Shown: one piece after another, positions 1-64,000 of the stretch
How positions within the stretch are numbered: position 1 is the stretch's first letter
How the letters are laid out: every line of letters starts with the position of its first letter
DNA from: Winogradskyella wandonensis
GTDB lineage: Bacteria > Bacteroidota > Bacteroidia > Flavobacteriales > Flavobacteriaceae
Reading direction: 5' to 3'
Assembly (NCBI RefSeq): GCF_004346845.1
Contig: NZ_SMGI01000002.1
Coordinates: forward strand, 682,001-746,000
Length of the DNA stretch: 64,000 bases
Notes under the pieces: generated by a model
The model's database searches: none
Seen by the model: only the letters and a program-made list of their open reading frames with translations
Told to the model about the DNA's origin: nothing
Translations under genes and position numbers: made by a program

Positions 1-201
1 ATTGAATAAATGAAACATTATATTTAATGAAAATGGACGAGATTTAGAAGAAAAAATACCAACTAAAGAAACAACTATTATTAAAAAACTAGTAAATAAA
101 TAGCTTAGGTTATATCTTATTCCATTATTATTGAAAACTACATAACTCAAAAAAACCAGAATTGCCACAAATAATATTTTGGCTAGTCTATTTATCTTCA
201 T
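1..201 (-). CDS. Partial polytopic membrane protein, possibly O-antigen polymerase
   Basis: This is the first 67 codons of a gene that continues beyond base 1, with no stop in frame. The predicted ATG lies at 201-199 and shares the four bases ATGA with the stop of the aminotransferase gene just upstream, which is the usual sign of translational coupling. The peptide begins MKINRLAK and continues with two hydrophobic stretches, roughly residues 8-23 and 33-50, so it looks like the amino end of an inner-membrane protein. In this setting, the downstream end of a surface polysaccharide operon, a Wzy-type polymerase or another polysaccharide membrane protein is the best guess. Too little is visible to assign a family. 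Confidence 0.5.
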   Translation of the reverse strand, partial: MKINRLAKILFVAILVFLSYVVFNNNGIRYNLSYLFTSFLIIVVSLVGIFSSKSRPFSLNIMFHLFN

Positions 202-1328
202 ATAGTTTCTATTGTTCTTTTGATTCTAAACAAGTCCTCTTCACTTAGTATTGAGCCACTTGGCAAACAAAGCCCAGAAGAAAAAAGTTTTTCACTTTCG
301 CCGTATCCAAAATACATTGAGCCTTTATAAATAGGTTGTTTATGCATCGGTTTCCATAGAAGTTTTGTTTCAATATTCTCTTCCTCAAACTTTTTTAACA
401 ATTCCTCTTTTGTAAAAGGAGCTGTCTTTTCATCAAAAAAAATACAGTTTAGCCAAAAGTTTGAAAAAACATAGTCTCTATTTTCAGTAAAAACATTTAC
501 GCCTTCTATATCTTTAAAAACGCTTCTATAAAAAAGATTAATCTCTCTTCTCTTTTTTATATAATCATTAAGAACCTCCATTTGACCTAAACCAACACCA
601 GCATTAAGATTACTCATTCTATAATTATAACCAATATTATTATGGTAATAAAACTTTTTAGCCTCCCTAGCTTGGGTTGCATAATAAATTATATTCTCTT
701 TCTCCTCTGTAGAATTACAAATTAAAGCACCTCCACCAGAAGAAGTTATAACCTTGTTTCCATTAAATGATATTATAGAATAGTCTCCAAAAGTACCGCA
801 TTTTTGACCTCTGTGGCTGGAGCCAAGTGCTTCTGCGGCATCTTCAATTATGGGAATATTATATTTATTAGAAATCATTAAAAGTTCATCTATCATTGCA
901 GGCATACCATATGCATGAACAATAATAATAGCTTTAGGCTTACGGCCTTTTTCTAATCTATTTTTTATAGCAGTTTCAAGATGCTTGGGGCAAATGTTCC
1001 ATGTTTGCGGTTCACTATCAACAAATATTGGTTCGGCGCCTACATACTTTATTGGGTTTGCTGTAGCGCAAAATGTGTTAGTTTGGCAAATAACTTCGTC
1101 TCCATGAGAAACGCCTAATTGAATCAATGCTAAGTGTATAGCAGATGTTCCCGAATTCAACAAAACGACCTCTTTATTTCCGCCTAAATAACTTTTCAAT
1201 GCTCTTTCAAAGTCTTCAATATTCTCTCCGTAATATGAAAGTTCATTGCTTGACAAGGCTCTACTGACATATTTATTAACAGAGGGGCTGACATGTGTTG
1301 CCGATAGAAAAATTTTTCTCTTTTTCAA
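198..1328 (-). CDS. DegT/DnrJ/EryC1/StrS-family PLP aminotransferase
   Basis: It is predicted to transfer an amino group from glutamate to the keto group of a nucleotide sugar, making an amino sugar for the surface polysaccharide. The 376-residue length is normal for the family. Visible motifs are NSGTSAIHLAL (about 58-68), the PLP-ring aspartate in EDAAEALG (about 162-169) and the Schiff-base lysine in NGNK (Lys192), followed by a glycine-rich SSGGGA turn. The reading frame has no ATG near its beginning: translation must start at the TTG at 1328, because a stop codon lies about 30 bases further upstream and the peptide MKKRKIFLSATH already matches the usual family amino end. It sits 61 bases after the WecA-like gene and overlaps the next membrane-protein gene by four bases. 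The exact sugar substrate cannot be read from the sequence. Confidence 0.88.
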   Translation of the reverse strand: MKKRKIFLSATHVSPSVNKYVSRALSSNELSYYGENIEDFERALKSYLGGNKEVVLLNSGTSAIHLALIQLGVSHGDEVICQTNTFCATANPIKYVGAEPIFVDSEPQTWNICPKHLETAIKNRLEKGRKPKAIIIVHAYGMPAMIDELLMISNKYNIPIIEDAAEALGSSHRGQKCGTFGDYSIISFNGNKVITSSGGGALICNSTEEKENIIYYATQAREAKKFYYHNNIGYNYRMSNLNAGVGLGQMEVLNDYIKKRREINLFYRSVFKDIEGVNVFTENRDYVFSNFWLNCIFFDEKTAPFTKEELLKKFEEENIETKLLWKPMHKQPIYKGSMYFGYGESEKLFSSGLCLPSGSILSEEDLFRIKRTIETI

Positions 1329-1389
1329 AAGGTTTGATTTTCTTTTTATTTAAGTCTTAAACGTAAAATAAAGGATAATAATATTCCTG

Positions 1390-2343
1390 CTAGTTCTGGT
1401 TTTTTAATAAGCGAAATAATGCTATATAAACTAAAAGCAAAATTAAGCTTATTACAAAAAATACTATAGACTGAATTACTAGGCTTTGCTTATATGTATT
1501 CAATATAATTAAGAATATCGCGAATTGCAACAAACCGTACATTAAAGATACTTTTATGTGAGAATAGTTTAGAACATCTGTTAGCTTTTGGTATATATGA
1601 TGCCTATGAGCCACTGTAACATTCTCTCCAAGAAATTTTCTGTAAATAATAGTTAAACCAGCATCAGTAAGATAAACTCCCATCAAAAGGATAAAGAGAG
1701 GTGACTTTAACTTTATTGTAAAGAAAGAAAGAAGAAAAAAAAGTGTCACTGCAAGACATATACTACCAATATCTCCACAAAAAAAGCGTGCCTGCTTTCT
1801 AAAATTAAAAAAACCGAAAATTAGTATAGATATGATAATGAAAATTAATAATTGCCCATCTATTAAATTTTCATAGATATTAATTATGTAAAGGCTTAAA
1901 AACGCTAGTAAAGAATATATACCGGTCATTCCATTTATACCGTCCATAAAATTAAAGATGTTTATAAAACCAACCCCAAAAGTTAGTAGTATTGGGATAA
2001 TACCCCAGTATATGTCAGTAAAAAGAATTAATTGATACATTATTAATCCTATAGAGATAAATTGAAATACTAGTCTTATTCTTGAGCTAAGTGAGATTAA
2101 ATCATCTATATAACTTATCAGGGAGATTATGGTTAATCCAATCATAAAATATGACATTTTAAAACCACTGAAAATAAAAAATATTAAAATAGCTAAATAA
2201 AAAATCAATCCTGCTCCTCTGATTATTGGCTCTGTATGTGAACTTCTATGATTTGGTTTGTCAACAATATCATATCGTTCTGCTATTTTAATATATAATA
2301 TTGAAAACACCAATAATACTAGTGCTACTACAATGTATTCCAT
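1390..2343 (-). CDS. WecA/WbpL/MraY-type undecaprenyl-phosphate sugar-1-phosphate transferase
   Basis: This inner-membrane enzyme is predicted to start polysaccharide synthesis by moving an N-acetylhexosamine-1-phosphate from a UDP-sugar to undecaprenyl phosphate. About ten membrane helices alternate with the conserved cytoplasmic motifs: DKPNHRSSH near residue 28, the aspartate pair at 80-81, NFMDGING at 131-138, GDIG at 190-193 and the HRHH box at 246-249. The 317-residue length is close to WbpL and WecA. The gene follows a WbpV-like reductase, the same pair seen in Pseudomonas aeruginosa O-antigen loci, where WbpL transfers a 6-deoxy-HexNAc-1-phosphate. This makes QuiNAc or FucNAc as first sugar plausible but unproven. 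Confidence 0.87.
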   Translation of the reverse strand: MEYIVVALVLLVFSILYIKIAERYDIVDKPNHRSSHTEPIIRGAGLIFYLAILIFFIFSGFKMSYFMIGLTIISLISYIDDLISLSSRIRLVFQFISIGLIMYQLILFTDIYWGIIPILLTFGVGFINIFNFMDGINGMTGIYSLLAFLSLYIINIYENLIDGQLLIFIIISILIFGFFNFRKQARFFCGDIGSICLAVTLFFLLSFFTIKLKSPLFILLMGVYLTDAGLTIIYRKFLGENVTVAHRHHIYQKLTDVLNYSHIKVSLMYGLLQFAIFLIILNTYKQSLVIQSIVFFVISLILLLVYIALFRLLKNQN

Positions 2344-2368
2344 TCTATATTCTTACTTAAAGAATTAT

Positions 2369-3283
2369 TTATTTTTCTAACCAATAAGCTGGATGACTAA
2401 TAACCTCCTTGGGATTCCAACCGCAAGTTCGCGCTTTTTTGTCATTAAATGTCAAAGGCTTTGTGAGTTTAATCAATTGTCTTTTGTTTAAAGGCAATCT
2501 CCTGCCTGTTATAATTTGAATAATATCTCCTATATATGCTCCAAATAAAGCAAAATAGTAAGGTATTGATATTGGTTTTTTTAAACCTAGAAACTCAGTT
2601 ATTTTCTCGGATAACTCATAAAACGTTGGGTGATATCCGTCTGTTAAATTATAAGTCCCTCCAATTTTCATTATACTAGGTATAAATACAGCAACATCAT
2701 ATGCGCAAACCATAGATTTTTGAGCATTACCTTTCCCTATATTGAAATAGTATCCTCTTTCCAAAGCATGAATCATAGACTTTAAATTTCCTTGTGGGGT
2801 TGCTCCTAATAACAGAGGGAGTCGTAAAATTGTTACAATTACTCCGTGATTTTTTCCCCATTCTCTTATTGCTTCTTCTGCTTTAATTTTACTCTTTCCA
2901 TACGCATCTGTAGCAAGTAGCTCAACGTCCTCTGAAATATTATATCCACTATCTAACCCATAAACCGAAACGGTGCTTATAAAAACTATAAATTGAGGCT
3001 TATGCACTAATGCAGAAAGCAAATTTTCCGTACCATAATAATTTATATTGTAGAATTCCTCTCTTTCTTTATCATTTGTAGGAATAGAATGTGCCTTCCC
3101 GGCAGCGTGAATAACCAAATCATATTCTTGAGATAAAACAGGTATTGTCTTGGAGATGTCGGCAGAAATAGTTGATGTACTATCTCTACCTAAGGTGTCA
3201 AAATTGAAATTTAACCTTGTTAGTTCTGAAATAATATACTTTCCTAAAAAACCTGAAGCCCCAGTAACCAAAACTCTTTTCAT
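2369..3283 (-). CDS. NAD-dependent epimerase/dehydratase, WbpV-like UDP-4-keto-6-deoxy-HexNAc reductase
   Basis: It is an extended short-chain dehydrogenase predicted to act on the 4-keto group of a UDP-6-deoxy-HexNAc. The Rossmann nucleotide loop reads GASGFLGKYI near the amino end, and the catalytic tyrosine and lysine are in YGKSK, preceded by the serine-containing STVSVYG strand. The middle segment with LRLPLLLG and the later TYNLTDGYHPT stretch resemble WbpV and related proteins more than GalE. A TTG at 3289 would add two residues; the ATG at 3283, nine bases after the preceding stop, gives the better start. With the WecA-like gene it forms a WbpV-WbpL type pair. UDP-glucose 4-epimerase activity is the main alternative. 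Confidence 0.8.
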   Translation of the reverse strand: MKRVLVTGASGFLGKYIISELTRLNFNFDTLGRDSTSTISADISKTIPVLSQEYDLVIHAAGKAHSIPTNDKEREEFYNINYYGTENLLSALVHKPQFIVFISTVSVYGLDSGYNISEDVELLATDAYGKSKIKAEEAIREWGKNHGVIVTILRLPLLLGATPQGNLKSMIHALERGYYFNIGKGNAQKSMVCAYDVAVFIPSIMKIGGTYNLTDGYHPTFYELSEKITEFLGLKKPISIPYYFALFGAYIGDIIQIITGRRLPLNKRQLIKLTKPLTFNDKKARTCGWNPKEVISHPAYWLEK

Positions 3284-3291
3284 AAACAATT

Positions 3292-4503
3292 TTAGTAGTT
3301 ACTGTACAACTTATTAAATTTTCTTAAAATAAGCTCTTTGTTATAATGTGTTTCGGCTAAAAATCTTGCATTTTTGGAAAGCATCTCAAGCTCATTAGTA
3401 TTTGTATTAGCTATCTTAATAAGCGTGTTTGAAATATCTTCTAAATTTCCCGCCTCAGCAAACCAGCCGATATCGTGATTCTTTAAAACAAAATATAGTT
3501 CAGAATTAACATCTCCTATGTAAAAAATAGGTTTACCGGCAGCTAAAAGATTATAAAATTTTGAAGGAACACCTAATCCGTACATATTTTCTTTTAATGT
3601 AACAACTCCTACAGCGGCATCAGACATAAACTCATCTTGCTGTTCTCTTGGTATCCACCCATACTTTTCAATGTGTTTAGTTTTTTCTTTATTTATAAAA
3701 GCTGTTATATCATTTTCCAACGCTCCATTTCCGATAAACGTAAACATATATGGCTCGTTTTTAGTTTTTTTTAAGGCTTCAAGCAGAATTTCTAGACCTT
3801 GTAAACGTCCCATGTTTCCTGCAAATAGTAGTTTCTTTATAGATGATTCAGGAATTGGTCGAGCCGAAATATTCTCTGTATCTGACCAGTTTTCAATAAT
3901 TGTAATATTTTTTTGATTTCCTACTTTCTTCTCAAATAGTTTTAGCATATCTCTACCTAGTACAATTATAGTATCCATTTTTTCAAAAGCTTTATCAAAA
4001 ATGCGCTTAATCATTTTGTAGATATAGCTTGTTTTAGATTTTAAAACTCCTGATATGACTAAGTTTTCAGGAAAAACATCGTGCACTAGTATTTTTATTT
4101 TCCAATTTCTTCTTCTGGCTACTGAACTTGCAAAAAGAACTAAAAGTACAGGGTTAGTAACCATGAAAATTTCTGAATTATTAGGAATTTTTCTTGTCAT
4201 TAAAGACAGCATCTTACAGGTTATCAAAAAATGTCCTATTGCCCTAAAAAAAAGACTATTCTTATTATAGCCTTTAGATTTTATTCGATTGATTTCTATT
4301 TCAGGCAGGGTTTTTATTTCGTTTTGTTCTTCTTTTTCTTCGTAAAATTCTGGACCACATATGACAGAAACTTTATAATCATTTGACAATGACTTGGCAA
4401 TTTCAGTCATTATATATCCCGTTGATATAGTTTCAGGATAAAATAACTCAGAAACAAGCCATATGTGCTTTTTATTATTTTGACCAGACAACTCTATTGA
4501 CAT
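3292..4503 (-). CDS. WbuB-like glycosyltransferase (GT4 fold, N-acetyl-L-fucosamine transferase candidate)
   Basis: This is a 403-residue GT-B glycosyltransferase. The carboxy half has the family signature: a LLFAGNMGRLQGLEIL strand near residue 225, a GWIPREQQDEFM segment, and the donor-binding region GLGVPSKFYNLLAAGKP, where the usual EXFG..EA pattern is replaced by the S-K-F-Y-N variant typical of WbuB proteins. WbuB proteins usually sit right after WbjB-WbjC-WbjD and add L-FucNAc, which is exactly the arrangement here. The first 29 bases overlap the end of the capG-like gene in another frame. Donor specificity is inferred from context only. Confidence 0.83.
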   Translation of the reverse strand: MSIELSGQNNKKHIWLVSELFYPETISTGYIMTEIAKSLSNDYKVSVICGPEFYEEKEEQNEIKTLPEIEINRIKSKGYNKNSLFFRAIGHFLITCKMLSLMTRKIPNNSEIFMVTNPVLLVLFASSVARRRNWKIKILVHDVFPENLVISGVLKSKTSYIYKMIKRIFDKAFEKMDTIIVLGRDMLKLFEKKVGNQKNITIIENWSDTENISARPIPESSIKKLLFAGNMGRLQGLEILLEALKKTKNEPYMFTFIGNGALENDITAFINKEKTKHIEKYGWIPREQQDEFMSDAAVGVVTLKENMYGLGVPSKFYNLLAAGKPIFYIGDVNSELYFVLKNHDIGWFAEAGNLEDISNTLIKIANTNTNELEMLSKNARFLAETHYNKELILRKFNKLYSNY

Positions 4504-5608
4504 AATCTGTATAAGATAGAATTATACGCACCATTTTCTCGCTAACATTTGGCATTGAGTAATCGTAAACTTCTCTAAAATTACGTTTTGGGCTTCTGTT
4601 TTGAACTTCTAAAGCGGTTAAGCCTTGCATTATTCGTTCTGGATTTAACCCCACCATCATAACTGAAGCTTCTTCCATTGCTTCTGGGCGCTCATGAGCT
4701 TCTCGAATGTTTAAAGCATGGAAATTTAAAATTGAAGATTCCTCCGAGATTGTACCAGAGTCTGACAATACGGCAAAAGAGTACATCTGTAATGCATTGT
4801 AATCTGAAAAGCCTAATGGTTTTAAAAATTGAATGTTTTTGTGCGTTTTTAGATTTTTATCATTCAACATATTTCGTGTTCGAGGATGTGTTGAGACTAT
4901 AATCGGGTAATCGTATTTTTCTGCAATTAGGTTTAATGAATCTATAAGCCCTTTGAAGTTTTTTGGATTACTAATGTTTTCTTCTCTATGAGAAGAAACA
5001 ACAAAGAATTTGTGGCTCTCTAAATTAAGTTTATTTAATACCTCAGATGCTTCAATCTGAGGTAAGAACTTATGTAAAACCTCGTACATAGGGCTTCCCG
5101 TTTTTATTACTCTATCTGGAGACAGACCTTCTCTTAAAAGGTATTCCCTAGCAATACTACTGTAGGTTAAGTTTATATCTGCAACGTGATCTACTATCTT
5201 ACGATTTGTTTCCTCAGGGACACGCTGGTCAAAACAACGATTGCCTGCTTCCATATGAAATACTGGAATCTTTCTCTTTTTTGCGGGTATGGCACATAAA
5301 CAAGAGTTAGTGTCTCCTAAAACAAGAAAAGCATCAGGGTTTACCTCCTCTAGTATTGGGTCTATTTTTATAAGAATATTACCAACCGTTTCTGTTGCGT
5401 TTTTACCTGCTGCTTCTAAAAAATAATCGGGCTTTCTTAGACCTAAATCTTCGAAGAAAATTTCGTTTAACTCATAGTCATAATTTTGTCCTGTATGCAC
5501 TAGTATGTGCTCGATAGCTTCATTTTTATCCAATGCTATTAAAGTACATGATAGTCTTATTATTTCTGGTCTTGTACCTACTACGGTTAGTACTTTTAGT
5601 TTCTTCAT
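4475..5608 (-). CDS. capG: UDP-N-acetylglucosamine 2-epimerase family, CapG/WbjD-like
   Basis: This non-hydrolysing 2-epimerase is predicted to carry out the last step of UDP-N-acetyl-L-fucosamine synthesis, inverting C2 of UDP-2-acetamido-2,6-dideoxy-L-talose. The amino end has the VVGTRPEIIRL loop, the middle has HMEAGNRCFDQRVPEETNR with the conserved acidic and arginine residues, and the second domain has SSHREENI and the UDP-binding SDSGTISEESS. Its 377 residues match CapG/WecB length. Being fourth after capE, the cupin gene and capF argues for CapG rather than WecB, which would make ManNAc. It ends inside the next glycosyltransferase gene. Confidence 0.87.
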   Translation of the reverse strand: MKKLKVLTVVGTRPEIIRLSCTLIALDKNEAIEHILVHTGQNYDYELNEIFFEDLGLRKPDYFLEAAGKNATETVGNILIKIDPILEEVNPDAFLVLGDTNSCLCAIPAKKRKIPVFHMEAGNRCFDQRVPEETNRKIVDHVADINLTYSSIAREYLLREGLSPDRVIKTGSPMYEVLHKFLPQIEASEVLNKLNLESHKFFVVSSHREENISNPKNFKGLIDSLNLIAEKYDYPIIVSTHPRTRNMLNDKNLKTHKNIQFLKPLGFSDYNALQMYSFAVLSDSGTISEESSILNFHALNIREAHERPEAMEEASVMMVGLNPERIMQGLTALEVQNRSPKRNFREVYDYSMPNVSEKMVRIILSYTDYVNRVVWSK

Positions 5609-5618
5609 TTTAATAATT

Positions 5619-6761
5619 TTATACTTCTACAAAATAAGTATCTGCATCATCGGGATTGTAAGATTCGTTAATCCAAAATAAGGTTATTAATTCGGTATTC
5701 CCAATATTAGTAATATTATGTGTGTGCCAAATAGGCATATCTACATAAGCGGGCTCATCTCCATCTAATAAATACTCAATAACCTCATCTGTATTAATTT
5801 TTCTCAATTTTATGGAAGCCTTCCCCTTAATTACTGCAAAACGCTCTACTTTACGCGTATGATAATGATTGCCTCTAGTAATCCCTGGAACTGTTGTTGA
5901 GTAAGAGGATTGACCAGCGGTATCTGATCGCATTATCTCTACAAATGCACCGCGGTTATCTGTATGTTTTACAAATTTTCTCGGAAAGTAATCTTTGGGA
6001 ATGAAGCTAGTAAACGTATTAAATAAATCTAACTCAAAAGAATTTAAATTTACTTTTGGTACTTGTCCATTGTCTACATAATCTTTTTTAAAGTCTTCTA
6101 AGAGAGATAATATTTCTGAAACATTTTTTGATGACGTGTGTGGTACAACAAAAGATTGTATACTTTTAGTTTTTGGTTTTAAAATTTCGTCATAGAAAGC
6201 TTTTGATAGTTCGTTGATGTATATAAGATTAACTTTACTGTCATTGATTACAGTAGGTTTTTCCCCTTGAATTATTTGATGGCAAAATGTTGCTATAAAA
6301 GAATTATAAAATGGCTTCCCAAAAGGTCCAAAAACATTGGGTATAATAAATGAAGTTACTGATGCTCCTACTTTAGATGCCCAGTCTTCAAAAAGTTTTC
6401 TTCCATCTCGTTTAGACTTCCCATAAAGGTTATCATTCTCTTCCTGAGTTGAAGATGAAAAAACTATCTTAGGATTACTTTTTGTAGCCTCACATGCATC
6501 TAAAAGCTTTTTAATCAAGTTAACATTTGTGTTGTAAATAACGTGCTGGTCTTCGTGCCTGTTCATAGCTGCTATGTGAATAATTACATCACATGTGGAG
6601 ACAAAATTTTGAAGCTGGGATTCGTTTTGAAAAAAATCTCTTTTAAATTCAACATGCTGAATTACCTCTTGCTTTGTGCCAAGGAAATTATAAAGATGGC
6701 TTCCCATGAAACCTCCTTGACCAGTAATGCCAACTTTAATTTTGTTTACCATGTTGTCCAT
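5619..6761 (-). CDS. capF: Bifunctional UDP-sugar epimerase/reductase CapF/WbjC
   Basis: The protein joins an amino-terminal NAD(P)-binding reductase domain (GITGQGGFMGSHL near residue 10, YGKSKRDG with the catalytic Tyr and Lys) to a carboxy-terminal cupin of about 130 residues, with RGNHYHTRKVERF and the PIWHTHNITN strand supplying metal-binding histidines. This is the architecture of CapF, in which the cupin epimerises C3 of the UDP-4-keto sugar and the reductase then reduces C4. The length of 380 is close to CapF of Staphylococcus aureus. The start at 6761 lies inside the end of the upstream cupin gene (16-base overlap); a second ATG nine bases in is possible. Confidence 0.9.
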   Translation of the reverse strand: MDNMVNKIKVGITGQGGFMGSHLYNFLGTKQEVIQHVEFKRDFFQNESQLQNFVSTCDVIIHIAAMNRHEDQHVIYNTNVNLIKKLLDACEATKSNPKIVFSSSTQEENDNLYGKSKRDGRKLFEDWASKVGASVTSFIIPNVFGPFGKPFYNSFIATFCHQIIQGEKPTVINDSKVNLIYINELSKAFYDEILKPKTKSIQSFVVPHTSSKNVSEILSLLEDFKKDYVDNGQVPKVNLNSFELDLFNTFTSFIPKDYFPRKFVKHTDNRGAFVEIMRSDTAGQSSYSTTVPGITRGNHYHTRKVERFAVIKGKASIKLRKINTDEVIEYLLDGDEPAYVDMPIWHTHNITNIGNTELITLFWINESYNPDDADTYFVEV

Positions 6762-7177
6762 TTATTTTGGTCATATCTAACATAATCATCTTCTATTTCT
6801 TGAAAACCATAGTCTGACATAATCATAAGCTTAGAGTTTTCTTCTAATGCTTTAAAGCCATTTACATACCCGTTTGGTATATAAAGTATCTCTTCCTTGT
6901 TTGAGGATAATGTATATTCGTTAACCTTTAAATTATCGTCTGGAGTTTCCCAATTATCAATTTTAACTAGCTTAACTTCAAAGCTGCCTCTCACACATCT
7001 AAACCACCTGCTTTCTATCTTGTGTCCTTGCCATGCTCTGATAACATTAGTATTAAAATGAGTTGTGAAATACATTCTTTTAATTTCAGACATGTCAAAC
7101 TCATTAAAAAATTGTAACAGTCCTCTATTATCAGAATAAGAACCTCCTGTAATTATTTCTGGTAATGATTCTTGCAT
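6746..7177 (-). CDS. RmlC-like cupin sugar epimerase between capE and capF
   Basis: This is a 143-residue single-domain cupin resembling dTDP-4-dehydrorhamnose 3,5-epimerase. SDNRGLLQFF resembles the start of RmlC, but the RGLHxQ catalytic strand is replaced by IRAWQGHKIESRWF; a G-S-F-E-V turn and the later strand YIPNGYVNGFKAL match the end of the RmlC barrel. It lies between capE and capF, eight bases after capE and overlapping capF, so its product likely works on the same UDP-4-keto sugar or on a related precursor. CapF already has a cupin domain, so this protein is either redundant, provides a different stereochemistry, or is structural. No direct function can be read from the residues. 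Confidence 0.78.
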   Translation of the reverse strand: MQESLPEIITGGSYSDNRGLLQFFNEFDMSEIKRMYFTTHFNTNVIRAWQGHKIESRWFRCVRGSFEVKLVKIDNWETPDDNLKVNEYTLSSNKEEILYIPNGYVNGFKALEENSKLMIMSDYGFQEIEDDYVRYDQNKWTTW

Positions 7178-7184
7178 GAAAATC

Positions 7185-8192
7185 TTACTTTATATCTTCT
7201 CCAATAAAATCTAGTTTTAGCAGGAGTTTTTTCATGCCTTGGACATCTAGTTGCTCTGTATTATGAGAGTGATAATCTTCAACTGTATTCATGTCTATTT
7301 CTCCCTCAGAAAAATAGTTCGCATAATTTAAATCTCTACCATCTGCTGGGACTCTGTAGTAATCTCCTAAATCCTCTGCCTTAACACGTTCTTCCCTTGT
7401 TAATAGGGACTCATAAAGCTTTTCACCATGTCTTGTTCCTATAATTTTAAGTTTACTATCAGATTTGTAGAGTTCTAACAATGCTTTTGCTAAAATCTCA
7501 ATCGTAGCCGCAGGCGCTTTTTGAACAAACATGTCTCCAGGCTTGGCATTTTTAAAAGCAAAAAGTACTAAATCTACTGCATCGTCAAGAGTCATCATAA
7601 ACCTTGTCATACGAGGGTCAGTAATTGTTAAGTCACTTTTGCTTTGCATTAACTCAACAAATAAAGGTATTACTGAGCCTCTTGAGGCCATTACATTTCC
7701 GTATCGTGTTCCTGAAATAATGGTATTGCCTGCATTTCTAGATTTTGCAACTAAAACCTTTTCCATCATAGCCTTAGAAATACCCATTGCATTAATTGGG
7801 TACACGGCTTTATCTGTACTCAATACAACAACGTTTTTTACGCCATGAGCAATAGCAGCATCTAAAACATTTTCCGTACCAACAACATTGGTCTTTACCG
7901 CTTCCATAGGGAAGAACTCACAAGACGGCACTTGCTTTAAAGCAGCTGCATGAAAGATGTAATCTACACCTCTTACAGCAGTTTCTACAGACCTGTAGTC
8001 TCTAACATCGCCTATATAAAACTTTACCTTAGGGTTGGCTACCTTTCGTCTGAGTTCGTCTTGCTTTTTTTCGTCTCTAGAAAACACTCTAATTTCTGAA
8101 AAATGGTCTGTGCTCACAAATCTATTTAAGACAGCATTCCCAAATGACCCTGTTCCGCCTGTTATAAGAAGTTTTTTATTGATCATCTTCAT
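7185..8192 (-). CDS. capE: UDP-GlcNAc 4,6-dehydratase (5-inverting) CapE/WbjB
   Basis: It catalyses the first step of UDP-L-FucNAc synthesis, dehydrating UDP-GlcNAc to a 4-keto-6-deoxy sugar with C5 inversion. It is a short (335 residue) soluble member of the FlaA1/CapE branch, without the membrane region of WbpM. The nucleotide loop is TGGTGSFGNAV, the active-site segment is VVLSTDKAVYPINAMGISKA, in which an M-G-I-S-K pattern replaces the common YxxxK, and GTRYGNVMASRGSVIP follows; all are hallmarks of this branch. The start overlaps the upstream glycosyltransferase end by 17 bases. A second ATG two codons in is equally possible. Confidence 0.9.
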   Translation of the reverse strand: MKMINKKLLITGGTGSFGNAVLNRFVSTDHFSEIRVFSRDEKKQDELRRKVANPKVKFYIGDVRDYRSVETAVRGVDYIFHAAALKQVPSCEFFPMEAVKTNVVGTENVLDAAIAHGVKNVVVLSTDKAVYPINAMGISKAMMEKVLVAKSRNAGNTIISGTRYGNVMASRGSVIPLFVELMQSKSDLTITDPRMTRFMMTLDDAVDLVLFAFKNAKPGDMFVQKAPAATIEILAKALLELYKSDSKLKIIGTRHGEKLYESLLTREERVKAEDLGDYYRVPADGRDLNYANYFSEGEIDMNTVEDYHSHNTEQLDVQGMKKLLLKLDFIGEDIK

Positions 8193-9201
8193 TTTTACTT
8201 TCTAAAAGTATATTTACATATTCATCCAATTTATTTTCTACTTTGGATATTTGTTCTTTACCATTTAAATCCCCATCTAAAAAGGCCTTCATTTTTTCAG
8301 CAATACTTAATGCATCCTTGGGATTAAAAGTTTCAACTTTTTCAAACACATCATAAGCATAAGGCAAATCTGAAACTAAAACCCTTAGCCCTAAGTCATG
8401 AGCTTCAATTAAAGGCATTCCAAAGGCCTCAGCAATAGAAGGAAATATTAAACAACTAGACTCTGAATATACCTGCTCTATTTCTGAGTTATCAATATAT
8501 CCTAAATTTACAATTTTATTGTTGTTCTTTTTATTTAATTCGTGTAAGCTCTCTATTAATTTTTTTTCTGTTTTAGGGATTGTTAAAACCACACTAGGCT
8601 CGTGTCCTTGTGCGTTTAAAATACTAATAGCATGAAATAATTTAGCGTGGTTTTTATGTGGAGCACCACTACTTACATAACAGAAATCGTATTTTTTATC
8701 TACTGATATGGTCTTATTAAACTTCTTATAAATTGGTATGTTTATAACATTTCTACATCTAGTCTTTTTGTTAATCAACTTTTCAATATGTGGAGATTGA
8801 ACTAAAACTCTGTCTACATTATTGCAAAATAACCTAAACCAAAGATTGTAGAACTGAAATTTAATCCCTGATGCCGTTAATAAATTTTTCTTCTTAAAAA
8901 AAAGCTCATTATAGAAAACAAGTGAAGACCTCTTGTTTTTAAAAAAAGGGGGGAGGTTACATAAAAAAACAACATTGCTTCTTTTTTTAAAATATCTTAC
9001 TATAGTAGACTTAAAAGTGGATTTTTTTATCTCTAAGTTTTTATATCCTTCTTTTTCTATTTCATTTATGACGTGATTATAATTTAAATAAATTATAGCA
9101 TCAACATTTTTAAACTGAATCTCCTCAAGTAACAATTTTAATAGAACTAAACCGCCTCCTGAATATATATTGCTAGCCTCTAAAATGATTTTCTTTCTCA
9201 A
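8176..9201 (-). CDS. Glycosyltransferase family 4 protein
   Basis: This 341-residue GT-B enzyme probably adds one sugar to the lipid-linked repeat unit at the inner face of the membrane. The acceptor domain starts with a glycine-rich loop (IYSGGGLVLL, about residues 12-21); the donor domain has FCYVSSGAPHKNHAKL near residue 178 and the signature S-I-A-E-A-F-G-M-P-L-I-E-A, including the two glutamates of the EX7E motif. No ATG is available at the amino end; TTG at 9201 gives MRKKIILEASNIYSGGG, a good family start, and an in-frame stop lies further upstream. A 90-base AT-rich gap precedes it, the largest gap among the transferase genes. Sugar specificity is unknown. Confidence 0.85.
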   Translation of the reverse strand: MRKKIILEASNIYSGGGLVLLKLLLEEIQFKNVDAIIYLNYNHVINEIEKEGYKNLEIKKSTFKSTIVRYFKKRSNVVFLCNLPPFFKNKRSSLVFYNELFFKKKNLLTASGIKFQFYNLWFRLFCNNVDRVLVQSPHIEKLINKKTRCRNVINIPIYKKFNKTISVDKKYDFCYVSSGAPHKNHAKLFHAISILNAQGHEPSVVLTIPKTEKKLIESLHELNKKNNNKIVNLGYIDNSEIEQVYSESSCLIFPSIAEAFGMPLIEAHDLGLRVLVSDLPYAYDVFEKVETFNPKDALSIAEKMKAFLDGDLNGKEQISKVENKLDEYVNILLESKNEDDQ

Positions 9202-9291
9202 ACTAAATATTAGTAAAAAACAAAAATAAATAATTGATTTTTGTTATGGTTAGTATTAACTAGTTATAAATAGAGATAAATACTAAATACT

Positions 9292-10329
9292 TTACCTAAT
9301 TATTGACAATAGGTTTGCTGATGTTGTTTGTAATGAAATTCTCTGAGAAAGTTTTTTACTATTATTCATCATTTCGATTAACTCAGAATCACTGCTATTC
9401 ATTATTTTCTCTAATTGAATAGTAAATTCTTTTCTGTCTAGTGGATTAAATAGATACCCATTATATCCATTAATCATAAACTCTGTAGATGCTCCTACTT
9501 TTTCAGATACTAATAGGGCTAAACCCATGGCAGTAAACTCATGTACTACTAAACCCCAAGGTTCAAATAAACTAGGTAAACAAAAAACAGATGATTTTTG
9601 AGCAATTACCGAAAGCTCTTCTTGAGATAAGAAGGGTAAATACGAAATTCCTTTATTATTTACCGATTTCTTTTCTCCTCCAACGATAGTTAATGTCCAA
9701 TCTTCATATTTAGAGTCTACTTTTAATTCTTTGAAAGAATCTATTAAAAGATTAATATTTTTCTCTTTGGCTATTCTACCTACATAAATTATATTTTTAT
9801 GAAGTTTACTTATTTCTTTATGTTTAAATTTTTCTAAATCTGCACAGTATAGGTTTTTAATTATTTGGGTTCTCTTAAAACCTATAGCTCTGGCTAACTC
9901 ATATTGATAGTAACCACTTACCCAACAAAAATCATATCTTTTCTTTAAAAAAAATCTAAAGTATAAACTTCCTAGGCACTGTCTAATGGATCCGCTCCAC
10001 TGAGTGTCCATTCCTATGACCACCTTGCAATTATTGTTTTTTATTTTTGATAGGGTATTGTTATACGATTTATGCCCCCATCCAGAAATAAATAATATGC
10101 TGGGAGAAAAAACCCTAATTTTATTTACGATATCATTTGATGATAGGTTTTCGGCAACGACGTATTCAAACCTCTTTGGATCTAAATTGTTATTAAAGCT
10201 AAATTTTGAAAACTTACCTTCTTGAATAGAAAAAAAAAGAATACTAGCATTATTTTCTGAAATCAACTCTTTACACATTGCGACCGTGTATGGCATTATC
10301 TCTGTATATAGAAATACTATTTTAATCAT
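9292..10329 (-). CDS. Glycosyltransferase family 4 protein
   Basis: This is a GT-B glycosyltransferase of 345 residues from the start chosen here. The donor half carries IIYVGRIAKEKNINLLIDSF near residue 180 and the typical PSLFEPWGLVVHEFTAMG segment with both glutamates of the EX7E motif. An ATG at 10374 would add 15 residues, but the peptide beginning MIKIVFLYTEIMPYT at 10329 matches the normal first beta strand and its ATG overlaps the stop of the upstream gene by eight bases, so it is preferred. It presumably adds one sugar of the repeat unit. Confidence 0.84.
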   Translation of the reverse strand: MIKIVFLYTEIMPYTVAMCKELISENNASILFFSIQEGKFSKFSFNNNLDPKRFEYVVAENLSSNDIVNKIRVFSPSILFISGWGHKSYNNTLSKIKNNNCKVVIGMDTQWSGSIRQCLGSLYFRFFLKKRYDFCWVSGYYQYELARAIGFKRTQIIKNLYCADLEKFKHKEISKLHKNIIYVGRIAKEKNINLLIDSFKELKVDSKYEDWTLTIVGGEKKSVNNKGISYLPFLSQEELSVIAQKSSVFCLPSLFEPWGLVVHEFTAMGLALLVSEKVGASTEFMINGYNGYLFNPLDRKEFTIQLEKIMNSSDSELIEMMNNSKKLSQRISLQTTSANLLSIIR

Positions 10330-11290
10330 CCTTAAAAAATTTAAAATACAAAATACCTGTAACAGGAATGGCAATGAAAAAATACTTAATAAATTGCTTA
10401 ATCGATATAATTTTAAAGGGGTTTATTTCTTTCATAAAATATCTATACTCTCTAAAGAAAGGTTTGTAATAATTTGACTTAACTGAATATGATAAAAAAT
10501 TTAACCAAAAAGAGATATTTAAATGAGAATGGTATTTAGATTTCTGTATATTGGAGTTAATATCCTTTACGCACTCTGCTAGCTTAAATAATTTTTCTCT
10601 CCTAAAACTGTTTGAAACAGAGTCTTCTCTATGAATATAGAGGTAATGTACTGTTGTAGAATTATATATACTAAAAAAACGATCATAAAGTTTTCCTGAG
10701 ATATTCCAATCCTGAAACATTGGCAAAGACTTAAAATTAATACCTTCCAGTAAATGACGATTTATAACTTTTGCTACAATATTACTCCTATAATCTTCTA
10801 TGATTTGATTAGTGTTTTTTGTTTTGTCTAAGAGTTTATCTCCATATTTAAACTCGAGCCTATCCTTAAAATATATGGTTTCTCCACTATCGTCTGTAGT
10901 AGAAATATTTAAACATAAAATATCAGGAGAATGTTCTTTTTTTAGGTTTATAATCTCAGAAAGTGAATTTTCTTTAGCCAATCTGTCATCGGAGTCTAAA
11001 TACATTACATAAGGAATGTCTGAATTACTCTTTTCGAAGAGAATCTGTCTCATTAAATTGGCATCTCCTGTTTCATTATACAAGCTCTTAAAGGAAAAAG
11101 TTTTATTAATTAACTTTGAAAGCGATTTTTCGCAATCAAAAAACTTCTCTCTTGATATCCCATTAAACCCAAAGTAAACCATAAAACTTTCACTGTCCTG
11201 CACTTTTAAAGATTCAATCATTTTTTTTTGGTAATGATTGAAATCATGTATAGGAATAAGTAAGCATAACTCTAATCTTTCTTCACTCAT
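10322..11290 (-). CDS. Glycosyltransferase family 2 (GT-A) protein
   Basis: It is a 322-residue GT-A glycosyltransferase. The amino domain opens with the strand LCLLIPIHDFNHYQKKMIES, and the nucleotide-sugar and metal site is the acidic run YLDSDDRL near residue 98. The last 100 residues are basic and aromatic with one possible membrane-associated helix (FIKYFFIAIPVTGILYF), which is common for polysaccharide transferases that work at the membrane. The start overlaps the stop of the polymerase gene by four bases. Sugar specificity cannot be told. Confidence 0.82.
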   Translation of the reverse strand: MSEERLELCLLIPIHDFNHYQKKMIESLKVQDSESFMVYFGFNGISREKFFDCEKSLSKLINKTFSFKSLYNETGDANLMRQILFEKSNSDIPYVMYLDSDDRLAKENSLSEIINLKKEHSPDILCLNISTTDDSGETIYFKDRLEFKYGDKLLDKTKNTNQIIEDYRSNIVAKVINRHLLEGINFKSLPMFQDWNISGKLYDRFFSIYNSTTVHYLYIHREDSVSNSFRREKLFKLAECVKDINSNIQKSKYHSHLNISFWLNFLSYSVKSNYYKPFFREYRYFMKEINPFKIISIKQFIKYFFIAIPVTGILYFKFFKDD

Positions 11291-12495
11291 TTAAACTTTA
11301 TTCTTTTAGAAACGATTATAGACATTAAAATCATTGCTATTATATATGTGTTGCCAAGCATGTTACCTAATCTAAAATAAAACAAACCAGATATATAAAA
11401 ATGAATGATTAAAGAGTATGCAATAATATATCCCAGCGGATGTTTATTCTTTAAAATTTGCCTAAATATAAAGTTCATAAACAACAATATTAACACGCAG
11501 GTAAAAAGTCCATTGATATTATAAAAATCTGTTATGAAGGTGCCAAAATTCCACTCGTACGCCATGGTACGTTCTAATTCTTCATTATGTAATGGCCAGA
11601 TAATTGGAAAACGGAAAAATGGTCCATAGAAATTATCGTATTCCGACCTTATTAAATAATTCTCAGCAAAAGTATAAGGTTGTTGTGCAACATAACCTAT
11701 GATACCATTAAAAAAATCTGAAATATTTTTATGAAATCTTTGTGCTGTTATATACCCTAAAACAATCAAAAACACTAAGGACGATAGCCATATGTAACTT
11801 TGTTTTTTAGTGATTTTTCGTTTCAAAATGCTAGGGACCTTTCCATAACAATTGAGCTGAACTACCAGAAATATAAAAATATAATAAATAAAACCATCTC
11901 TTGCCTGAAATGCTAGCGAATTAAAAATGTACGATAAACTAGCTAATCCTAAAATATACTTGTTGAACTTAAACATGTTATTTAAATTCAAAAAAAACAG
12001 AACTATAATTAGGGGGTTAAATGCTGTAAACGTAACAAATAAGGTAGTGAAAATAGACTTAGGGAGTATTGATCCTTTTTCAAGCTGTAAAACATCTACA
12101 CGTACTTTTTCTGCCCCAAGTCCAAATGCCTCAATGACTGAAGGTAGAAAATATAATACTGCTAAAAAATTACCATAAACTAAAATCTTAACCAGAATCA
12201 TATTTCTCTTTGACAGCTTAAGCTTAGAGTTAACGTTTACTATTGGCCTCAGTTTCATTAATGGATATAAAGCCAATAATATTAGAGCACCAAAAAGTAA
12301 AAAAGAACCAACACTATATTCGTCTATTGACCTGTAAGACTTAATGTCTTTTGATACATCGTAAAAAATTGAGAGTATAATTGACGCATAGTATATCATA
12401 AATAAAAAGCGTGTATCCTTTGGTTTGTTTTTTGGCTTTATAAAGTAAAAACATAAAGGAAACAAAATGGCTAATATGATTGCGCTTGAACTCAT
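11287..12495 (-). CDS. O-antigen polymerase (Wzy)-like polytopic membrane protein
   Basis: This is a 402-residue protein with about ten to twelve hydrophobic helices and a long periplasmic loop in the second half (around 265-310) containing RSEYDNFYGPFFRFPIIWPL, the layout expected of a Wzy polymerase, which joins repeat units in the periplasm. Wzy proteins share little sequence, so the call rests on topology and position, between a flippase and a glycosyltransferase with four-base overlaps on both sides. Another possibility is an uncharacterised oligosaccharide repeat-unit polymerase of the same broad family. Confidence 0.75.
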   Translation of the reverse strand: MSSSAIILAILFPLCFYFIKPKNKPKDTRFLFMIYYASIILSIFYDVSKDIKSYRSIDEYSVGSFLLFGALILLALYPLMKLRPIVNVNSKLKLSKRNMILVKILVYGNFLAVLYFLPSVIEAFGLGAEKVRVDVLQLEKGSILPKSIFTTLFVTFTAFNPLIIVLFFLNLNNMFKFNKYILGLASLSYIFNSLAFQARDGFIYYIFIFLVVQLNCYGKVPSILKRKITKKQSYIWLSSLVFLIVLGYITAQRFHKNISDFFNGIIGYVAQQPYTFAENYLIRSEYDNFYGPFFRFPIIWPLHNEELERTMAYEWNFGTFITDFYNINGLFTCVLILLFMNFIFRQILKNKHPLGYIIAYSLIIHFYISGLFYFRLGNMLGNTYIIAMILMSIIVSKRIKFK

Positions 12496-13964
12496 AATTC
12501 AAGAAACTTATTAAGTTTTACTACTTTAAGCTTCACGCCAACAGCGAAATAAATTAGGAAATAAATTAATGTCACTAAGACTATCAATAGATACAAGTTA
12601 AAATGATTTAATAAGAGCCCAAATATATAATAAGCGAAAATAGAAAGTGTAAAGGATAGTAATAATATTTTAAATAACGGTATTAAGGGAATAACCGATT
12701 TTATTTTAGTAGTCTTTTGAATTGTTGAAAAGTTGAATGGTACTGTCCATAGTAGTACAGATAGTACTGTTGCGATTGCAACGCCTTTAACTCCTAAGAA
12801 CTTTAAAAGAATAATACTCAAAGAAAAGTTAACTAGAAGCTCTATTAAACTTCTGAATAGAAAAATTTTGCTATGCCCAAGTGCTATAAGTATATCAGAA
12901 AAGATAATAATCCTAATTGGTAAAAGCAATAAATAGATAGAGAAGATTACCGCTGCATCGGCATACTGTATGCCAAATAAAAATATCATAATCTGTTCGG
13001 AAAACACTATCGAGAAACAAAATACTGGAAACAGGAAACAAGCAGATATTTCCATACTGTTCTTAAACAAGTTTATCGCGTTCTGATATCTTTTCGTAGA
13101 GCAAAATTCATTTAGTTTGCCAATAGTTAAACCAGATAAGGTGCTTGTTATTATTATTATTACTGGTATTTCAAAAGCACCATTAATATAATTGGCAAAA
13201 TCCTCAGTGGTAAAATTGTTTAGAACTATTATTTTGTCTAGGTGAGTAGATAATATACCTACTAAAAGTGCTAATGCATAGGGCGTAGAATATCTAATCT
13301 GAGAGGCTATAGTTTTTTTATTTATTGCATTTAGCTTTAATTTTAAAATTCTTAAAAGTAAAATTATAACAATTGCATAAATTAAAACTCTAACTAGAAT
13401 TAAGTATAAGAGGCTGTTAAACCCCATCAGAACAAGATAATTGAGTATTAATAATCCTAAAAATTGAAATATTGTAATTCTTAGTATAGGCTTAATCTTC
13501 TTTACGTATACAAAATATGCTATACAAAGCCTAATTGTAGTTTGAATTAACACAAAAGAAATCGTTAACCATAGATAGCTTATTAACTCTTTTGCTTCTT
13601 CAAAATAAATTAAATTAAGTTTATTTATAACTATCGCTATTATGATAAATGGGATTCCAAAAAGCGCAACTATGGAAATTGAGTTAATTAGAGTTTTTCG
13701 TTTGTCTCTCTCAACTCCAAAAAAATAAAACACTGTATTTGCTAGACCAAAAGAGATAAAAGGAACTAATAATTCTGATATGAAAAACACCTGTCGATAG
13801 AGGCCGTAAGTGTTTTTGTCTAAAAAACGACTTAATAATATTATAATAAGAATGTTGCCAAAAGAACTTACTAGGTTATAAAATAGAAAGCTGGTGTTTT
13901 TACCTTTTACAATACTATTAATCTTTTGGAAAAACACTCCCAAATTCTTTTTTTGGCTCTTCAT
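12492..13964 (-). CDS. Wzx-type polysaccharide flippase (MOP superfamily)
   Basis: With 490 residues and about 12 to 14 hydrophobic helices it fits the PST/Wzx group that flips undecaprenyl-linked repeat units across the inner membrane. The amino segment SFLFYNLVSSFGNILIIILL followed by a D-K-N-T-Y-G-L-Y-R-Q turn is the classic opening of these proteins, and an isolated basic/polar loop lies in the middle. The start overlaps the end of the acyltransferase gene by 47 bases and the end overlaps the polymerase gene by four. It is the second flippase of the locus. Confidence 0.85.
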   Translation of the reverse strand: MKSQKKNLGVFFQKINSIVKGKNTSFLFYNLVSSFGNILIIILLSRFLDKNTYGLYRQVFFISELLVPFISFGLANTVFYFFGVERDKRKTLINSISIVALFGIPFIIIAIVINKLNLIYFEEAKELISYLWLTISFVLIQTTIRLCIAYFVYVKKIKPILRITIFQFLGLLILNYLVLMGFNSLLYLILVRVLIYAIVIILLLRILKLKLNAINKKTIASQIRYSTPYALALLVGILSTHLDKIIVLNNFTTEDFANYINGAFEIPVIIIITSTLSGLTIGKLNEFCSTKRYQNAINLFKNSMEISACFLFPVFCFSIVFSEQIMIFLFGIQYADAAVIFSIYLLLLPIRIIIFSDILIALGHSKIFLFRSLIELLVNFSLSIILLKFLGVKGVAIATVLSVLLWTVPFNFSTIQKTTKIKSVIPLIPLFKILLLSFTLSIFAYYIFGLLLNHFNLYLLIVLVTLIYFLIYFAVGVKLKVVKLNKFLEL

Positions 13965-14496
13965 TAAATAAGTTTAGTTTCTTTCGTTTACCAATTGGTC
14001 TTGCTGGGCTTCCCCCAACAATAGTAAATGGTTCGACATCTTGTGTAACAGTAGACCCCATTGCAACAATACAACCTTTACCAAGTCGGACACCTGGAAT
14101 TATATTTACATTCATTCCAATCCAGCAAGACTCTTCTATTACAACGGGTTTATTTATATAAGTATTATCATAAGGAATACTCAAATCACTCTCATAATTA
14201 TGGTTAGAAGAGTATATACAAACGTTTCTAGAAATCTGTGTATTTCTCCCAATCCTAATGCCTCCCAAAGCAAATAAAAAATAATTATTTCCAATCCTTA
14301 CATTATCTTCTATAACTAAATTTTCTTTGCCTAAAATCTGACCATTTCCATGTAGTATAACATTTTTTCCTGTCTTAATACCTCTACTTACCATTATAGA
14401 ATTAGCTTTTCTAATCAAGTGAACTAAATATTTATTAAAAATGTAAACAGGTATACAGATGATGTAAATAATCCCTGTTTTAATAATGCTCTTCAT
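13918..14496 (-). CDS. Left-handed beta-helix acyltransferase (sugar O-acetyltransferase)
   Basis: The product has 192 residues with an amino-terminal hydrophobic segment (about 5-25) and then hexapeptide-repeat coils: IGNNYFLFALGGIRIGRNTQIS, then a catalytic-type histidine in SNHNYE, then the run W-I-G-M-N-V-N-I-I-P-G-V and GSTVTQDVEPFTIVGGSPAR. This is the acetyl-CoA dependent acetyltransferase pattern of WbbJ and maltose O-acetyltransferase relatives, predicted to decorate the polysaccharide. It overlaps both neighbours, so it belongs to the same transcript. The acceptor sugar is unknown. Confidence 0.87.
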   Translation of the reverse strand: MKSIIKTGIIYIICIPVYIFNKYLVHLIRKANSIMVSRGIKTGKNVILHGNGQILGKENLVIEDNVRIGNNYFLFALGGIRIGRNTQISRNVCIYSSNHNYESDLSIPYDNTYINKPVVIEESCWIGMNVNIIPGVRLGKGCIVAMGSTVTQDVEPFTIVGGSPARPIGKRKKLNLFNEEPKKEFGSVFPKD

Positions 14497-15631
14497 TATT
14501 TTTAAATTTATAAATTATAGAATAAAAAAAGCTAAACATCATAATTCCTAAGGCTCTTGCTAAAAAGGACTCTACAAAACCAAACAACAGGAATACAGCT
14601 CCAATTAACTGATATTCTCTTTTTTTAATTAAACCAACCTCTTTAATGTAAAAATAACCTAGCACTAAAAAGGGTAACAATCCATATTCTAATATGTATT
14701 GTAAGTATTGATTATGAGCGTTAAAACCTTTTATTTTCTCTTTATGCTCCGTGTATTGATACAGCTGCTTTTTAACTTTTATAATTCCTACTCCTATGAA
14801 TCTATTTTCCTTGATGAGTTCTGTAGATGATTTCCAAAGAAAAAGCCTATTATCTGTACTAATACTGCTTATTAAAAAAAAAGCAAGAACTACCAATGCC
14901 TGAAAAGTAATTACTAATACTTGTAAATTTCTTATGAGTTTTCCTAAAGGTTTTTTTAAGATTATTAACATCAAAATAGAACCTGCTATTATAAAACTAA
15001 CTAGGCTAAAAGATTGAAATAAAGCTAAGACTAAAACGATTGCAAATAAATACAATCTCTTTTTAGAAAAATTATTTCTAACAAAGTAGAGTAACAATAA
15101 AGATAGGGTGACTAAGACCCCAAAATATGAGTGATGAGTATATTCAGTAAATTGAGAGTGAAATAGGAAGTTTGCTGATTTGGGGATTGAGTTAAACCAA
15201 GTACAAGTTATACATCCTCTACTAACAAAAGAATATCCATTTTCAATAAACTTAAAAAATGCAATGCCCATTAATATTAAATAAGAAGATATGGTGCCAA
15301 TAATAAATGCTTTGTATATCTTATGCTTAACCACCTGAGCATTGACGATTATAAATGGTAATATTAAAAAGCTCAATCTTCTCTCAAAAATTTTTAAATC
15401 AAATCCTGTTTCGTTTAAAAAATGAAATAGTAAGGCGAAAAAAACTAGCACAAACAACAAATAATGCTTTGGCAATTTCAAGAACCTACCTTTAAATATT
15501 AAAAGAATTGTTGTAAGACCAATAAAAACAGAACACAACTTCTCGCTTACAGGAAGTGAGAAAGAAATTAACAAAACCATTGTTTTTATAGCTTTATCAA
15601 TTTTGATTATGTTGGTGTCTTTTAATATCAT
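14480..15631 (-). CDS. O-antigen ligase/polymerase family (WaaL/Wzy_C-like) membrane protein
   Basis: It is a 383-residue protein with about ten membrane helices and a large periplasmic loop. The loop ends with RFIGVGIIKVKKQLYQYTEH and AHNQYLQYILEYGLLPFLVL, and the H-N-Q-Y-L-Q-Y-I-L-E-Y-G run is the well-known hallmark of the O-antigen ligase domain family. Such proteins either transfer the finished polysaccharide to lipid A-core (WaaL) or polymerise it; the family does not separate the two roles. Its place between a flippase and an acetyltransferase inside a repeat-unit cluster leans toward polymerase. Confidence 0.83.
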   Translation of the reverse strand: MILKDTNIIKIDKAIKTMVLLISFSLPVSEKLCSVFIGLTTILLIFKGRFLKLPKHYLLFVLVFFALLFHFLNETGFDLKIFERRLSFLILPFIIVNAQVVKHKIYKAFIIGTISSYLILMGIAFFKFIENGYSFVSRGCITCTWFNSIPKSANFLFHSQFTEYTHHSYFGVLVTLSLLLLYFVRNNFSKKRLYLFAIVLVLALFQSFSLVSFIIAGSILMLIILKKPLGKLIRNLQVLVITFQALVVLAFFLISSISTDNRLFLWKSSTELIKENRFIGVGIIKVKKQLYQYTEHKEKIKGFNAHNQYLQYILEYGLLPFLVLGYFYIKEVGLIKKREYQLIGAVFLLFGFVESFLARALGIMMFSFFYSIIYKFKNNEEHY

Positions 15632-15645
15632 CTTTTTTTACGCAT

Positions 15646-16959
15646 TTATGTGTCTGATTCTAATTTAGCTTTTTTTACTTTTTTTGAATATTGATAATAT
15701 AATGGAATTGCAAATAAAAAGGCAAGTATAATTGAAGACGCTATAAAATAACCATCTAGGCCATAAGATTTAATAAAGAAAATTTTAAAAGGAACACCTA
15801 TAAATGTCATCACAGAATAGATAATAACCTGTACAGAAATACTATTGGCCGAGTTTAAGTATGCAATAAAAACATTTCCTAGACTGAACATTAAATACAT
15901 TAATCCAACTATAAGAAATAAGTAAACTTTATATTCTTTCGTCTGGTTTATCCAAAGACTAATGATTTCGTTACCGAAAAAGAACATTGTCAAAGAAAGG
16001 AGAAGTAACCCTGTTGTTACAGTTAATAAAGACCTTCTAACAATCATCTTAATCTTAGAGACTTGTTTTTTTTGATATGCCTCTCCAAAAACAGGCCATA
16101 ATACTGAAATTATTATCATTATACCTACCATACATATCTCATATGGTCTTTTTATAATATCATAATCTTTAAGCATTTGAAAATTTCCAAAACCACTGAT
16201 AAGGTAGGTGTCAATTGTATTTGAAAAGAAAAAGAATAAACTAACTAAAAAGAAATAAAAAGACTTTTTAAATAATGGCGGAAGTAAATTTTGCCTAGTA
16301 AACTTCGTTGACTGTAATATAGGCTTCTTTATGAAGAAAAAATAAATAATTCCATTCAGCATGTCTGTTAAAAGTATGACACTATAATAAAAAAAGACTA
16401 TGTCAAAAATATTATAAGTGTTTTTGGCCATAATAAAAATTCCAACACCTTGAATTATTTTTTGTATGACCTCAACAAAATGAAAAACAGCATTATCTAA
16501 AAAACCAAATTGTATTTTCTGAATAAGTGTAAAGGGAAGAATTAGAAAGAAAACAACCGAAATTTTGAATAAATCTAAATTCTTAGCAGATTTAATTATA
16601 TCCGGTAAAAAATCATATGATTTAGGCTCTTTTAAGATAAAAAGAATAAAAACCGTCAATAAAGTCAAAACAAGAGAAACAATTAATAAAAAACTAAATG
16701 ATTGAATAATAATCTCTTTTATCTTTCCAAATTGTTTAGAATTTCTGAAAAATAATATTTCGTTAATTAAAACACTTCCTAAACCAAAGTCTAAAACACC
16801 AAAAATTGTAATCAGTTGAGTTAACAATATGTATATGCCAAATTCATCTGCAGAATAATTGTTTACAAGCAACGGAATAATTAGCATAATGTTTATTAAT
16901 CCTATTGCTTTTGCAAAAAAAGAAAGGCCAATTGAACTTACATAGTACTTTAGATTCAT
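15646..16959 (-). CDS. Wzx-type polysaccharide flippase (MOP superfamily)
   Basis: This 437-residue membrane protein has around twelve hydrophobic helices. The opening YVSSIGLSFFAKAIGLINIM, then a D-E-F-G-I-Y-I-L-L turn and FGVLDFGLGSVLINEI, is typical of the polysaccharide transporter family. It is predicted to move lipid-linked repeat units to the periplasm. It is distinct in sequence and length from the other flippase, at 12492-13964. Gaps of 14 and 51 bases separate it from its neighbours. Confidence 0.86.
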   Translation of the reverse strand: MNLKYYVSSIGLSFFAKAIGLINIMLIIPLLVNNYSADEFGIYILLTQLITIFGVLDFGLGSVLINEILFFRNSKQFGKIKEIIIQSFSFLLIVSLVLTLLTVFILFILKEPKSYDFLPDIIKSAKNLDLFKISVVFFLILPFTLIQKIQFGFLDNAVFHFVEVIQKIIQGVGIFIMAKNTYNIFDIVFFYYSVILLTDMLNGIIYFFFIKKPILQSTKFTRQNLLPPLFKKSFYFFLVSLFFFFSNTIDTYLISGFGNFQMLKDYDIIKRPYEICMVGIMIIISVLWPVFGEAYQKKQVSKIKMIVRRSLLTVTTGLLLLSLTMFFFGNEIISLWINQTKEYKVYLFLIVGLMYLMFSLGNVFIAYLNSANSISVQVIIYSVMTFIGVPFKIFFIKSYGLDGYFIASSIILAFLFAIPLYYQYSKKVKKAKLESDT

Positions 16960-17010
16960 TTTTTTTGCCTACACAATTAGAGTTAACGCCTAATAATTTG
17001 TTTTTACAGA

Positions 17011-18282
17011 TTATAATCTTTTATCAATTATATTTTTTGATAGGGCTCCTTTAACATCGTAAATAACACCTTTGTTAGACTTTAATCGATTAAAGTCAAT
17101 ATCCTTAAATTCTTTATGTGCAACAACATGTATTATAGCGTCATAGTTAGCACCTAATTCAGGAATCATTTGTATTTCGTATTCTGCCTTAACCTCTTCA
17201 AAATTTGCCCATGGGTCGTAAACCTCTATTTGCATTCCGTACTGACCAAGAGATTTATAAACATCTATAGCTTTAGTATTTCTAATATCTGGACAATTTT
17301 CTTTAAAAGTTATTCCCAACATTAATACTTTGGCATTTTTTACGGTAATATCTTTTTTTACCATAAACTTTAGAATCTCAGTGGCAATGTAGTCTCCCAT
17401 ACTATCATTTAAGCGTCTTCCTGCTAATATTATCTCTGAATGGTAGCCAACCTCTTGAGCTTTTTGCGCTAAATAAAAAGGGTCTACACCTATACAGTGA
17501 CCACCAACCAAACCGGGTTTAAAATAAAGGAAATTCCATTTTGTCGCTGCCGCTTCTAAAACGTCGTGAGTATCAACACCAAGCTTGTTAAATATTATGG
17601 CGAGTTCATTGACAAATGCAATATTTACATCTCTTTGTGCATTTTCTATTACTTTGGAAGCCTCAGCAACTTTAATTGTAGGTGCTAAATGTGTTCCTGC
17701 AACGATTATAGACTTATAAAGTTCGTCAACAACTTTTCCAATTTCTGGAGTGGATCCAGATGTTACTTTCTTAATATTTGCGACTGTATGTGTTTTGTCG
17801 CCTGGATTTATTCGTTCTGGAGAATAGCCGCAGAAGAAGTCCTCATTAAATTTTAAGCCACTAAATTTCTCCAAAACAGGAACACATTCATCTTCTGTAA
17901 CACCAGGATAAACGGTAGATTCGTAGATAACTATGTCCTTCGCCTTTAAAATTTTTCCAACTGTCTCAGAAGCCTTTATTAGTGGTTTTAAAATTGGTCT
18001 ATTGTTCCTGTCAACTGGAGTAGGCACAGTAACGATATATATATTAGAGTCCCTAATATCATCCACATTAGAGGACAACCTTAAGCCTATCTCACTTCCT
18101 TTTGTCAAAACCCTAGCTAAGTCAGCATCGCCAACCTCTAGAGTGTAATCATGCCCGTTATTTAATTGATTTACGCGCTCATCGTTTATATCAAAACCTA
18201 CGACCTTGTATTTTTTTGCAAATTCTACAGCTAAAGGTAAACCGACATAACCTAAACCAATAATTGCAATTTTGTGTTCCAT
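17011..18282 (-). CDS. UDP-sugar 6-dehydrogenase (WbpO/TviB/WecC group)
   Basis: It is predicted to oxidise C6 of a UDP-hexose or UDP-HexNAc twice, giving a uronic acid for the polysaccharide. The NAD loop is IGLGYVGLPLA, the middle contains TVYPGVTEDECVPVL and YSPERINPGDK, and the catalytic cysteine is in GGHCIGVDPFYLA. Length and the SPERINPGD motif fit the Vi/WbpO branch acting on UDP-GlcNAc or UDP-GalNAc better than UDP-glucose dehydrogenase. The open frame begins with a TTG at 18288, but an ATG two codons later gives MEHKIAIIGLGYVG and is chosen. A 65-base gap separates it from rfbD. Confidence 0.9.
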   Translation of the reverse strand: MEHKIAIIGLGYVGLPLAVEFAKKYKVVGFDINDERVNQLNNGHDYTLEVGDADLARVLTKGSEIGLRLSSNVDDIRDSNIYIVTVPTPVDRNNRPILKPLIKASETVGKILKAKDIVIYESTVYPGVTEDECVPVLEKFSGLKFNEDFFCGYSPERINPGDKTHTVANIKKVTSGSTPEIGKVVDELYKSIIVAGTHLAPTIKVAEASKVIENAQRDVNIAFVNELAIIFNKLGVDTHDVLEAAATKWNFLYFKPGLVGGHCIGVDPFYLAQKAQEVGYHSEIILAGRRLNDSMGDYIATEILKFMVKKDITVKNAKVLMLGITFKENCPDIRNTKAIDVYKSLGQYGMQIEVYDPWANFEEVKAEYEIQMIPELGANYDAIIHVVAHKEFKDIDFNRLKSNKGVIYDVKGALSKNIIDKRL

Positions 18283-18347
18283 ATTCAATTTATAACAAAT
18301 TTAAGGTGTGTGGATAATACTGCAAATATCGTTTATTTTTAAAGATA

Positions 18348-19217
18348 TTACAGGTCGCTAGATATATTCGTTTGGAAAAATAATCGCTTGAGTCCATCTT
18401 TCCAGTCTTTGCTGATTAGGCCAATTTCTTTTGAGATTTTAGAAGTGTCTAATACACTATATTTTGGTCGCTTTGCAGCAGTATAAAAACCAGATGAAGT
18501 AATATTGTTTAATTGGACCTTTACACCTGAACGGGAGAAAATCTCTCTAGCAAAACCATACCAACTTGTAGTTCCCTTATCTGAAAAATGATAAATACCA
18601 TAAGCTTTATTCTTTGTGCTTATTAATTTTACTATAAGCTCGGCTAAATTATTTGCATTAGTTGGACTCCCAAGTTGGTCATCCACCACATTAATTTCAT
18701 CTTTCTCTTCTGCTAAACGCAATATGGTCTTAACAAAGTTATTTCCGTATTGAGAGTATAACCAAGATGTACGAATAATAAAATATCTATCTAAAACTCT
18801 ATCTATTTCAATTTCGCCATCTCGTTTTGTTTTTCCATAGACGTTGATAGGATTAGTCAGGTCTTCTTCTGTGTAAGGCGTTTTCTTTTTGCCATCAAAA
18901 ACAAAATCTGTTGAAATATGAATTAAAACAACACCATGATTCTTACAGGCTAAGGCTAAATTTTTAACACCAATGGTATTAATTAATTTTGCTTTTTCAG
19001 GTTCTGTTTCGGCTTTGTCAACCGCTGTGTAAGCAGCACAATTAACACAATAATCGTAAGCATTGGCTTCAAAAGTTTTTGCTATAGATTGCTCTGAGGT
19101 AATGTCTAATTCTTTTGAATTCTTAAAATCAAACAATATCTCTGTATGGCTATCCTGTAAGTCTCTAATGCATAGTCCCAGTTGACTGTCTTTACCCGTT
19201 ACTAAAACCGAAATCAT
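18348..19217 (-). CDS. rfbD: dTDP-4-dehydrorhamnose reductase RmlD
   Basis: It is the last enzyme of dTDP-L-rhamnose synthesis, reducing the 4-keto group with NAD(P)H. It has the amino loop TGKDSQLGLC, a slight variation on GxxGQLG, then NCAAYTAVDKAE, HISTDFVFDG and the catalytic YGKTK. Its 289 residues are the usual length. The start overlaps the rfbC stop by four bases, and the four rhamnose genes lie in the order rfbB, rfbA, rfbC, rfbD along transcription. Confidence 0.95.
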   Translation of the reverse strand: MISVLVTGKDSQLGLCIRDLQDSHTEILFDFKNSKELDITSEQSIAKTFEANAYDYCVNCAAYTAVDKAETEPEKAKLINTIGVKNLALACKNHGVVLIHISTDFVFDGKKKTPYTEEDLTNPINVYGKTKRDGEIEIDRVLDRYFIIRTSWLYSQYGNNFVKTILRLAEEKDEINVVDDQLGSPTNANNLAELIVKLISTKNKAYGIYHFSDKGTTSWYGFAREIFSRSGVKVQLNNITSSGFYTAAKRPKYSVLDTSKISKEIGLISKDWKDGLKRLFFQTNISSDL

Positions 19218-19759
19218 AATACTAAATCTTCAAGTTTAGGTAATTGTAAGTCCTTCTGTGATAGTTTATAATCTACATCTAGATTTTTCCATTCGATATT
19301 AAGATTTGGGTCATTGTAGATTATACCATACTCACTTTCCTTATTATAAAAGTTATCGCATTTATACGTAAAAATCGTATCATCTTCTAGAACTAAAAAC
19401 CCGTGTGCAAAACCTCTAGGGATAAAAAGCTGAGTGTTATTTTCTTCTGAAAGCTCAATTGAAAAATACGCTCCAAAAGTTTTGGATTTTGGTCTAATAT
19501 CTACCACAATATCTTGAACTGAGCCTCTGACTACACGTACCAATTTTGCTTGGGCATATTTTCCTTTTTGAAAATGTAACCCTCTTAAAACACCTTTTGA
19601 AGAGGTTGATTGATTATCCTGAACAAAATCTAAATTTAATCCCGTTAGTTGTTTAAAAACTTTGCTATTAAAACTTTCAAAAAAAGAGCCTCGTTCGTCT
19701 TTAAATAGTCTCGGTTGTATAATGTAACACCCATCAAGATTGGTCTTTTTAATCTGCAT
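19214..19759 (-). CDS. rfbC: dTDP-4-dehydrorhamnose 3,5-epimerase RmlC
   Basis: This cupin epimerase inverts C3 and C5 of dTDP-4-keto-6-deoxyglucose. Its signature strands are clear: ERGSFFESF near residue 23, VLRGLHFQKGKYAQAKLVRV with the catalytic histidine, VVDIRPKS, and FIPRGFAHGFLVLED. The length of 181 is normal. It starts one base after the rfbA stop and overlaps rfbD by four bases. Confidence 0.96.
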   Translation of the reverse strand: MQIKKTNLDGCYIIQPRLFKDERGSFFESFNSKVFKQLTGLNLDFVQDNQSTSSKGVLRGLHFQKGKYAQAKLVRVVRGSVQDIVVDIRPKSKTFGAYFSIELSEENNTQLFIPRGFAHGFLVLEDDTIFTYKCDNFYNKESEYGIIYNDPNLNIEWKNLDVDYKLSQKDLQLPKLEDLVL

Positions 19760-19760
19760 A

Positions 19761-20627
19761 TTATCTGCTCTTAACTAGGCTTAATAAGTGCTTACCGTAG
19801 CCGCTTTTAACTAATGGTTCGGCTAGCTTAATTAGCTGCTCATCATCGATGTAGCCCATAGTGTATGCAGCTTCTTCAATGGCTCCAATTTTAAGGCCTT
19901 GACGCTCTTCAATAACCTCAACAAATTGTGAAGCTTGTAATAACGACTGAAAAGTCCCTGTATCTAACCAAGCAGTGCCTTTATCTAATATACTTACTTT
20001 AAGATTTCCATTTTTTAGATAAGCCTTGTTTACATCTGTAATTTCGAGTTCTCCTCTTGGGCTCGGCTTAATTTGCTTGGCTATTTCAACAACATTGTTG
20101 TCGTAAAAATAAATACCTGGTACTGCAAAATTAGATTTTGGATTATGAGGTTTTTCTTCTATAGAAACTACATTTTGATTATTGTCAAATTCGACAACGC
20201 CATACCTTTCAGGGTCGTGAACGTGATAGGCATAAACTATTCCGCCTTCAGGATTATTGTTTTGCTGGAGTAAATCTGAAAGTCCAGTGCCATAAAAAAT
20301 GTTATCTCCCAGAATAAGCGCCACTTTATCTTTTCCTATAAAATCTTCGGCTATAATAAATGCTTCGGCTAAACCATTAGGATGTGATTGCTCTGCATAA
20401 TTGAAGCTACAACCCAATTGAGAGCCATCACCTAAAAGTTTCTTAAAAAGTGGTAAATCTTGTGGGGTTGATATGATTAATATTTCCCTAATCCCTGCCC
20501 ACATAAGCGTAGAAAGTGGGTAGTAAATCATTGGTTTATCATAAATAGGCATCAACTGCTTACTTACCGCTAATGTGAGCGGATGCAATCGAGTTCCAGA
20601 ACCTCCAGCTAGAATTATTCCTTTCAT
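19761..20627 (-). CDS. rfbA: Glucose-1-phosphate thymidylyltransferase RmlA
   Basis: It makes dTDP-glucose from glucose-1-phosphate and dTTP, the first step of the rhamnose pathway. The amino end has the nucleotidyltransferase motif [11 protein letters not shown] with [17 protein letters not shown], then [10 protein letters not shown] with a catalytic aspartate, [16 protein letters not shown], and GTAWLDTGT near residue 218. It has 288 residues, the standard length. It follows rfbB with no intergenic base. Confidence 0.96.
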
Positions 20628-21635
20628 TTATTGCTCGTATTTATTGATGTACCAATTTACGGTTTTTATAATACCTGATTCAAAATCTTCATCTGCGCTC
20701 CAACCCAATTCATTTTCAATTTTAGAAGCATCAATAGCGTACCTAAAATCGTGACCTGGTCTGTCTGACACAAAAGTTATTAAACTCGAATAAGAGTCTT
20801 CTCGTGGTCTTAAATTATCTAAAATGCTACAGATTGTATTAGCTATATAAAGGTTGTCTCTTTCGTTTTTGCCGCCAATATTATAGGTTTCTCCTGATTT
20901 ACCCTTCTGAAACGCTAAGTCAATACCTTTACAATGGTCTAAAACATAAAGCCAATCTCTAATGTTTTTGCCGTCGCCATAAATAGGAATTTGCTCACCT
21001 TTTAAAGCTTTTCTAATAATGGTTGGAATTAGTTTTTCGTCATGTTGTTTTGGCCCGTAATTATTGCTGCAGTTGGTTGTAACAACATTCATTCCGTAGG
21101 TGTGGAAATAACTTCTTACTAAAAAATCTGATGATGCTTTAGACGCACTATACGGACTATTGGGCGCATAAGCTGTGGTTTCTGTAAACAAACCTGTTTC
21201 TTCTAATGTGCCGTAAACCTCATCTGTAGAAATATGATGAAATCGATTTTTTTCGCATCCATTTTTAAACTTAAATGGTCCTTGCATCCAATGATTTTTA
21301 GCGATATCTAATAAGTTAAATGTCCCCACAACATTAGTGTTTATAAATGCATCAGGGCTTGCTATTGAATTATCTACGTGGGATTCTGCCGCAAAGTGAA
21401 TGACATGCGAAAAGTTATATTCCTCAAAGAGACTTTTAATTAAGTTTTTATCACAAATATCTCCTTTGATATAAGTGTAGTTAGGGTGATTTACAACTGA
21501 CTTTAAATTAGAAAGCTCTCCTGCATAGGTGAGCTTATCTAAATTTACGATTTGATATCCCGAATACTTTTTTAAATAGTACTCAATAAAATTGGAACCT
21601 ATAAATCCTAATCCTCCTGTTATTAAAAATTTCAA
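20628..21635 (-). CDS. rfbB: dTDP-glucose 4,6-dehydratase RmlB
   Basis: It converts dTDP-glucose to the 4-keto-6-deoxy sugar. It has the Rossmann loop TGGLGFIGSNF, HFAAESHVDNSI, the active site STDEVYGTLEE, and YSASKASSD with the catalytic tyrosine and lysine; NNYGPKQHDEKLIP follows. The length of 335 is typical. There is no ATG at the amino end: a TTG at 21635 is the start, and it directly follows, in the same frame, the TAA stop of the chain-length gene, so initiation probably depends on ribosomes that have just terminated. Confidence 0.94.
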   Translation of the reverse strand: MKFLITGGLGFIGSNFIEYYLKKYSGYQIVNLDKLTYAGELSNLKSVVNHPNYTYIKGDICDKNLIKSLFEEYNFSHVIHFAAESHVDNSIASPDAFINTNVVGTFNLLDIAKNHWMQGPFKFKNGCEKNRFHHISTDEVYGTLEETGLFTETTAYAPNSPYSASKASSDFLVRSYFHTYGMNVVTTNCSNNYGPKQHDEKLIPTIIRKALKGEQIPIYGDGKNIRDWLYVLDHCKGIDLAFQKGKSGETYNIGGKNERDNLYIANTICSILDNLRPREDSYSSLITFVSDRPGHDFRYAIDASKIENELGWSADEDFESGIIKTVNWYINKYEQ

Positions 21636-22703
21636 TTATATATATTCTTTTCTTTCTAAATAACTCTTAAGTGAAAACAATATCATTACTAGAATAGTAG
21701 TAAAAAATAAAGCAACGGGAATCCTGTACTTATTTTTCTCATACCATTCCTTCTTGATATAGCCCGTCTCGGGAAAATTAGCTAAAACAGATACTATGTT
21801 AGCTTCTTTTACTCTAGTTGCCTCTACCTCTCGTATCCTATTTTGAAGTTCAAGCTTTTCTTTTAATAACGGAGCTTCATTTACCAAAAGGTTCAACTCT
21901 TTGTTACTGCCTAAACTAATATTAGTTCCTGCATTGGGAACTGGTGGCTCTTTTTGAGATTCCTTAACACGTATTTCTAAATATTTATTTATTAGTACAT
22001 CTAATTCTTCTCCTTGATTAACTAGGCTCTGTTTTTCTCTTTCAAGATTTTTTTGGTTTACCTCTAGTAATGAATTTAGGTATACATTCTCTGATAAAAC
22101 TTTAGATAATTTATCATTTAAATGAGCATAGATATCTTTATCAGTGGACTCAACAATTAATTTATGAGTTTCAAATTGATAACCTTGCAGGGACATTTCA
22201 AAATCTTTATAACTTTTAGTTGATGCGGTTACCGAATCTAATTCCCTTAAAAAATTTGAGAACATTTTTGTTTTCTCATTCTCATTCGTCTCTGGTTCAA
22301 TACTAAAACCTTTTATTTTCGAGGCCAATTCTACATCAATATCTAATACCTCAGATAACTTAATTGAATCTTGATCTACACTAGCCAATTCATTTAAGTT
22401 TAAAATGTTTTCATAAACCTGATAAGCTGAGTCATAATTAGTTTTAATAAACATATTAGCCTCATAAACTTTTTCAGAATTTTTATCCAAAATAAAACCT
22501 AATATCAAACCCAAGACTAAACTCCCAGCATATAATTTCCAAAACTTAAAAAAGTGGGCAACTATTAATACTATCAATTTAAAAATCGAACCAAAAAGTG
22601 ATGAAATAAAATCAAAAATTTTCTGAAATCCTTTTCCTATAGCTTTTAATATTCCTAATAAATCTATTTCTTCTTGATTTGTTTGTTGGCTATTTTCACT
22701 CAT
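21636..22703 (-). CDS. Wzz-like polysaccharide chain-length determinant
   Basis: The 355-residue product has one or two membrane helices near residues 38-70, a long periplasmic region rich in coiled coil (about 85-320, containing stretches such as VNQKNLEREKQSLVNQGEEL), and a final helix at about 328-346 followed by a short basic tail. This two-helix layout with a coiled coil between is that of Wzz/polysaccharide co-polymerase proteins, which set the chain length made by Wzy. The proline-rich motif usual before the last helix is not obvious. It stands first in the polysaccharide operon, just ahead of rfbB. Confidence 0.75.
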   Translation of the reverse strand: MSENSQQTNQEEIDLLGILKAIGKGFQKIFDFISSLFGSIFKLIVLIVAHFFKFWKLYAGSLVLGLILGFILDKNSEKVYEANMFIKTNYDSAYQVYENILNLNELASVDQDSIKLSEVLDIDVELASKIKGFSIEPETNENEKTKMFSNFLRELDSVTASTKSYKDFEMSLQGYQFETHKLIVESTDKDIYAHLNDKLSKVLSENVYLNSLLEVNQKNLEREKQSLVNQGEELDVLINKYLEIRVKESQKEPPVPNAGTNISLGSNKELNLLVNEAPLLKEKLELQNRIREVEATRVKEANIVSVLANFPETGYIKKEWYEKNKYRIPVALFFTTILVMILFSLKSYLERKEYI

Positions 22704-22706
22704 AAT

Positions 22707-24401
22707 CTATAATTGATTAAATATTTGTTGTAAAATTTTATTTGTTATCACATATGTTGGTCTTACTCCTGTTGAGCCGAGCCCTCCAGATGCTAATGTG
22801 CTTCCTGTTTCTAATGGGTTGTCACTAGCGTAATACGCATATCTCACTTTTACATCCTCGTTTATATTGCCTCTTACTCTTGAGGCCGCTTGTATGGCTT
22901 TTTGGTAATGCGCGCCTTCCATTTCTAGTCCTATAACATTCCATGTAGACTTTTTAAAGAACTTTAATATCTCTTTGTTTTGTAATGATGTGCCTAGTAC
23001 AGTTATCATTGAACCTTCATAAACGTCAACTCCGCAATCTACCATATCTTGTTTACATAACTCATTCTTAAACGGATAATTGTCTGCTGTACCTTCAAAA
23101 ATATGTGCCGAAGGAATCATAACATCACCTTTACCGCCTTGAAGTATACCCGCCTTACCCATTATTGAGATAGACTTAACATCTAAATGTACTTTATCTC
23201 CATTAAAGGATACGGGTTTCAGCAACTCGTCCATAGTTTCATAGGCTTGCTCTCCAAAAGCATAGTCCATAACTATGATTACCGCTTTGTTCTCTACAGT
23301 TGTTTCCTCGTATTTAAAACTTGTTTTAGAAAAATCTAAATTGTTCGTATCAAAAATCTGAACATCTATATTTGTCCCTGATGTGTCTTTGATATTGGTC
23401 ATTCCGTTTTTAAGAGCCAACGCTTCCACCTTGCTTCGCATTGTGCTATTCTGTGGTTGACTTAACGCCTGGTAAAGCTCGTAAATTTCTCGCTTTTCTT
23501 TGGAAGATTTTAAGGCAGAACTTGCGAATAAAGAATTCATCACACTATGCATATTTGCGCTAATAATATGAATAGGTCTTCGCAGTAATCCTTTCTCATT
23601 TAAAACAGATTTAATAGTATTTGCCCATATTTCACCATGAATATGATGCCCCAATCGTTCCCGTAATACGGGACTAAAGGTTACCGTGCGTTTTTTGCTA
23701 TTGACAATTTCCTCTATGGCTAATTTACCCAGCCAAAACACGATATTAAGAAACCGTTCTGGTTGACTTTCAGTGGCAAAATCCGAATATACCTGAGAAA
23801 TCTCACTAAATGTTCTTCCTAAAATATGTGCTGTATGGGTAATTGCAATTTCACGCTCTTTCTGAGTGAGTTTTTTATTTTTATTTACAGCATCTTCTAA
23901 TTTGTTCCAATCTCTAATGGTGCCTCCGTTATCATCGATTAGAACACGTTTACTTATTTTATGCGATTCTACAAATAAAAAGGTAAGGTGTGTTAGAATA
24001 TCGTAAATCTCGGAACGACCGCGTGTAATTTCTATATTCATCTGCTCCGCATCGATACGGTAGCAATTACGTCTTCGTTTTGGCGGAATTATAACTTTAA
24101 AATGTGAGTCTCCATAGCCCTCATCACTTGTTAAATTAATATACGTGCACTCCTCTATGCCATTGGGTAACCGGTCAATTACATACAATAGTCCTTCTAA
24201 CTCTGCTTTTTCGTCTGCAATAGACCCATAGATCTCTGGTCTAAGAAGTAACAAAGCCTCTCTTAGTGTTTCTCCAGAAACACCCATTGGCTTATAAAAA
24301 CCACGATTAAATAAGTGTCGCATGGTAATATACATGCGCTCTATAGCGTTAGAACTTTCTTGGGCTCGGGTTCTTTTATGTGTCTTTATTGGGGTTTTCA
24401 T
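22707..24401 (-). CDS. Conserved flavobacterial protein with a nucleoside-phosphorylase-like C-terminal domain
   Basis: This 564-residue cytoplasmic protein has no assigned role that I can recognise; it probably belongs to a Bacteroidota family of unknown function (possibly DUF6909, from memory). The first 350 residues are alpha-helical, with conserved-looking patches such as LGHHIHGEIWANTIKS near 250. The last 190 residues carry a set of motifs like those of the purine nucleoside phosphorylase/AMP nucleosidase fold: IMGKAGIL (413-420), GDVMIPSA (425-432), GLEMEGA (491-497, compare the EME motif that binds the ribose) and YYASDNP (523-529, compare the SD pair that contacts the base). It lies three bases ahead of the chain-length gene but may have an unrelated role. 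The fold is inferred, not proven. Confidence 0.7.
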   Translation of the reverse strand: MKTPIKTHKRTRAQESSNAIERMYITMRHLFNRGFYKPMGVSGETLREALLLLRPEIYGSIADEKAELEGLLYVIDRLPNGIEECTYINLTSDEGYGDSHFKVIIPPKRRRNCYRIDAEQMNIEITRGRSEIYDILTHLTFLFVESHKISKRVLIDDNGGTIRDWNKLEDAVNKNKKLTQKEREIAITHTAHILGRTFSEISQVYSDFATESQPERFLNIVFWLGKLAIEEIVNSKKRTVTFSPVLRERLGHHIHGEIWANTIKSVLNEKGLLRRPIHIISANMHSVMNSLFASSALKSSKEKREIYELYQALSQPQNSTMRSKVEALALKNGMTNIKDTSGTNIDVQIFDTNNLDFSKTSFKYEETTVENKAVIIVMDYAFGEQAYETMDELLKPVSFNGDKVHLDVKSISIMGKAGILQGGKGDVMIPSAHIFEGTADNYPFKNELCKQDMVDCGVDVYEGSMITVLGTSLQNKEILKFFKKSTWNVIGLEMEGAHYQKAIQAASRVRGNINEDVKVRYAYYASDNPLETGSTLASGGLGSTGVRPTYVITNKILQQIFNQL

Positions 24402-24426
24402 CAGTTGTATTAGCCTGCAAATATAA

Positions 24427-25929
24427 CTATTTCACTAATCTCATTTGATAAAGTTTATCGGCAATTTTTCGGTCGTTGGCTAATCTTGGTATTTTATTTT
24501 GTCCTCCTAATTTACCAATAGATTTCATATAATCCTTAAAACCTTCTTTTTTTACTAAAGTGATTTTTAAAGGCATTAGAACTTTTCCTGTGATTAAATC
24601 TTTGTAATAACTATTCTGCTCTTGCAGCGATTGGTCTATTGTTTCTGCAAAAGTGTTTAAGTTTTCTGGCGCGTTTGCAAACTCTACAAACCACTCGTGA
24701 TAAGGCAAACCTTGTTCTGGATTAATTTGTGGCGCTACAGTAAATTCGTTAATAGAAGCATTTGTTTCTTTTAAAGCGTCGTTAATGGCTTGTTCTACTT
24801 CTTTTCCTATGACATGTTCTCCAAAAGCCGAGATAAAATGCTTTATGCGACCAGAAACAATAACACGGAAAGGCGCTGTACTTTTAAATTGAACGGTGTC
24901 TCCAATATTATAAGCCCATAAACCAGCATTGGTAGATATAATCATTACATAGTTAACACCAATTTTAACGTCTTTTAAGGTGATTCGCTTTGGAGATTCA
25001 TCGAAAAAGTGTTCGGCTTCAATAAATTCATAAAATATACCCGAATTAAGTTGAAGCAACATTCCTTTTTCATCTTGCTTATCTTGAAATGCAAAAAAGC
25101 CTTCGCTCGCAGGATAAAGCTCAATACTGTCTACTTTACGACCTATTAAATTTTCGAACTTCGCGCGATAAGGTTCATAATTTACGCCGCCGAAAATAAA
25201 AAGATTAAAATTTTTGAAGATATCCCCGACCTTTTTATCCGTTTTTTCGATGAGCTTCTCGAAATACATCTGAACCCAAGAAGGTATGCCAGATATTATG
25301 GTCATATTTTCTGGAAGGGTCTCTTCTACTATGGCATCGACCTTGGTTTCCCAATCCTCGATGCAGTTTGTTTCCCAACTAGGTAATCGGTTTTTTTGAA
25401 GGTATTTAGGCACATAATGTGCCACAATACCAGATAGACGTCCTAATTGAATACCATTTTGTTCTTTTAATATTGGACTTCCTTGAAGAAATATCATCTT
25501 ACCATCTACAAAACTAGATTTACCAGTCTCGTTGATGTACATTAAAATAGCGTTTCTTGCCGCCTCGACATGGCTAGGCATACTCTCTTTGGTAATTGGT
25601 ATGTATTTAGCACCAGATGTTGTTCCCGAGGTTTTTGCAAAATATAAGGGCTTTCCTTTCCAAAGTATATTTTCTTCTCCATCCACAATGCGCTCTACAT
25701 AATGCTTTAGAGCTTCGTAATCTCTCACGGGAACGCGTTTTACAAAATCGTCATGGTTATTAATACTTACAAAGTCGTGGTCTTTACCAAATACTGTTGA
25801 GGCAGCTTCAGAAATTAGTTTTTGAAACACCTTTTCCTGAGTTTCAAGAGGATTAGAAGACCACCTTTTTATTCTTTTTGCGACAATTTTTGCAAAAGGC
25901 TTTGTTAACAATGCTTTTATAGATGTCAT
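24427..25929 (-). CDS. GH3 auxin-responsive-promoter family adenylating protein
   Basis: It is a 500-residue member of the GH3 family, which in plants joins acyl acids to amino acids by way of an acyl-adenylate. Visible ATP-binding signatures are FAKTSGTTSGAKYIPITKES near residue 102, LYPASEGFFAFQD near 266, and the Y-N-I-G-D site in STNAGLWAYNIGDTVQF near 337. These residues are intact, so an active enzyme is expected; substrates of the bacterial members are not known to me. It shares one base with the start of the M23 peptidase gene's stop codon, so the two are probably one transcript. Confidence 0.88.
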   Translation of the reverse strand: MTSIKALLTKPFAKIVAKRIKRWSSNPLETQEKVFQKLISEAASTVFGKDHDFVSINNHDDFVKRVPVRDYEALKHYVERIVDGEENILWKGKPLYFAKTSGTTSGAKYIPITKESMPSHVEAARNAILMYINETGKSSFVDGKMIFLQGSPILKEQNGIQLGRLSGIVAHYVPKYLQKNRLPSWETNCIEDWETKVDAIVEETLPENMTIISGIPSWVQMYFEKLIEKTDKKVGDIFKNFNLFIFGGVNYEPYRAKFENLIGRKVDSIELYPASEGFFAFQDKQDEKGMLLQLNSGIFYEFIEAEHFFDESPKRITLKDVKIGVNYVMIISTNAGLWAYNIGDTVQFKSTAPFRVIVSGRIKHFISAFGEHVIGKEVEQAINDALKETNASINEFTVAPQINPEQGLPYHEWFVEFANAPENLNTFAETIDQSLQEQNSYYKDLITGKVLMPLKITLVKKEGFKDYMKSIGKLGGQNKIPRLANDRKIADKLYQMRLVK

Positions 25930-26795
25930 TATTGAAAGTCGATAAAGTTTGTTGGGTTTATGGGATAGCCTTTACTCCAAAGCTCGAAATGTAAATGAGG
26001 TCCAGTGGTTAACTCGCCTGTATTTCCTGATAGCGCAATAACTTCTCCAGCTTTTACCAAATCTCCTTGTTCTTTTGTAACTGAGCCATTGTGTTTGTAA
26101 ATAGAAATAAGCTCATTACTATGTTCTATTATAATAACATATCCTGTACTTACAGTCCACTCCGCAAAGATAACAATACCGTCTGCCGTAGCTTTTACAG
26201 GTGTTGTTTCTGGTACAATAACATCTACCGCAAAATGTTTTTCTTCAAGATTATAGCCTTCTGAAATTATACCATTTACTGGCGGAAAAAGCACAAAATT
26301 AGCACTGTTCGTCTCAGAGTCGAATAAATTATACTTATCTTCTTTATCCGCTTTTGCTCTTAAAAGTGAATCTTGCTTATTGGGATAAATAGTTTCAAAG
26401 TCTTCTATTTTTGCAGCTTCTATTATTGAATCACGATTAAAATCGACCTCAGCAACATCTCCTGTAAGCACTTTTTTGATGGATGCATAATACTGGTCAT
26501 TAAATAAAAGTTGTTGCTGAAGAGAATCGACCTTGTAGGTTAATTCGGTTGCTTTTTTCTTTAAAGAGGTTGAGGAATATCCTGGGATATACTCACGCAA
26601 TGGTGTGTATGCGATTAAAATTGTTGTAAAACCAATTAAAACAATGGCAGATATCGCGGTTAAAACAAACACGTTAAGCCGATTAAGTTTTATAGCGTAG
26701 CGCTCTTCGAAGGTGTCTTCGTTTAGCACCACTAAACGATACTTATGAAGCAGCTTTTTCTTAAGCTGTTTTTTCTTTTTCTCTTTTTTTGCCAT
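25929..26795 (-). CDS. M23 family peptidoglycan endopeptidase
   Basis: The 288-residue product has a lysine-rich cytoplasmic start, one membrane helix at about 35-55, a coiled-coil stretch, and a carboxy-terminal LytM/M23 domain from about residue 175. The zinc ligands are visible as H-F-A-V-D (His and Asp) and the later HLHFELW; the other histidine is in SIYKHNG. These enzymes cut the peptide stems of peptidoglycan or activate other hydrolases. A TACTTTTG element at 26811-26804 on the minus strand looks like a -7 box, though no clear TTG partner is seen. Confidence 0.9.
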   Translation of the reverse strand: MAKKEKKKKQLKKKLLHKYRLVVLNEDTFEERYAIKLNRLNVFVLTAISAIVLIGFTTILIAYTPLREYIPGYSSTSLKKKATELTYKVDSLQQQLLFNDQYYASIKKVLTGDVAEVDFNRDSIIEAAKIEDFETIYPNKQDSLLRAKADKEDKYNLFDSETNSANFVLFPPVNGIISEGYNLEEKHFAVDVIVPETTPVKATADGIVIFAEWTVSTGYVIIIEHSNELISIYKHNGSVTKEQGDLVKAGEVIALSGNTGELTTGPHLHFELWSKGYPINPTNFIDFQ

Positions 26796-26864
26796 AGGTT
26801 AAACAAAAGTATATAAAATAGCGTAATCCCTAAGTTATTAAATCCTAAAGTTAGCCCAATAGCG

Positions 26865-26893
26865 TTGTAATTAAACTTTAATTACTAACTTTG
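26865..26893 (+). promoter_or_regulatory. Predicted promoter of tatA
   Basis: TTG at 26865-26867 and TAACTTTG at 26886-26893 are separated by 18 bases. This matches the Bacteroidota sigma-A pattern (TTG, then TAnnTTTG). It lies 18 bases ahead of the tatA start. Confidence 0.7.
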
Positions 26894-26911
26894 TAATCTA
26901 ATTTAATTATT

Positions 26912-27094
26912 ATGATTTTAATGTCAATTGTATTAGCTATCGGCCCATGGCAATGGGTGATTATTGGGTTAGCCATTATTCTTTTGTTCGGCGGGAAGAA
27001 GATTCCAGAATTAATGAAAGGTTTAGGGAGCGGAATTAAAGAATTTAAGGATGCTAGCAAAGACGACTCTAAAGACGTAGAGAAAAAAGATTAA
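26912..27094 (+). CDS. tatA: Sec-independent translocase subunit TatA/TatE
   Basis: This is a 60-residue protein that assembles into the pore of the twin-arginine pathway, which exports folded proteins. It has one amino-terminal membrane helix with the typical glutamine/tryptophan start [16 protein letters not shown], the hinge [20 protein letters not shown] and an amphipathic helix ending in a short charged tail rich in Asp and Lys. No tatB or tatC is adjacent. It is a single-gene unit with its own promoter and terminator. Confidence 0.95.
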
Positions 27095-27117
27095 TTTTTC
27101 TTGTAGTATAAAAGTAA

Positions 27118-27145
27118 AGCCAACTCGTAAGAGTTGGCTTTTTTT
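27118..27145 (+). terminator. Rho-independent terminator after tatA
   Basis: A perfect 9-bp stem, AGCCAACTC with GAGTTGGCT, and a GTAA tetraloop are followed by seven T residues. It sits 23 bases after the tatA stop. Reading leftward, the stem is followed by TTTACTTTT, so some termination of the convergent minus-strand gene is possible. Confidence 0.9.
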
Positions 27146-27172
27146 ATTACAGTCTTTGCACGCGGCTTTAAA

Positions 27173-28144
27173 TTACTTAAGCTTTATTGACTTTATTATA
27201 GATTCTAGCTCGAAAACATATTCGCGTTTATCTAGTGATGGTGCGTAAACATAACCTTCTGCAACCAAATATCTATTATTTACTTTGTCTTCTATTGCAT
27301 AGTTAATAAAAGGCCCTGCCATATAAGCGCCCTCTATTTCCCAAACGCCTCTTGTTTCATAGGCTGGTTTGTTATCTATTATAGCATTAAAAAGTGAAGG
27401 CACATAGGCGTCTTCTGTTTGCATAATTATACCGTCTTCTCCTGGTATTTTAGTTGCTGTTATTTTGTCTCGCATTTTTATAATATCTACAATCGTGCTA
27501 TCGCCTTGTCTAATAGAATCTAGCGGATAGCTGTAAAACATTAAATCCATAGTTTTATTATTGCTCAACGCTTTACGCACCCAATAAAAATCATCTTCGG
27601 CTTTACCTATTTTATACGCTGATGGAATATCGATGGTAAAACCTAAAGCATTCTCCATGTCTTCATCTTTAAGTAAGGATTTATTAATCCGTCTTAATTT
27701 TTCTGCCACTTCTTGTTTTGTAAACGCATCAATAATTTTTAACTCGTTTTCTTTAATTAAATCTATAATTTCTTGATTTGTTTTGCCTTTTACTGTCACC
27801 ACAGTTTGGGGTTTGGCGTATACATCTTTATTAATGACAACAGCGGTTGTATCTGTCTTTTCAACTTTTAAAATAATCCTGCTTTTTGTGGCAAATCCAT
27901 TAAATACTGGTGTTGGGATTTGTTTTAGAGAAAACATTGGTTCGTCCTGAGGTAATCCTTTTGCTGGTGCGGCTAATGTTTTACGTATAGCTTCACCCAC
28001 TTTGCCTTCCCAAAGCACATTATCTGCAACAACAGAGATAGAGTTTATGTTTCCTGAAGATGCCGTGAGGTAACGTACGTTATCGTTTTTATCATCACAA
28101 CTAAGTACTAAAAGCAGACAGAATAAATAGATAATATGCTTCAT
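27173..28144 (-). CDS. DUF4837 family lipoprotein
   Basis: It is a 323-residue predicted lipoprotein. The signal peptide ends in LVLSC (cleavage before Cys16), followed by DDKND, so an outer-membrane location is likely. The mature part contains the segment SSGNINSISVVADNVLWEG and a later IDIPSAYKIGKAEDDFYWVR, which I recognise as typical of the DUF4837 family of Bacteroidota. The function is unknown. It lies 23 bases after the lytic transglycosylase gene and is probably co-transcribed with it, suggesting a cell-envelope role. Confidence 0.85.
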   Translation of the reverse strand: MKHIIYLFCLLLVLSCDDKNDNVRYLTASSGNINSISVVADNVLWEGKVGEAIRKTLAAPAKGLPQDEPMFSLKQIPTPVFNGFATKSRIILKVEKTDTTAVVINKDVYAKPQTVVTVKGKTNQEIIDLIKENELKIIDAFTKQEVAEKLRRINKSLLKDEDMENALGFTIDIPSAYKIGKAEDDFYWVRKALSNNKTMDLMFYSYPLDSIRQGDSTIVDIIKMRDKITATKIPGEDGIIMQTEDAYVPSLFNAIIDNKPAYETRGVWEIEGAYMAGPFINYAIEDKVNNRYLVAEGYVYAPSLDKREYVFELESIIKSIKLK

Positions 28145-28167
28145 ATTCTTGAATATTTTGAATTGGT

Positions 28168-29781
28168 TTATTGGGACACCACAAGAGTCATTCCAATTTT
28201 AAGTTTGTTGCTACTAATATCGTTCCAATCTTTTAAATTCTGAACGGAAACACCCGAAAATTTTTGTGCAATACTCCATAATGAATCTCCAGCCTTAACT
28301 GTATAGGTCTTTTTCCCCGCTGTATTAACTTTTGTCGTAGCCTTTGGCTTAGAACTTGCCACCGGATTTCTTGGATATATTGTGAGTCGTTGTCCAATTT
28401 TAAGATTATTACTTCTTAAACCGTTCCACCGTTTTATTTGGCTAACACGCACGCCATATTTTCTAGCAATTTTACCTAAGTAATCGCCACTTTTAACACG
28501 ATACCTAACCTTAGTGTCATTTTCAAAAAATTGAGGTAAGGGTTTTTCACGCTTATCAAATTCGGCCTTCGCAAAGGCATAAATCTTTTCTTCATTAGCA
28601 ACGAAAGGCCCAATGGCATGCCTTGGTAAACGAAGCGTATAATTTTCGTCTTTAATATATGGGATAATATCTAGCTTATATGCAGGATTTAAGTACTGAA
28701 GCTCTTCAATATTTACATCGGTTACTTCTGCTACTTGGTCTAAGGTTATCATTTGCTTAACGCGGATAGTGTCTGTCTCAATATATTGATATTTTGGCTT
28801 TTCGGGTTTAAATCCGTGTTCTTCGGCAAATTCAAAAATATACATGGTCGCTAGAAAAGCCGGCAAATAACCTGCTGTTTCACGCGGAAGGTGTGGCCTA
28901 ATATTCCAATAATTGGTGTAACCTCCAGAACGCCTTATGGCTTTAGAGACATTTCCTGGCCCTGAATTATAAGAGGCTAAAGCCAAGTCCCAATCGCCAA
29001 AAATTTTATATAGTCTCGCTAAATATTTTGCTGCAGCTTCTGTTGATTTTATGGGATCTCTGCGCTCGTCTACATAGCTACTTACATCTAGCCCATACTC
29101 TTTTCCTGTACCAAACATAAACTGCCACAATCCTGTTGCGCCAACTCTAGAGCGTGCTTTTGGTTTTAAGGCAGATTCCACTATTGCCAAATATTTTACT
29201 TCTAATGGGATATCTTCTTTGTCCAACGCTTCCTCGAACATAGGAAAGTAAAAATGACTCAAGCCCATTAAACGCTCCATAGAATTTCTTCGGTTTTTTA
29301 GATAGCTTTTTATCACGCTTTCTAAAGACGGATTATACTCAATATTAAAAGGCGTTCTGGCATTTAGACGCTTTAGTCTTGCTTTTAATGTATCTGTAGG
29401 AAGCTCTGGATAATCGACAGGTTTATAATTAAGTTCCGTCACAGATTTGTAAATAGAATCGAAAAGCGCATTGCTATATAATTCTTCTAGCCACTTTTCA
29501 TCGAGCTGCTTTGCAAGCTCATTATCTTCTAGTTGGTTTATTTTTATTGAATCTGCTACAGCTGGGATTTTACTGGTTGATGCTTTAGACCCATCAATAA
29601 CCCTGGTGTTGGATGGTTTGTAGTATGTTTGCCCATTAATAATGGTGTCTATGACATACGTTCTCCCTTTTTTGAAATCTTTCTCTGTGATTCTCTTATT
29701 TGTTGACGCAGGTATAGAATCTTGCGCTATCCCAAGTGCGCCAAAAAAAACGATAAAAAGAATACAGATTTTAGATTTCAT
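28168..29781 (-). CDS. MltD-like lytic transglycosylase with two LysM domains
   Basis: It is predicted to cleave the glycan strands of peptidoglycan in the periplasm. A signal peptide (about residues 1-20, ending in GIAQ) leads to an SLT domain at about 150-300 with the catalytic glutamate in IVESALKPKARS and the motifs GLWQFMFGTG and ALASYNSGPGNV. Two LysM repeats close the protein, one beginning YRVKSGDYLGKIA and the other YTVKAGDSLWSIA. An ATG at 29793 would add four residues; the one at 29781 gives the cleaner signal peptide. The downstream neighbour is a lipoprotein gene. Confidence 0.93.
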   Translation of the reverse strand: MKSKICILFIVFFGALGIAQDSIPASTNKRITEKDFKKGRTYVIDTIINGQTYYKPSNTRVIDGSKASTSKIPAVADSIKINQLEDNELAKQLDEKWLEELYSNALFDSIYKSVTELNYKPVDYPELPTDTLKARLKRLNARTPFNIEYNPSLESVIKSYLKNRRNSMERLMGLSHFYFPMFEEALDKEDIPLEVKYLAIVESALKPKARSRVGATGLWQFMFGTGKEYGLDVSSYVDERRDPIKSTEAAAKYLARLYKIFGDWDLALASYNSGPGNVSKAIRRSGGYTNYWNIRPHLPRETAGYLPAFLATMYIFEFAEEHGFKPEKPKYQYIETDTIRVKQMITLDQVAEVTDVNIEELQYLNPAYKLDIIPYIKDENYTLRLPRHAIGPFVANEEKIYAFAKAEFDKREKPLPQFFENDTKVRYRVKSGDYLGKIARKYGVRVSQIKRWNGLRSNNLKIGQRLTIYPRNPVASSKPKATTKVNTAGKKTYTVKAGDSLWSIAQKFSGVSVQNLKDWNDISSNKLKIGMTLVVSQ

Positions 29782-29852
29782 ATGTTTATACATTTAATAC
29801 TGCTAACGGATAGCCCTATTAAAATTGTGTTTTAAATTAGAAAAATAAACGA

Positions 29853-31040
29853 TTAATCTAAAATAGCCGCAATGCCTGGCAATGTTTTTCCTTCTAAACT
29901 TTCTAGCATTGCGCCACCACCTGTACTTACGTAGCTTACCTTATCTTCAAAGCCAAATTGCTTTACTGCAGCTACAGAATCGCCGCCTCCAACTAGGGAG
30001 AATGCGCCATTTTCTGTCGCTTCTGCTATAGAATTACCCAGTTCTATGGTGCCATTGGCAAAGTTTTCCATCTCAAAAACCCCTAAAGGACCATTCCATA
30101 GAATAGTTTTACACTGCATCACAACCTCATGAAAATTAGCTTTAGATTTTGGGCCAGCATCTAAACCTTGCCAACCATCTGGTATTTTTGTAACATCGAC
30201 GACTTGTGTGTCTGCATCATTACTAAATGCATTTGCCGCCAAGACATCGACAGGCAGATGTACTTTAACGCCTTTGACTTCGGCTTGTTTTAAAATCTCT
30301 AGAGCTAGTTCCATTTTATCGTCTTCGCAAATAGAATCGCCAATACTTCCGCCTTGCGCTTTAATAAATGTAAACGTCATGCCGCCGCCAATGATAAGGT
30401 GATTTACTTTATCTAAAATATTTTCGATAATTGTGATTTTTGAAGATACTTTGGCGCCTCCAAGCACTGCTAAAACAGGTTTTTCACCATCTTCCATCAC
30501 TTTTTTGATACTTTCGATTTCCTTAGCTAATAAATGACCAAAACACTTATTTTCAGGAAAAAATTCTGCGACTATCGTTGTAGATGCATGCGCTCTGTGT
30601 GCAGTTCCAAACGCATCATTAACGTAAATATCTCCTAGTTTTGCAAGTTTTTCGGCAAAACTCTTATCGCCTTTAGTTTCTTCTTTATAAAAGCGCAGAT
30701 TTTCTAATAATAGAATTTCGCCTGGCTGTAAAGCTGCTGCTTTAGCTTCGGCCTCTTCACCAATACAATCGCTAGCAAATGTAACTTCTACTCCAAAAAC
30801 ATCTTCGATTTTATCCACTATATGACGCAGAGAAAACTCATCTTGTACGCCTTTTGGACGACCTAAGTGCGACATTAAAACGCAACTGCCACCATCTTCT
30901 AATATCTTTATTATTGTTGGCTTTGCAGATTGAATTCTGGTATCGTCTGTGACATTAAAATCCTCGTCTAATGGTACATTAAAATCAACTCGGATTAGGG
31001 CCTTTTTATCTTTAAAATTGAAGTCGTTTAGGATTTTCAT
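29853..31040 (-). CDS. pgk: Phosphoglycerate kinase
   Basis: This glycolytic enzyme transfers phosphate from 1,3-bisphosphoglycerate to ADP. The product is 395 residues from the chosen start, [20 protein letters not shown]; the signature is RVDFNVPL near residue 18, SHLGRPKG, the hinge/ATP region [11 protein letters not shown], and [13 protein letters not shown]. The frame stays open back to 31079, but a TATATTTG box at 31068-31061 lies inside that extension and the family normally begins at the ATG used here. It is a single minus-strand unit divergent from holB. Confidence 0.97.
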
Positions 31041-31111
31041 TATAATAGCGTTTAGAATAACAAATATAAATATTCCCATTATAAAGACTACTTATCTGTA
31101 CACCTATTTTG

Positions 31112-31144
31112 TTGAAATTAGTCCCAAAAAAATACATAGCTTTG
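31112..31144 (+). promoter_or_regulatory. Predicted promoter of holB, possibly leaderless
   Basis: TTG at 31112-31114 is followed after 22 bases by TAGCTTTG at 31137-31144. The holB ATG begins only four bases after the -7 box, so the transcript would start at or next to the A of the start codon. Confidence 0.55.
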
Positions 31145-31148
31145 TGCT

Positions 31149-32312
31149 ATGCTATTTTCAGAAATTTTAGGGCAAACTCATATTAAAGCGCACTTAACAA
31201 AAACTGCGGCTGCTGGGCGAATTCCGCATGCGCAACTGTTTGTGGGTCCAGAAGGCTCTGGCACTTTACCAATGGCAATAGCCTACGCACAATATGTGCT
31301 ATGCAAGAATAAAAATTCCGAAAACACCGAAGGTAACGACAGTTGCAACTTAAAATTTCAGAATTTTTCGCATCCCGATTTACATTTTGCTTTTCCTGTT
31401 ACCACGAACGATAAGGTAAAACGGCATCCTGTATCTAAATTATTTTTAGAGGAATGGCGACAATTGCTTAGCCAACAGCCTTATGGAAATCTGTTTGATT
31501 GGTACAAACTGCTTGGAGTTGATAATAAACAAGGGCAAATTGGAGTGGACGAAGCTCAAGACATTGTAAAATCGTTAAGCCTTAAAGCTTATGAAGGCGG
31601 CTATAAGGTTATGCTAATTTGGATGGCAGAAAAGATGAATACATCGGCTGCTAACAAACTCCTGAAGCTTATAGAAGAGCCGCCAGAAAAAACAGTTTTT
31701 ATTCTTATTGCCGAAGACGAAGAGCAGATTATTAGCACAATTCGCTCGCGCTGCCAGGTCTTGCATTTCCCGCCGCTTTCTGAAGTTGTAATTGCCGAAG
31801 CGCTGGTCGATAAATATAATATAGACCAAAGTATTGCTAATAAAATTGCGCAACAGTCTAGTGGAAATTTTAATAAGGCTTGTGACCTTATTTACCAAGA
31901 CAGCGAGGACATACAATTTGAAAAGTGGTTTATTCTCTGGGTGCGCGCCGCTTTTAAGGCCAAAGGAAACAAATCTGCCATTAGAGAGTTAATTGCTTGG
32001 TCTGAAGAAATTGCCAAAACAGGTAGAGAAACCCAAAAGCAGTTTTTACATTTCTGCATTAATTATTTTAGGCAAGCCATGCTGTTGAATTACAAAGCAA
32101 ATGAGTTGGTCTATTTAGAGCCAAAGTCCGATAGTTTTAAACTGGAGAAATTTGCGCCTTTTGTACATGATAGTAACATTTTAGAGATAACAAATGAGCT
32201 TGAAGACGCTATTTATCATATTGAGCGAAACGGTAATGCTAAGATAATTCTGACGGATCTTTCTATAAAACTCACAAGATTATTGCATAAAAAAAGTCAA
32301 GCAAATGCTTGA
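31149..32312 (+). CDS. holB: DNA polymerase III delta-prime subunit
   Basis: It is the clamp-loader subunit of the replicative polymerase. It has 387 residues in an AAA+ fold. The Walker A equivalent reads VGPEGSGTLP, without the lysine, as expected for delta-prime, which does not hydrolyse ATP. Further signs are NKLLKLIEEPPEKTVFILI and the SRC motif in IRSRCQVLHFPPLS. The amino end MLFSEILGQTHIKAHL is the usual one for flavobacteria, which fixes the start despite the missing leader. It converges with the ompH-like gene. Confidence 0.93.
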   Translation: MLFSEILGQTHIKAHLTKTAAAGRIPHAQLFVGPEGSGTLPMAIAYAQYVLCKNKNSENTEGNDSCNLKFQNFSHPDLHFAFPVTTNDKVKRHPVSKLFLEEWRQLLSQQPYGNLFDWYKLLGVDNKQGQIGVDEAQDIVKSLSLKAYEGGYKVMLIWMAEKMNTSAANKLLKLIEEPPEKTVFILIAEDEEQIISTIRSRCQVLHFPPLSEVVIAEALVDKYNIDQSIANKIAQQSSGNFNKACDLIYQDSEDIQFEKWFILWVRAAFKAKGNKSAIRELIAWSEEIAKTGRETQKQFLHFCINYFRQAMLLNYKANELVYLEPKSDSFKLEKFAPFVHDSNILEITNELEDAIYHIERNGNAKIILTDLSIKLTRLLHKKSQANA

Positions 32313-32317
32313 CTTTT
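32292..32317. terminator. Bidirectional terminator overlapping the holB stop
   Basis: An 11-bp stem AAAAGTCAAGC / GCTTGACTTTT with the loop AAAT contains the holB TGA stop. The A-rich left arm and T-rich right arm allow it to work for holB and for the convergent ompH-like gene. Confidence 0.75.
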
Positions 32318-32338
32318 AGTGTTTTATAAATAAATCTT

Positions 32339-32878
32339 TTATTTTTCTGCTTCTTCTTTGTCTTTATTTTTGTACTCGGTATTTAATGCATCTGTAATCG
32401 TTTTTGTTAGATTGCTAGCCTCTTTTCCAAAGATAACACTGCTACCAACTTCATTTTGTCCTAGAATAAAATCGTACCCATTTGTTTTTCCGTAGTCTCT
32501 TACAAAAGCATTAACCTTTTTAATTACAGAATCCATTTCCTTATTGTAACCAGACTGAAGAATTTGCTGGTCTGCTTGAAATTGCTGCGTTAATTGCTGA
32601 TTTTTCTGACCCAACTCATTGTATTTTTCTTGAGCTTTCTTTTGCGACATTTTACCAGACGCTAGTTGAAACGCTTTTACCTCTACCTGAAACTCTCTAT
32701 CGATACTATCCATACGTTTAGTAAAGGCTTCGTTTCTTGCTTTATATGTTTCTTCGATATCCTTTTTCATTTGATAGCCATCGATAACATCGCCATTATT
32801 AATGTACCCAACTTTTAATTGCTCTTGGCAGGACGATAGTAAAAGTGCTAATCCTAAAACTCTAAATATATTTTTCAT
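32339..32878 (-). CDS. OmpH/Skp family lipoprotein
   Basis: This 179-residue periplasmic chaperone-like protein is predicted to help outer-membrane proteins cross the periplasm. The signal peptide ends in LLLSSC, a lipobox with Cys17, so unlike classical Skp it is probably lipid-anchored. A long coiled-coil region (about 45-120, rich in Lys, Glu and Gln) is followed by the compact end containing YDFILGQNEVGSSVIFG, which is the Skp signature. It stands alone rather than next to bamA. Confidence 0.88.
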   Translation of the reverse strand: MKNIFRVLGLALLLSSCQEQLKVGYINNGDVIDGYQMKKDIEETYKARNEAFTKRMDSIDREFQVEVKAFQLASGKMSQKKAQEKYNELGQKNQQLTQQFQADQQILQSGYNKEMDSVIKKVNAFVRDYGKTNGYDFILGQNEVGSSVIFGKEASNLTKTITDALNTEYKNKDKEEAEK

Positions 32879-33105
32879 CTTTGTTTAAAATATTGAAATT
32901 AAATTTTGGCAAATGTATAAAAGTTGGTCGATAATTGACACTAAATATTTACTATAAGATTTTTCTATCGTGAATTATGTTACAAATAACTGTGGTCTAT
33001 TAAAAACAGATTAAAATAATCTATAAAATCGACAGGTTTATTTAACCGAATAGTATAAATATAGTATTAGCATTAAAAGTCGCTTAAAACGTCTTATTTT
33101 AAGTT

Positions 33106-33960
33106 TTAGGCTTTTTTGAAGACATAAATTAGGGATGAATACTCTCCTGAGCGTTTTGCTTTGAGATTTGACCTTAAGCCAACCCAAAATGCCATAAACG
33201 GATTCATAAACCCTTTTTTATATTTTTCTGAAAGCAGACTTACATAAAACGAATCAAAAGGCATCGGTACTGTTTTTTTACAAACGAAACCAAATCCTTC
33301 AAATAATTGTTTAATTCCATTTTGAGAAAAATGCCAAAGGTGTCTAGGCACATCATAAGCTGCCCAAAACGATTGATAATATTCCGCGTCGTAACTTTTA
33401 TAATTTGGTACGGCAATTACCAAATGACCATTAGGTTTTAAAAGGTGCTTAAAAATTTCAAGGTGTTCTTCTAAATTTGGTAAGTGTTCTAACACGTGCC
33501 AAAGGGTAATAACATCAAAACTGTTAGCGTTAAATTCTGAAAGTTTAGGAACATCAAAAACAGAAGATTTAGTTTTTGAATTGGCAATTTCTCGCGCCTC
33601 TGGATTAGGTTCAATTCCAGAAACTCTCCAGCCATCTTCTTTTGCTGTCTTAAGAAAATCTCCTGTTCCGCAACCAACATCTAAAAGTGTTTTCTCTTCT
33701 GGCTGAAACGAATTAATTAAACTTAACTTATTCTTTAAAGCACGTTTTCTTATTAGATGATAAACTCGTTCTAATAGATTTCGCTTTGTGTCTGTATGAG
33801 AAATATAATCCTCGCTTTGGTAATATTTGGGTAAATTTTCAGCTGATGGTTGTGGCGATGTTTCTAAAATATCTTCATATTTATCCAACACCAATTTAAA
33901 CTGTTCTCCTGAAACAGAATGGTCTTTTACTTCTAAAAAAATCTGATTATCATCTATCAT
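33106..33960 (-). CDS. Class I SAM-dependent methyltransferase
   Basis: It is a 284-residue methyltransferase with the SAM-binding motif LLDVGCGTGDFLKTA near residue 91, the acidic loop GIEPNPEA, the motif F-D-V-I-T-L-W-H-V-L-E-H-L and a late NGHLVIAVPNY strand. A variable basic region with FWVGLRSNLKAKRSGEYSS closes it. The substrate is unknown; relatives modify quinones, lipids or sugars. The start codon is 68 bases from the parS site upstream of it, with a hairpin repeat between. Confidence 0.87.
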   Translation of the reverse strand: MIDDNQIFLEVKDHSVSGEQFKLVLDKYEDILETSPQPSAENLPKYYQSEDYISHTDTKRNLLERVYHLIRKRALKNKLSLINSFQPEEKTLLDVGCGTGDFLKTAKEDGWRVSGIEPNPEAREIANSKTKSSVFDVPKLSEFNANSFDVITLWHVLEHLPNLEEHLEIFKHLLKPNGHLVIAVPNYKSYDAEYYQSFWAAYDVPRHLWHFSQNGIKQLFEGFGFVCKKTVPMPFDSFYVSLLSEKYKKGFMNPFMAFWVGLRSNLKAKRSGEYSSLIYVFKKA

Positions 33961-33965
33961 ATATT

Positions 33966-34020
33966 GGTCATTTCGAGAGCCTCAATGACCAGCTTGGTGG
34001 CTGAGGCTCTAGAAGCCACC
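33966..34020. repeat. Imperfect palindromic repeat with three competing stems
   Basis: GGTCATT (33966-33972) pairs with AATGACC (33984-33990), AGAGCCTCA (33976-33984) pairs with TGAGGCTCT (34002-34010), and GGTGGCT (33996-34002) pairs with AGCCACC (34014-34020). The three stems share bases and cannot all form. The TCATTTCGAG start resembles the other hairpin repeats in the window. Confidence 0.7.
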
Positions 34021-34027
34021 ATCATAT

Positions 34028-34043
34028 TGTTTCACGTGGAACA
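34028..34043. other. parS-like ParB-binding site
   Basis: TGTTTCACGTGGAACA is, on the minus strand, TGTTCCACGTGAAACA, identical to the parS consensus known from Bacillus subtilis and many other bacteria. It lies in the gap between the methyltransferase gene and the mnmG stop. Confidence 0.85.
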
Positions 34044-34052
34044 TTTAAAAAA

Positions 34053-35924
34053 TTATCGGCCTAAATAGACTAACAATACAGAAATATCGGCAGGAGACAC
34101 ACCGCTAATTCTTGAGGCTTGTGAAACTGTTACAGGTTGAATTTCGGTTAACTTTCCTCTTGCCTCTAAACTCATGGATTGCAATTTTGTATAATCGAAA
34201 TTAGCTGGAATTTTTACATTTTCTAAACGTTGTAGTTTGTCTGCGTTATTCTTTTCTTTCTCAATGTATCCTGCATATTTAACTTGTATTTCAGCCTGCT
34301 CTAATACCTCTATATCCAAATCGTTTTCGCGCACATAGTTGTCAACAACAGTCACTTTCCTCATATCGTCAATCGTAATATTTGGTCTGGCAAACAACTT
34401 AAACATTTTATCTTGCTGCTTAACAGCCGCCGAATCTTTCGCCTCGAGAATAGGATTTATTTCCTCTGGCTTTACGCTCGTTGTCCTAAAGAATTCTACA
34501 AAATTATCAGACTTTGCTTGTTTTTCTTCCATACGTCTAAGACGCTTTTCCGAGGCAAGTCCTAATTCGTATCCCTTCGGTGTTAATCTAAAATCTGCAT
34601 TATCCTGACGTAACAAGGTTCTGTATTCAGCACGAGACGTAAACATGCGATATGGCTCTTCCGTTCCTTTAGTAATTAAATCATCGATTAAAACACCTAT
34701 GTAAGCTTCATCTCTTCTGAGCGTAAAAGCGTCCTTTTCTTGAACTTTTAAGCTAGCATTTATACCTGCCATCAATCCTTGTGATGCAGCTTCTTCGTAA
34801 CCTGTGGTTCCGTTTATTTGACCTGCGAAAAACAAACCATCAACCAATTTAGTTTCTAAAGTATGCTTTAGTTGTGTTGGTGGAAAATAATCGTATTCGA
34901 TGGCATAACCTGGTCTGAAAAATTTCACATTTTCAAAACCTGCTACAGATCGAAGTGCTTTAAATTGAACATCCTCTGGTAACGACGTAGAAAAACCATT
35001 CACGTAAACTTCTACTGTATTCCAACCTTCTGGCTCTACGAATAACTGGTGTCTATTTTTATCCGCGAAGCGATTAATTTTGTCTTCTATAGACGGACAA
35101 TATCTTGGGCCGACACTCTTAATTCTACCATTAAACATTGGTGACCTGTCGAAACCTTCGCGAAGTAAATCATGAACCTCCTCGCTAGTGTAGGTCATAT
35201 GGCAAGAACGCTGTTCCTTCAGAGGCTTTGTAATATCTAGATAAGAAAACTTTTCTGGATTTTCATCGCCAGGTTGCTCAATCATTTTAGAATAATCTAA
35301 AGAGCGTCCATCTACACGAGGTGGCGTCCCTGTTTTCATGCGTCCGGCATCAAAGCCTAAATCGATAAGCTGTTCTGTGATTCCGGTCGCTGCTCTTTCA
35401 CCTGCTCTTCCGCCACCAAAATTCTTTTCACCTATATGAATAAGACCGTTTAAAAAAGTACCGTTGGTTAACACAACCGTCTTGGCTTTTACCTCGATTC
35501 CAAGTGAGGTAGTTACACCTTCAACTTTTCCGTTCTTTACAATAAGACCTGAAACCATTTCTTGGTAGAAATCTAAGTTTGGGGTGTTTTCTAAAAGCAA
35601 CCTCCAATCTTCGGCAAAACGCATCCTGTCGCTTTGTACTCTAGGACTCCACATTGCAGGTCCTTTTGATTTATTCAACATCTTAAATTGAATAGCGGAT
35701 GTGTCAGAAACAATTCCGCTATAACCACCAAGCGCATCAATCTCTCTTACAATTTGCCCTTTGGCAATTCCGCCCATAGCGGGATTACAAGACATCTGTG
35801 CAATGTTTTGCAAATTCATAGTAATGAGAAGTGTTTTACTACCCATATTAGCGGCAGCGGCAGCAGCTTCGCTTCCTGCGTGTCCGGCGCCAACCACTAT
35901 CACATCATAAACTTCACTAAACAT
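34053..35924 (-). CDS. mnmG: tRNA uridine-5-carboxymethylaminomethyl modification enzyme MnmG (GidA)
   Basis: With MnmE it installs the carboxymethylaminomethyl group at U34 of tRNAs that read two-codon families. The 623-residue length is standard. The FAD loop is VVGAGHAGSEAA, then SCNPAMGGIAKGQIVREIDA, the catalytic-cysteine region RYCPSIEDKINRF and the carboxy-terminal tRNA-binding tail with SRISGVSPADISVLLVYL. The gene is monocistronic in appearance and is bounded by a parS-like site at each end. A TATATTTG box at 35980-35973 could be its -7 element. Confidence 0.97.
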   Translation of the reverse strand: MFSEVYDVIVVGAGHAGSEAAAAAANMGSKTLLITMNLQNIAQMSCNPAMGGIAKGQIVREIDALGGYSGIVSDTSAIQFKMLNKSKGPAMWSPRVQSDRMRFAEDWRLLLENTPNLDFYQEMVSGLIVKNGKVEGVTTSLGIEVKAKTVVLTNGTFLNGLIHIGEKNFGGGRAGERAATGITEQLIDLGFDAGRMKTGTPPRVDGRSLDYSKMIEQPGDENPEKFSYLDITKPLKEQRSCHMTYTSEEVHDLLREGFDRSPMFNGRIKSVGPRYCPSIEDKINRFADKNRHQLFVEPEGWNTVEVYVNGFSTSLPEDVQFKALRSVAGFENVKFFRPGYAIEYDYFPPTQLKHTLETKLVDGLFFAGQINGTTGYEEAASQGLMAGINASLKVQEKDAFTLRRDEAYIGVLIDDLITKGTEEPYRMFTSRAEYRTLLRQDNADFRLTPKGYELGLASEKRLRRMEEKQAKSDNFVEFFRTTSVKPEEINPILEAKDSAAVKQQDKMFKLFARPNITIDDMRKVTVVDNYVRENDLDIEVLEQAEIQVKYAGYIEKEKNNADKLQRLENVKIPANFDYTKLQSMSLEARGKLTEIQPVTVSQASRISGVSPADISVLLVYLGR

Positions 35925-35937
35925 AAATCACGTTTTG

Positions 35938-35953
35938 TGTTCCACGTGGAACA
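35938..35953. other. parS-like ParB-binding site (perfect palindrome)
   Basis: TGTTCCACGTGGAACA is a perfect palindrome and keeps the parS core TTCCACGTG on both strands. It lies 14 bases upstream of the mnmG start and 1.9 kb from the other site. Confidence 0.82.
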
Positions 35954-35997
35954 GTATTAAATTTTGAGTTTGCAAATATACGCTGAAATCCCTGATA

Positions 35998-36408
35998 TTA
36001 AATGCACTTAGACAAGTAATAATCTTCTTTTAGGGTCATTAACTCTTGGTCGGATTTTGTTTTGTCTTTGTATCCACAATAATGTAAAACCCCATGAGCC
36101 ATAACTCTAGATAGCTCTTGTTTAAACGTCGTTTTAAAATCTTTTGCATTATCTCTAACCCTATCTATAGAAATATAAATATCACCATGTAGCTCTTTTC
36201 CTACCGAATAATCGAAGCTAATAATATCGGTTAACGTATCATGATTAAGAAACTGAACATTAATTTTATGTAAATACACATCTGAACAAAAAATATAATT
36301 TATCTCTCCTTCGCTACAATTTTCTTCTTGAATTAACCGAGCAATCCATTCGCGCTTTCTTTGTTCGTCTTCTAATTTAAAATCGATTTCGTAATTAAAA
36401 CTAATCAT
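35998..36408 (-). CDS. ybeY: rRNA maturation RNase YbeY
   Basis: It is a metal-dependent endoribonuclease that processes 16S rRNA ends and takes part in ribosome quality control. The 136-residue protein has the signature MAHGVLHYCGYKDK near residue 106; the first two histidines of the HxxxHxxxxxH zinc site are present, while the third position reads Lys-Asp, a variation I believe is common in Bacteroidota. The acidic segment TDIISFDYS precedes it. The start overlaps the end of the DUF4175 gene by eight bases. Confidence 0.92.
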   Translation of the reverse strand: MISFNYEIDFKLEDEQRKREWIARLIQEENCSEGEINYIFCSDVYLHKINVQFLNHDTLTDIISFDYSVGKELHGDIYISIDRVRDNAKDFKTTFKQELSRVMAHGVLHYCGYKDKTKSDQELMTLKEDYYLSKCI

Positions 36409-39400
36409 CCTTGTTTTTAAAATAATCTTGCAATTTCTTTTTTAATTGCGAGCGCAAAGGTAACGCTTGACGATTTAAAATTTCTGTGGTGTTAAAATAT
36501 TGTTTAGCCGTTGGGATTTGGCTTTTGGTATTAGAATTATATTCTTTTCTATTAGTTTTGGATTCTCTCTTTTCGTCTTCACCTTGAGTGAATGTCGCAT
36601 TCTCTAACTTTAGCAATTGGTGCTGTAAATCCATCATCTTTTGTAACGTTTGATTTGTGAAGCCCTTGTTTATTAAATCTAACTCCACCTCTTCCATCTG
36701 TTTAATTAAATCGCCCGCATTGCCTTGACCACCTTCCTTACCTATTTTGTCCTGTAACGCCTGTCTCAACTTCTGTTGTTGCTGATAAATTTTGTAAAGC
36801 TCACCATTTAACTCTTCGGTTCCGCCCTCGCCGTATCCTTCTTTTTTACCGTTTTCTCCAGGGTTACCCTTTCCGTCTTTACCACTATTTCCTTCTGAAC
36901 CTTCTCCTTGTTTTTCGTTATTTCCTTCTTTTCCATCGCCTTCTTGCCCTCCAGATTTCTGCCCAGACTGACCTTGCTCTCCTTCCTTGCCCTCTTTGCC
37001 TTTTTCACCTTCATTACCCTTTTCTCCCTCTTTGCCTTCTTCTCCTTCTTTTTCGCCTTCACCCAACTTTTTCATTGCTTCTTCCATTTTCTTATTAAGC
37101 TCTTCTTGGCTCATAATAATATCTGGAAGTTGCATTTCTCCTTTGCCTCCTTGACCCGGTGACATATTCATTTGCATCTCCATGTTGTCTAACATATTGC
37201 TTAGCATGTTAGCTAAGTCGTTTGCAGCTGTAATGGTGTATTGTTGGGCGGAAACGCCTTGATAAATTCTGTTCTCGGTAAGTTGAGCTAAACTTTTATC
37301 GATATTAAAATACACATCGGTAATCTGAGAATTTATCTTTTCTGAAATCTTTGGATTGCGAAGCGATAAAGCAAATAAACTGTCGTCTACATGCTCGAAA
37401 TGTTCTTTTAATGTGCTTTGCTTAATAATAAACTTACCGTACTGATTGTGGTTGATGTCTATTTCGTTAAAGCGATTCATTAAGGCTTCTTGGTCGAAAC
37501 TAAACAAAACCAAATTGTCTAGAATTTGGCGTAACATCTCTACATCTTCTTCTATTTGGTCACCGCCACCGCCGCCGCTCATCATATTCTGCTTCATCAT
37601 TTCTGCAAGACGTTTCATCTTTTTAGCGGCCGCCTTTTGCTTATTCTTTGCTTTTTGCATTTGCTGAGGCGTCATTGGCTTTTGCTCTTGTCTTTCTTGA
37701 TTCTCTTTCTGCTTTTGCGACTCTAAATTTTCTTTAGCTTCCTTTTGGTCTTGTTTTATACTTTCTTCCGTTGGCTCATCGCGCTCGATATCCATTGGGT
37801 TACGAAGCTTTCTATTTTCGCTCTCTAACTTATCCAGTTCTTTAAGCGCGTCCTCGAACGCTTTATTTAGTTTTTCCTGAGCTTCTTTTGTGTTTTCTTT
37901 CTGCTCTTTCTCTGAAAGTTCTTCTTGCTTCTTAGATAAATCTTCTAGTTCTTTCTGAATTTTTTCTTGCTTCTTTGTTACATAAAAGCGCTTAGTTAGC
38001 TCCAATAATTGCTGCATACTGCGCTTTTTATTTTTGTTTTTCTTAGCTAATTCTTCAAGTTTTTGACTGAAATCTTCTTTATTAATCTTTTCAGTCATTT
38101 TTTCTAATTCCTTCAATAACTCTTCGTCTTTCTTTAGCTGTTCTTCATTTTCCTTTAAGCGCTCCTTCAAATCCTCTTTAAACTCATCTTTCTTATCGTC
38201 CTCTTTGTCCTTTTGGAATTCCTCGAGGTTTTGTTGAAGCTTCTTATTAAAATTCTTCATCAGCTCTTCTTGCTGCTTTTGACGCTTTAAAAAGTCTTCA
38301 AATTTCTTTTTATCATTAAAGTTTAACGCTTCCTTTTCTTTCTGAGTTTTGGATAATTCTTCAAGCTTTTTGTCTTGTTCTTTCAGTTTTTCAAAGGTCT
38401 CGCTTATGCTTTTAATGGTTTCATTCTGCTCGTTAAGCTGTTTTGTTTCTTCTTCGTCTGCTGTTCGTTTTCTGTAGCTAAAAACACTGCTTTTTACACT
38501 TTTGAAATTATGTAACGCATCATTATCAAAAACCTCGAAATACAACTCGTAAGACACGCCTTCTTTAATATTAAGCTGATCTGGAAAAGCACTCACAAAC
38601 TCCGAAAACGTTGATTTAGATATATCTACTGGTACTAGCGTTTTTTTAGTTTCATTATCTGTTGGGTAATACACCAGTTGTAGTTTACGCAGCCCGTAAT
38701 CGTCGTTTGCTTGGCCGTAGAAATATAAACTTTGTTGGTCTAGAGAATCCTTTTCTACTTTAATATCTAGCTCGGGATAGGCATCCTTAATCACTTTTAT
38801 TGAAAACACAAGGCTTTCGTAGTTTTTTAGATTTTCGTTGCTAGTATTAATACTATAGTTATAGTTGCGATATAGACGCTTTGATGCCTTGAAGCTATTT
38901 GGGCTTTCAGTACTAAAATTTAAGGTATCATCTGCGTAAATAACAACTTCTGAGGTTGATTTTGTGTTGACGCTCCACGTAACTTTTGTACCTTCGGGAA
39001 TTACGGCACTACCCGAGCTTTTAAGAGTTTCATCTTTTTTTTGTGTGTGCGCGGGATAATCTAGAACCATATCAAAACCTGTAAGCGTAGGTGTGTTTAC
39101 AACCCTTAATTCGTAAGGTTTTGAAATTACATCGTTAGCTGATAAGGAAAATGGAATATTGCTTTTAGGCTGAGAAAAAACATACTGAAATTCTCCAGGG
39201 CCATTTTGCTGAAGAAAATACGTTTGGTCGTTGTGGTCTATCTGAACTTGTTCTGGGATAACCTCACCAACGGTTTTTACTGTAAGTGTAAAATCTTTGT
39301 TTTCGATGGCTTGAAGCTTATCGTTAACAACAAAAAACTGAAATGGCGCTGGCGGCTCGTAAGCAGTTTGATAATTAACAACACGCTGGTAACTATCGCT

Positions 39401-39937
39401 AAACCAATTGATTTTTCCTGTAATTAAAGACATTAAAACGATAGCAACAGGTATGGCCGCATATTTTAAATAGCGGAGACTTGATTTAAAATTAATAGCT
39501 GTTTGAAACGGTATTGGTTTTAACTCTGCTGATTTTTGCTCGATACTTGCAATTAATAAATCGGATTGTCCCGAAGTTTCGGGGTTGCTCTGATTAAGCT
39601 GAAGCACATTTAACAACTTATCGTCAACTTCTGGAAAATGGTTACCTATTAATCTAGAAGCTGTTTCGTAATCAAGACCCCTTCTTAGGTTAAAAAGATG
39701 TGCTAGTGGCATTACTATAAACTTTACAAACAACCCAAATTCAACTAAAATAAAGACCCAAAATAACACCGTTCTTGCCGCAGGATTAAGCCACAGCATG
39801 TATTCGATAAAAACAGTAAAGAGAAAATAAAGAAGACCAATAGCAAAGAAAAGTATAGCGCCTTTAAGCAACTCGTTAGTATAAAATTTCTTTATAAACT
39901 GCTGTAATTTTTCTTGTATGGTCTTAAAGTTGCTCAT
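36401..39937 (-). CDS. Giant DUF4175-like membrane protein with coiled coil and Gly-X-Y tract
   Basis: It is a 1178-residue protein with two membrane helices near residues 21-80 and a third at about 155-172, followed by an extracytoplasmic beta-rich part (about 190-490) with Ig-like strands and then a very long charged coiled coil (about 500-780) made almost only of Lys, Glu and Gln. After a GGGGGDQIEE turn comes a helical domain, and residues about 955-1040 form a glycine-rich Gly-Lys/Glu tract with nine consecutive Gly-X-Y triplets. It resembles DUF4175 proteins of Bacteroidota, whose role is unknown. ybeY follows with an eight-base overlap. Confidence 0.82.
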   Translation of the reverse strand: MSNFKTIQEKLQQFIKKFYTNELLKGAILFFAIGLLYFLFTVFIEYMLWLNPAARTVLFWVFILVEFGLFVKFIVMPLAHLFNLRRGLDYETASRLIGNHFPEVDDKLLNVLQLNQSNPETSGQSDLLIASIEQKSAELKPIPFQTAINFKSSLRYLKYAAIPVAIVLMSLITGKINWFSDSYQRVVNYQTAYEPPAPFQFFVVNDKLQAIENKDFTLTVKTVGEVIPEQVQIDHNDQTYFLQQNGPGEFQYVFSQPKSNIPFSLSANDVISKPYELRVVNTPTLTGFDMVLDYPAHTQKKDETLKSSGSAVIPEGTKVTWSVNTKSTSEVVIYADDTLNFSTESPNSFKASKRLYRNYNYSINTSNENLKNYESLVFSIKVIKDAYPELDIKVEKDSLDQQSLYFYGQANDDYGLRKLQLVYYPTDNETKKTLVPVDISKSTFSEFVSAFPDQLNIKEGVSYELYFEVFDNDALHNFKSVKSSVFSYRKRTADEEETKQLNEQNETIKSISETFEKLKEQDKKLEELSKTQKEKEALNFNDKKKFEDFLKRQKQQEELMKNFNKKLQQNLEEFQKDKEDDKKDEFKEDLKERLKENEEQLKKDEELLKELEKMTEKINKEDFSQKLEELAKKNKNKKRSMQQLLELTKRFYVTKKQEKIQKELEDLSKKQEELSEKEQKENTKEAQEKLNKAFEDALKELDKLESENRKLRNPMDIERDEPTEESIKQDQKEAKENLESQKQKENQERQEQKPMTPQQMQKAKNKQKAAAKKMKRLAEMMKQNMMSGGGGGDQIEEDVEMLRQILDNLVLFSFDQEALMNRFNEIDINHNQYGKFIIKQSTLKEHFEHVDDSLFALSLRNPKISEKINSQITDVYFNIDKSLAQLTENRIYQGVSAQQYTITAANDLANMLSNMLDNMEMQMNMSPGQGGKGEMQLPDIIMSQEELNKKMEEAMKKLGEGEKEGEEGKEGEKGNEGEKGKEGKEGEQGQSGQKSGGQEGDGKEGNNEKQGEGSEGNSGKDGKGNPGENGKKEGYGEGGTEELNGELYKIYQQQQKLRQALQDKIGKEGGQGNAGDLIKQMEEVELDLINKGFTNQTLQKMMDLQHQLLKLENATFTQGEDEKRESKTNRKEYNSNTKSQIPTAKQYFNTTEILNRQALPLRSQLKKKLQDYFKNKDD
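39570..39583. repeat. Short palindrome CCCGAA-GT-TTCGGG
   Basis: A 6-bp perfect inverted repeat with a GT centre lies inside the DUF4175 coding frame. The same CCCGA..GT..TCGGG design recurs at 48117-48132 in an intergenic site. Confidence 0.5.
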
Positions 39938-40078
39938 AGTTATTTGAAGAACTCACTAAACTACAATTTTATTTTAATTTTTGATTTTCTAAATTTGATA
40001 AGTTTCTGTTAATTTAGTGGTGTTTAGTGTTAAATTCGCCCCTAATTCGTCAGATTTTTATCTACAAACAGCATAGTC

Positions 40079-41122
40079 ATGAAAGATTTTAAATATTTAG
40101 CTGCGTTTTCTATACCTATTTGCGCCTTTATTGGGCTTTACTTTCAAGATTATTGGGTTTGGTTGACGCCGGTATTCGCGTTTGTATGTATTCCTGTTCT
40201 AGAGCTAATTTTTCCAATTGATAACAAAAATCTATCTGAAGACGCTGTGGATAATCGTCTTAAAAAACACATCTTCGATTGGTTGCTATACCTTAACTTA
40301 CCTATAGTCTTTAGTTTGTTAATTTATGGTTTTATTATAGTGTCTTCAGCGACTTTAGAAACCTATGAATATGTAGGTCTTATCGTTTCCGTTGGGATTG
40401 TGTTGGGCGTCAATGGTATAAATGTAGCGCACGAACTTGGTCATAGACAAACCACCAACGAGCGCTTTATTGGTAAAGCTTTACTATTGCCTTCTTTTTA
40501 CATGCATTTTTACATTGAGCATAATCACGGTCACCATTTGCATGCGGCCACACCAGAAGACCCAGCAACAGCAAGGTATAATCAAACGGTGTATTCGTTT
40601 TGGTTAACATCAACGGTGCGACAATATTTTAGCGCGTGGCGCATTCAGAAGCGATTATTAGAAAATAACAATCAATCGTTTTTATCTTTTAAAAACGATA
40701 TATTTTGGTATCATATTCTTCAACTTGGTTATTTAGCCGTTGTGTTTGCTTTGTTTTCTTCAACAGGACTAATTTTTGCGATTGCTTCGGGAGTTGTTGG
40801 TTTCATTCTTCTAGAAACTGTGAACTATATTGAGCATTACGGCTTACTTAGACTTAAAACTAAATCTGGACGTTACGAGCGTGTTAGAGAAATGCACTCT
40901 TGGAATTCTAATCATGTGATTGGCCGAATTGTACTATACGAATTAACGCGCCACAGTGACCACCACTACAAATCATCAAAAAAGTATCAGATTTTAGATT
41001 GTCATGACGAGAGTCCGCAAATGCCATTTGGCTATCCTACATCCATGGTGCTGGCCATGTTTCCCCCGCTTTGGTTTAAAATAATGAATAAGCGTGTGCC
41101 TAGAGAAATGGTTTTAAGTTAA
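40079..41122 (+). CDS. alkB: Alkane 1-monooxygenase (AlkB family)
   Basis: This membrane-bound di-iron enzyme is predicted to hydroxylate the terminal carbon of medium-chain alkanes or similar hydrocarbons, using rubredoxin as electron donor. The 347 residues include about six helices and the histidine clusters HELGHR (about 120), EHNHGHHLHAATPEDP (about 150), NYIEHYGL (about 250) and LTRHSDHHYKSS (about 295), which together ligate the iron. All eight-plus histidines are present. No rubredoxin gene is adjacent. It is transcribed alone on the plus strand, divergent from the DUF4175 gene. Confidence 0.93.
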   Translation: MKDFKYLAAFSIPICAFIGLYFQDYWVWLTPVFAFVCIPVLELIFPIDNKNLSEDAVDNRLKKHIFDWLLYLNLPIVFSLLIYGFIIVSSATLETYEYVGLIVSVGIVLGVNGINVAHELGHRQTTNERFIGKALLLPSFYMHFYIEHNHGHHLHAATPEDPATARYNQTVYSFWLTSTVRQYFSAWRIQKRLLENNNQSFLSFKNDIFWYHILQLGYLAVVFALFSSTGLIFAIASGVVGFILLETVNYIEHYGLLRLKTKSGRYERVREMHSWNSNHVIGRIVLYELTRHSDHHYKSSKKYQILDCHDESPQMPFGYPTSMVLAMFPPLWFKIMNKRVPREMVLS

Positions 41123-41155
41123 TATAGAAAACTTCAAACTTTTCGCCTTTAATCC

Positions 41156-41189
41156 TATCTTTGCACGAGATTCTGAAACAAGTTCAGAA
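41156..41189 (+). promoter_or_regulatory. gltX -7 box and leader hairpin
   Basis: TATCTTTG at 41156-41163 matches a Bacteroidota -7 element, without a clear TTG partner upstream. In the leader, TTCTGAA (41171-41177) and TTCAGAA (41183-41189) form a 7-bp hairpin followed by TGACA, a member of the dispersed hairpin repeats. Confidence 0.5.
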
Positions 41190-41213
41190 TGACAAAATAT
41201 TTATTATTTCGTT

Positions 41214-42731
41214 ATGTCTAAAAACGTTCGTGTGCGCTTTGCGCCTAGTCCAACTGGCCCTTTACATATTGGTGGTGTACGCACTGCACTTTTCAACTAT
41301 TTGTTTGCTAAAAAACACGGTGGTGATTTTGTGCTTCGTATTGAAGATACAGACCAAAACCGTTATGTTGAAGGTGCTGAGGATTATATCATTGAAGCAC
41401 TTAATTGGTGTAACATTCCTTTTGATGAAGGTCCAAATAAAAACGAAAAATTTGGCCCTTACAGACAAAGCGAGCGTAAACATTTATACAAACAATACGC
41501 TGACCAATTAATTGCAGAAGGTAAGGCCTATTACGCTTTTGATACACCTGAAGCTTTGGATGCGGAACGAAAAAACCACGAAGCAGAGGGCAAAACCTTT
41601 ATCTATAACTGGCATAATCGTGAAAAAGGACGTTTGGTAAATTCGCTTGTTTTAACTACTGAAGAAACACAAGCTAAAATTGATGCCGGGGAAAATTATG
41701 TGATTCGTTTTAAGTCACCTCAAGACGAAACTCTTCATCTTAAAGATAGTATTCGCGGCGATATCTCCATTGACACAAATACGTTAGACGATAAAGTATT
41801 ATTTAAAAGTGATGGCATGCCAACGTATCATTTGGCGAATATTGTAGATGACCACTTAATGGAAATTTCACATGTTATCCGCGGTGAAGAGTGGTTGCCG
41901 AGTTTGGCTTTGCACCAATTATTGTATAATGCCTTTGGTTGGGACGCTCCAGAATTTGCGCATTTACCATTAATTTTAAAACCGACAGGAAAAGGAAAAT
42001 TAAGCAAGCGTGATGGCGATAAATTAGGGTTCCCTGTATTTCCTTTAGCTTGGACTGACCCAAAGACTAGCGAAGTCTCTAGAGGTTATAAAGAAGATGG
42101 TTATTTCCCAGAAGCCGTTGTTAATTTCTTGGCTTTTTTAGGTTGGAATCCTGGAACAGAACAAGAATTATTCAGTCTAGAAAATTTAATTTCGGAATTT
42201 GATTTAGCTAGAGTTAATAAGGCTGGTGCGCGTTTTGACCCAGATAAAACCAAATGGTTTAATCACCAATACATGCAACAGCAACTCGATTTAGATTTAG
42301 CTAAAAGTTTTAAAACACAACGTCCTGAATTAGCTGACATCGATGTAAATTACATCGCCTTAGTGGTTGGTTTAATTAAAGAACGTGCCACGTTTGTAAA
42401 TGAGTTTTGGGCCTTAAGCCACTTCTTCTTCTCTGCCCCATCGTCTTATGATGAGAAAGCTGCCAAAAAAGCCTTAAAAGAAGACACAGCGGCACTTATG
42501 CAAAAGGTAATAGAAATTGTTACAGCAACAAAAGAGTTTACTGTACAAAACCTTCAAACCAAACTAAAAGGCTGGATTACCGACAACAACATTGGCTTTG
42601 GTAAAGTAATGATGCCTTTGCGATTAGCATTAGTTGGTGCTTTACAGGGACCTGATGTGTTTGAAATTATGTTTCTAATAGGGAAAAATGAAACCGTAAA
42701 GCGTATCGACGCTTTAATAAAATCGATTTAA
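41214..42731 (+). CDS. gltX: Glutamyl-tRNA synthetase
   Basis: It charges tRNA-Glu with glutamate. The 505-residue protein has the class I signature HIGG in APSPTGPLHIGGVRTALF at the amino end and KLSKRDG (the KMSKS equivalent) near residue 262, plus WLPSLALHQLLY between them. The anticodon-binding domain is at the carboxy end. Its stop shares the bases TTAA with the stop of the convergent outer-membrane protein gene. No archaeal-type or truncated features are seen. Confidence 0.97.
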   Translation: MSKNVRVRFAPSPTGPLHIGGVRTALFNYLFAKKHGGDFVLRIEDTDQNRYVEGAEDYIIEALNWCNIPFDEGPNKNEKFGPYRQSERKHLYKQYADQLIAEGKAYYAFDTPEALDAERKNHEAEGKTFIYNWHNREKGRLVNSLVLTTEETQAKIDAGENYVIRFKSPQDETLHLKDSIRGDISIDTNTLDDKVLFKSDGMPTYHLANIVDDHLMEISHVIRGEEWLPSLALHQLLYNAFGWDAPEFAHLPLILKPTGKGKLSKRDGDKLGFPVFPLAWTDPKTSEVSRGYKEDGYFPEAVVNFLAFLGWNPGTEQELFSLENLISEFDLARVNKAGARFDPDKTKWFNHQYMQQQLDLDLAKSFKTQRPELADIDVNYIALVVGLIKERATFVNEFWALSHFFFSAPSSYDEKAAKKALKEDTAALMQKVIEIVTATKEFTVQNLQTKLKGWITDNNIGFGKVMMPLRLALVGALQGPDVFEIMFLIGKNETVKRIDALIKSI

Positions 42732-43387
42732 AAGAGAAACATTGCCGAAAAAACCAGCATACTTTGATTGCCTTTAAAATTAACGGTTTCTAGAAAGTTC
42801 TGGTTGTTTAACTTGTTGAGTAAATTGGTGAAACCATAAATATATTGACCTCTTAGTTTAAAAGTATCAAATCCCAACGAAAGACCAACCGTTCCGTTAA
42901 CATTAAATCTCGATATTTCAGTAATATCTTGTGCTCTTACTGTGTTATAGCCGCTAACAATATAATTTTCTTTACTATCATCCTCAAGATTTAATGTGCT
43001 GTTGTACTGTAGCATAGGACCTGCGTCTAAGGTAAGATTATTCTTTATCAATTTTAAATGTCCTACTAGTGCTATTTGGGCAGTAAATAGCTTATAATCT
43101 AACGCCTCTTCTTGCAAACCACCAACCGGCATCGCTAAAACACCAATTTTATTTTCGGCCAGTTGTATGTTATAGCTCACATTATACCAACGATGCGGTA
43201 AATCTACTGTAGCAGCGAGACCAACATGCCATCCATTGTTTTTTTTGGTAATCAAATCACTTGTTTCAATATCGAACTGAGTTAATCCAGCATAAATGCC
43301 AACACTATTCTGAATACGATAATTCTGAGCAAATCCAGATAGTGTAATTAAGGCAAAAAAGAGAAAATAAAAACTAGTGATTTTCAT
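42728..43387 (-). CDS. Predicted outer-membrane beta-barrel protein
   Basis: The 219-residue product starts with a signal peptide (MKITSFYFLFFALITLSGFA, cut near residue 20) and continues as alternating polar/hydrophobic strands such as RWYNVSYNIQLAEN and FKLRGQYIYGFTNLL. It ends in phenylalanine (SAMFLF), the usual end of an outer-membrane barrel. The pattern suggests eight to ten strands, like PorT or OmpW-type barrels. I do not recognise a specific family. Its end overlaps the gltX stop by four bases. Confidence 0.72.
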   Translation of the reverse strand: MKITSFYFLFFALITLSGFAQNYRIQNSVGIYAGLTQFDIETSDLITKKNNGWHVGLAATVDLPHRWYNVSYNIQLAENKIGVLAMPVGGLQEEALDYKLFTAQIALVGHLKLIKNNLTLDAGPMLQYNSTLNLEDDSKENYIVSGYNTVRAQDITEISRFNVNGTVGLSLGFDTFKLRGQYIYGFTNLLNKLNNQNFLETVNFKGNQSMLVFSAMFLF

Positions 43388-43528
43388 GATTTAAATTGGG
43401 AGTTAAGAAAACAAACCTAGGTAAAAATTTATATATACATGCTTTTTATTTTGATTTATGTCGTCTTCTGAGAAAATATAACTTACTTTTAGTAGCACTT
43501 ATTTTACTAATTATTAAATCATATTATT

Positions 43529-44461
43529 ATGCCTCCTTATTATTTATTTCCTTTTATATTTCTGGGAATTATCATTGCCTTAGGAACGTTTTTTACTGTT
43601 AAACAACAAAGCGCCGCTATCGTAGAACGATTTGGAAAATTTCAAAGTATCCGTCAATCGGGATTACACTTAAAAATTCCATTAGTAGACCGTATTGCAG
43701 GTCGTTTAAGCTTAAAAATTCAACAGTTAGATGTTATTATAGAAACCAAAACGCTAGATGATGTATTTGTACGCTTAAAGGTTTCTGTACAATACAAAGT
43801 CATTAGAGATAAAGTATACGACGCGTTTTATAAACTCGATTATCCACATGATCAAATTACATCTTATGTTTTTGATGTGGTTCGTGCCGAAGTTCCAAAA
43901 ATGAAACTAGACGATGTTTTTGTTAGAAAGGATGATATTGCCATAGCCGTAAAAGCTGAATTAAATGATGCTATGATGGAATATGGTTATGACATTATTA
44001 AAACCTTAGTTACAGATATTGACCCAGACGCACAAGTAAAAGCAGCGATGAACCGAATTAATGCCTCTGAGCGCGAGAAGATTGCTGCCCAGTTTGAAGG
44101 TGATGCTGCGCGTATTTTAATTGTGGAAAAAGCAAAAGCTGAGGCTGAAAGTAAGCGTCTTCAAGGTCAGGGTATTGCCGACCAAAGACGTGAAATTGCT
44201 CGCGGTTTAGAAGAATCTGTAGAGGTGCTTAACCGTGTTGGGATTAACTCTCAAGAAGCGTCTGCACTTATCGTAGTGACACAGCATTACGACACACTAC
44301 AATCGCTCGGCGAAGAAACCAATAGCAACCTTATTCTTTTACCAAATGCGCCACAAGCTGGTAGCAACATGCTTAACGATATGGTGGCTAGTTTTGCAGC
44401 AAGCAACCAAATTGGTGAGGCGATGAAAAAAGCAGATGCTAATAAGAAAAAAGATGCTTAA
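43529..44461 (+). CDS. SPFH domain (stomatin/prohibitin-like) membrane protein
   Basis: This is a 310-residue protein with one amino-terminal membrane helix (about 3-20), then a prohibitin-homology domain: AAIVERFGKFQSIRQSGLHL, RLSLKIQQLDVIIETKT, a D-D-V-F-V-R-L-K strand and YDIIKTLVTDIDPD. A long alanine/glutamate-rich coiled coil (about 185-240) follows. Such proteins form ring-shaped scaffolds at the inner membrane and often regulate proteases. The usual NfeD partner is not beside it. Confidence 0.92.
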   Translation: MPPYYLFPFIFLGIIIALGTFFTVKQQSAAIVERFGKFQSIRQSGLHLKIPLVDRIAGRLSLKIQQLDVIIETKTLDDVFVRLKVSVQYKVIRDKVYDAFYKLDYPHDQITSYVFDVVRAEVPKMKLDDVFVRKDDIAIAVKAELNDAMMEYGYDIIKTLVTDIDPDAQVKAAMNRINASEREKIAAQFEGDAARILIVEKAKAEAESKRLQGQGIADQRREIARGLEESVEVLNRVGINSQEASALIVVTQHYDTLQSLGEETNSNLILLPNAPQAGSNMLNDMVASFAASNQIGEAMKKADANKKKDA

Positions 44462-44471
44462 AGGATTTTTC

Positions 44472-44532
44472 TGACATTTCAAGCGTTAGTCGAGAAATAA
44501 TTGAGACATCTCGACTGACGCTCGATGTGACA
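44472..44532. repeat. Dispersed hairpin repeat (TCGAGCG core)
   Basis: CAAGCGTTAGTCGAGA on the left pairs with TCTCGACTGACGCTCG on the right with two mismatches; the right flank reads, on the minus strand, TGTCACATCGAGCGTC. The same sequence, slightly altered, is found at 51431-51533. Confidence 0.75.
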
Positions 44533-44562
44533 CTGATTTATTCAATTGTCTGCTTTAATTGG

Positions 44563-45054
44563 TTAATTCCAACCACAAAGAATGGCTCCCATCACAGCTA
44601 GGGTCACAATCCAATAGCCCGCATTAACAAAAATGTATTTTGCACTTTTACGCTCAAATAAGGCTATTGTACCAATGATGGGTAATGCACCAAAAATTCC
44701 AAAGATAGTTCCATGTAAAGCGCCGTGCTTAAATGTTCTAAAATCTGTACCGTAATCTGCCATAAAGGCTTCGAAAGATGGTTTTGCAATTGTTGGGTCT
44801 CCGCCTACCATGCCTATGGCGCCCCATTGATGGTTTGTAAACTGCATTAAAAGGGTTGCTAATAATGCCGAAAACAGTAATGCTAAGCCAAAAATAATAG
44901 CCATATTTCCACTTTTCATTCGTTCTTCTGTCATTCCAGATGCACGCATCCAAACATTTCCAAAACCGATTTTTGGGTTGTACCAAATAGAGCCAATAAG
45001 TAAAGCTGCTACTGCCGCTACAGGAATGGCAATAGGATTAATAGGTAATTCCAT
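44563..45054 (-). CDS. DUF1761 family membrane protein
   Basis: The 163-residue product has four hydrophobic helices (about 6-24, 52-72, 107-128 and 139-158). The segment LLIGSIWYNPKIGFGNVWM and the end WIVTLAVMGAILCGWN are typical of DUF1761 proteins. The function is unknown. It stands as a single gene between two repeat/terminator elements. Confidence 0.85.
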   Translation of the reverse strand: MELPINPIAIPVAAVAALLIGSIWYNPKIGFGNVWMRASGMTEERMKSGNMAIIFGLALLFSALLATLLMQFTNHQWGAIGMVGGDPTIAKPSFEAFMADYGTDFRTFKHGALHGTIFGIFGALPIIGTIALFERKSAKYIFVNAGYWIVTLAVMGAILCGWN

Positions 45055-45093
45055 GATTGTTTGATTTTTTTAGTTAGTAATGAATTAAAAGTA

Positions 45094-45126
45094 CAAAAAA
45101 ACCCCTAAGTGATGCGCTTAGAGGTT
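45094..45126 (-). terminator. Terminator of glnS
   Basis: AACCTCTAAG and CTTAGGGGTT form a 10-bp stem with one mismatch on the minus strand, with a seven-base loop, then seven T residues. It starts 24 bases after the glnS stop. Confidence 0.85.
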
Positions 45127-45149
45127 TTTCTCAATGGGTTAATTAATAA

Positions 45150-47153
45150 TTAAAGTGCTTGTGCTTCTTTAACTAATAATTCATTTTTATCTTCTAATGC
45201 TTTTTCGATAAAATCCTTAACTGCTTCCGTTCTTTCTTGTCCATTTTTAAGCAGCACGCTTAATGATAAAGCTACCGCAATACGTGTACCCACTTTTTTT
45301 ACAGCTGTACCAAAAAGAGGCTCTAATTCTTCGTAAGTCACATCTTTAGCAAGTTCTAGAATTTCGGCTCTAGTTTTTAGTTGTTTTTCTTCTGGTAAGT
45401 TTGTGTATTTCTTTCCTAATTGTTGAATAACACTTATTGCAGGTCGTGCTTGTTGTTGTGGTTTATTTTGATTCTGGCTCTGTTGTGGCTTAGGTTTTTG
45501 CTTAGCCCAACTATCACGTAAACCAACCGTTTTATTAAACACTAAAGCATCTAGTTGAGAATCATTATCTACATTGAAATATCCTAAACGCTGAAATTGA
45601 AACTGCTCACCAATATTTGCTTCAGCTAAACTTGGTTCTAGATATCCTGTTTTTACTCTTAACGAGTTTGGATTTAGAAATGCCATAAAGTCTTTATCTT
45701 TATGACCGTCTGGAGACTCGTCCATAAACAAACGGTCGTATTCTCTTACCTCTGCAGTAATGGCGTGTTTAACGGATACCCAATGTAAGGTTCCTTTTAC
45801 TTTCTTTTCAGTGTCTGTTGAATAGGTACAGTGTATTTCTGTGATGTGTCCTTGTGCATCTTTTACAACATCATTTGCTTGAATAATATATGCACTTTTC
45901 AAGCGGACTTCACCTCCCAATTTTAATCTAAAAAATTTATTGCTAGCCTCTTCTTTAAAGTCTTCTTTTTCAATATATATTTCTCTTGAAAAAGGAATTT
46001 TTCGATAACCTGCTGAGGCGTCCTCGGGATTATTTTCAGTCTCCAACCATTCTTCTTTTCCTTCTGGATAATTAGTAATTACAACTTTAACCGGATTTAA
46101 AACCGCCATGACGCGATTGGCTGTTTTGTTTAAGTCTTCACGTACGCAAAATTCTAAAAGCGAAACATCAATAACATTTTCGCGTTTAGCTACACCTACT
46201 TTCTCTATAAACTGACGAATAGAATTTGGCGTGTAACCTCGGCGACGCAATCCTGAAATGGTTGGCATGCGTGGGTCGTCCCAACCACTTACAATACCTT
46301 CTTCGACCAAGCGCAATAATTTACGCTTGCTCATTATGGTATAACTAAGGTTTAAACGGGCAAATTCTCGCTGTTTTGGCAGCATTGGCAATTCATCCTT
46401 TGCATATTCGTAAACATGTGCTTTAAACCAATCGTAAAGCTTTCTGTGGGGTTTAAATTCCAATGAGCATAACGAGTGTGAAATCTGCTCTATGTAATCG
46501 CTTTCGCCATGTGTCCAATCGTACATTGGATAGATACACCACTTATCACCCGTTCGGTGATGATGAGAAAATAAAATACGATACATAATTGGGTCGCGCA
46601 TTAACATGTTAGGGTCTTCCATATCAATCTTAGCGCGTAACACATGATCACCTTGTTTAAATTTACCCTCTTTCATGCCTTGAAATAGTTCCAAGTTTTC
46701 TTCAACCGTTCTGTCTCTGTAAGGCGAATTAGTACCGACTTGTGTTGGCGTTCCTTTTTGCTCTGCCATGGCCTCAGAAGATTGCGAATCTACATAAGCC
46801 TTACCATCTTTTATCATTAGGACTGCCCAATCGTATAATTTTTGAAAGTAATCCGAAGAATACAATTCGTTTTCCCATTGGTATCCGAGCCAAGCGATAT
46901 CACGCTTAATAGCGTCTACGTATTCTTGTTCTTCCTTAGCTGGATTAGTATCATCGAAACGCAAATTTACAGGCGCATTATACTTTTCGCCCAAACCAAA
47001 ACTAATCCCTATTGCCTTGGTGTGTCCAATATGTAAGTAACCGTTTGGCTCTGGCGGAAAACGAAAACGTAGATTGTCCTGTGGCAAACCGTTTGCTAAA
47101 TCTTCTTCTATAATGTGCTCTATAAAATTGAGCGATTTTATTTCTTCTGACAT
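45150..47153 (-). CDS. glnS: Glutaminyl-tRNA synthetase with C-terminal extension
   Basis: It charges tRNA-Gln directly. Class I signatures are PPEPNGYLHIGHTKA near residue 35 and IMSKRKLLRLV near 272, with the two-domain anticodon-binding beta barrel after residue 340. The catalytic body ends around 555; a glutamine/proline linker (about 557-580, KPKPQQSQNQNK) leads to an extra helical domain of about 90 residues up to residue 667. The Escherichia coli enzyme lacks this extension. Some GlnRS carry a YqeY domain, but the visible tail is shorter and not clearly YqeY. Confidence 0.96.
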   Translation of the reverse strand: MSEEIKSLNFIEHIIEEDLANGLPQDNLRFRFPPEPNGYLHIGHTKAIGISFGLGEKYNAPVNLRFDDTNPAKEEQEYVDAIKRDIAWLGYQWENELYSSDYFQKLYDWAVLMIKDGKAYVDSQSSEAMAEQKGTPTQVGTNSPYRDRTVEENLELFQGMKEGKFKQGDHVLRAKIDMEDPNMLMRDPIMYRILFSHHHRTGDKWCIYPMYDWTHGESDYIEQISHSLCSLEFKPHRKLYDWFKAHVYEYAKDELPMLPKQREFARLNLSYTIMSKRKLLRLVEEGIVSGWDDPRMPTISGLRRRGYTPNSIRQFIEKVGVAKRENVIDVSLLEFCVREDLNKTANRVMAVLNPVKVVITNYPEGKEEWLETENNPEDASAGYRKIPFSREIYIEKEDFKEEASNKFFRLKLGGEVRLKSAYIIQANDVVKDAQGHITEIHCTYSTDTEKKVKGTLHWVSVKHAITAEVREYDRLFMDESPDGHKDKDFMAFLNPNSLRVKTGYLEPSLAEANIGEQFQFQRLGYFNVDNDSQLDALVFNKTVGLRDSWAKQKPKPQQSQNQNKPQQQARPAISVIQQLGKKYTNLPEEKQLKTRAEILELAKDVTYEELEPLFGTAVKKVGTRIAVALSLSVLLKNGQERTEAVKDFIEKALEDKNELLVKEAQAL

Positions 47154-47311
47154 TCTTTTTGGTGTTAGCTTTTAGCTATTAGCTGTTGGGTAAAAACCGC
47201 TTCTTACAGCAACATAGTTAAACATCATTGTTTTGGCAACAAAATTAAACAAAATTGTAACAAAAAGGCTTTAATTTACACCTATAGAACAAACTATAAA
47301 ATCTAATAAAA

Positions 47312-47512
47312 ATGGGGTATAAATGTCCAAAATGTGATAATACAACTTACGATGTTGACGAAATGAGAGCAACCGGAGGAACACTTTCAAAAATATTTGA
47401 TGTGCAGAACAAGAAATTTACATCAATTACATGTAAAAAATGCTCTTACACCGAATTTTTCAAGGCTAAAACAAGTGCTTTAAGCAATATTTTTGATTTG
47501 TTTACGAATTAA
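47312..47512 (+). CDS. Small zinc ribbon protein
   Basis: The 66-residue protein has four cysteines in two pairs, CPKCDN near the start and CKKCSYTEFF near residue 45, with a loop containing ATGGTLSKIFDVQNKKF between. This matches the nucleic-acid-binding zinc ribbon family found in many bacteria, of unknown function. It is not clearly in an operon; folB follows 54 bases later but has its own promoter. Confidence 0.85.
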   Translation: MGYKCPKCDNTTYDVDEMRATGGTLSKIFDVQNKKFTSITCKKCSYTEFFKAKTSALSNIFDLFTN

Positions 47513-47554
47513 ACTTCAATGATTTTTCGCCTGCGTTCGGTGTGATAGATTAAT

Positions 47555-47562
47555 TATCTTTG
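47555..47562 (+). promoter_or_regulatory. -7 box immediately ahead of folB
   Basis: TATCTTTG ends four bases before the folB ATG, the same spacing as in holB. No clear TTG element is seen at the expected distance. A leaderless transcript is likely if this box is used. Confidence 0.5.
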
Positions 47563-47566
47563 TTGT

Positions 47567-47932
47567 ATGGGAATAATAAAAGTTGAAAATATCCGTGTGT
47601 TTGCATATCACGGCTGTTTATCTGAAGAAACTAAAATTGGTAGTGAGTATCGTGTGGATTTAAAGGTAAAGGCAAATTTGAAAACCTCAGCTAATACTGA
47701 TGAATTAAAGGATACTGTTGACTATGTGTTCTTAAATAAAGTCGTTCGTGAGGAGATGGCTCAACCCTCTAAACTACTAGAAACTGTTGCAAAGCGCATC
47801 CTGAATAGGATTTTTAAAGAAGATCGTATGGTAAGTAAAGCTACCGTCAGTGTTAGTAAAATAAATCCTCCTATTGGTGGTGATGTAGAGATGGTAACTA
47901 TAAAAATGAGCGAAAAACGTAAAAAACAGTAA
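47567..47932 (+). CDS. folB: Dihydroneopterin aldolase
   Basis: It makes 6-hydroxymethyl-dihydropterin in folate synthesis. The 121-residue protein has the expected VRVFAYHGCLSEE-type opening (seen as IRVFAYHGCLSEETKIG), the DTVDYVFLNKVV segment with the conserved tyrosine, and the ending VSVSKINPPIGGDVEMVTI with the catalytic-region Lys. Family length is about 120. tRNA-Cys follows 27 bases after the stop. Confidence 0.93.
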   Translation: MGIIKVENIRVFAYHGCLSEETKIGSEYRVDLKVKANLKTSANTDELKDTVDYVFLNKVVREEMAQPSKLLETVAKRILNRIFKEDRMVSKATVSVSKINPPIGGDVEMVTIKMSEKRKKQ

Positions 47933-47959
47933 ATATTTTTATATTTGCTGTCCCATTAG

Positions 47960-48030
47960 GGTGTCGTGGCCGAGTGGCTAGGCAGTGGTCTGCAACACCA
48001 TCTACAGCGGTTCGAATCCGCTCGACACCT
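47960..48030 (+). tRNA. tRNA-Cys (anticodon GCA)
   Basis: The 71-nt gene folds as a full cloverleaf. The acceptor stem is GGTGTCG / CGACACC; the D arm is closed by GCC / GGC; the anticodon stem GTGGT / ACCAT (one G-T pair) holds the loop CTGCAAC with anticodon GCA; the T arm AGCGG / CCGCT holds TTCGAAT. The unpaired base 73 is T, as is standard for cysteine tRNA. No CCA is encoded. Confidence 0.97.
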
Positions 48031-48045
48031 CTTCATATTTTAAAG

Positions 48046-48071
48046 CCCTTGATTTTATCAAGGGTTTTTTT
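48046..48071 (+). terminator. Terminator after tRNA-Cys
   Basis: CCCTTGAT / ATCAAGGG forms a perfect 8-bp stem with a TTT loop and is followed by seven T residues, 15 bases after the tRNA 3' end. Confidence 0.92.
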
Positions 48072-48109
48072 GTACTTTAAATTTTGAGAGAATTTAGATT
48101 AAGATTGAC

Positions 48110-48147
48110 GCGGTTCTCCCGACGTGTCGGGACGCTCGACACCTCTT
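48110..48147 (+). repeat. Decayed copy of the tRNA-Cys 3' end with an inserted palindrome
   Basis: GCGGTTC (48110-48116) and CGCTCGACACCTCTT (48133-48147) repeat exactly the T-arm and acceptor end of the tRNA-Cys gene (48007-48013 and 48019-48033). Between them the tRNA loop bases are replaced by TCCCGAC-GT-GTCGGGA (48117-48132), a perfect 7-bp inverted repeat. Confidence 0.8.
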
Positions 48148-48187
48148 TAAACCTTCAACGTAAGATGGGGTTTATTTCTAATTTTTA

Positions 48188-48206
48188 GACTTCGACAAGC
48201 TCAGTC
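48188..48206. repeat. GACTTCGACAAGCTCAGTC repeat
   Basis: This 19-base sequence has GACT / AGTC ends and the TTCGACAAGCTCAG core that I recognise as a frequent intergenic repeat of flavobacteria. It lies about 110 bases downstream of the VOC operon's last stop codon. Confidence 0.45.
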
Positions 48207-48313
48207 CAAGTAAAAATTAATTAAAGCTCTTTCCATTTATAGCGGTTTTGTGAATCTCTAAGTGTCGTAACAGGGCAAACGAAACCTCTTCTTGTTTTAA
48301 TTGAAGTTTATAG

Positions 48314-48679
48314 CTAATAGTTAAATACTCCAAAGTGCCATAATATTCCGCTAGGGTCATGTAAAAAGACCTCATTCCCCCAGTCGTTATATACAATGTT
48401 AGATAACCTAACGTTATCGTATTTTTCAGTTAATCTTAAATTACTTATAGTTTCAAACGTGTTGTCTAGATTCTCTACTTCTAAGAAAATCATAGAATTA
48501 TCAATCCAGTCTTTTACATAGGCATCTTGCAAATAGAATCCGAATTCTCCTAATCTAAAATAAGACATCTTATTTGAAATAATAATCTCAGTAAACCCTA
48601 AATCATTATAAAAATTCCGTGATACATCATAATCCTTCGCTCCGATAAAAGCTCTGATTGATTTTCCCTTTATTGTCAT
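48314..48679 (-). CDS. VOC family (glyoxalase/dioxygenase-fold) protein
   Basis: It is a 121-residue single vicinal-oxygen-chelate domain, with FIGAKDYDVSRNFYNDLGF at the start and FLHDPSGILWHFG at the end; the latter is the usual position of metal-binding residues. Similar proteins give resistance to bleomycin or fosfomycin or have metabolic roles. Here it is the last gene of the overlapping ECF-sigma operon, so it may belong to that stress response. Substrate is unknown. Confidence 0.8.
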   Translation of the reverse strand: MTIKGKSIRAFIGAKDYDVSRNFYNDLGFTEIIISNKMSYFRLGEFGFYLQDAYVKDWIDNSMIFLEVENLDNTFETISNLRLTEKYDNVRLSNIVYNDWGNEVFLHDPSGILWHFGVFNY

Positions 48680-49230
48680 TTCTTTTGTTTTAGTTCTTGT
48701 AAAAAACGATTTTCTTTCAAAATACTCTTTATAATGATATAAAGTATCACAAGAAGAGAAACAATTCCTGAAACTAAAATATAAGTGTAAAATCCGTTTG
48801 AAAATTCTACTTTAAAAAAGGGTAAAAGTTTTATAAAACCATACACATAGGCAATAAAGCATAGCGGTGTAATGATATAGTTAATTGTTAATCTATCCTT
48901 GTAATGCTTTTTTAGGTAATCCTGATAGGTTTTACTATCTAACGAGACTAATTGATTATCTTTTCGGAAAAGTGTAAACATTTCAAGGATAATTCTAAAG
49001 AAAAGGCTGGAAATCATAAGGGTTAATCCCAATGCAAAGTCGTTCCATTGATTGGTTTTGGTATAAATAGTAAAAGCTATTAAAACAACAACCGTTGTTG
49101 CCATAATGGCCAAACTTAATATTTGACCTTTACGTTGGTTTTTTGCTATTTTTATAAGTTTACTAGGGCTATCTATTTGTAAACTATCGTTTTGCTTGTT
49201 CCATATTGTATTTAGGTTATCATTTTCCAT
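48676..49230 (-). CDS. Polytopic membrane protein, candidate anti-sigma factor
   Basis: The 184-residue protein has a short cytoplasmic amino tail (NLNTIWNKQNDSL) and four membrane helices at about 36-57, 65-85, 116-137 and 146-168. The amino motif, a tryptophan in a N-x-x-W-x-x-Q setting, is common in Bacteroidota proteins encoded right after ECF sigma factors. It overlaps the sigma gene by 11 bases and the VOC gene by four. I propose it holds the sigma factor at the membrane; it has no recognised anti-sigma zinc motif. Confidence 0.68.
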   Translation of the reverse strand: MENDNLNTIWNKQNDSLQIDSPSKLIKIAKNQRKGQILSLAIMATTVVVLIAFTIYTKTNQWNDFALGLTLMISSLFFRIILEMFTLFRKDNQLVSLDSKTYQDYLKKHYKDRLTINYIITPLCFIAYVYGFIKLLPFFKVEFSNGFYTYILVSGIVSLLVILYIIIKSILKENRFLQELKQKK

Positions 49231-49711
49231 TTGTCATACATTTTAAAAGTGCTTTTCGTATTCGGCTTAATCGAGTTCTTATGGCATTGTGCGCAAGACC
49301 TACTGTTTCTGCTATAGTTGCTTGGGGTATATCTTCTAACTCTAATAAAATAAGCGCTTTATTTTGTTCTGTTAGTTGATTGATGCAACCATATAATTTG
49401 TTGATATCCTTATTCTGATTGTCTTGATGTTCTTCTTCAATTTGGTCAGGGATATTGTTTTCTTTAAGTGAGATTGTTTTTTTTGGCTTTCGTAAATCTC
49501 CTAAACAGACATTTACAGCTATTCTATATATCCAAGTGCTCACAGAAGATTCCTTATTAAATGACTTTCTATGATTCCAAACCTTAATAAAGGTTTCTTG
49601 CAACCACTCTTTTGATAAATCTTCGTCACCTTGTGCGTATCCTAGACATAACCTGAATATTTTAGAGGCGTGCGCATTATATATTTCAGTAAAGTCTTTC
49701 TCTGTAATCAT
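49220..49711 (-). CDS. ECF-type RNA polymerase sigma factor
   Basis: This is a 163-residue sigma-70 family factor with region 2 (IFRLCLGYAQGDEDLSKEWL, then an E-T-F-I-K-V-W run and TWIYRIAVNVCLGDLRK) and region 4 (a helix-turn-helix with DIPQATIAETVGLAHNAIRT). It is predicted to direct polymerase to a stress or envelope regulon. It shares ATGA with the stop of the hydrolase gene before it and overlaps the membrane protein after it, so the four genes form one transcript. Such factors usually recognise their own promoter; none was identified. Confidence 0.93.
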   Translation of the reverse strand: MITEKDFTEIYNAHASKIFRLCLGYAQGDEDLSKEWLQETFIKVWNHRKSFNKESSVSTWIYRIAVNVCLGDLRKPKKTISLKENNIPDQIEEEHQDNQNKDINKLYGCINQLTEQNKALILLELEDIPQATIAETVGLAHNAIRTRLSRIRKALLKCMTNGK

Positions 49712-50559
49712 TTAGTTAACGATAAGCTTTTATTTATGTGTTGTAAAAACCATTCTGGCTGGTCAAACATGATGAAATGTGCTGAATTTTCTGCAACGAT
49801 TAAATCGTAAGCTTTAAGATTGGCATACTGACTCTTGTAATTCTCTAGAGCTGTATCTTTTCCGAAAGGTTGCTCTGCGGCTAGAATGGTTACAGGTATT
49901 TTAATGCTTTTTAAATGTTCTCTAACATCTAATTTAAGATAATCTGTATATCCATACACGTAGGTTTTACGGTCTGTTTCTAAAATCCAATGCTTTATCT
50001 GCTCTTGATCCTTAGGGTTTAGACTCATTCCTTTAGACATTCCATCAGCCAATTTGCTAAAATCGTCCTTACTCATCGCTAATTGTTGATTATTAAAAGG
50101 GCTGTCGTACGCTAAATTATTTGGGTTGAAGTTAGGAAACATAAGTGCCCCAGCAGCTGGTAAAGCATCTACTAAAATAAGCTTGGATAGATTTAAACTT
50201 TCTCTGCTCGCTAGCCAAATGGCTACTGTTCCTCCCAAATTATGCCCTATTATTAATAGGTTTTCAAGTTTATTGGATGTTATATAATCTTCTAATGCTT
50301 CATTTATCTTTGGTAGCCAAGGAAATTTAATCGGCGGCTTACCTCCAAAACCAGCTAATGTAACAATATGGCATTCGTAGTCTTTTTTTAAACGGTTTAC
50401 TGTGTTAGTCCAGCTATCTCCTGGTACTGTAAATCCAGGGATTAATAGTATGGGTTGACCTTGTCCTATGACTTCGACATGAATAGGTTTTGGTGTTTCT
50501 TGTGCTTCTGTAATAAAAAAGAATAATAGGCTAATAATTGCAAGGGTGATGTTTTTCAT
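49708..50559 (-). CDS. Secreted alpha/beta hydrolase-fold protein with Asn at the nucleophile position
   Basis: The 283-residue product has a signal peptide (about 1-19), the oxyanion strand ILLIPGFTVPGDSW, the nucleophile elbow LLIIGHNLGGTVAIW and a late histidine in ENSAHFIMFDQPEW. The elbow normally reads GxSxG; here the serine is Asn (codon AAT, read directly). The histidine and an acidic residue (likely in LILVDALPAA or ILAAEQPFG) remain. It may be an inactive relative, or use a different chemistry. It opens the ECF-sigma operon. Confidence 0.88.
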   Translation of the reverse strand: MKNITLAIISLLFFFITEAQETPKPIHVEVIGQGQPILLIPGFTVPGDSWTNTVNRLKKDYECHIVTLAGFGGKPPIKFPWLPKINEALEDYITSNKLENLLIIGHNLGGTVAIWLASRESLNLSKLILVDALPAAGALMFPNFNPNNLAYDSPFNNQQLAMSKDDFSKLADGMSKGMSLNPKDQEQIKHWILETDRKTYVYGYTDYLKLDVREHLKSIKIPVTILAAEQPFGKDTALENYKSQYANLKAYDLIVAENSAHFIMFDQPEWFLQHINKSLSLTK

Positions 50560-50625
50560 GATTTTTAAATTTTCTGATTTTCACTTTAGATGCAGAAATC
50601 AAAAAATGTTACATCACTTTAAAAA

Positions 50626-51312
50626 TTAATCCGTTCCTACAGGATTAATTTTCTCTATTTGTTCTTTACCTTTTTCGTAAATATCAGGAAATAGGCCTTG
50701 TGTTAATAATAAAACTCCAAAACCTAAAATTACTAAAGCTACTATCTTTTTTGTTTTAAAGATACGGCGTGGTGTGAGTTTTGTTCGGAGTCGTTTTGCT
50801 GCAGCAATTTTAAATAAATCTACTACGAAATAAGAAACCAACATGGTTGATATAAAAATTAAAGTACCATTTTCGTGTGTAGTTAAAGAAGTACCAATAA
50901 CTATAAAACCAAGCCATCCTAAGAGTACTCCTATATTTATAAAGTTGAGTAAAAATCCTTTAACGAAAAGTTTTCCGTAGCCTTTCTTTATTTCTACTTT
51001 GTGATATTCTCTTACAATAGACCTAAATGATTTGGAGGTTTTAATGAAAGAAATAACACCATATGCGATGAGTAAAACGCCTCCAAAAATTAAAAAACTA
51101 GGGTCGTCTTTAACTTTTTCGACGAGTTTATTAGTACTAAAAAATGCAACTATTATAAAAACAACATCAGCGAGAATAACGCCTAAATCAAAAATCAAGG
51201 CACTTTTAAATCCTTTGGTTGCACTAGTTTCTAAGAGTACAAAAAAAACTGGACCAATAGTAAAGGCTAGAATTATCCCAAAGGGAATTGCTGTTAATAT
51301 ATCGTCGAACAT
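50626..51312 (-). CDS. LysE family transporter
   Basis: The 228-residue product has about six hydrophobic helices. The amino end IPFGIILAFTIGPVFFVLLE and the following S-A-T-K-G-F-K-S-A-L run are typical of the LysE/RhtB amino-acid exporter superfamily, and the second half repeats the layout with a G-W-L-G-F-I-V motif. Export of amino acids or related metabolites is expected, but the substrate cannot be read. A 20-bp inverted repeat overlaps its start codon. Confidence 0.87.
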   Translation of the reverse strand: MFDDILTAIPFGIILAFTIGPVFFVLLETSATKGFKSALIFDLGVILADVVFIIVAFFSTNKLVEKVKDDPSFLIFGGVLLIAYGVISFIKTSKSFRSIVREYHKVEIKKGYGKLFVKGFLLNFINIGVLLGWLGFIVIGTSLTTHENGTLIFISTMLVSYFVVDLFKIAAAKRLRTKLTPRRIFKTKKIVALVILGFGVLLLTQGLFPDIYEKGKEQIEKINPVGTD

Positions 51313-51331
51313 GTAAACATGATGGTTTACA
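51312..51331. promoter_or_regulatory. Inverted repeat overlapping the LysE-family start
   Basis: TGTAAAC-ATGATG-GTTTACA is a perfect 7-bp inverted repeat; its left edge reaches the start codon (51312-51310 on the minus strand). A TACATTTG box at 51339-51332 directly borders it. It could be a repressor site or an mRNA hairpin. Confidence 0.45.
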
Positions 51332-51430
51332 CAAATGTAAGAAAGTAATAGATAATTAAATAGCTGAAATAAGTTGTGCGTTAATATCTAACACAGTCTA
51401 AAATTTAAATAAATCTATAAAAATTATCTT

Positions 51431-51533
51431 GTCATCTGTCACATCGAGCGTAGTCGAGATGTCTTAGAAAACTAAATAATTTAGATTTAGCTGCGCTGAA
51501 CCTAACGGTTTCTCGACTACGCTCGAAATGACA
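51431..51533. repeat. Dispersed hairpin repeat with a 50-base insert
   Basis: CGAGCGTAGTCGAGA (left arm) and TCTCGACTACGCTCG (right arm) are perfect inverted copies, bounded by TGTCACAT and AATGACA; about 50 bases lie between the arms. The left arm with flank is nearly identical to the minus-strand reading of 44472-44532. Confidence 0.8.
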
Positions 51534-51564
51534 GTAGATTATATCAGCAAATAATTAGTAACAG

Positions 51565-52236
51565 TTACATTCGTTTTACACGACCGCCAAGAACTGTTTT
51601 TTGGTCTATTTCTTTTGGATTTCCGTAAATGTAAACGTCGCCGCCAGCTCTAACCCTTACTTCTACAAATTCTGAAGCATTTACACTAGCTTCACCTGCG
51701 GCATTTATAGAGACCTCTGTGTTTTCGGTTTTGAAATTTTCACCATTAAAAATTCCGCCTGTATAAATAGAAATATCTTGATTTTTAGATTCGCCGGTGA
51801 GTGTAATTTCTCCACCCGTGACTGACCTAATATCCGTATAAGAGGCCTTTACTTTAGCGGTAATTTTTCCGCCTTCTTGAGCTCTTAATTTAATTTCGAA
51901 CTGGTCTATTGTACTTTCTACATTAATATCTGCGCCTTCGTTTGCATCAATAATATCAACAGATGTGTAGTGCAACATTACATTAGTACGATTTCCGTCG
52001 TAAGATTCTTCTAGCTCCATACGGATTTTTAGTTTTCCGTTTTTATTGATAACCTCTACATTTCTTCGATTTGCACCTTCTATTACAACTTTATTTTCGC
52101 TAGACTTAATCATAGTAACATTGATTAAATCAAAAACTTTAACTTCTTTAAACTCGCCTATCTGTTTTACAATAGGACTCTGAGCAGATACTAAAGCAGA
52201 TAAACTTAAGGTTAAAGCAATGATGGCATTTTTCAT
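51565..52236 (-). CDS. Head-GIN domain (DUF2807) secreted protein
   Basis: It starts with a signal peptide (MKNAIIALTLSLSALVSAQ) and continues as a repetitive beta-rich chain with many short strands ending in Gly/Asn, the putative beta-solenoid of DUF2807; residues such as GEFKEVKVFDLINV and SINAAGEASVNASEF show the pattern. Function is unknown; a surface or adhesion role has been suggested for relatives. An ATG three codons further upstream (52245) is also possible. It ends 31 bases from the repeat at 51431-51533. Confidence 0.85.
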   Translation of the reverse strand: MKNAIIALTLSLSALVSAQSPIVKQIGEFKEVKVFDLINVTMIKSSENKVVIEGANRRNVEVINKNGKLKIRMELEESYDGNRTNVMLHYTSVDIIDANEGADINVESTIDQFEIKLRAQEGGKITAKVKASYTDIRSVTGGEITLTGESKNQDISIYTGGIFNGENFKTENTEVSINAAGEASVNASEFVEVRVRAGGDVYIYGNPKEIDQKTVLGGRVKRM

Positions 52237-52306
52237 AGATAACATATTAAAAGATTAATTGTACTATAACAAAGACCATGCAAAACTTTATTTGTTACAG
52301 TTTTAA

Positions 52307-52543
52307 TTATTTTACAATAAAAATACGCTTACTAAAAATAAATTTTAGCTGAATTTCTTTCCCAGATTGTTTAGTAACTATTGTTTTTCTAGATGATAAA
52401 GCTGCTGCTAATGCCGCTGAAAAGAAACTAGTAATAAGTTGGTTTTCGAAATTAAAAATCAAACCAAGAATAATCTTGAAAACAAAAAATATCACTAAAA
52501 AAGAAAAGAAATAAATAAGATTTGCTTTTAGATTTGCTGACAT
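52307..52543 (-). CDS. Small membrane protein
   Basis: This 78-residue protein has a clear membrane helix at about 9-30 and a second weaker one near 38-55, then a basic tail. I do not recognise a family. It lies two bases after the YbjQ-like gene and is probably co-transcribed with it. Confidence 0.65.
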   Translation of the reverse strand: MSANLKANLIYFFSFLVIFFVFKIILGLIFNFENQLITSFFSAALAAALSSRKTIVTKQSGKEIQLKFIFSKRIFIVK

Positions 52544-52545
52544 AA

Positions 52546-52845
52546 CTAAACCAAAATTTTTACTGCTGTACCTGTTACGGATACCATAGGATAGTTTGTT
52601 GTTGTTAATTCTATTTCTATTTTAATACCTACAATAGCATTAGCGCCTAATGCTTTTGCATTATTAGTTAAGGCTTGAAACGCGCGCTCTTTAACTTTAT
52701 CTACACTGTCTTGAATTTTTTTATAGTATTTACTTTGACTAAAACCTACAGATAAAGTCTCGTCATTGATAGCAACGCCAGTAACAATACCAAGATAGTC
52801 TGCTATTTTAAAACCTTCTATGGAGTTGGTTGTTGTTAATATCAT
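52546..52845 (-). CDS. YbjQ/DUF74 heavy-metal-binding domain protein
   Basis: It is a 99-residue protein with the segments TTTNSIEGFKIADYLGIVTG and ALGANAIVGIKIEIE, the marks of the YbjQ family. These form pentameric rings; the role is unknown. It overlaps the upstream zinc-ribbon gene by four bases and is followed by a small membrane protein. Confidence 0.87.
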   Translation of the reverse strand: MILTTTNSIEGFKIADYLGIVTGVAINDETLSVGFSQSKYYKKIQDSVDKVKERAFQALTNNAKALGANAIVGIKIEIELTTTNYPMVSVTGTAVKILV

Positions 52846-53093
52846 AATGTTTTATTTTTTAGATAAGCTTGCCACAACTCTTGTGGATTATTAATGGATA
52901 AATCTACTTTACCACAAGACCCACATATTTGAGCTTTTAAAGTACCTTTTTCAAATTTATTAAAAAAGGCTCTATTTGTTGTTTTTATCTCAACCGATAA
53001 ATCATTTTTCATTTGAGATTCACCTAAATCTACAATGCGCATATCATGCATTATTTTTGAAGAACCACAAGCACTACAGATATCTGTTTTCAT
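52842..53093 (-). CDS. Small protein with a split zinc ribbon
   Basis: The 83-residue protein has two CxxC pairs, CSACGSSKI near the start and CGSCGKVDL near residue 58, that likely bind one zinc ion, with a variable polar stretch between. I do not recognise a specific family; it resembles small ribbon proteins that recruit other partners. It lies 63 bases after rnr and overlaps the YbjQ-like gene by four bases, so it heads that small operon. Confidence 0.75.
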   Translation of the reverse strand: MKTDICSACGSSKIMHDMRIVDLGESQMKNDLSVEIKTTNRAFFNKFEKGTLKAQICGSCGKVDLSINNPQELWQAYLKNKTL

Positions 53094-53156
53094 GTATCAA
53101 AAAATAGTTTCGTTTTTAAATAAGTAAAAGATTCTTACTATTTGTTACACAAATAG

Positions 53157-55391
53157 CTATGCTTCCGGTTTTCCTATTAAGTAAAAATCCAAATGCTTTT
53201 TTACAAGGTCTGTATTCTTAACTTTTACAATAACCTCGTCTCCAAGCTGATACATAGTATCCGTCTTTTTACCAACCATAGCATAGTGATCTTGATCAAA
53301 GTAGTAATGGTCATCTTTCATGTCTCTTACGCTTACCATACCTTCGCATTTATTGGATATAATTTCTACATAAATACCCCAATCGGTTACACCAGAAATT
53401 ACACCTAAAAATTCTTCGTCTTGATGATCTTGCATAAAACGAATTTGCATGTATTTAATAGAATCGCGCTCTGCTTTTGTCGCTAAATATTCCATATTAC
53501 TGCTATGCTTACATTTTTCCTCGTAAACCTCTTCGTTAGCTGATTTATCACCATCTAAATAATGTTGTAGTAAACGATGTGCCATAACATCAGGGTAGCG
53601 ACGAATAGGTGATGTAAAGTGACTATAATAATCGAATGCTAAACCATAATGCCCAATATTATGTGTCGTATATTCCGCCTTAGACATGGTGCGGATAGTT
53701 AATGTATCTACTAGATTTTGCTCTTTTTTCCCCACGACATCTTTAAGAAGATTATTAAGTGAAGATGCTACAGAGTTTTTATCTTTAAAATTAAGTTTAT
53801 GACCAAAGCGACTTACTACATTTTGAAGTTGTGCTAGTTTAGATTCATCTGGCTCGTCGTGTACACGATATACAAAGGTCTTTTTTGGTCTCTGTTTTCC
53901 AACGAATTCTGAAACTTTTCGGTTAGCTAATAACATAAACTCTTCTATGAGTTTATTAGCATCGCGACTAGTTTTAAAGAATACGCCTGTTGGATTTGCT
54001 TCTTCGTCCAGATTAAATTTTACTTCAACTTTATCGAACGAAATAGCACCTTCGCGCATACGTTTGGCTCGCATTTTCTTAGCTAGTCTGTCTAAAACTA
54101 AAACGGCTTCAGCAATTTGCGAATCCGTATTATATTCTTTTCCTGTTAAAGAAACTTCAGTTGGAATTGTAGTATTTAACTCAGATGCATTTACTGAGTT
54201 AAGCGTCATTGAAGGGTTATTTTCTATAATAGCTTGCGCTTCTTCGTAAGCAAAACGTGCATCAGAATAAGTGACTGTTCTACCAAACCATTGGTCTTTA
54301 ATTTCAGCTTTATTATTCATTTTAAACACTGCAGAAAAGGTGTACTTTTCTTCATGTGGTCTTAAAGAACATGCGCCATTAGATAAACGTTCTGGTAACA
54401 TTGGTACTACGCGGTCTACTAAATAAATTGAAGTGGCGCGCTCGTAAGCTTCGTCATCTAAAACTGTGTCTGGTTTTACATAATGAGAAACATCTGCAAT
54501 GTGAATTCCGATTTCGTAGTCTCCATTTTCTAAAACTTTAAACGATAAGGCATCATCAAAATCTTTAGCATCTTTTGGGTCAATGGTAAAGGTTAAATCT
54601 TTACGCATATCCCGACGTTTTTTTATTTCGTCTTCCGTAATAGAAATGTCGATGTTATTAGCATATTCTTCTACTTCATGAGGAAACTCGTGTGGTAAAC
54701 CATACTCGGCTAAAATAGCGTGTATCTCTGTACTATGTTCTCCTGGTTTTCCTAAAACTTGAAGCACTTTTCCGTAAGGTGAGTCTGCTTTTTCTGGCCA
54801 ATCTTCTAGAGATACAAGCACTTTATCTCCATCTTCTGCATTGTTAATTTTATTAATGGGTACAAAAATATCTTTGTACATCTTAGTGCTATCCGGAACT
54901 ACAAAAGCAAAATTCTTTTTGTCTTGTATTTGAATTGTACCTACATACTCTGTTCTGGCACGTTTTAATATATTGGTAATTTCTCCTTCTAACTTACCTC
55001 GTTTACGTCGTTTGTAGGCGTAAAATTCTACTTCGTCTCCATCTAAAGCTTTATTAATATTGTTTGAAGCTATAAATACATCATCTTCAAAATCATCTGA
55101 GATTACATAGCCATTTCCTTTGGCTGATAAATCTAAAATACCTGTATAATAATCTGCCGTAACCACAGCTTTAAACTTACCTCTATCGACTTGTTCTATG
55201 TCACCTTTGGTAGCAAGTTTTGCTAAGGTTTTAATGATTTGGTTGCGACTACTTGCGTCGTTTACACCAAGTATAGCACCTATTTGTTTGTAATTAAAGG
55301 ATTTGTTTCGCTCTTTTTTTAAAATACTAAGTATTGTATTTGTAAGGTTAGAAATGCCTTTATTGGATTTCTTTTTTTTCTTTCTTGTCAT
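53157..55391 (-). CDS. rnr: Ribonuclease R
   Basis: This 3'-5' exoribonuclease degrades structured RNA and helps ribosome and RNA quality control. The 744-residue protein has a basic amino end, a winged-helix/cold-shock part (about 20-240), the RNB catalytic domain with TIDPKDAKDFDDALSF near residue 265 (conserved aspartates), the late catalytic segment YSHFTSPIRRYPDVMAHR near 585, and a carboxy-terminal S1 domain with VISGVTDWGIYVEI. The 744 length fits RNase R. Confidence 0.96.
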   Translation of the reverse strand: MTRKKKKKSNKGISNLTNTILSILKKERNKSFNYKQIGAILGVNDASSRNQIIKTLAKLATKGDIEQVDRGKFKAVVTADYYTGILDLSAKGNGYVISDDFEDDVFIASNNINKALDGDEVEFYAYKRRKRGKLEGEITNILKRARTEYVGTIQIQDKKNFAFVVPDSTKMYKDIFVPINKINNAEDGDKVLVSLEDWPEKADSPYGKVLQVLGKPGEHSTEIHAILAEYGLPHEFPHEVEEYANNIDISITEDEIKKRRDMRKDLTFTIDPKDAKDFDDALSFKVLENGDYEIGIHIADVSHYVKPDTVLDDEAYERATSIYLVDRVVPMLPERLSNGACSLRPHEEKYTFSAVFKMNNKAEIKDQWFGRTVTYSDARFAYEEAQAIIENNPSMTLNSVNASELNTTIPTEVSLTGKEYNTDSQIAEAVLVLDRLAKKMRAKRMREGAISFDKVEVKFNLDEEANPTGVFFKTSRDANKLIEEFMLLANRKVSEFVGKQRPKKTFVYRVHDEPDESKLAQLQNVVSRFGHKLNFKDKNSVASSLNNLLKDVVGKKEQNLVDTLTIRTMSKAEYTTHNIGHYGLAFDYYSHFTSPIRRYPDVMAHRLLQHYLDGDKSANEEVYEEKCKHSSNMEYLATKAERDSIKYMQIRFMQDHQDEEFLGVISGVTDWGIYVEIISNKCEGMVSVRDMKDDHYYFDQDHYAMVGKKTDTMYQLGDEVIVKVKNTDLVKKHLDFYLIGKPEA

Positions 55392-55401
55392 TTATAATTT
55401 T

Positions 55402-55434
55402 GTCATTTCATTTTCCTGAAAAGTGTCAGGAATT
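55402..55434. repeat. Dispersed hairpin repeat (TTCCTGA / TCAGGAA)
   Basis: TTCCTGA (55413-55419) pairs with TCAGGAA (55426-55432) across a six-base loop, preceded by TGTCATTTC. It is located 21 bases upstream of rnr and resembles the TTCCTG..CAGGAA class of flavobacterial intergenic repeats. Confidence 0.55.
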
Positions 55435-55534
55435 CTTTCTATAATCCACTTAATATCAGGCGAAGAAATTATATTAAGTTTCTACAAAGCTAAGCTATTA
55501 ATATTTAACAATTGATTTTTAAAGTTAAGAAAAC

Positions 55535-55568
55535 AAAAAAGCACTGTAAAATTTACAGTGCTTTTTAA
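55535..55568 (-). terminator. Terminator of the T9SS repeat protein gene
   Basis: AGCACTGTAAA / TTTACAGTGCT is a perfect 11-bp inverted repeat with a single central base (in RNA the loop would open to a few bases), flanked by an A6 run on the left and a T5 run on the right. On the minus strand it ends with six T residues, 25 bases after the stop of the repeat-protein gene, ahead of rnr. Confidence 0.88.
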
Positions 55569-55586
55569 GATTTTTATAGATTTATA

Positions 55587-57068
55587 CTAATTTACAACCA
55601 CTTTTTTAGCAGACTTCCCTTTATTAGTTTCTACCTCTACAATATAAACACCAGAAGATAAATTATTTGTACTAATTACATTTTGATTCAATGAATACAA
55701 ATACTTTCCATCAATAGTATAAAGATTAACTTGCTTTAAAATAGTATTAGGATTTAAAGTTATTTGCAACTCTTGCAAGTTATTATCTGTAATAATTTTG
55801 TACAAATCTAAATTGAAACTATCACTGCTTAAAACAGCACTTAAATCAAAAACACGGACATGACCTGAATTAGAGCCATTACCATCATTATTAATCGCTC
55901 CAATAGCAACAATTGAACCATCTGAAGATAAAGATACCGAAAAACCACTTAAATCGCTACCAGATTCACCATCTATATCATTGCCTATTTGATTCCAAGT
56001 ACCATTTTGATTTTTATAAATTCTTACATGACCTGAATTAGCTCCATTATCAGAATTATTAATCGCTCCAATAGCAACAATTGAACCATCTGAAGATAAA
56101 CTAACAGCAACACCTGATTGATTAGTTGAATCCTCTCCATCTATATCTTGACCTATTTGTACCCAAACATCGTTTACATTTTCAAAAACACGAACATGGC
56201 CAGAAATGTTTCCATTTCCATCGTTTGATGGAGCACCTATCGCTAAAATAGAACCATCTGAAGATAAACTTACTGAGGATCCAAAACCATCAGCTTCTGC
56301 TTCACCGTCTATATCCTGACCAACTTGTATCCAATTACCTGATTGATTTTCATAAACTCTTACATGACCTGAATCACCTGAATTTCCATCATTAAAAGGA
56401 GCACCAACTGCTACAAATGATCCATTTGATGACAAACTAATAGCATAACCAGATTGATCACCACTAGCTTCTCCATCTATATCTTGACCAACTTGTATCC
56501 AATTACCTGATTGGTTTTCATAAACTCTTACATGACCTGAATCACCTGAATTTCCATCATTAAATCTTGCTCCAATTGCTATCAGGTTTCCATCATTAGA
56601 TAAACTTATAGAATAACCAGATTGATCTAAAATGGCCTCTCCTTCAATATCAACTCCTATTTGTATCCAATTATTAGAAATAAACTCAAAGACACGAACA
56701 TGACCTATATTTGATGATGGACTACCATTACCATCATTAAATTGAGCACTTATAGCTAATACTTGTCCATTTGCTGAAATGCTAACAGATTGACCAAAAT
56801 TATCTCCTACATTTTCTCCATCTATATCTTGACCAATTTGTAACCAATTACCTGATTCATTTTGATAAACGCGAACATGTCCTGAATTTAATCCGTTACC
56901 TCCGTTATTTCTTGCTCCAATAGCAAGAATAGAACCATCAGCAGATAAACTAATTGAATAACCTGATTTATCATTTGCAGCTTCGCCTTCAATATCTTGA
57001 CCTATTTGTGTTTGGCTAAACAAACATGTTGTAAATATTAGAGATATTAGTAGTATAATTCTTTTCAT
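55587..57068 (-). CDS. Secreted seven-repeat (beta-propeller-like) protein with T9SS sorting domain
   Basis: A 493-residue protein with a signal peptide (about 1-18) is followed by seven repeats of about 56 residues (roughly 22-405). Each repeat holds an S-G-x-S-x-S-L-S-x-D-G-S strand pattern, then A-I-G-A, a D-G-N turn and S-G-H-V-R-V-Y, which looks like the FG-GAP/integrin-alpha blade; seven copies would make a closed propeller. The last 75 residues are a type A sorting domain with NNLSSGVYIVEVETNKGKSA and a lysine-rich end, directing export and surface attachment through the type IX system. Ligand unknown. Confidence 0.88.
   Translation of the reverse strand: MKRIILLISLIFTTCLFSQTQIGQDIEGEAANDKSGYSISLSADGSILAIGARNNGGNGLNSGHVRVYQNESGNWLQIGQDIDGENVGDNFGQSVSISANGQVLAISAQFNDGNGSPSSNIGHVRVFEFISNNWIQIGVDIEGEAILDQSGYSISLSNDGNLIAIGARFNDGNSGDSGHVRVYENQSGNWIQVGQDIDGEASGDQSGYAISLSSNGSFVAVGAPFNDGNSGDSGHVRVYENQSGNWIQVGQDIDGEAEADGFGSSVSLSSDGSILAIGAPSNDGNGNISGHVRVFENVNDVWVQIGQDIDGEDSTNQSGVAVSLSSDGSIVAIGAINNSDNGANSGHVRIYKNQNGTWNQIGNDIDGESGSDLSGFSVSLSSDGSIVAIGAINNDGNGSNSGHVRVFDLSAVLSSDSFNLDLYKIITDNNLQELQITLNPNTILKQVNLYTIDGKYLYSLNQNVISTNNLSSGVYIVEVETNKGKSAKKVVVN
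55845..57005. repeat. Tandem 168-base coding repeats
   Basis: Seven in-frame repeats underlie the propeller-like protein. Copies at about 56325 and 56493 share a stretch of about 70 bases with only one difference and are exactly 168 bases apart, so those two copies arose or were homogenised recently; the outer copies have diverged more. Confidence 0.8.
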
Positions 57069-57587
57069 AACTTAATCTTTGAATAATTTCCTTCAAAAAT
57101 AACTAATAATTAAAAAATTATTTACTTATCAACATATATACATATAAAACATTTTTTCTTTTTTAAAATTTAAAATAAAAATGATGGTTATTATAGTTTG
57201 TTAATAGCGGTATAACTTTTTATAGTGTTAGTTGTAAAAATGACTTACTGTTTTCTATTAACAAGTTATAAGCTAATTAAAGACTTAGAATTCAGTACTT
57301 TTTGATTTACTATTCACAAGTGTTAATAACCTATACTAACGTATTATTTTTAATAATTCTTTTAAAATCTTATGTTGGTAGATACTCTTTTTCGTCTGAT
57401 AACTCATCTAAAATTAAAGGCTAACTTTTTTGGTTATCTAAAACCAATTCTGGTTTGTAATTTTTATTGAGAAAATAAAATTTTACTTCTAAATACTTGT
57501 CAACACTTATTAACAAGTAATGAATACGCATATCAACCAATTTGAAATAATTGTAACTTTGACCAAAGTATAACACAACACAAGAAT
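57069..57587. other. 519-base AT-rich intergenic region between divergent genes
   Basis: No coding frame with codon-like composition was found. It separates the minus-strand T9SS gene from rpiB. A TATTTTTG box (57101-57094, minus strand) may serve the former. Small inverted repeats occur, such as AACCA / TGGTT near 57443 and ACTTGT / ACAAGT near 57496. Nothing else is recognised. Confidence 0.6.
57554..57561 (+). promoter_or_regulatory. -7 box of rpiB
   Basis: TAACTTTG lies 26 bases ahead of the rpiB ATG and matches the TAnnTTTG consensus. A TTG at the right spacing was not seen. Confidence 0.5.
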
Positions 57588-58022
57588 ATGAAAATCTCGA
57601 TAGGTAATGACCACGCAGGTCCGGATTACAAACAAGCTATTGTAAAACATCTCCAAACTAAAGGAATTACTGTAACTAATTATGGTACAGATTCTTTTGA
57701 TAGCGTAGATTATCCAGATTTTGTGCATCCTGTAGCTAAAGATGTTAATGAAGCAAAAGTAGATTTTGGTATTCTTATTTGTGGTTCGGCTAATGGTGTG
57801 GCTATGACAGCTAATAAATATCCAAACGTACGCGCTGGTATTTGTTGGATGAATGAAATTACAGAGTTGACACGCCAACATAACAACGCTAATATAATTT
57901 GTATTCCTGCACGTTATACCGCTATACCGCAAGCTATAAAGATGGTTGATACATTTTTAAATACTGCTTTTGAAGGTGGTCGTCATCAAAATCGTGTAGA
58001 TAAAATACCAATGAGCTGTTAA
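57588..58022 (+). CDS. rpiB: Ribose-5-phosphate isomerase B
   Basis: It interconverts ribose-5-phosphate and ribulose-5-phosphate (or an allose/galactose analogue). The 144-residue protein has the RpiB/LacA opening ISIGNDHAGPDYKQAI, the central CGSANGVAMTANKYPNVRA containing the catalytic cysteine and the anion hole, and NIICIPARYTA. One base separates its stop from the CDF gene's start, so the two are co-transcribed. Confidence 0.94.
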   Translation: MKISIGNDHAGPDYKQAIVKHLQTKGITVTNYGTDSFDSVDYPDFVHPVAKDVNEAKVDFGILICGSANGVAMTANKYPNVRAGICWMNEITELTRQHNNANIICIPARYTAIPQAIKMVDTFLNTAFEGGRHQNRVDKIPMSC

Positions 58023-58023
58023 A

Positions 58024-58941
58024 ATGGGGCACGGTCATTCTCATCAGCATTCCCATAGTCATAAAGATATAAATGGCCGCAATCTTTTAATTTCTATCGT
58101 ATTAAATATTGCTATTACTACAGCTCAAGTTATTGGAGGTATCGTTTCTGGTAGCTTAGCTCTATTAAGTGATGCATTACATAATTTTAGTGATGTTATT
58201 TCTTTAGTGATAAGTTACATTGCAAATAAACTTGTAAAACAAAAAGCCTCTTTAGAACGGACTTTTGGATACAAGCGTGCCGAAATTTTAGCAGCTTTTA
58301 TTAATGCTTCTACTTTGGTTATTGTTGCTATATTACTGATTTTTGAGGCAATAAAACGATTTCAAAATCCTCAGGATATAAAATCTAATCTTGTTATTTG
58401 GTTATCGATGATTGCAATATTAGGTAATGGCCTAAGTGTATTGTTACTTAAAAAAAGTGCCGATGATAATATGAATCTTAAAAGTGCTTACTTACACTTA
58501 TTAACAGATATGATGGCAAGTGTAGCAGTACTTATCGGTGGACTTTTAATGAAGTATTATCAAGTGTATTGGGTAGATAGTGCTTTAACTCTAGCTATAG
58601 CTATATATCTTATTATTATGGGTTGGGATTTGCTTAAAAATTCTACTAAAGTTTTAATGTTATTTACTCCAGAAGATGTACCAATAGATGCTATTATTAA
58701 AGATGTTCAAACGATTGAATCTATAAAAAATGTACATCATGTACATGTTTGGCAGTTAAATGAAGATGAAATACACTTAGAAGCTCATCTAGACTTCTAT
58801 AAAGATATTTCACTTTCAGAATTTGATACCATTCTTCAGAAGGTTGAAGAACTTTTACTACATAAATATAATATTAATCATATCAACATTCAGCCAGAAT
58901 ACGGTAAGCCTGATAATAAAGAAATCATAGTACAAGATTAA
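58024..58941 (+). CDS. Cation diffusion facilitator (zinc transporter)
   Basis: It is predicted to export Zn2+ or a similar divalent ion by proton exchange at the inner membrane. The 305-residue protein begins with a histidine-rich tail, GHGHSHQHSHSH, then six membrane helices with the two metal-binding motifs LLSDALHNFSD and LHLLTDMMAS (HxxxD each), and a cytoplasmic carboxy domain containing VHHVHVWQLNEDE. ZitB/CzcD-type proteins match this. Its operon partner is rpiB. Confidence 0.93.
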   Translation: MGHGHSHQHSHSHKDINGRNLLISIVLNIAITTAQVIGGIVSGSLALLSDALHNFSDVISLVISYIANKLVKQKASLERTFGYKRAEILAAFINASTLVIVAILLIFEAIKRFQNPQDIKSNLVIWLSMIAILGNGLSVLLLKKSADDNMNLKSAYLHLLTDMMASVAVLIGGLLMKYYQVYWVDSALTLAIAIYLIIMGWDLLKNSTKVLMLFTPEDVPIDAIIKDVQTIESIKNVHHVHVWQLNEDEIHLEAHLDFYKDISLSEFDTILQKVEELLLHKYNINHINIQPEYGKPDNKEIIVQD

Positions 58942-59053
58942 AATTCTTACAAATTTTGTTCACTTATAATAGAAATTGTGTATTTCGTAATATTTTTTTG
59001 GTGTAAAACACTGATAGGCATATATTTAATCTCTATTAAAAAAATTTCAATCA

Positions 59054-59121
59054 GTATAATTTATTGGGGGATCAATTATACTTATATAAACCTTAAGTTC
59101 AATAGCGACTTAAGGTTTTTT
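59054..59121 (+). ncRNA. Candidate structured small RNA or leader ending in a terminator
   Basis: Two stem-loops stand in an otherwise empty gap. GTATAATT (59054-59061) pairs perfectly with AATTATAC (59074-59081) and exposes a loop with five consecutive G; then AACCTTAAGT (59089-59098) pairs perfectly with ACTTAAGGTT (59108-59117) and is followed by T residues (59115-59121), a good intrinsic terminator. It lies 113 bases after the CDF stop and 64 bases before the GNAT gene. No promoter is clear. It may be an independent sRNA, a 3' UTR of the CDF operon, or an attenuator. Confidence 0.45.
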
Positions 59122-59185
59122 ATTTGAAGTAATTAATATCTATTAACTAGCTTTATGCTTATTTTAAAATTTAGAAACAAGGTTA

Positions 59186-59629
59186 ATGTTACAAATTAAA
59201 ATCAAACACTTTATAGACCTTAACACCAAAGAATTATATGATGTTTTACAATTACGAAGTGAAGTCTTTGTTGTAGAGCAAGACTGTGTCTACCAAGATT
59301 TAGATGGAAAAGACCAAGAAGCAATACATGTGTTAGGATATGAAAACCAACAGCTAGTTGCTTATACCAGATTATTCGATGCGGGTTTTTATTTTAATGA
59401 AGCTAGTATAGGTAGAGTTGTTGTAGCTAAAGATAAACGCCAAAATAACTACGGTTATGATATTATGAATGCATCTATCAAAGCAATTTCTAAATATTAC
59501 GATACAGATAAAATAACAATATCAGCACAGACCTATTTAAAGCGATTTTATAATAATCTTGGTTTTAAAGCAACCGGAGACGAATATCTTGAAGACGGTA
59601 TCCCTCATATAAAAATGCAACTAAATTAA
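59186..59629 (+). CDS. GNAT family N-acetyltransferase (ElaA-like)
   Basis: This 147-residue acetyltransferase has the acetyl-CoA binding region IGRVVVAKDKRQNNYGYDIM near residue 74 and a late KITISAQTYLKRFYNNLGF segment typical of ElaA, with the early EVFVVEQDCVYQDLDGKD box. Its substrate is unknown. The start was chosen at the ATG after AAACAAGGTTA; the stop shares TTAA with the convergent S41 peptidase stop. Confidence 0.9.
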   Translation: MLQIKIKHFIDLNTKELYDVLQLRSEVFVVEQDCVYQDLDGKDQEAIHVLGYENQQLVAYTRLFDAGFYFNEASIGRVVVAKDKRQNNYGYDIMNASIKAISKYYDTDKITISAQTYLKRFYNNLGFKATGDEYLEDGIPHIKMQLN

Positions 59630-61260
59630 TTAAGTATTTCGTTGTATTTAGAAGGGTTATTAAGTATTTCTAATGCTTCTTTTATTTCTTTATTGTTGGC
59701 CTTATAATAATCGTATAAGCCTTCAGCATAGAAATAGCGTTTTATAATCTCGTCTTGTAAAAGGCTAGAAAGTTTTTCTTTATTCTTACTAATGGCTGAA
59801 TTTTTATAATCGCTTAAAGCATTAAAAACCTTCTGATATTCGGAAGAAATAGCACTATCTAAATTTTCTTCTTTAGCTACTTCTAAAGCATCGTTAAGGG
59901 CTTTTTCTGTCTTAGTTTTAAAGTTAAAATTTTTTGTTTTTAAGTAATTTTTAAACGACTGAAAGTCGCTATCAGAGAACTCGTAGTTATTTAAATCAGA
60001 AACAGTATTCTTGTAAAAATAATCTGTGGCAAAATCAAAAATTAAGTTTTCTTCTTCTATAGCTTTAGAAATTGGTGTTTGTTTAGTTTGTGCAATTTCT
60101 ATGTCTGGTTGTACACCACCACCATCAAAAACAGAACGTCCTTTTTTTGTTTTAAAAGCTTTATAATCTTTCTGCTCTGTTCTAGTTGCGTTACCATTTT
60201 CGTCTCTATTCCAATAATCCAAGGCTTGTATACAGCGTCCTGAAGGTGTGTAATATCTAGATATGGTAATTTTCATTTGGGTGCCATAAGTCAAAGGCTT
60301 TGGGCGTTGTACAAGTCCCTTTCCAAAACTCCGAGCACCAATAACTAAAGCGCGGTCTAAATCCTGTAAGGCTCCAGAAACAATTTCGCTTGCAGATGCA
60401 GACTTGCTATCGATTAAAACAACTATAGGAATTTCTAAATCTAAAGGCTCTCGTTTAGTGTAATAGGTTTTGTTATATTTTTTTACTTTAGACTTTGTTG
60501 TCACTACAAGCTGGTCTTTTGGAACAAAAAGATTTACAATATTTACAGCCTCGTTTAAAAGTCCACCAGGATTTCCTCTTAAATCTAAAACAATATTTTT
60601 AGCGCCTAAATTTTTTAAAGAGTTTAATGCCTTTGCAGTTTGTGAGGATGCTTTTTTATTAAATTTCCGTAAAACGATATAGCCTGTATTATCGTTAATC
60701 ATAGAGTAGTGTGGAACGGCATCAATTTCTAGAGATTCTCTTGTAACTTTTACAGTATTTATTTTACCCTGACGGCTATATGTAAGGTTAACTTCTGTGC
60801 CTGCGGTGCCCTGTAAAAGGTTACCCGCATCGTCTTTAAAATCCGTAATATCTACACCATCTATTTTTATAATTTCGTCGCCAGCTTTTAATCCGGCTTT
60901 ATCTGCAGCATAGTCTTTATAAGGTTCTACTATTACCAATTTATCCTTCATAGTGCGCACTTTAGCACCAATACCAGTATAGTCTCCTGCATTATTAATT
61001 CTTGCAGATTGTACATCTTGCTCGTTATAGAATCTAGTGTAAGGATCTAGTTCGTCTAGCATACTTTTAATTGCGGTATCCATTAAATCACCTGGATTTG
61101 TATCATCTACATAATTCATGTTTAGTTCTTTAAACATGGTCGTAAAGATTTCTATCTGTTTGGCAATTTCAAAGAAGTTTGAATTGAAAGCCGTAGTTGT
61201 TAAAAACACAACCAAAATAGCCGATGGTATAAGTATTTTTTTAGTCAGAATTTTTTTCAT
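59626..61260 (-). CDS. S41 family C-terminal processing peptidase
   Basis: It is predicted to be a periplasmic serine protease that trims carboxy ends of proteins. From the ATG at 61260 the product has 544 residues: a membrane/signal helix (about 8-25), a PDZ domain with GLKAGDEIIKIDG, then the S41 core with SKSASASEIVSGAL (catalytic serine) and GARSFGKGLVQ (catalytic lysine), and a long helical carboxy tail. A GTG/TTG-type start further out at 61311 is open in frame but would lie inside the upstream gene; the chosen start is one base after that gene's stop. Confidence 0.93.
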   Translation of the reverse strand: MKKILTKKILIPSAILVVFLTTTAFNSNFFEIAKQIEIFTTMFKELNMNYVDDTNPGDLMDTAIKSMLDELDPYTRFYNEQDVQSARINNAGDYTGIGAKVRTMKDKLVIVEPYKDYAADKAGLKAGDEIIKIDGVDITDFKDDAGNLLQGTAGTEVNLTYSRQGKINTVKVTRESLEIDAVPHYSMINDNTGYIVLRKFNKKASSQTAKALNSLKNLGAKNIVLDLRGNPGGLLNEAVNIVNLFVPKDQLVVTTKSKVKKYNKTYYTKREPLDLEIPIVVLIDSKSASASEIVSGALQDLDRALVIGARSFGKGLVQRPKPLTYGTQMKITISRYYTPSGRCIQALDYWNRDENGNATRTEQKDYKAFKTKKGRSVFDGGGVQPDIEIAQTKQTPISKAIEEENLIFDFATDYFYKNTVSDLNNYEFSDSDFQSFKNYLKTKNFNFKTKTEKALNDALEVAKEENLDSAISSEYQKVFNALSDYKNSAISKNKEKLSSLLQDEIIKRYFYAEGLYDYYKANNKEIKEALEILNNPSKYNEILN

Positions 61261-61261
61261 C

Positions 61262-62068
61262 TTATTTCTTTTTAAAGAATTTTCTTTTAATAATGTAAAA
61301 GGTAATACCACATATTAAGATTAATGGCCAAATATGAAGTAATCCTAAGAAAAATATAGAAATACCATTGAAACCAGATTTAACAGCATTCCACATCTTA
61401 GAACCATAAGACTTAGTAACGCCTTTGTTTGAGGTAACTTTATAAAACTCTATATGTATTGTACTTAAAGCGACTTGGTTTTGCAGGTATTTAAGTCGAC
61501 CTTGTTTTGCTTCAATTTCTTCTCTTATAGTAGAAAGCTCTTGTTCTATATCTAGAATTTCCTTTACATTTTTTGCTTGCTTTAATAATTCTAAATACCT
61601 GTTTTCTAGAGTTTTCTTTGCTTTTAATCTAGCCTCTAAGTCAATAAATTCTTCAGTAACGTCTTTAGAATTTATACGTTTTGTATCGAAGTAATCAACG
61701 TTTTTTGTTATGGCATCAATGGCATTCTGAAAATTATCTGATGGTAAACGCGCTATAATTTGCCGTGATGTACGACCATAACTTTTTATCTCAGAGTCGT
61801 CTTGAATAAAACCATCATTCGCTGAAATTATTTGAGATAATTTCGAGTAGGCATCGGCCATATCTTGCGTTTCGTAGCGCATTACCGACTCTTTTATCAG
61901 CTTTTGTTTTTGTGGTGTAGCAGCGAATTGTTTGGTGTTTTCAAAATTTTCTACTGCAACTTCAGGCATTGCAATGTCTTCAGAGTAATAAGTGTCGTCT
62001 AAAGTACTACCACTGTTATTGCTGCACGCTAGCGGAATGGTTAAAAGTAGGGTTATTAGAAATTTCAT
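61262..62068 (-). CDS. DUF4349 domain lipoprotein
   Basis: A 268-residue protein with a lipobox (PLACSNNSG, Cys15), a beta/alpha middle part (MRYETQDMADAYSKLSQIIS, QIIARLPSDNFQNAI), a coiled coil at about 150-205 with KNVKEILDIEQELSTIREEI, and a membrane helix near the carboxy end followed by a basic tail. This is DUF4349, of unknown function. It lies between rnpA and the S41 peptidase with 40-base and 1-base gaps. Confidence 0.88.
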   Translation of the reverse strand: MKFLITLLLTIPLACSNNSGSTLDDTYYSEDIAMPEVAVENFENTKQFAATPQKQKLIKESVMRYETQDMADAYSKLSQIISANDGFIQDDSEIKSYGRTSRQIIARLPSDNFQNAIDAITKNVDYFDTKRINSKDVTEEFIDLEARLKAKKTLENRYLELLKQAKNVKEILDIEQELSTIREEIEAKQGRLKYLQNQVALSTIHIEFYKVTSNKGVTKSYGSKMWNAVKSGFNGISIFFLGLLHIWPLILICGITFYIIKRKFFKKK

Positions 62069-62108
62069 ATTTACATTTGTTATTATAACGCAAAAAACAC
62101 TCCATAAT

Positions 62109-62483
62109 TTAATTTTTATCGAGCTTTAAAAACTTTTCAAAAAGTAGCTTCATTTTCTCATCTACCAATTGAAATGTAGGTTTTTCTTTTCCAATGTACA
62201 AAATCATAAACAGGTAAGATGTTTCACTTTTGTTAAAGTATATGGGCTTGTTCAAGCGATAAGCCTCACGTAACAAACGCTTTATTTTGTTGCGGTTTAC
62301 AGCCTTTTTATGTAGTTTTTTACTAACAGAAACTCCGGTTTTTAATATAGAACCATCATTAAAATCAGCCTTTAGGTATATAAGCCGAAGCGGAAAAACA
62401 GTCACAGCCTTTCCTTCGGCGAACAATTGTTCTATTAATTTTTTACGTTTTAGTTTATCTTTTTTTGAGTATCCAAAGACCAT
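62109..62483 (-). CDS. rnpA: Ribonuclease P protein component
   Basis: It is the basic protein subunit of RNase P, which cuts the 5' leader from pre-tRNAs. The 124-residue protein has the RNR motif in the segment NRNKIKRLLREAYRL, the preceding TGVSVSKKLHKKAV, and a central strand. The gene is followed by the DUF4349 and S41 genes, a set I recognise from flavobacteria, not by rpmH or yidC. A good promoter lies 20 bases upstream. Confidence 0.95.
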   Translation of the reverse strand: MVFGYSKKDKLKRKKLIEQLFAEGKAVTVFPLRLIYLKADFNDGSILKTGVSVSKKLHKKAVNRNKIKRLLREAYRLNKPIYFNKSETSYLFMILYIGKEKPTFQLVDEKMKLLFEKFLKLDKN

Positions 62484-62502
62484 ACAACTATTCTACAGAT
62501 TA

Positions 62503-62532
62503 CAAATGTAGCGATATCCGTTACATCGGCAA
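62503..62532 (-). promoter_or_regulatory. Predicted promoter of rnpA
   Basis: On the minus strand, TTG at 62532-62530 and TACATTTG at 62510-62503 are separated by 19 bases, matching the Bacteroidota sigma-A consensus. The -7 box ends 19 bases before the rnpA ATG. Confidence 0.7.
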
Positions 62533-62621
62533 TACTCTAATATTGGTATGATAAAAATCATGTAAAAACAGAAGTTTAAGCCCTAACTTACAGTATTCTA
62601 ACCTTTTTTTATCTGAATATT

Positions 62622-64000
62622 ATGGGACAATTAAACGTGAAACAATTAGAAACTCCACAGGAAAAAGCCCATTACACACATTTTCTTATTAAGGATATCG
62701 AGGCTTTAGACAAGATGCTTAAAGACGATTTGTTTGAAAAGACACCAATACGAATCGGCGCTGAGCAAGAGTTTTGTATTCTAAAAGACGATTTTTCGCC
62801 CCATAAGAATTGTCTAAAAATTCTTAGAGCTATTAACGACCCACATTTCACCACCGAAATAGGCGTGTATGATTTAGAAATAAATTCCGACCCTCTTGTT
62901 CTTAAAGAAAATTGCTTTTCAGAACTACACAAACAGTTAGAGACCTTGCTTTTAAAAGCTCAGAAAGCAGCAAAAGCTAATAACACAAAAGTGTTGCTTA
63001 CTGGTATTCTGCCCACTTTACGGCATAAACATATTTTAGAAAAGTACATGACACCAAAACCTAGGTATCGAGTTTTAAATAAAGCTTTAAAAGATTCACG
63101 AAGCCAAAACTTTAATATACATATAAAAGGTGCTGATGAGCTTAGCTTGTTTCATAACAGTGTAATGCTAGAGGCGTGTAATACTAGTTTTCAGATGCAC
63201 CTACAGATTAAACTAGAGGAGTTTGTAGAAAAATACAATTGGGCACAAACCATTTCTGGACCCATTTTAGCCGCTTGTGTCAATTCACCTCTTTTATTCG
63301 GAAGAGAGTTGTGGGCAGAAACAAGAATTGCTGTTTTTACCCAAAGTATAGATACACGAACAAATTCTATGGTTTTTAACGAAAAAGAATCACGTGTAAG
63401 TTTTGGAGACCGATGGGAAACAGGAACGATAACAGATATTTTTAAAGACCATATTTCTCGTTTTAGAAGTTTACTGGCTTTAGACGATTACGAAGATAGC
63501 CTTGATGTATTGCAAAAAGGAGAGATACCCAAACTAAAGGCACTACAGCTTCATAATGGCACTGTTTATAAGTGGAATCGAGTGTGTTATGGCGTTGGTG
63601 GCGGAAAGCCACATTTAAGAATAGAATGTCGTTATGCACCAAGCGGACCAACGTTAACAGACGAAATTGCCAACATGGTATTTTGGGTTGGCGTGATGCT
63701 TGGGCAACCAGAGAATTATAAGAATATGCCCCAAAATATGCCGTTTAAAGCTGTGAAAAACAATTTTTTTAAGGCCGCCAGATACGGTATGGACGTAAGT
63801 TTTAATTGGATGGGAGATACAATTTCTGCAAAAGACTTAATTTTAAATGAGCTATTACCACTTGCAAAAAGAGGACTTCAAAACACACAAATTAATCCTA
63901 ACGATATCGATTTTTATTTAAATGTTATAAAAGAACGCGTAAACGGAAAAACAGGATCGGAATGGACGGTTAAAAGTTATAGAAATTTACAACACACCAA
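62622..64000 (+). CDS. GCS2-type glutamate-cysteine-ligase-like protein (5' part)
   Basis: The frame runs from the ATG at 62622 to the window edge (459 full codons) without a stop. The amino part shows GAEQEFCI near residue 46, the counterpart of the GxExEF motif of the GCS2/YbdK carboxylate-amine ligase family; IECRYAPSGPTLTDEIANM near 336 and the late NWMGDTISAKDLI are also typical of the Bacteroidota members. These have often a carboxy-terminal CBS pair, which would lie outside this window. The reaction is not known for sure; glutamate-cysteine or related ligation is predicted. Confidence 0.82.
   Translation, partial: MGQLNVKQLETPQEKAHYTHFLIKDIEALDKMLKDDLFEKTPIRIGAEQEFCILKDDFSPHKNCLKILRAINDPHFTTEIGVYDLEINSDPLVLKENCFSELHKQLETLLLKAQKAAKANNTKVLLTGILPTLRHKHILEKYMTPKPRYRVLNKALKDSRSQNFNIHIKGADELSLFHNSVMLEACNTSFQMHLQIKLEEFVEKYNWAQTISGPILAACVNSPLLFGRELWAETRIAVFTQSIDTRTNSMVFNEKESRVSFGDRWETGTITDIFKDHISRFRSLLALDDYEDSLDVLQKGEIPKLKALQLHNGTVYKWNRVCYGVGGGKPHLRIECRYAPSGPTLTDEIANMVFWVGVMLGQPENYKNMPQNMPFKAVKNNFFKAARYGMDVSFNWMGDTISAKDLILNELLPLAKRGLQNTQINPNDIDFYLNVIKERVNGKTGSEWTVKSYRNLQHT

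Follow-up and report, generated by a model that had tools for sequence, protein, structure and literature searches.

The window, by which we mean the whole 64,000-nucleotide stretch of the Winogradskyella wandonensis genome analysed here, holds a minus-strand gene for a 564-residue protein, and the question that this locus raises is what the protein does. The original prediction called it uncharacterised, with a nucleoside phosphorylase-like domain at its C-terminus and a two-domain plan like that of AMP nucleosidase, and left its substrate open. We found the reading frame to be genuine and its strand and length to be as described, but the protein belongs to a family that already has a name: it matches PF21850 (DUF6909) with an E value of 3.8e-64 and a score of 217.4 bits against a curated cut-off of 27. 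DUF6909 is a Pfam family without an assigned function, and a literature search on 'DUF6909' and 'PF21850' found no paper.

Full-length DUF6909 open frames are found in all 25 genomes of the window's genus that were searched, its own genome included. Outside the genus, the family was detected in 5 of 15 genomes belonging to other families of the same order, and a sample of 296 Bacteroidota genomes contained it in 43. On plasmids it was found in two records, both from Persicobacter, and tblastn confirmed no viral relatives. Searches of PDB sequences with the window's protein or the family profile gave chance-level matches only. The Pfam match and the conservation of the open frame throughout the genus, taken with the modelled fold described below, amount to more than chance. 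The features of the locus are collected in Table 1.

Table 1. Features of the DUF6909 locus in window coordinates
Feature	Position	Strand	Basis
GH3-family adenylating enzyme, upstream neighbour	24427..25929	-	PF03321
DUF6909 (PF21850) gene, 564 aa	22707..24401, stop codon included	-	ORF and Pfam match
N-terminal alpha/beta domain, residues ~1-253, many invariant Arg/His, no known relative found	23643..24401	-	AlphaFold2, Foldseek, VIA, alignment
H252-H253, possible counterpart of H188-Y189 of Amn	23643..23648	-	Register by eye
Predicted C-terminal PNP-fold domain, residues ~254-564	22710..23642	-	AlphaFold2 model, Foldseek, VIA-align 2
Residues 281-289, end of first core strand; N283 is the proposed N205 counterpart	23535..23561	-	Register by secondary structure and eye
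GKAG...GD...EGT motif block, residues 415-443	23073..23159	-	hhalign pairing with GKCG...GD...EGT of AMN-like
EMEG, residues 493-496; M494-E495 correspond to M404-E405 of Amn	22914..22925	-	125/125 rows; hhalign
SDNPL, residues 526-530; D527 corresponds to D428 of Amn	22812..22826	-	SDNP[LM] in 124/125 rows; hhalign

Predicted fold and conserved residues

In an AlphaFold2 model built on 81 aligned sequences (mean pLDDT 80.9, pTM 0.65), residues ~254-564 adopt a predicted fold that places them in the PNP superfamily. The top Foldseek match is an AMP nucleosidase chain, 2guw_B (E 2.0e-7), with MTAN and PNP chains nearly tied (E 3.8e-7 and 7.7e-7) and 248 matches in all at E ≤ 0.001. As the 2guw_B alignment spans 515 columns with an rmsd of 20.7, this match does not demonstrate an alike arrangement of both domains. 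VIA-align 2, run with the whole model, gave a DeoD-type phosphorylase at Z 18.3 (rmsd 2.8 over 213 residues) and Z values of 17-18 for the other rows shown; Amn chains are absent from these 50 rows, in a list that excludes nothing. The nucleosidase-type domain that the original prediction had placed at residues ~370-564 is borne out in its modelled fold but not in its boundary, which lies about 100 residues earlier, near residue 254.

The first 350 residues had been described as all-helical. The model instead has strands at residues 87-91, 113-115, 120-124 and 239-242, giving the N-terminal domain an alpha/beta character. Modelled alone, this domain is poorly predicted (pLDDT 68.9, with residues 1-62 below 50), and Foldseek returned no match for it at E ≤ 0.001. 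With VIA its best Z is 3.6, and uridine phosphorylases and 1ybf are among the rows at Z 3.0-3.6; such values are common by chance, and the idea of a degenerate second PNP half was not built on. A likeness to the N-terminal domain of Amn, the AMP nucleosidase of Proteobacteria, was noticed by eye and dropped when its hhalign score was matched by 22 of 100 shuffles. Against AMN-like proteins, the putative AMP nucleosidases of Bacteroidota (TIGR01721), the domain showed no relation beyond shuffles (14 of 100 as high), and PF10423, the family of the Amn N-terminal domain, is not matched by the window's protein at E ≤ 1.

Conservation was assessed in 125 non-identical DUF6909 rows from 138 loci and the window, with loci L196-L207 outside the alignment. 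The GKAG (415-418), GD-V-x-I (425-429), EMEG (493-496) and SD (526-527) motifs lie where the original prediction located them. G415, K416, E493, M494, E495, G496, S526 and D527 are kept in every row and D426 in 124, so that EME and SD, with the E493, E495 and D527 singled out for checking, are never lost. N283, H285 and H253 are likewise invariant, and H252 is kept in 121 rows. The SDNP[LM] motif that follows the last core strand occurs in 124 rows, the exception being SDCPL. Its more general form, SD.P[LM], is present in all 13 AMN-like rows; of the AMN or AMN-like ORFs that were fetched, 23 of 24 have it, and of 31 other PNP-superfamily ORFs none. Comparison of DUF6909 with AMN-like by hhalign pairs GKAG-GD-EGT with GKCG-GD-EGT and EME...SDNP with DME...SDNP.

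In Klebsiella Amn, residues N205, W383, M404, E405 and D428 contact the base and sugar, and the phosphate residues are R381 and K436, with H188/Y189 contributed by the other chain (PMC9584410). Aligned with these, N283, M494, E495 and D527 of DUF6909 are putative counterparts of N205, M404, E405 and D428. The register of the Met, Glu and Asp comes from hhalign, and that of N283 from the secondary structure (a modelled strand at 277-282, then a helix at 286-296) and inspection by eye. Counterparts of R381, W383 and K436 were not seen in DUF6909 sequences, whereas AMN-like keeps them in 13 of 13 rows: the DUF6909 stretch aligned with the R381/W383 region reads VLGTSLQN, and the loop after SDNPL holds no conserved Lys. 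At the place of Amn H188 the AMN-like rows have Arg, not His (13 of 13).

Assignment to a PNP subfamily is less clear. The hhalign probabilities are 1-5% (4.8% for a mixed PNP alignment), and the profile-profile scores were reached by 2 of 100 shuffles against Amn and 5 of 100 against AMN-like, so sequence alone is only suggestive and, as judged from these profiles, the similarity of DUF6909 to AMP nucleosidases is of the twilight zone. Among HMMs scored on DUF6909 proteins, AMN-like has the best median, at 0.3 bits, but in top score PNPH is level with it (8.0 vs 7.7); HMMs with Amn rows included did no better than 0.5. Weak matches to PF01048 (PNP_UDP_1) at E ≤ 1 were obtained for 62 of 81 relatives, the best of them at E 0.0045, and the window's protein scores 13.1 bits against a curated cut-off of 25.1. 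TIGR01721, with a curated cut-off of 307.2 bits, gives no match to it at E ≤ 1, and PF10423, the domain by which Amn membership was judged, is likewise unmatched at that level. Because these tested features are missing, DUF6909 should be classed neither under TIGR01721 nor under PF01048 or Amn. Up to this point the sequence observations of the original prediction are partly confirmed.

Complementary occurrence of DUF6909 and AMN-like genes

The same genomes were searched for DUF6909 and TIGR01721, with AMN-like genes counted at E ≤ 1e-20. This threshold sets aside the weaker AMN-like matches, which make up 10 of 130 in the phylum sample, 3 of 193 in the class sample and 3 of 10 in Flavobacteriales; that of the window's genome is its DeoD gene. 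For the order of G102 only matches within the threshold were listed. No genome was found to contain both genes. The phylum sample (296 genomes) has DUF6909 in 43 and AMN-like in 120, the class sample (277) in 19 and 190, and the sample from the order of G102 (198) in 26 and 150, where 19.7 genomes with both would be expected under independence. Among Flavobacteriales genomes DUF6909 was found in 12 of 32 and AMN-like in 7 of 31, again never together. With overlaps between samples checked, there are 79 different DUF6909 genomes, and none of them has an AMN-like gene. One-sided Fisher tests give 1e-19 (order), 6e-11 (class) and 2e-11 (phylum), values that are not probabilities of independent events since the genomes are related and the samples overlap. 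PF10423 was found in none of 198 Bacteroidota genomes.

Both genes are absent from a large number of genomes (133 of 296, 68 of 277 and 22 of 198), from which it follows that the function is dispensable. Eight near-complete Flavobacteriales genomes of 1.6-2.0 Mb (G031, G034, G038, G576, G578, G581, G586 and G588) lack both, and the function seems dispensable in small genomes. As a separate observation, the AMN-like matches of families f35, f37, f56 and f64 in the phylum sample (E ~1e-41 to 1e-47) lie in frames of ~390-480 aa, against the usual ~260, and perhaps represent another AMN subfamily with an extra domain.

Five families (f19, f22, f65, f109 and f136) contain both types, split by genus, and these nested cases carry more weight. 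In f19, DUF6909 occurs in 22 genomes of 14 genera and AMN-like in 15 genomes of 10 genera, with no genus shared. In f109, both DUF6909 carriers lack AMN-like and G500, of another genus, has it, as one would expect if DUF6909 made AMN-like dispensable. The tree computed from 29 DUF6909 proteins places the two f109 sequences in a set of 11 with Flavobacteriaceae (support 100/99), and this placement points to transfer of DUF6909 from Flavobacteriaceae into f109. Support for f109 lying inside rather than beside Flavobacteriaceae is weaker (84/89), and 5% of bootstrap trees recover Flavobacteriaceae as a single group. Replacement of an AMN-like gene by DUF6909 at the same locus was not seen in f19, f22, f65 or f109, the families compared.

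A proposed nucleosidase and its alternatives

DUF6909 was found only in genomes without AMN-like and has a predicted nucleosidase fold, which makes it probably a stand-in AMP nucleosidase that does the job of the usual AMP-splitting enzyme. With moderate confidence, we propose that DUF6909 is a divergent PNP-superfamily nucleosidase that displaced AMN-like and most likely hydrolyses AMP. AMP is our choice of substrate because of the mutual exclusion with AMN-like. Counting against the proposal are the missing counterparts of R381, W383 and K436, the twilight-zone profile scores, the near tie of MTAN and PNP chains with Amn in Foldseek, the relatedness of the genomes sampled and the many genomes that carry neither gene. 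The interpretation offered by the original prediction is to this extent partly supported: the PNP fold stands in the model, and the likeness to AMP nucleosidase comes mainly from that exclusion. Neither of the outcomes that the original prediction named as refuting it, a C-terminal model of another fold or loss of EME and SD in orthologues, was observed.

In the proposed mechanism, DUF6909 would have displaced AMN-like in Flavobacteriaceae and several other Bacteroidota lineages and would hydrolyse, rather than phosphorolyse, AMP to adenine and ribose 5-phosphate. The purine would be held by N283 and D527 and the ribose by M494-E495, and another phosphate pocket would replace the Arg and Lys of Amn, with the Gly/Ser-rich loop 533-542, K416 and H252-H253 as candidates. 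The N-terminal domain may regulate the enzyme or its assembly. A more specific version, in which DUF6909 forms a separate AMP nucleosidase class with a Gly/Ser-loop phosphate pocket, a new N-domain control and several displacements, at least one of them after transfer, we put forward only tentatively.

The missing counterparts of R381, W383 and K436 would suit an enzyme of this fold that is active as a nucleosidase or phosphorylase but acts on a compound other than AMP (IMP, GMP, NMN, adenosine, methylthioadenosine or the like) and overlaps part of the AMN-like role, and the modelled fold, to which chains of DeoD, uridine phosphorylase and MTAN come equally near, together with HMM scores that do not settle the subfamily, can be read in the same way. 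We regard this as rather unlikely given that the exclusion concerns AMN-like in particular, the sole PNP subfamily compared, that SDxP[LM] is absent from all the other PNP-superfamily ORFs examined, and that the window's genome already encodes three further members of the superfamily, namely PNPH, DeoD and a uridine-phosphorylase-like protein. Catalysis itself might be absent, with DUF6909 sensing a nucleotide through a PNP-like pocket and the exclusion being a by-product of lineage history. The large and strongly conserved N-terminal domain without a known fold, the divergent pocket and the relatedness of the genomes, which keeps the instances of exclusion from being independent of one another, would fit such a sensor; the invariance of the catalytic-type E495 and D527 in all 125 rows and the recurrence of the exclusion within five families make it very unlikely.

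The least probable of the alternatives is that DUF6909 serves its GH3 neighbour, for example by removing AMP released in N-acyl amino acid or aminolipid synthesis. The GH3 gene is directly upstream in all 80 loci of close relatives, and its best NCBIfam match is the lyso-ornithine lipid synthetase OlsH, at 401.8 bits and below the cut-off of 620, making it a candidate for the synthesis of N-acyl amino acids or aminolipids. OlsH, a GH3-like enzyme of a planctomycete, synthesises lyso-ornithine lipid, and AMP is released by GH3 enzymes (PMC12493201), so a local GH3-DUF6909 link is possible in Flavobacteriales. Of 20 more distant DUF6909 loci, however, 6 have a GH3 homologue in the ~10 kb fetched and the other 14 have none in that span, with varying neighbours and the same residues invariant. 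The GH3 neighbour is probably not part of the DUF6909 core function, and it is unlikely that the conserved function depends on it.

Several further observations concern the surroundings of the gene. An M23 peptidase gene precedes GH3 in 79 of the 80 close loci, and in the remaining one, L038, the contig ends there. A DUF4837 gene (27173-28144, minus strand; PF16125, E 4.3e-94), from a family of unknown function, has homologues near GH3 and DUF6909 in 69 of the 80, some contigs ending earlier. Near a contig end, L020 has homologues of GH3, DUF6909, Wzz-like and epimerase genes followed by the mirror order on the other strand, which is either a genuine inverted repeat or an error of assembly. 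At L138, a locus of G067 in the same family, the place before DUF6909 is taken not by GH3 but by genes homologous to those near 62109 and 59626 in the window.

Were DUF6909 indeed the AMP-hydrolysing replacement that we favour, the lack of an AMN-like gene in the 79 DUF6909 genomes would be explained, and a distantly related protein of the same fold would have displaced a purine enzyme, bringing with it a new accessory domain for study. The proposal also assigns a role that can be tested to a family so far without one, which is present in every searched genome of the window's genus and in 43 of the 296 sampled from Bacteroidota.

Relation to known enzymes of the PNP fold

With DeoD-type PNP, uridine phosphorylase and MTAN (PF01048), DUF6909 shares the modelled fold and the positions of the M-E and S-D pairs; it falls below the PF01048 cut-off, and SDxP[LM] is absent from the 31 ORFs of this kind examined. 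With Amn of Proteobacteria (E. coli, Salmonella, Klebsiella), the source of its first Foldseek match, it has in common the division into two domains, the predicted C-terminal PNP fold and the putative base and sugar residues. The two differ in their phosphate residues and in their N-terminal domains, between which no relation beyond shuffles was detected and of which only that of Amn belongs to PF10423.

For the AMN-like proteins, a structure titled AMP nucleosidase of Bacteroides thetaiotaomicron is available (1ybf), which we take to be a member of TIGR01721; among the titles and abstracts surveyed, none was seen to address the activity of an AMP nucleosidase from Bacteroidota. Compared with them, DUF6909 has an additional N-terminal domain of ~250 residues, is without counterparts of R381, W383 and K436 and is not matched by TIGR01721. 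What the two share is the PNP fold, in DUF6909 a predicted one, the GKxG-GD-EGT block, [DE]ME and SDxP[LM], and their occurrence across Bacteroidota is complementary.
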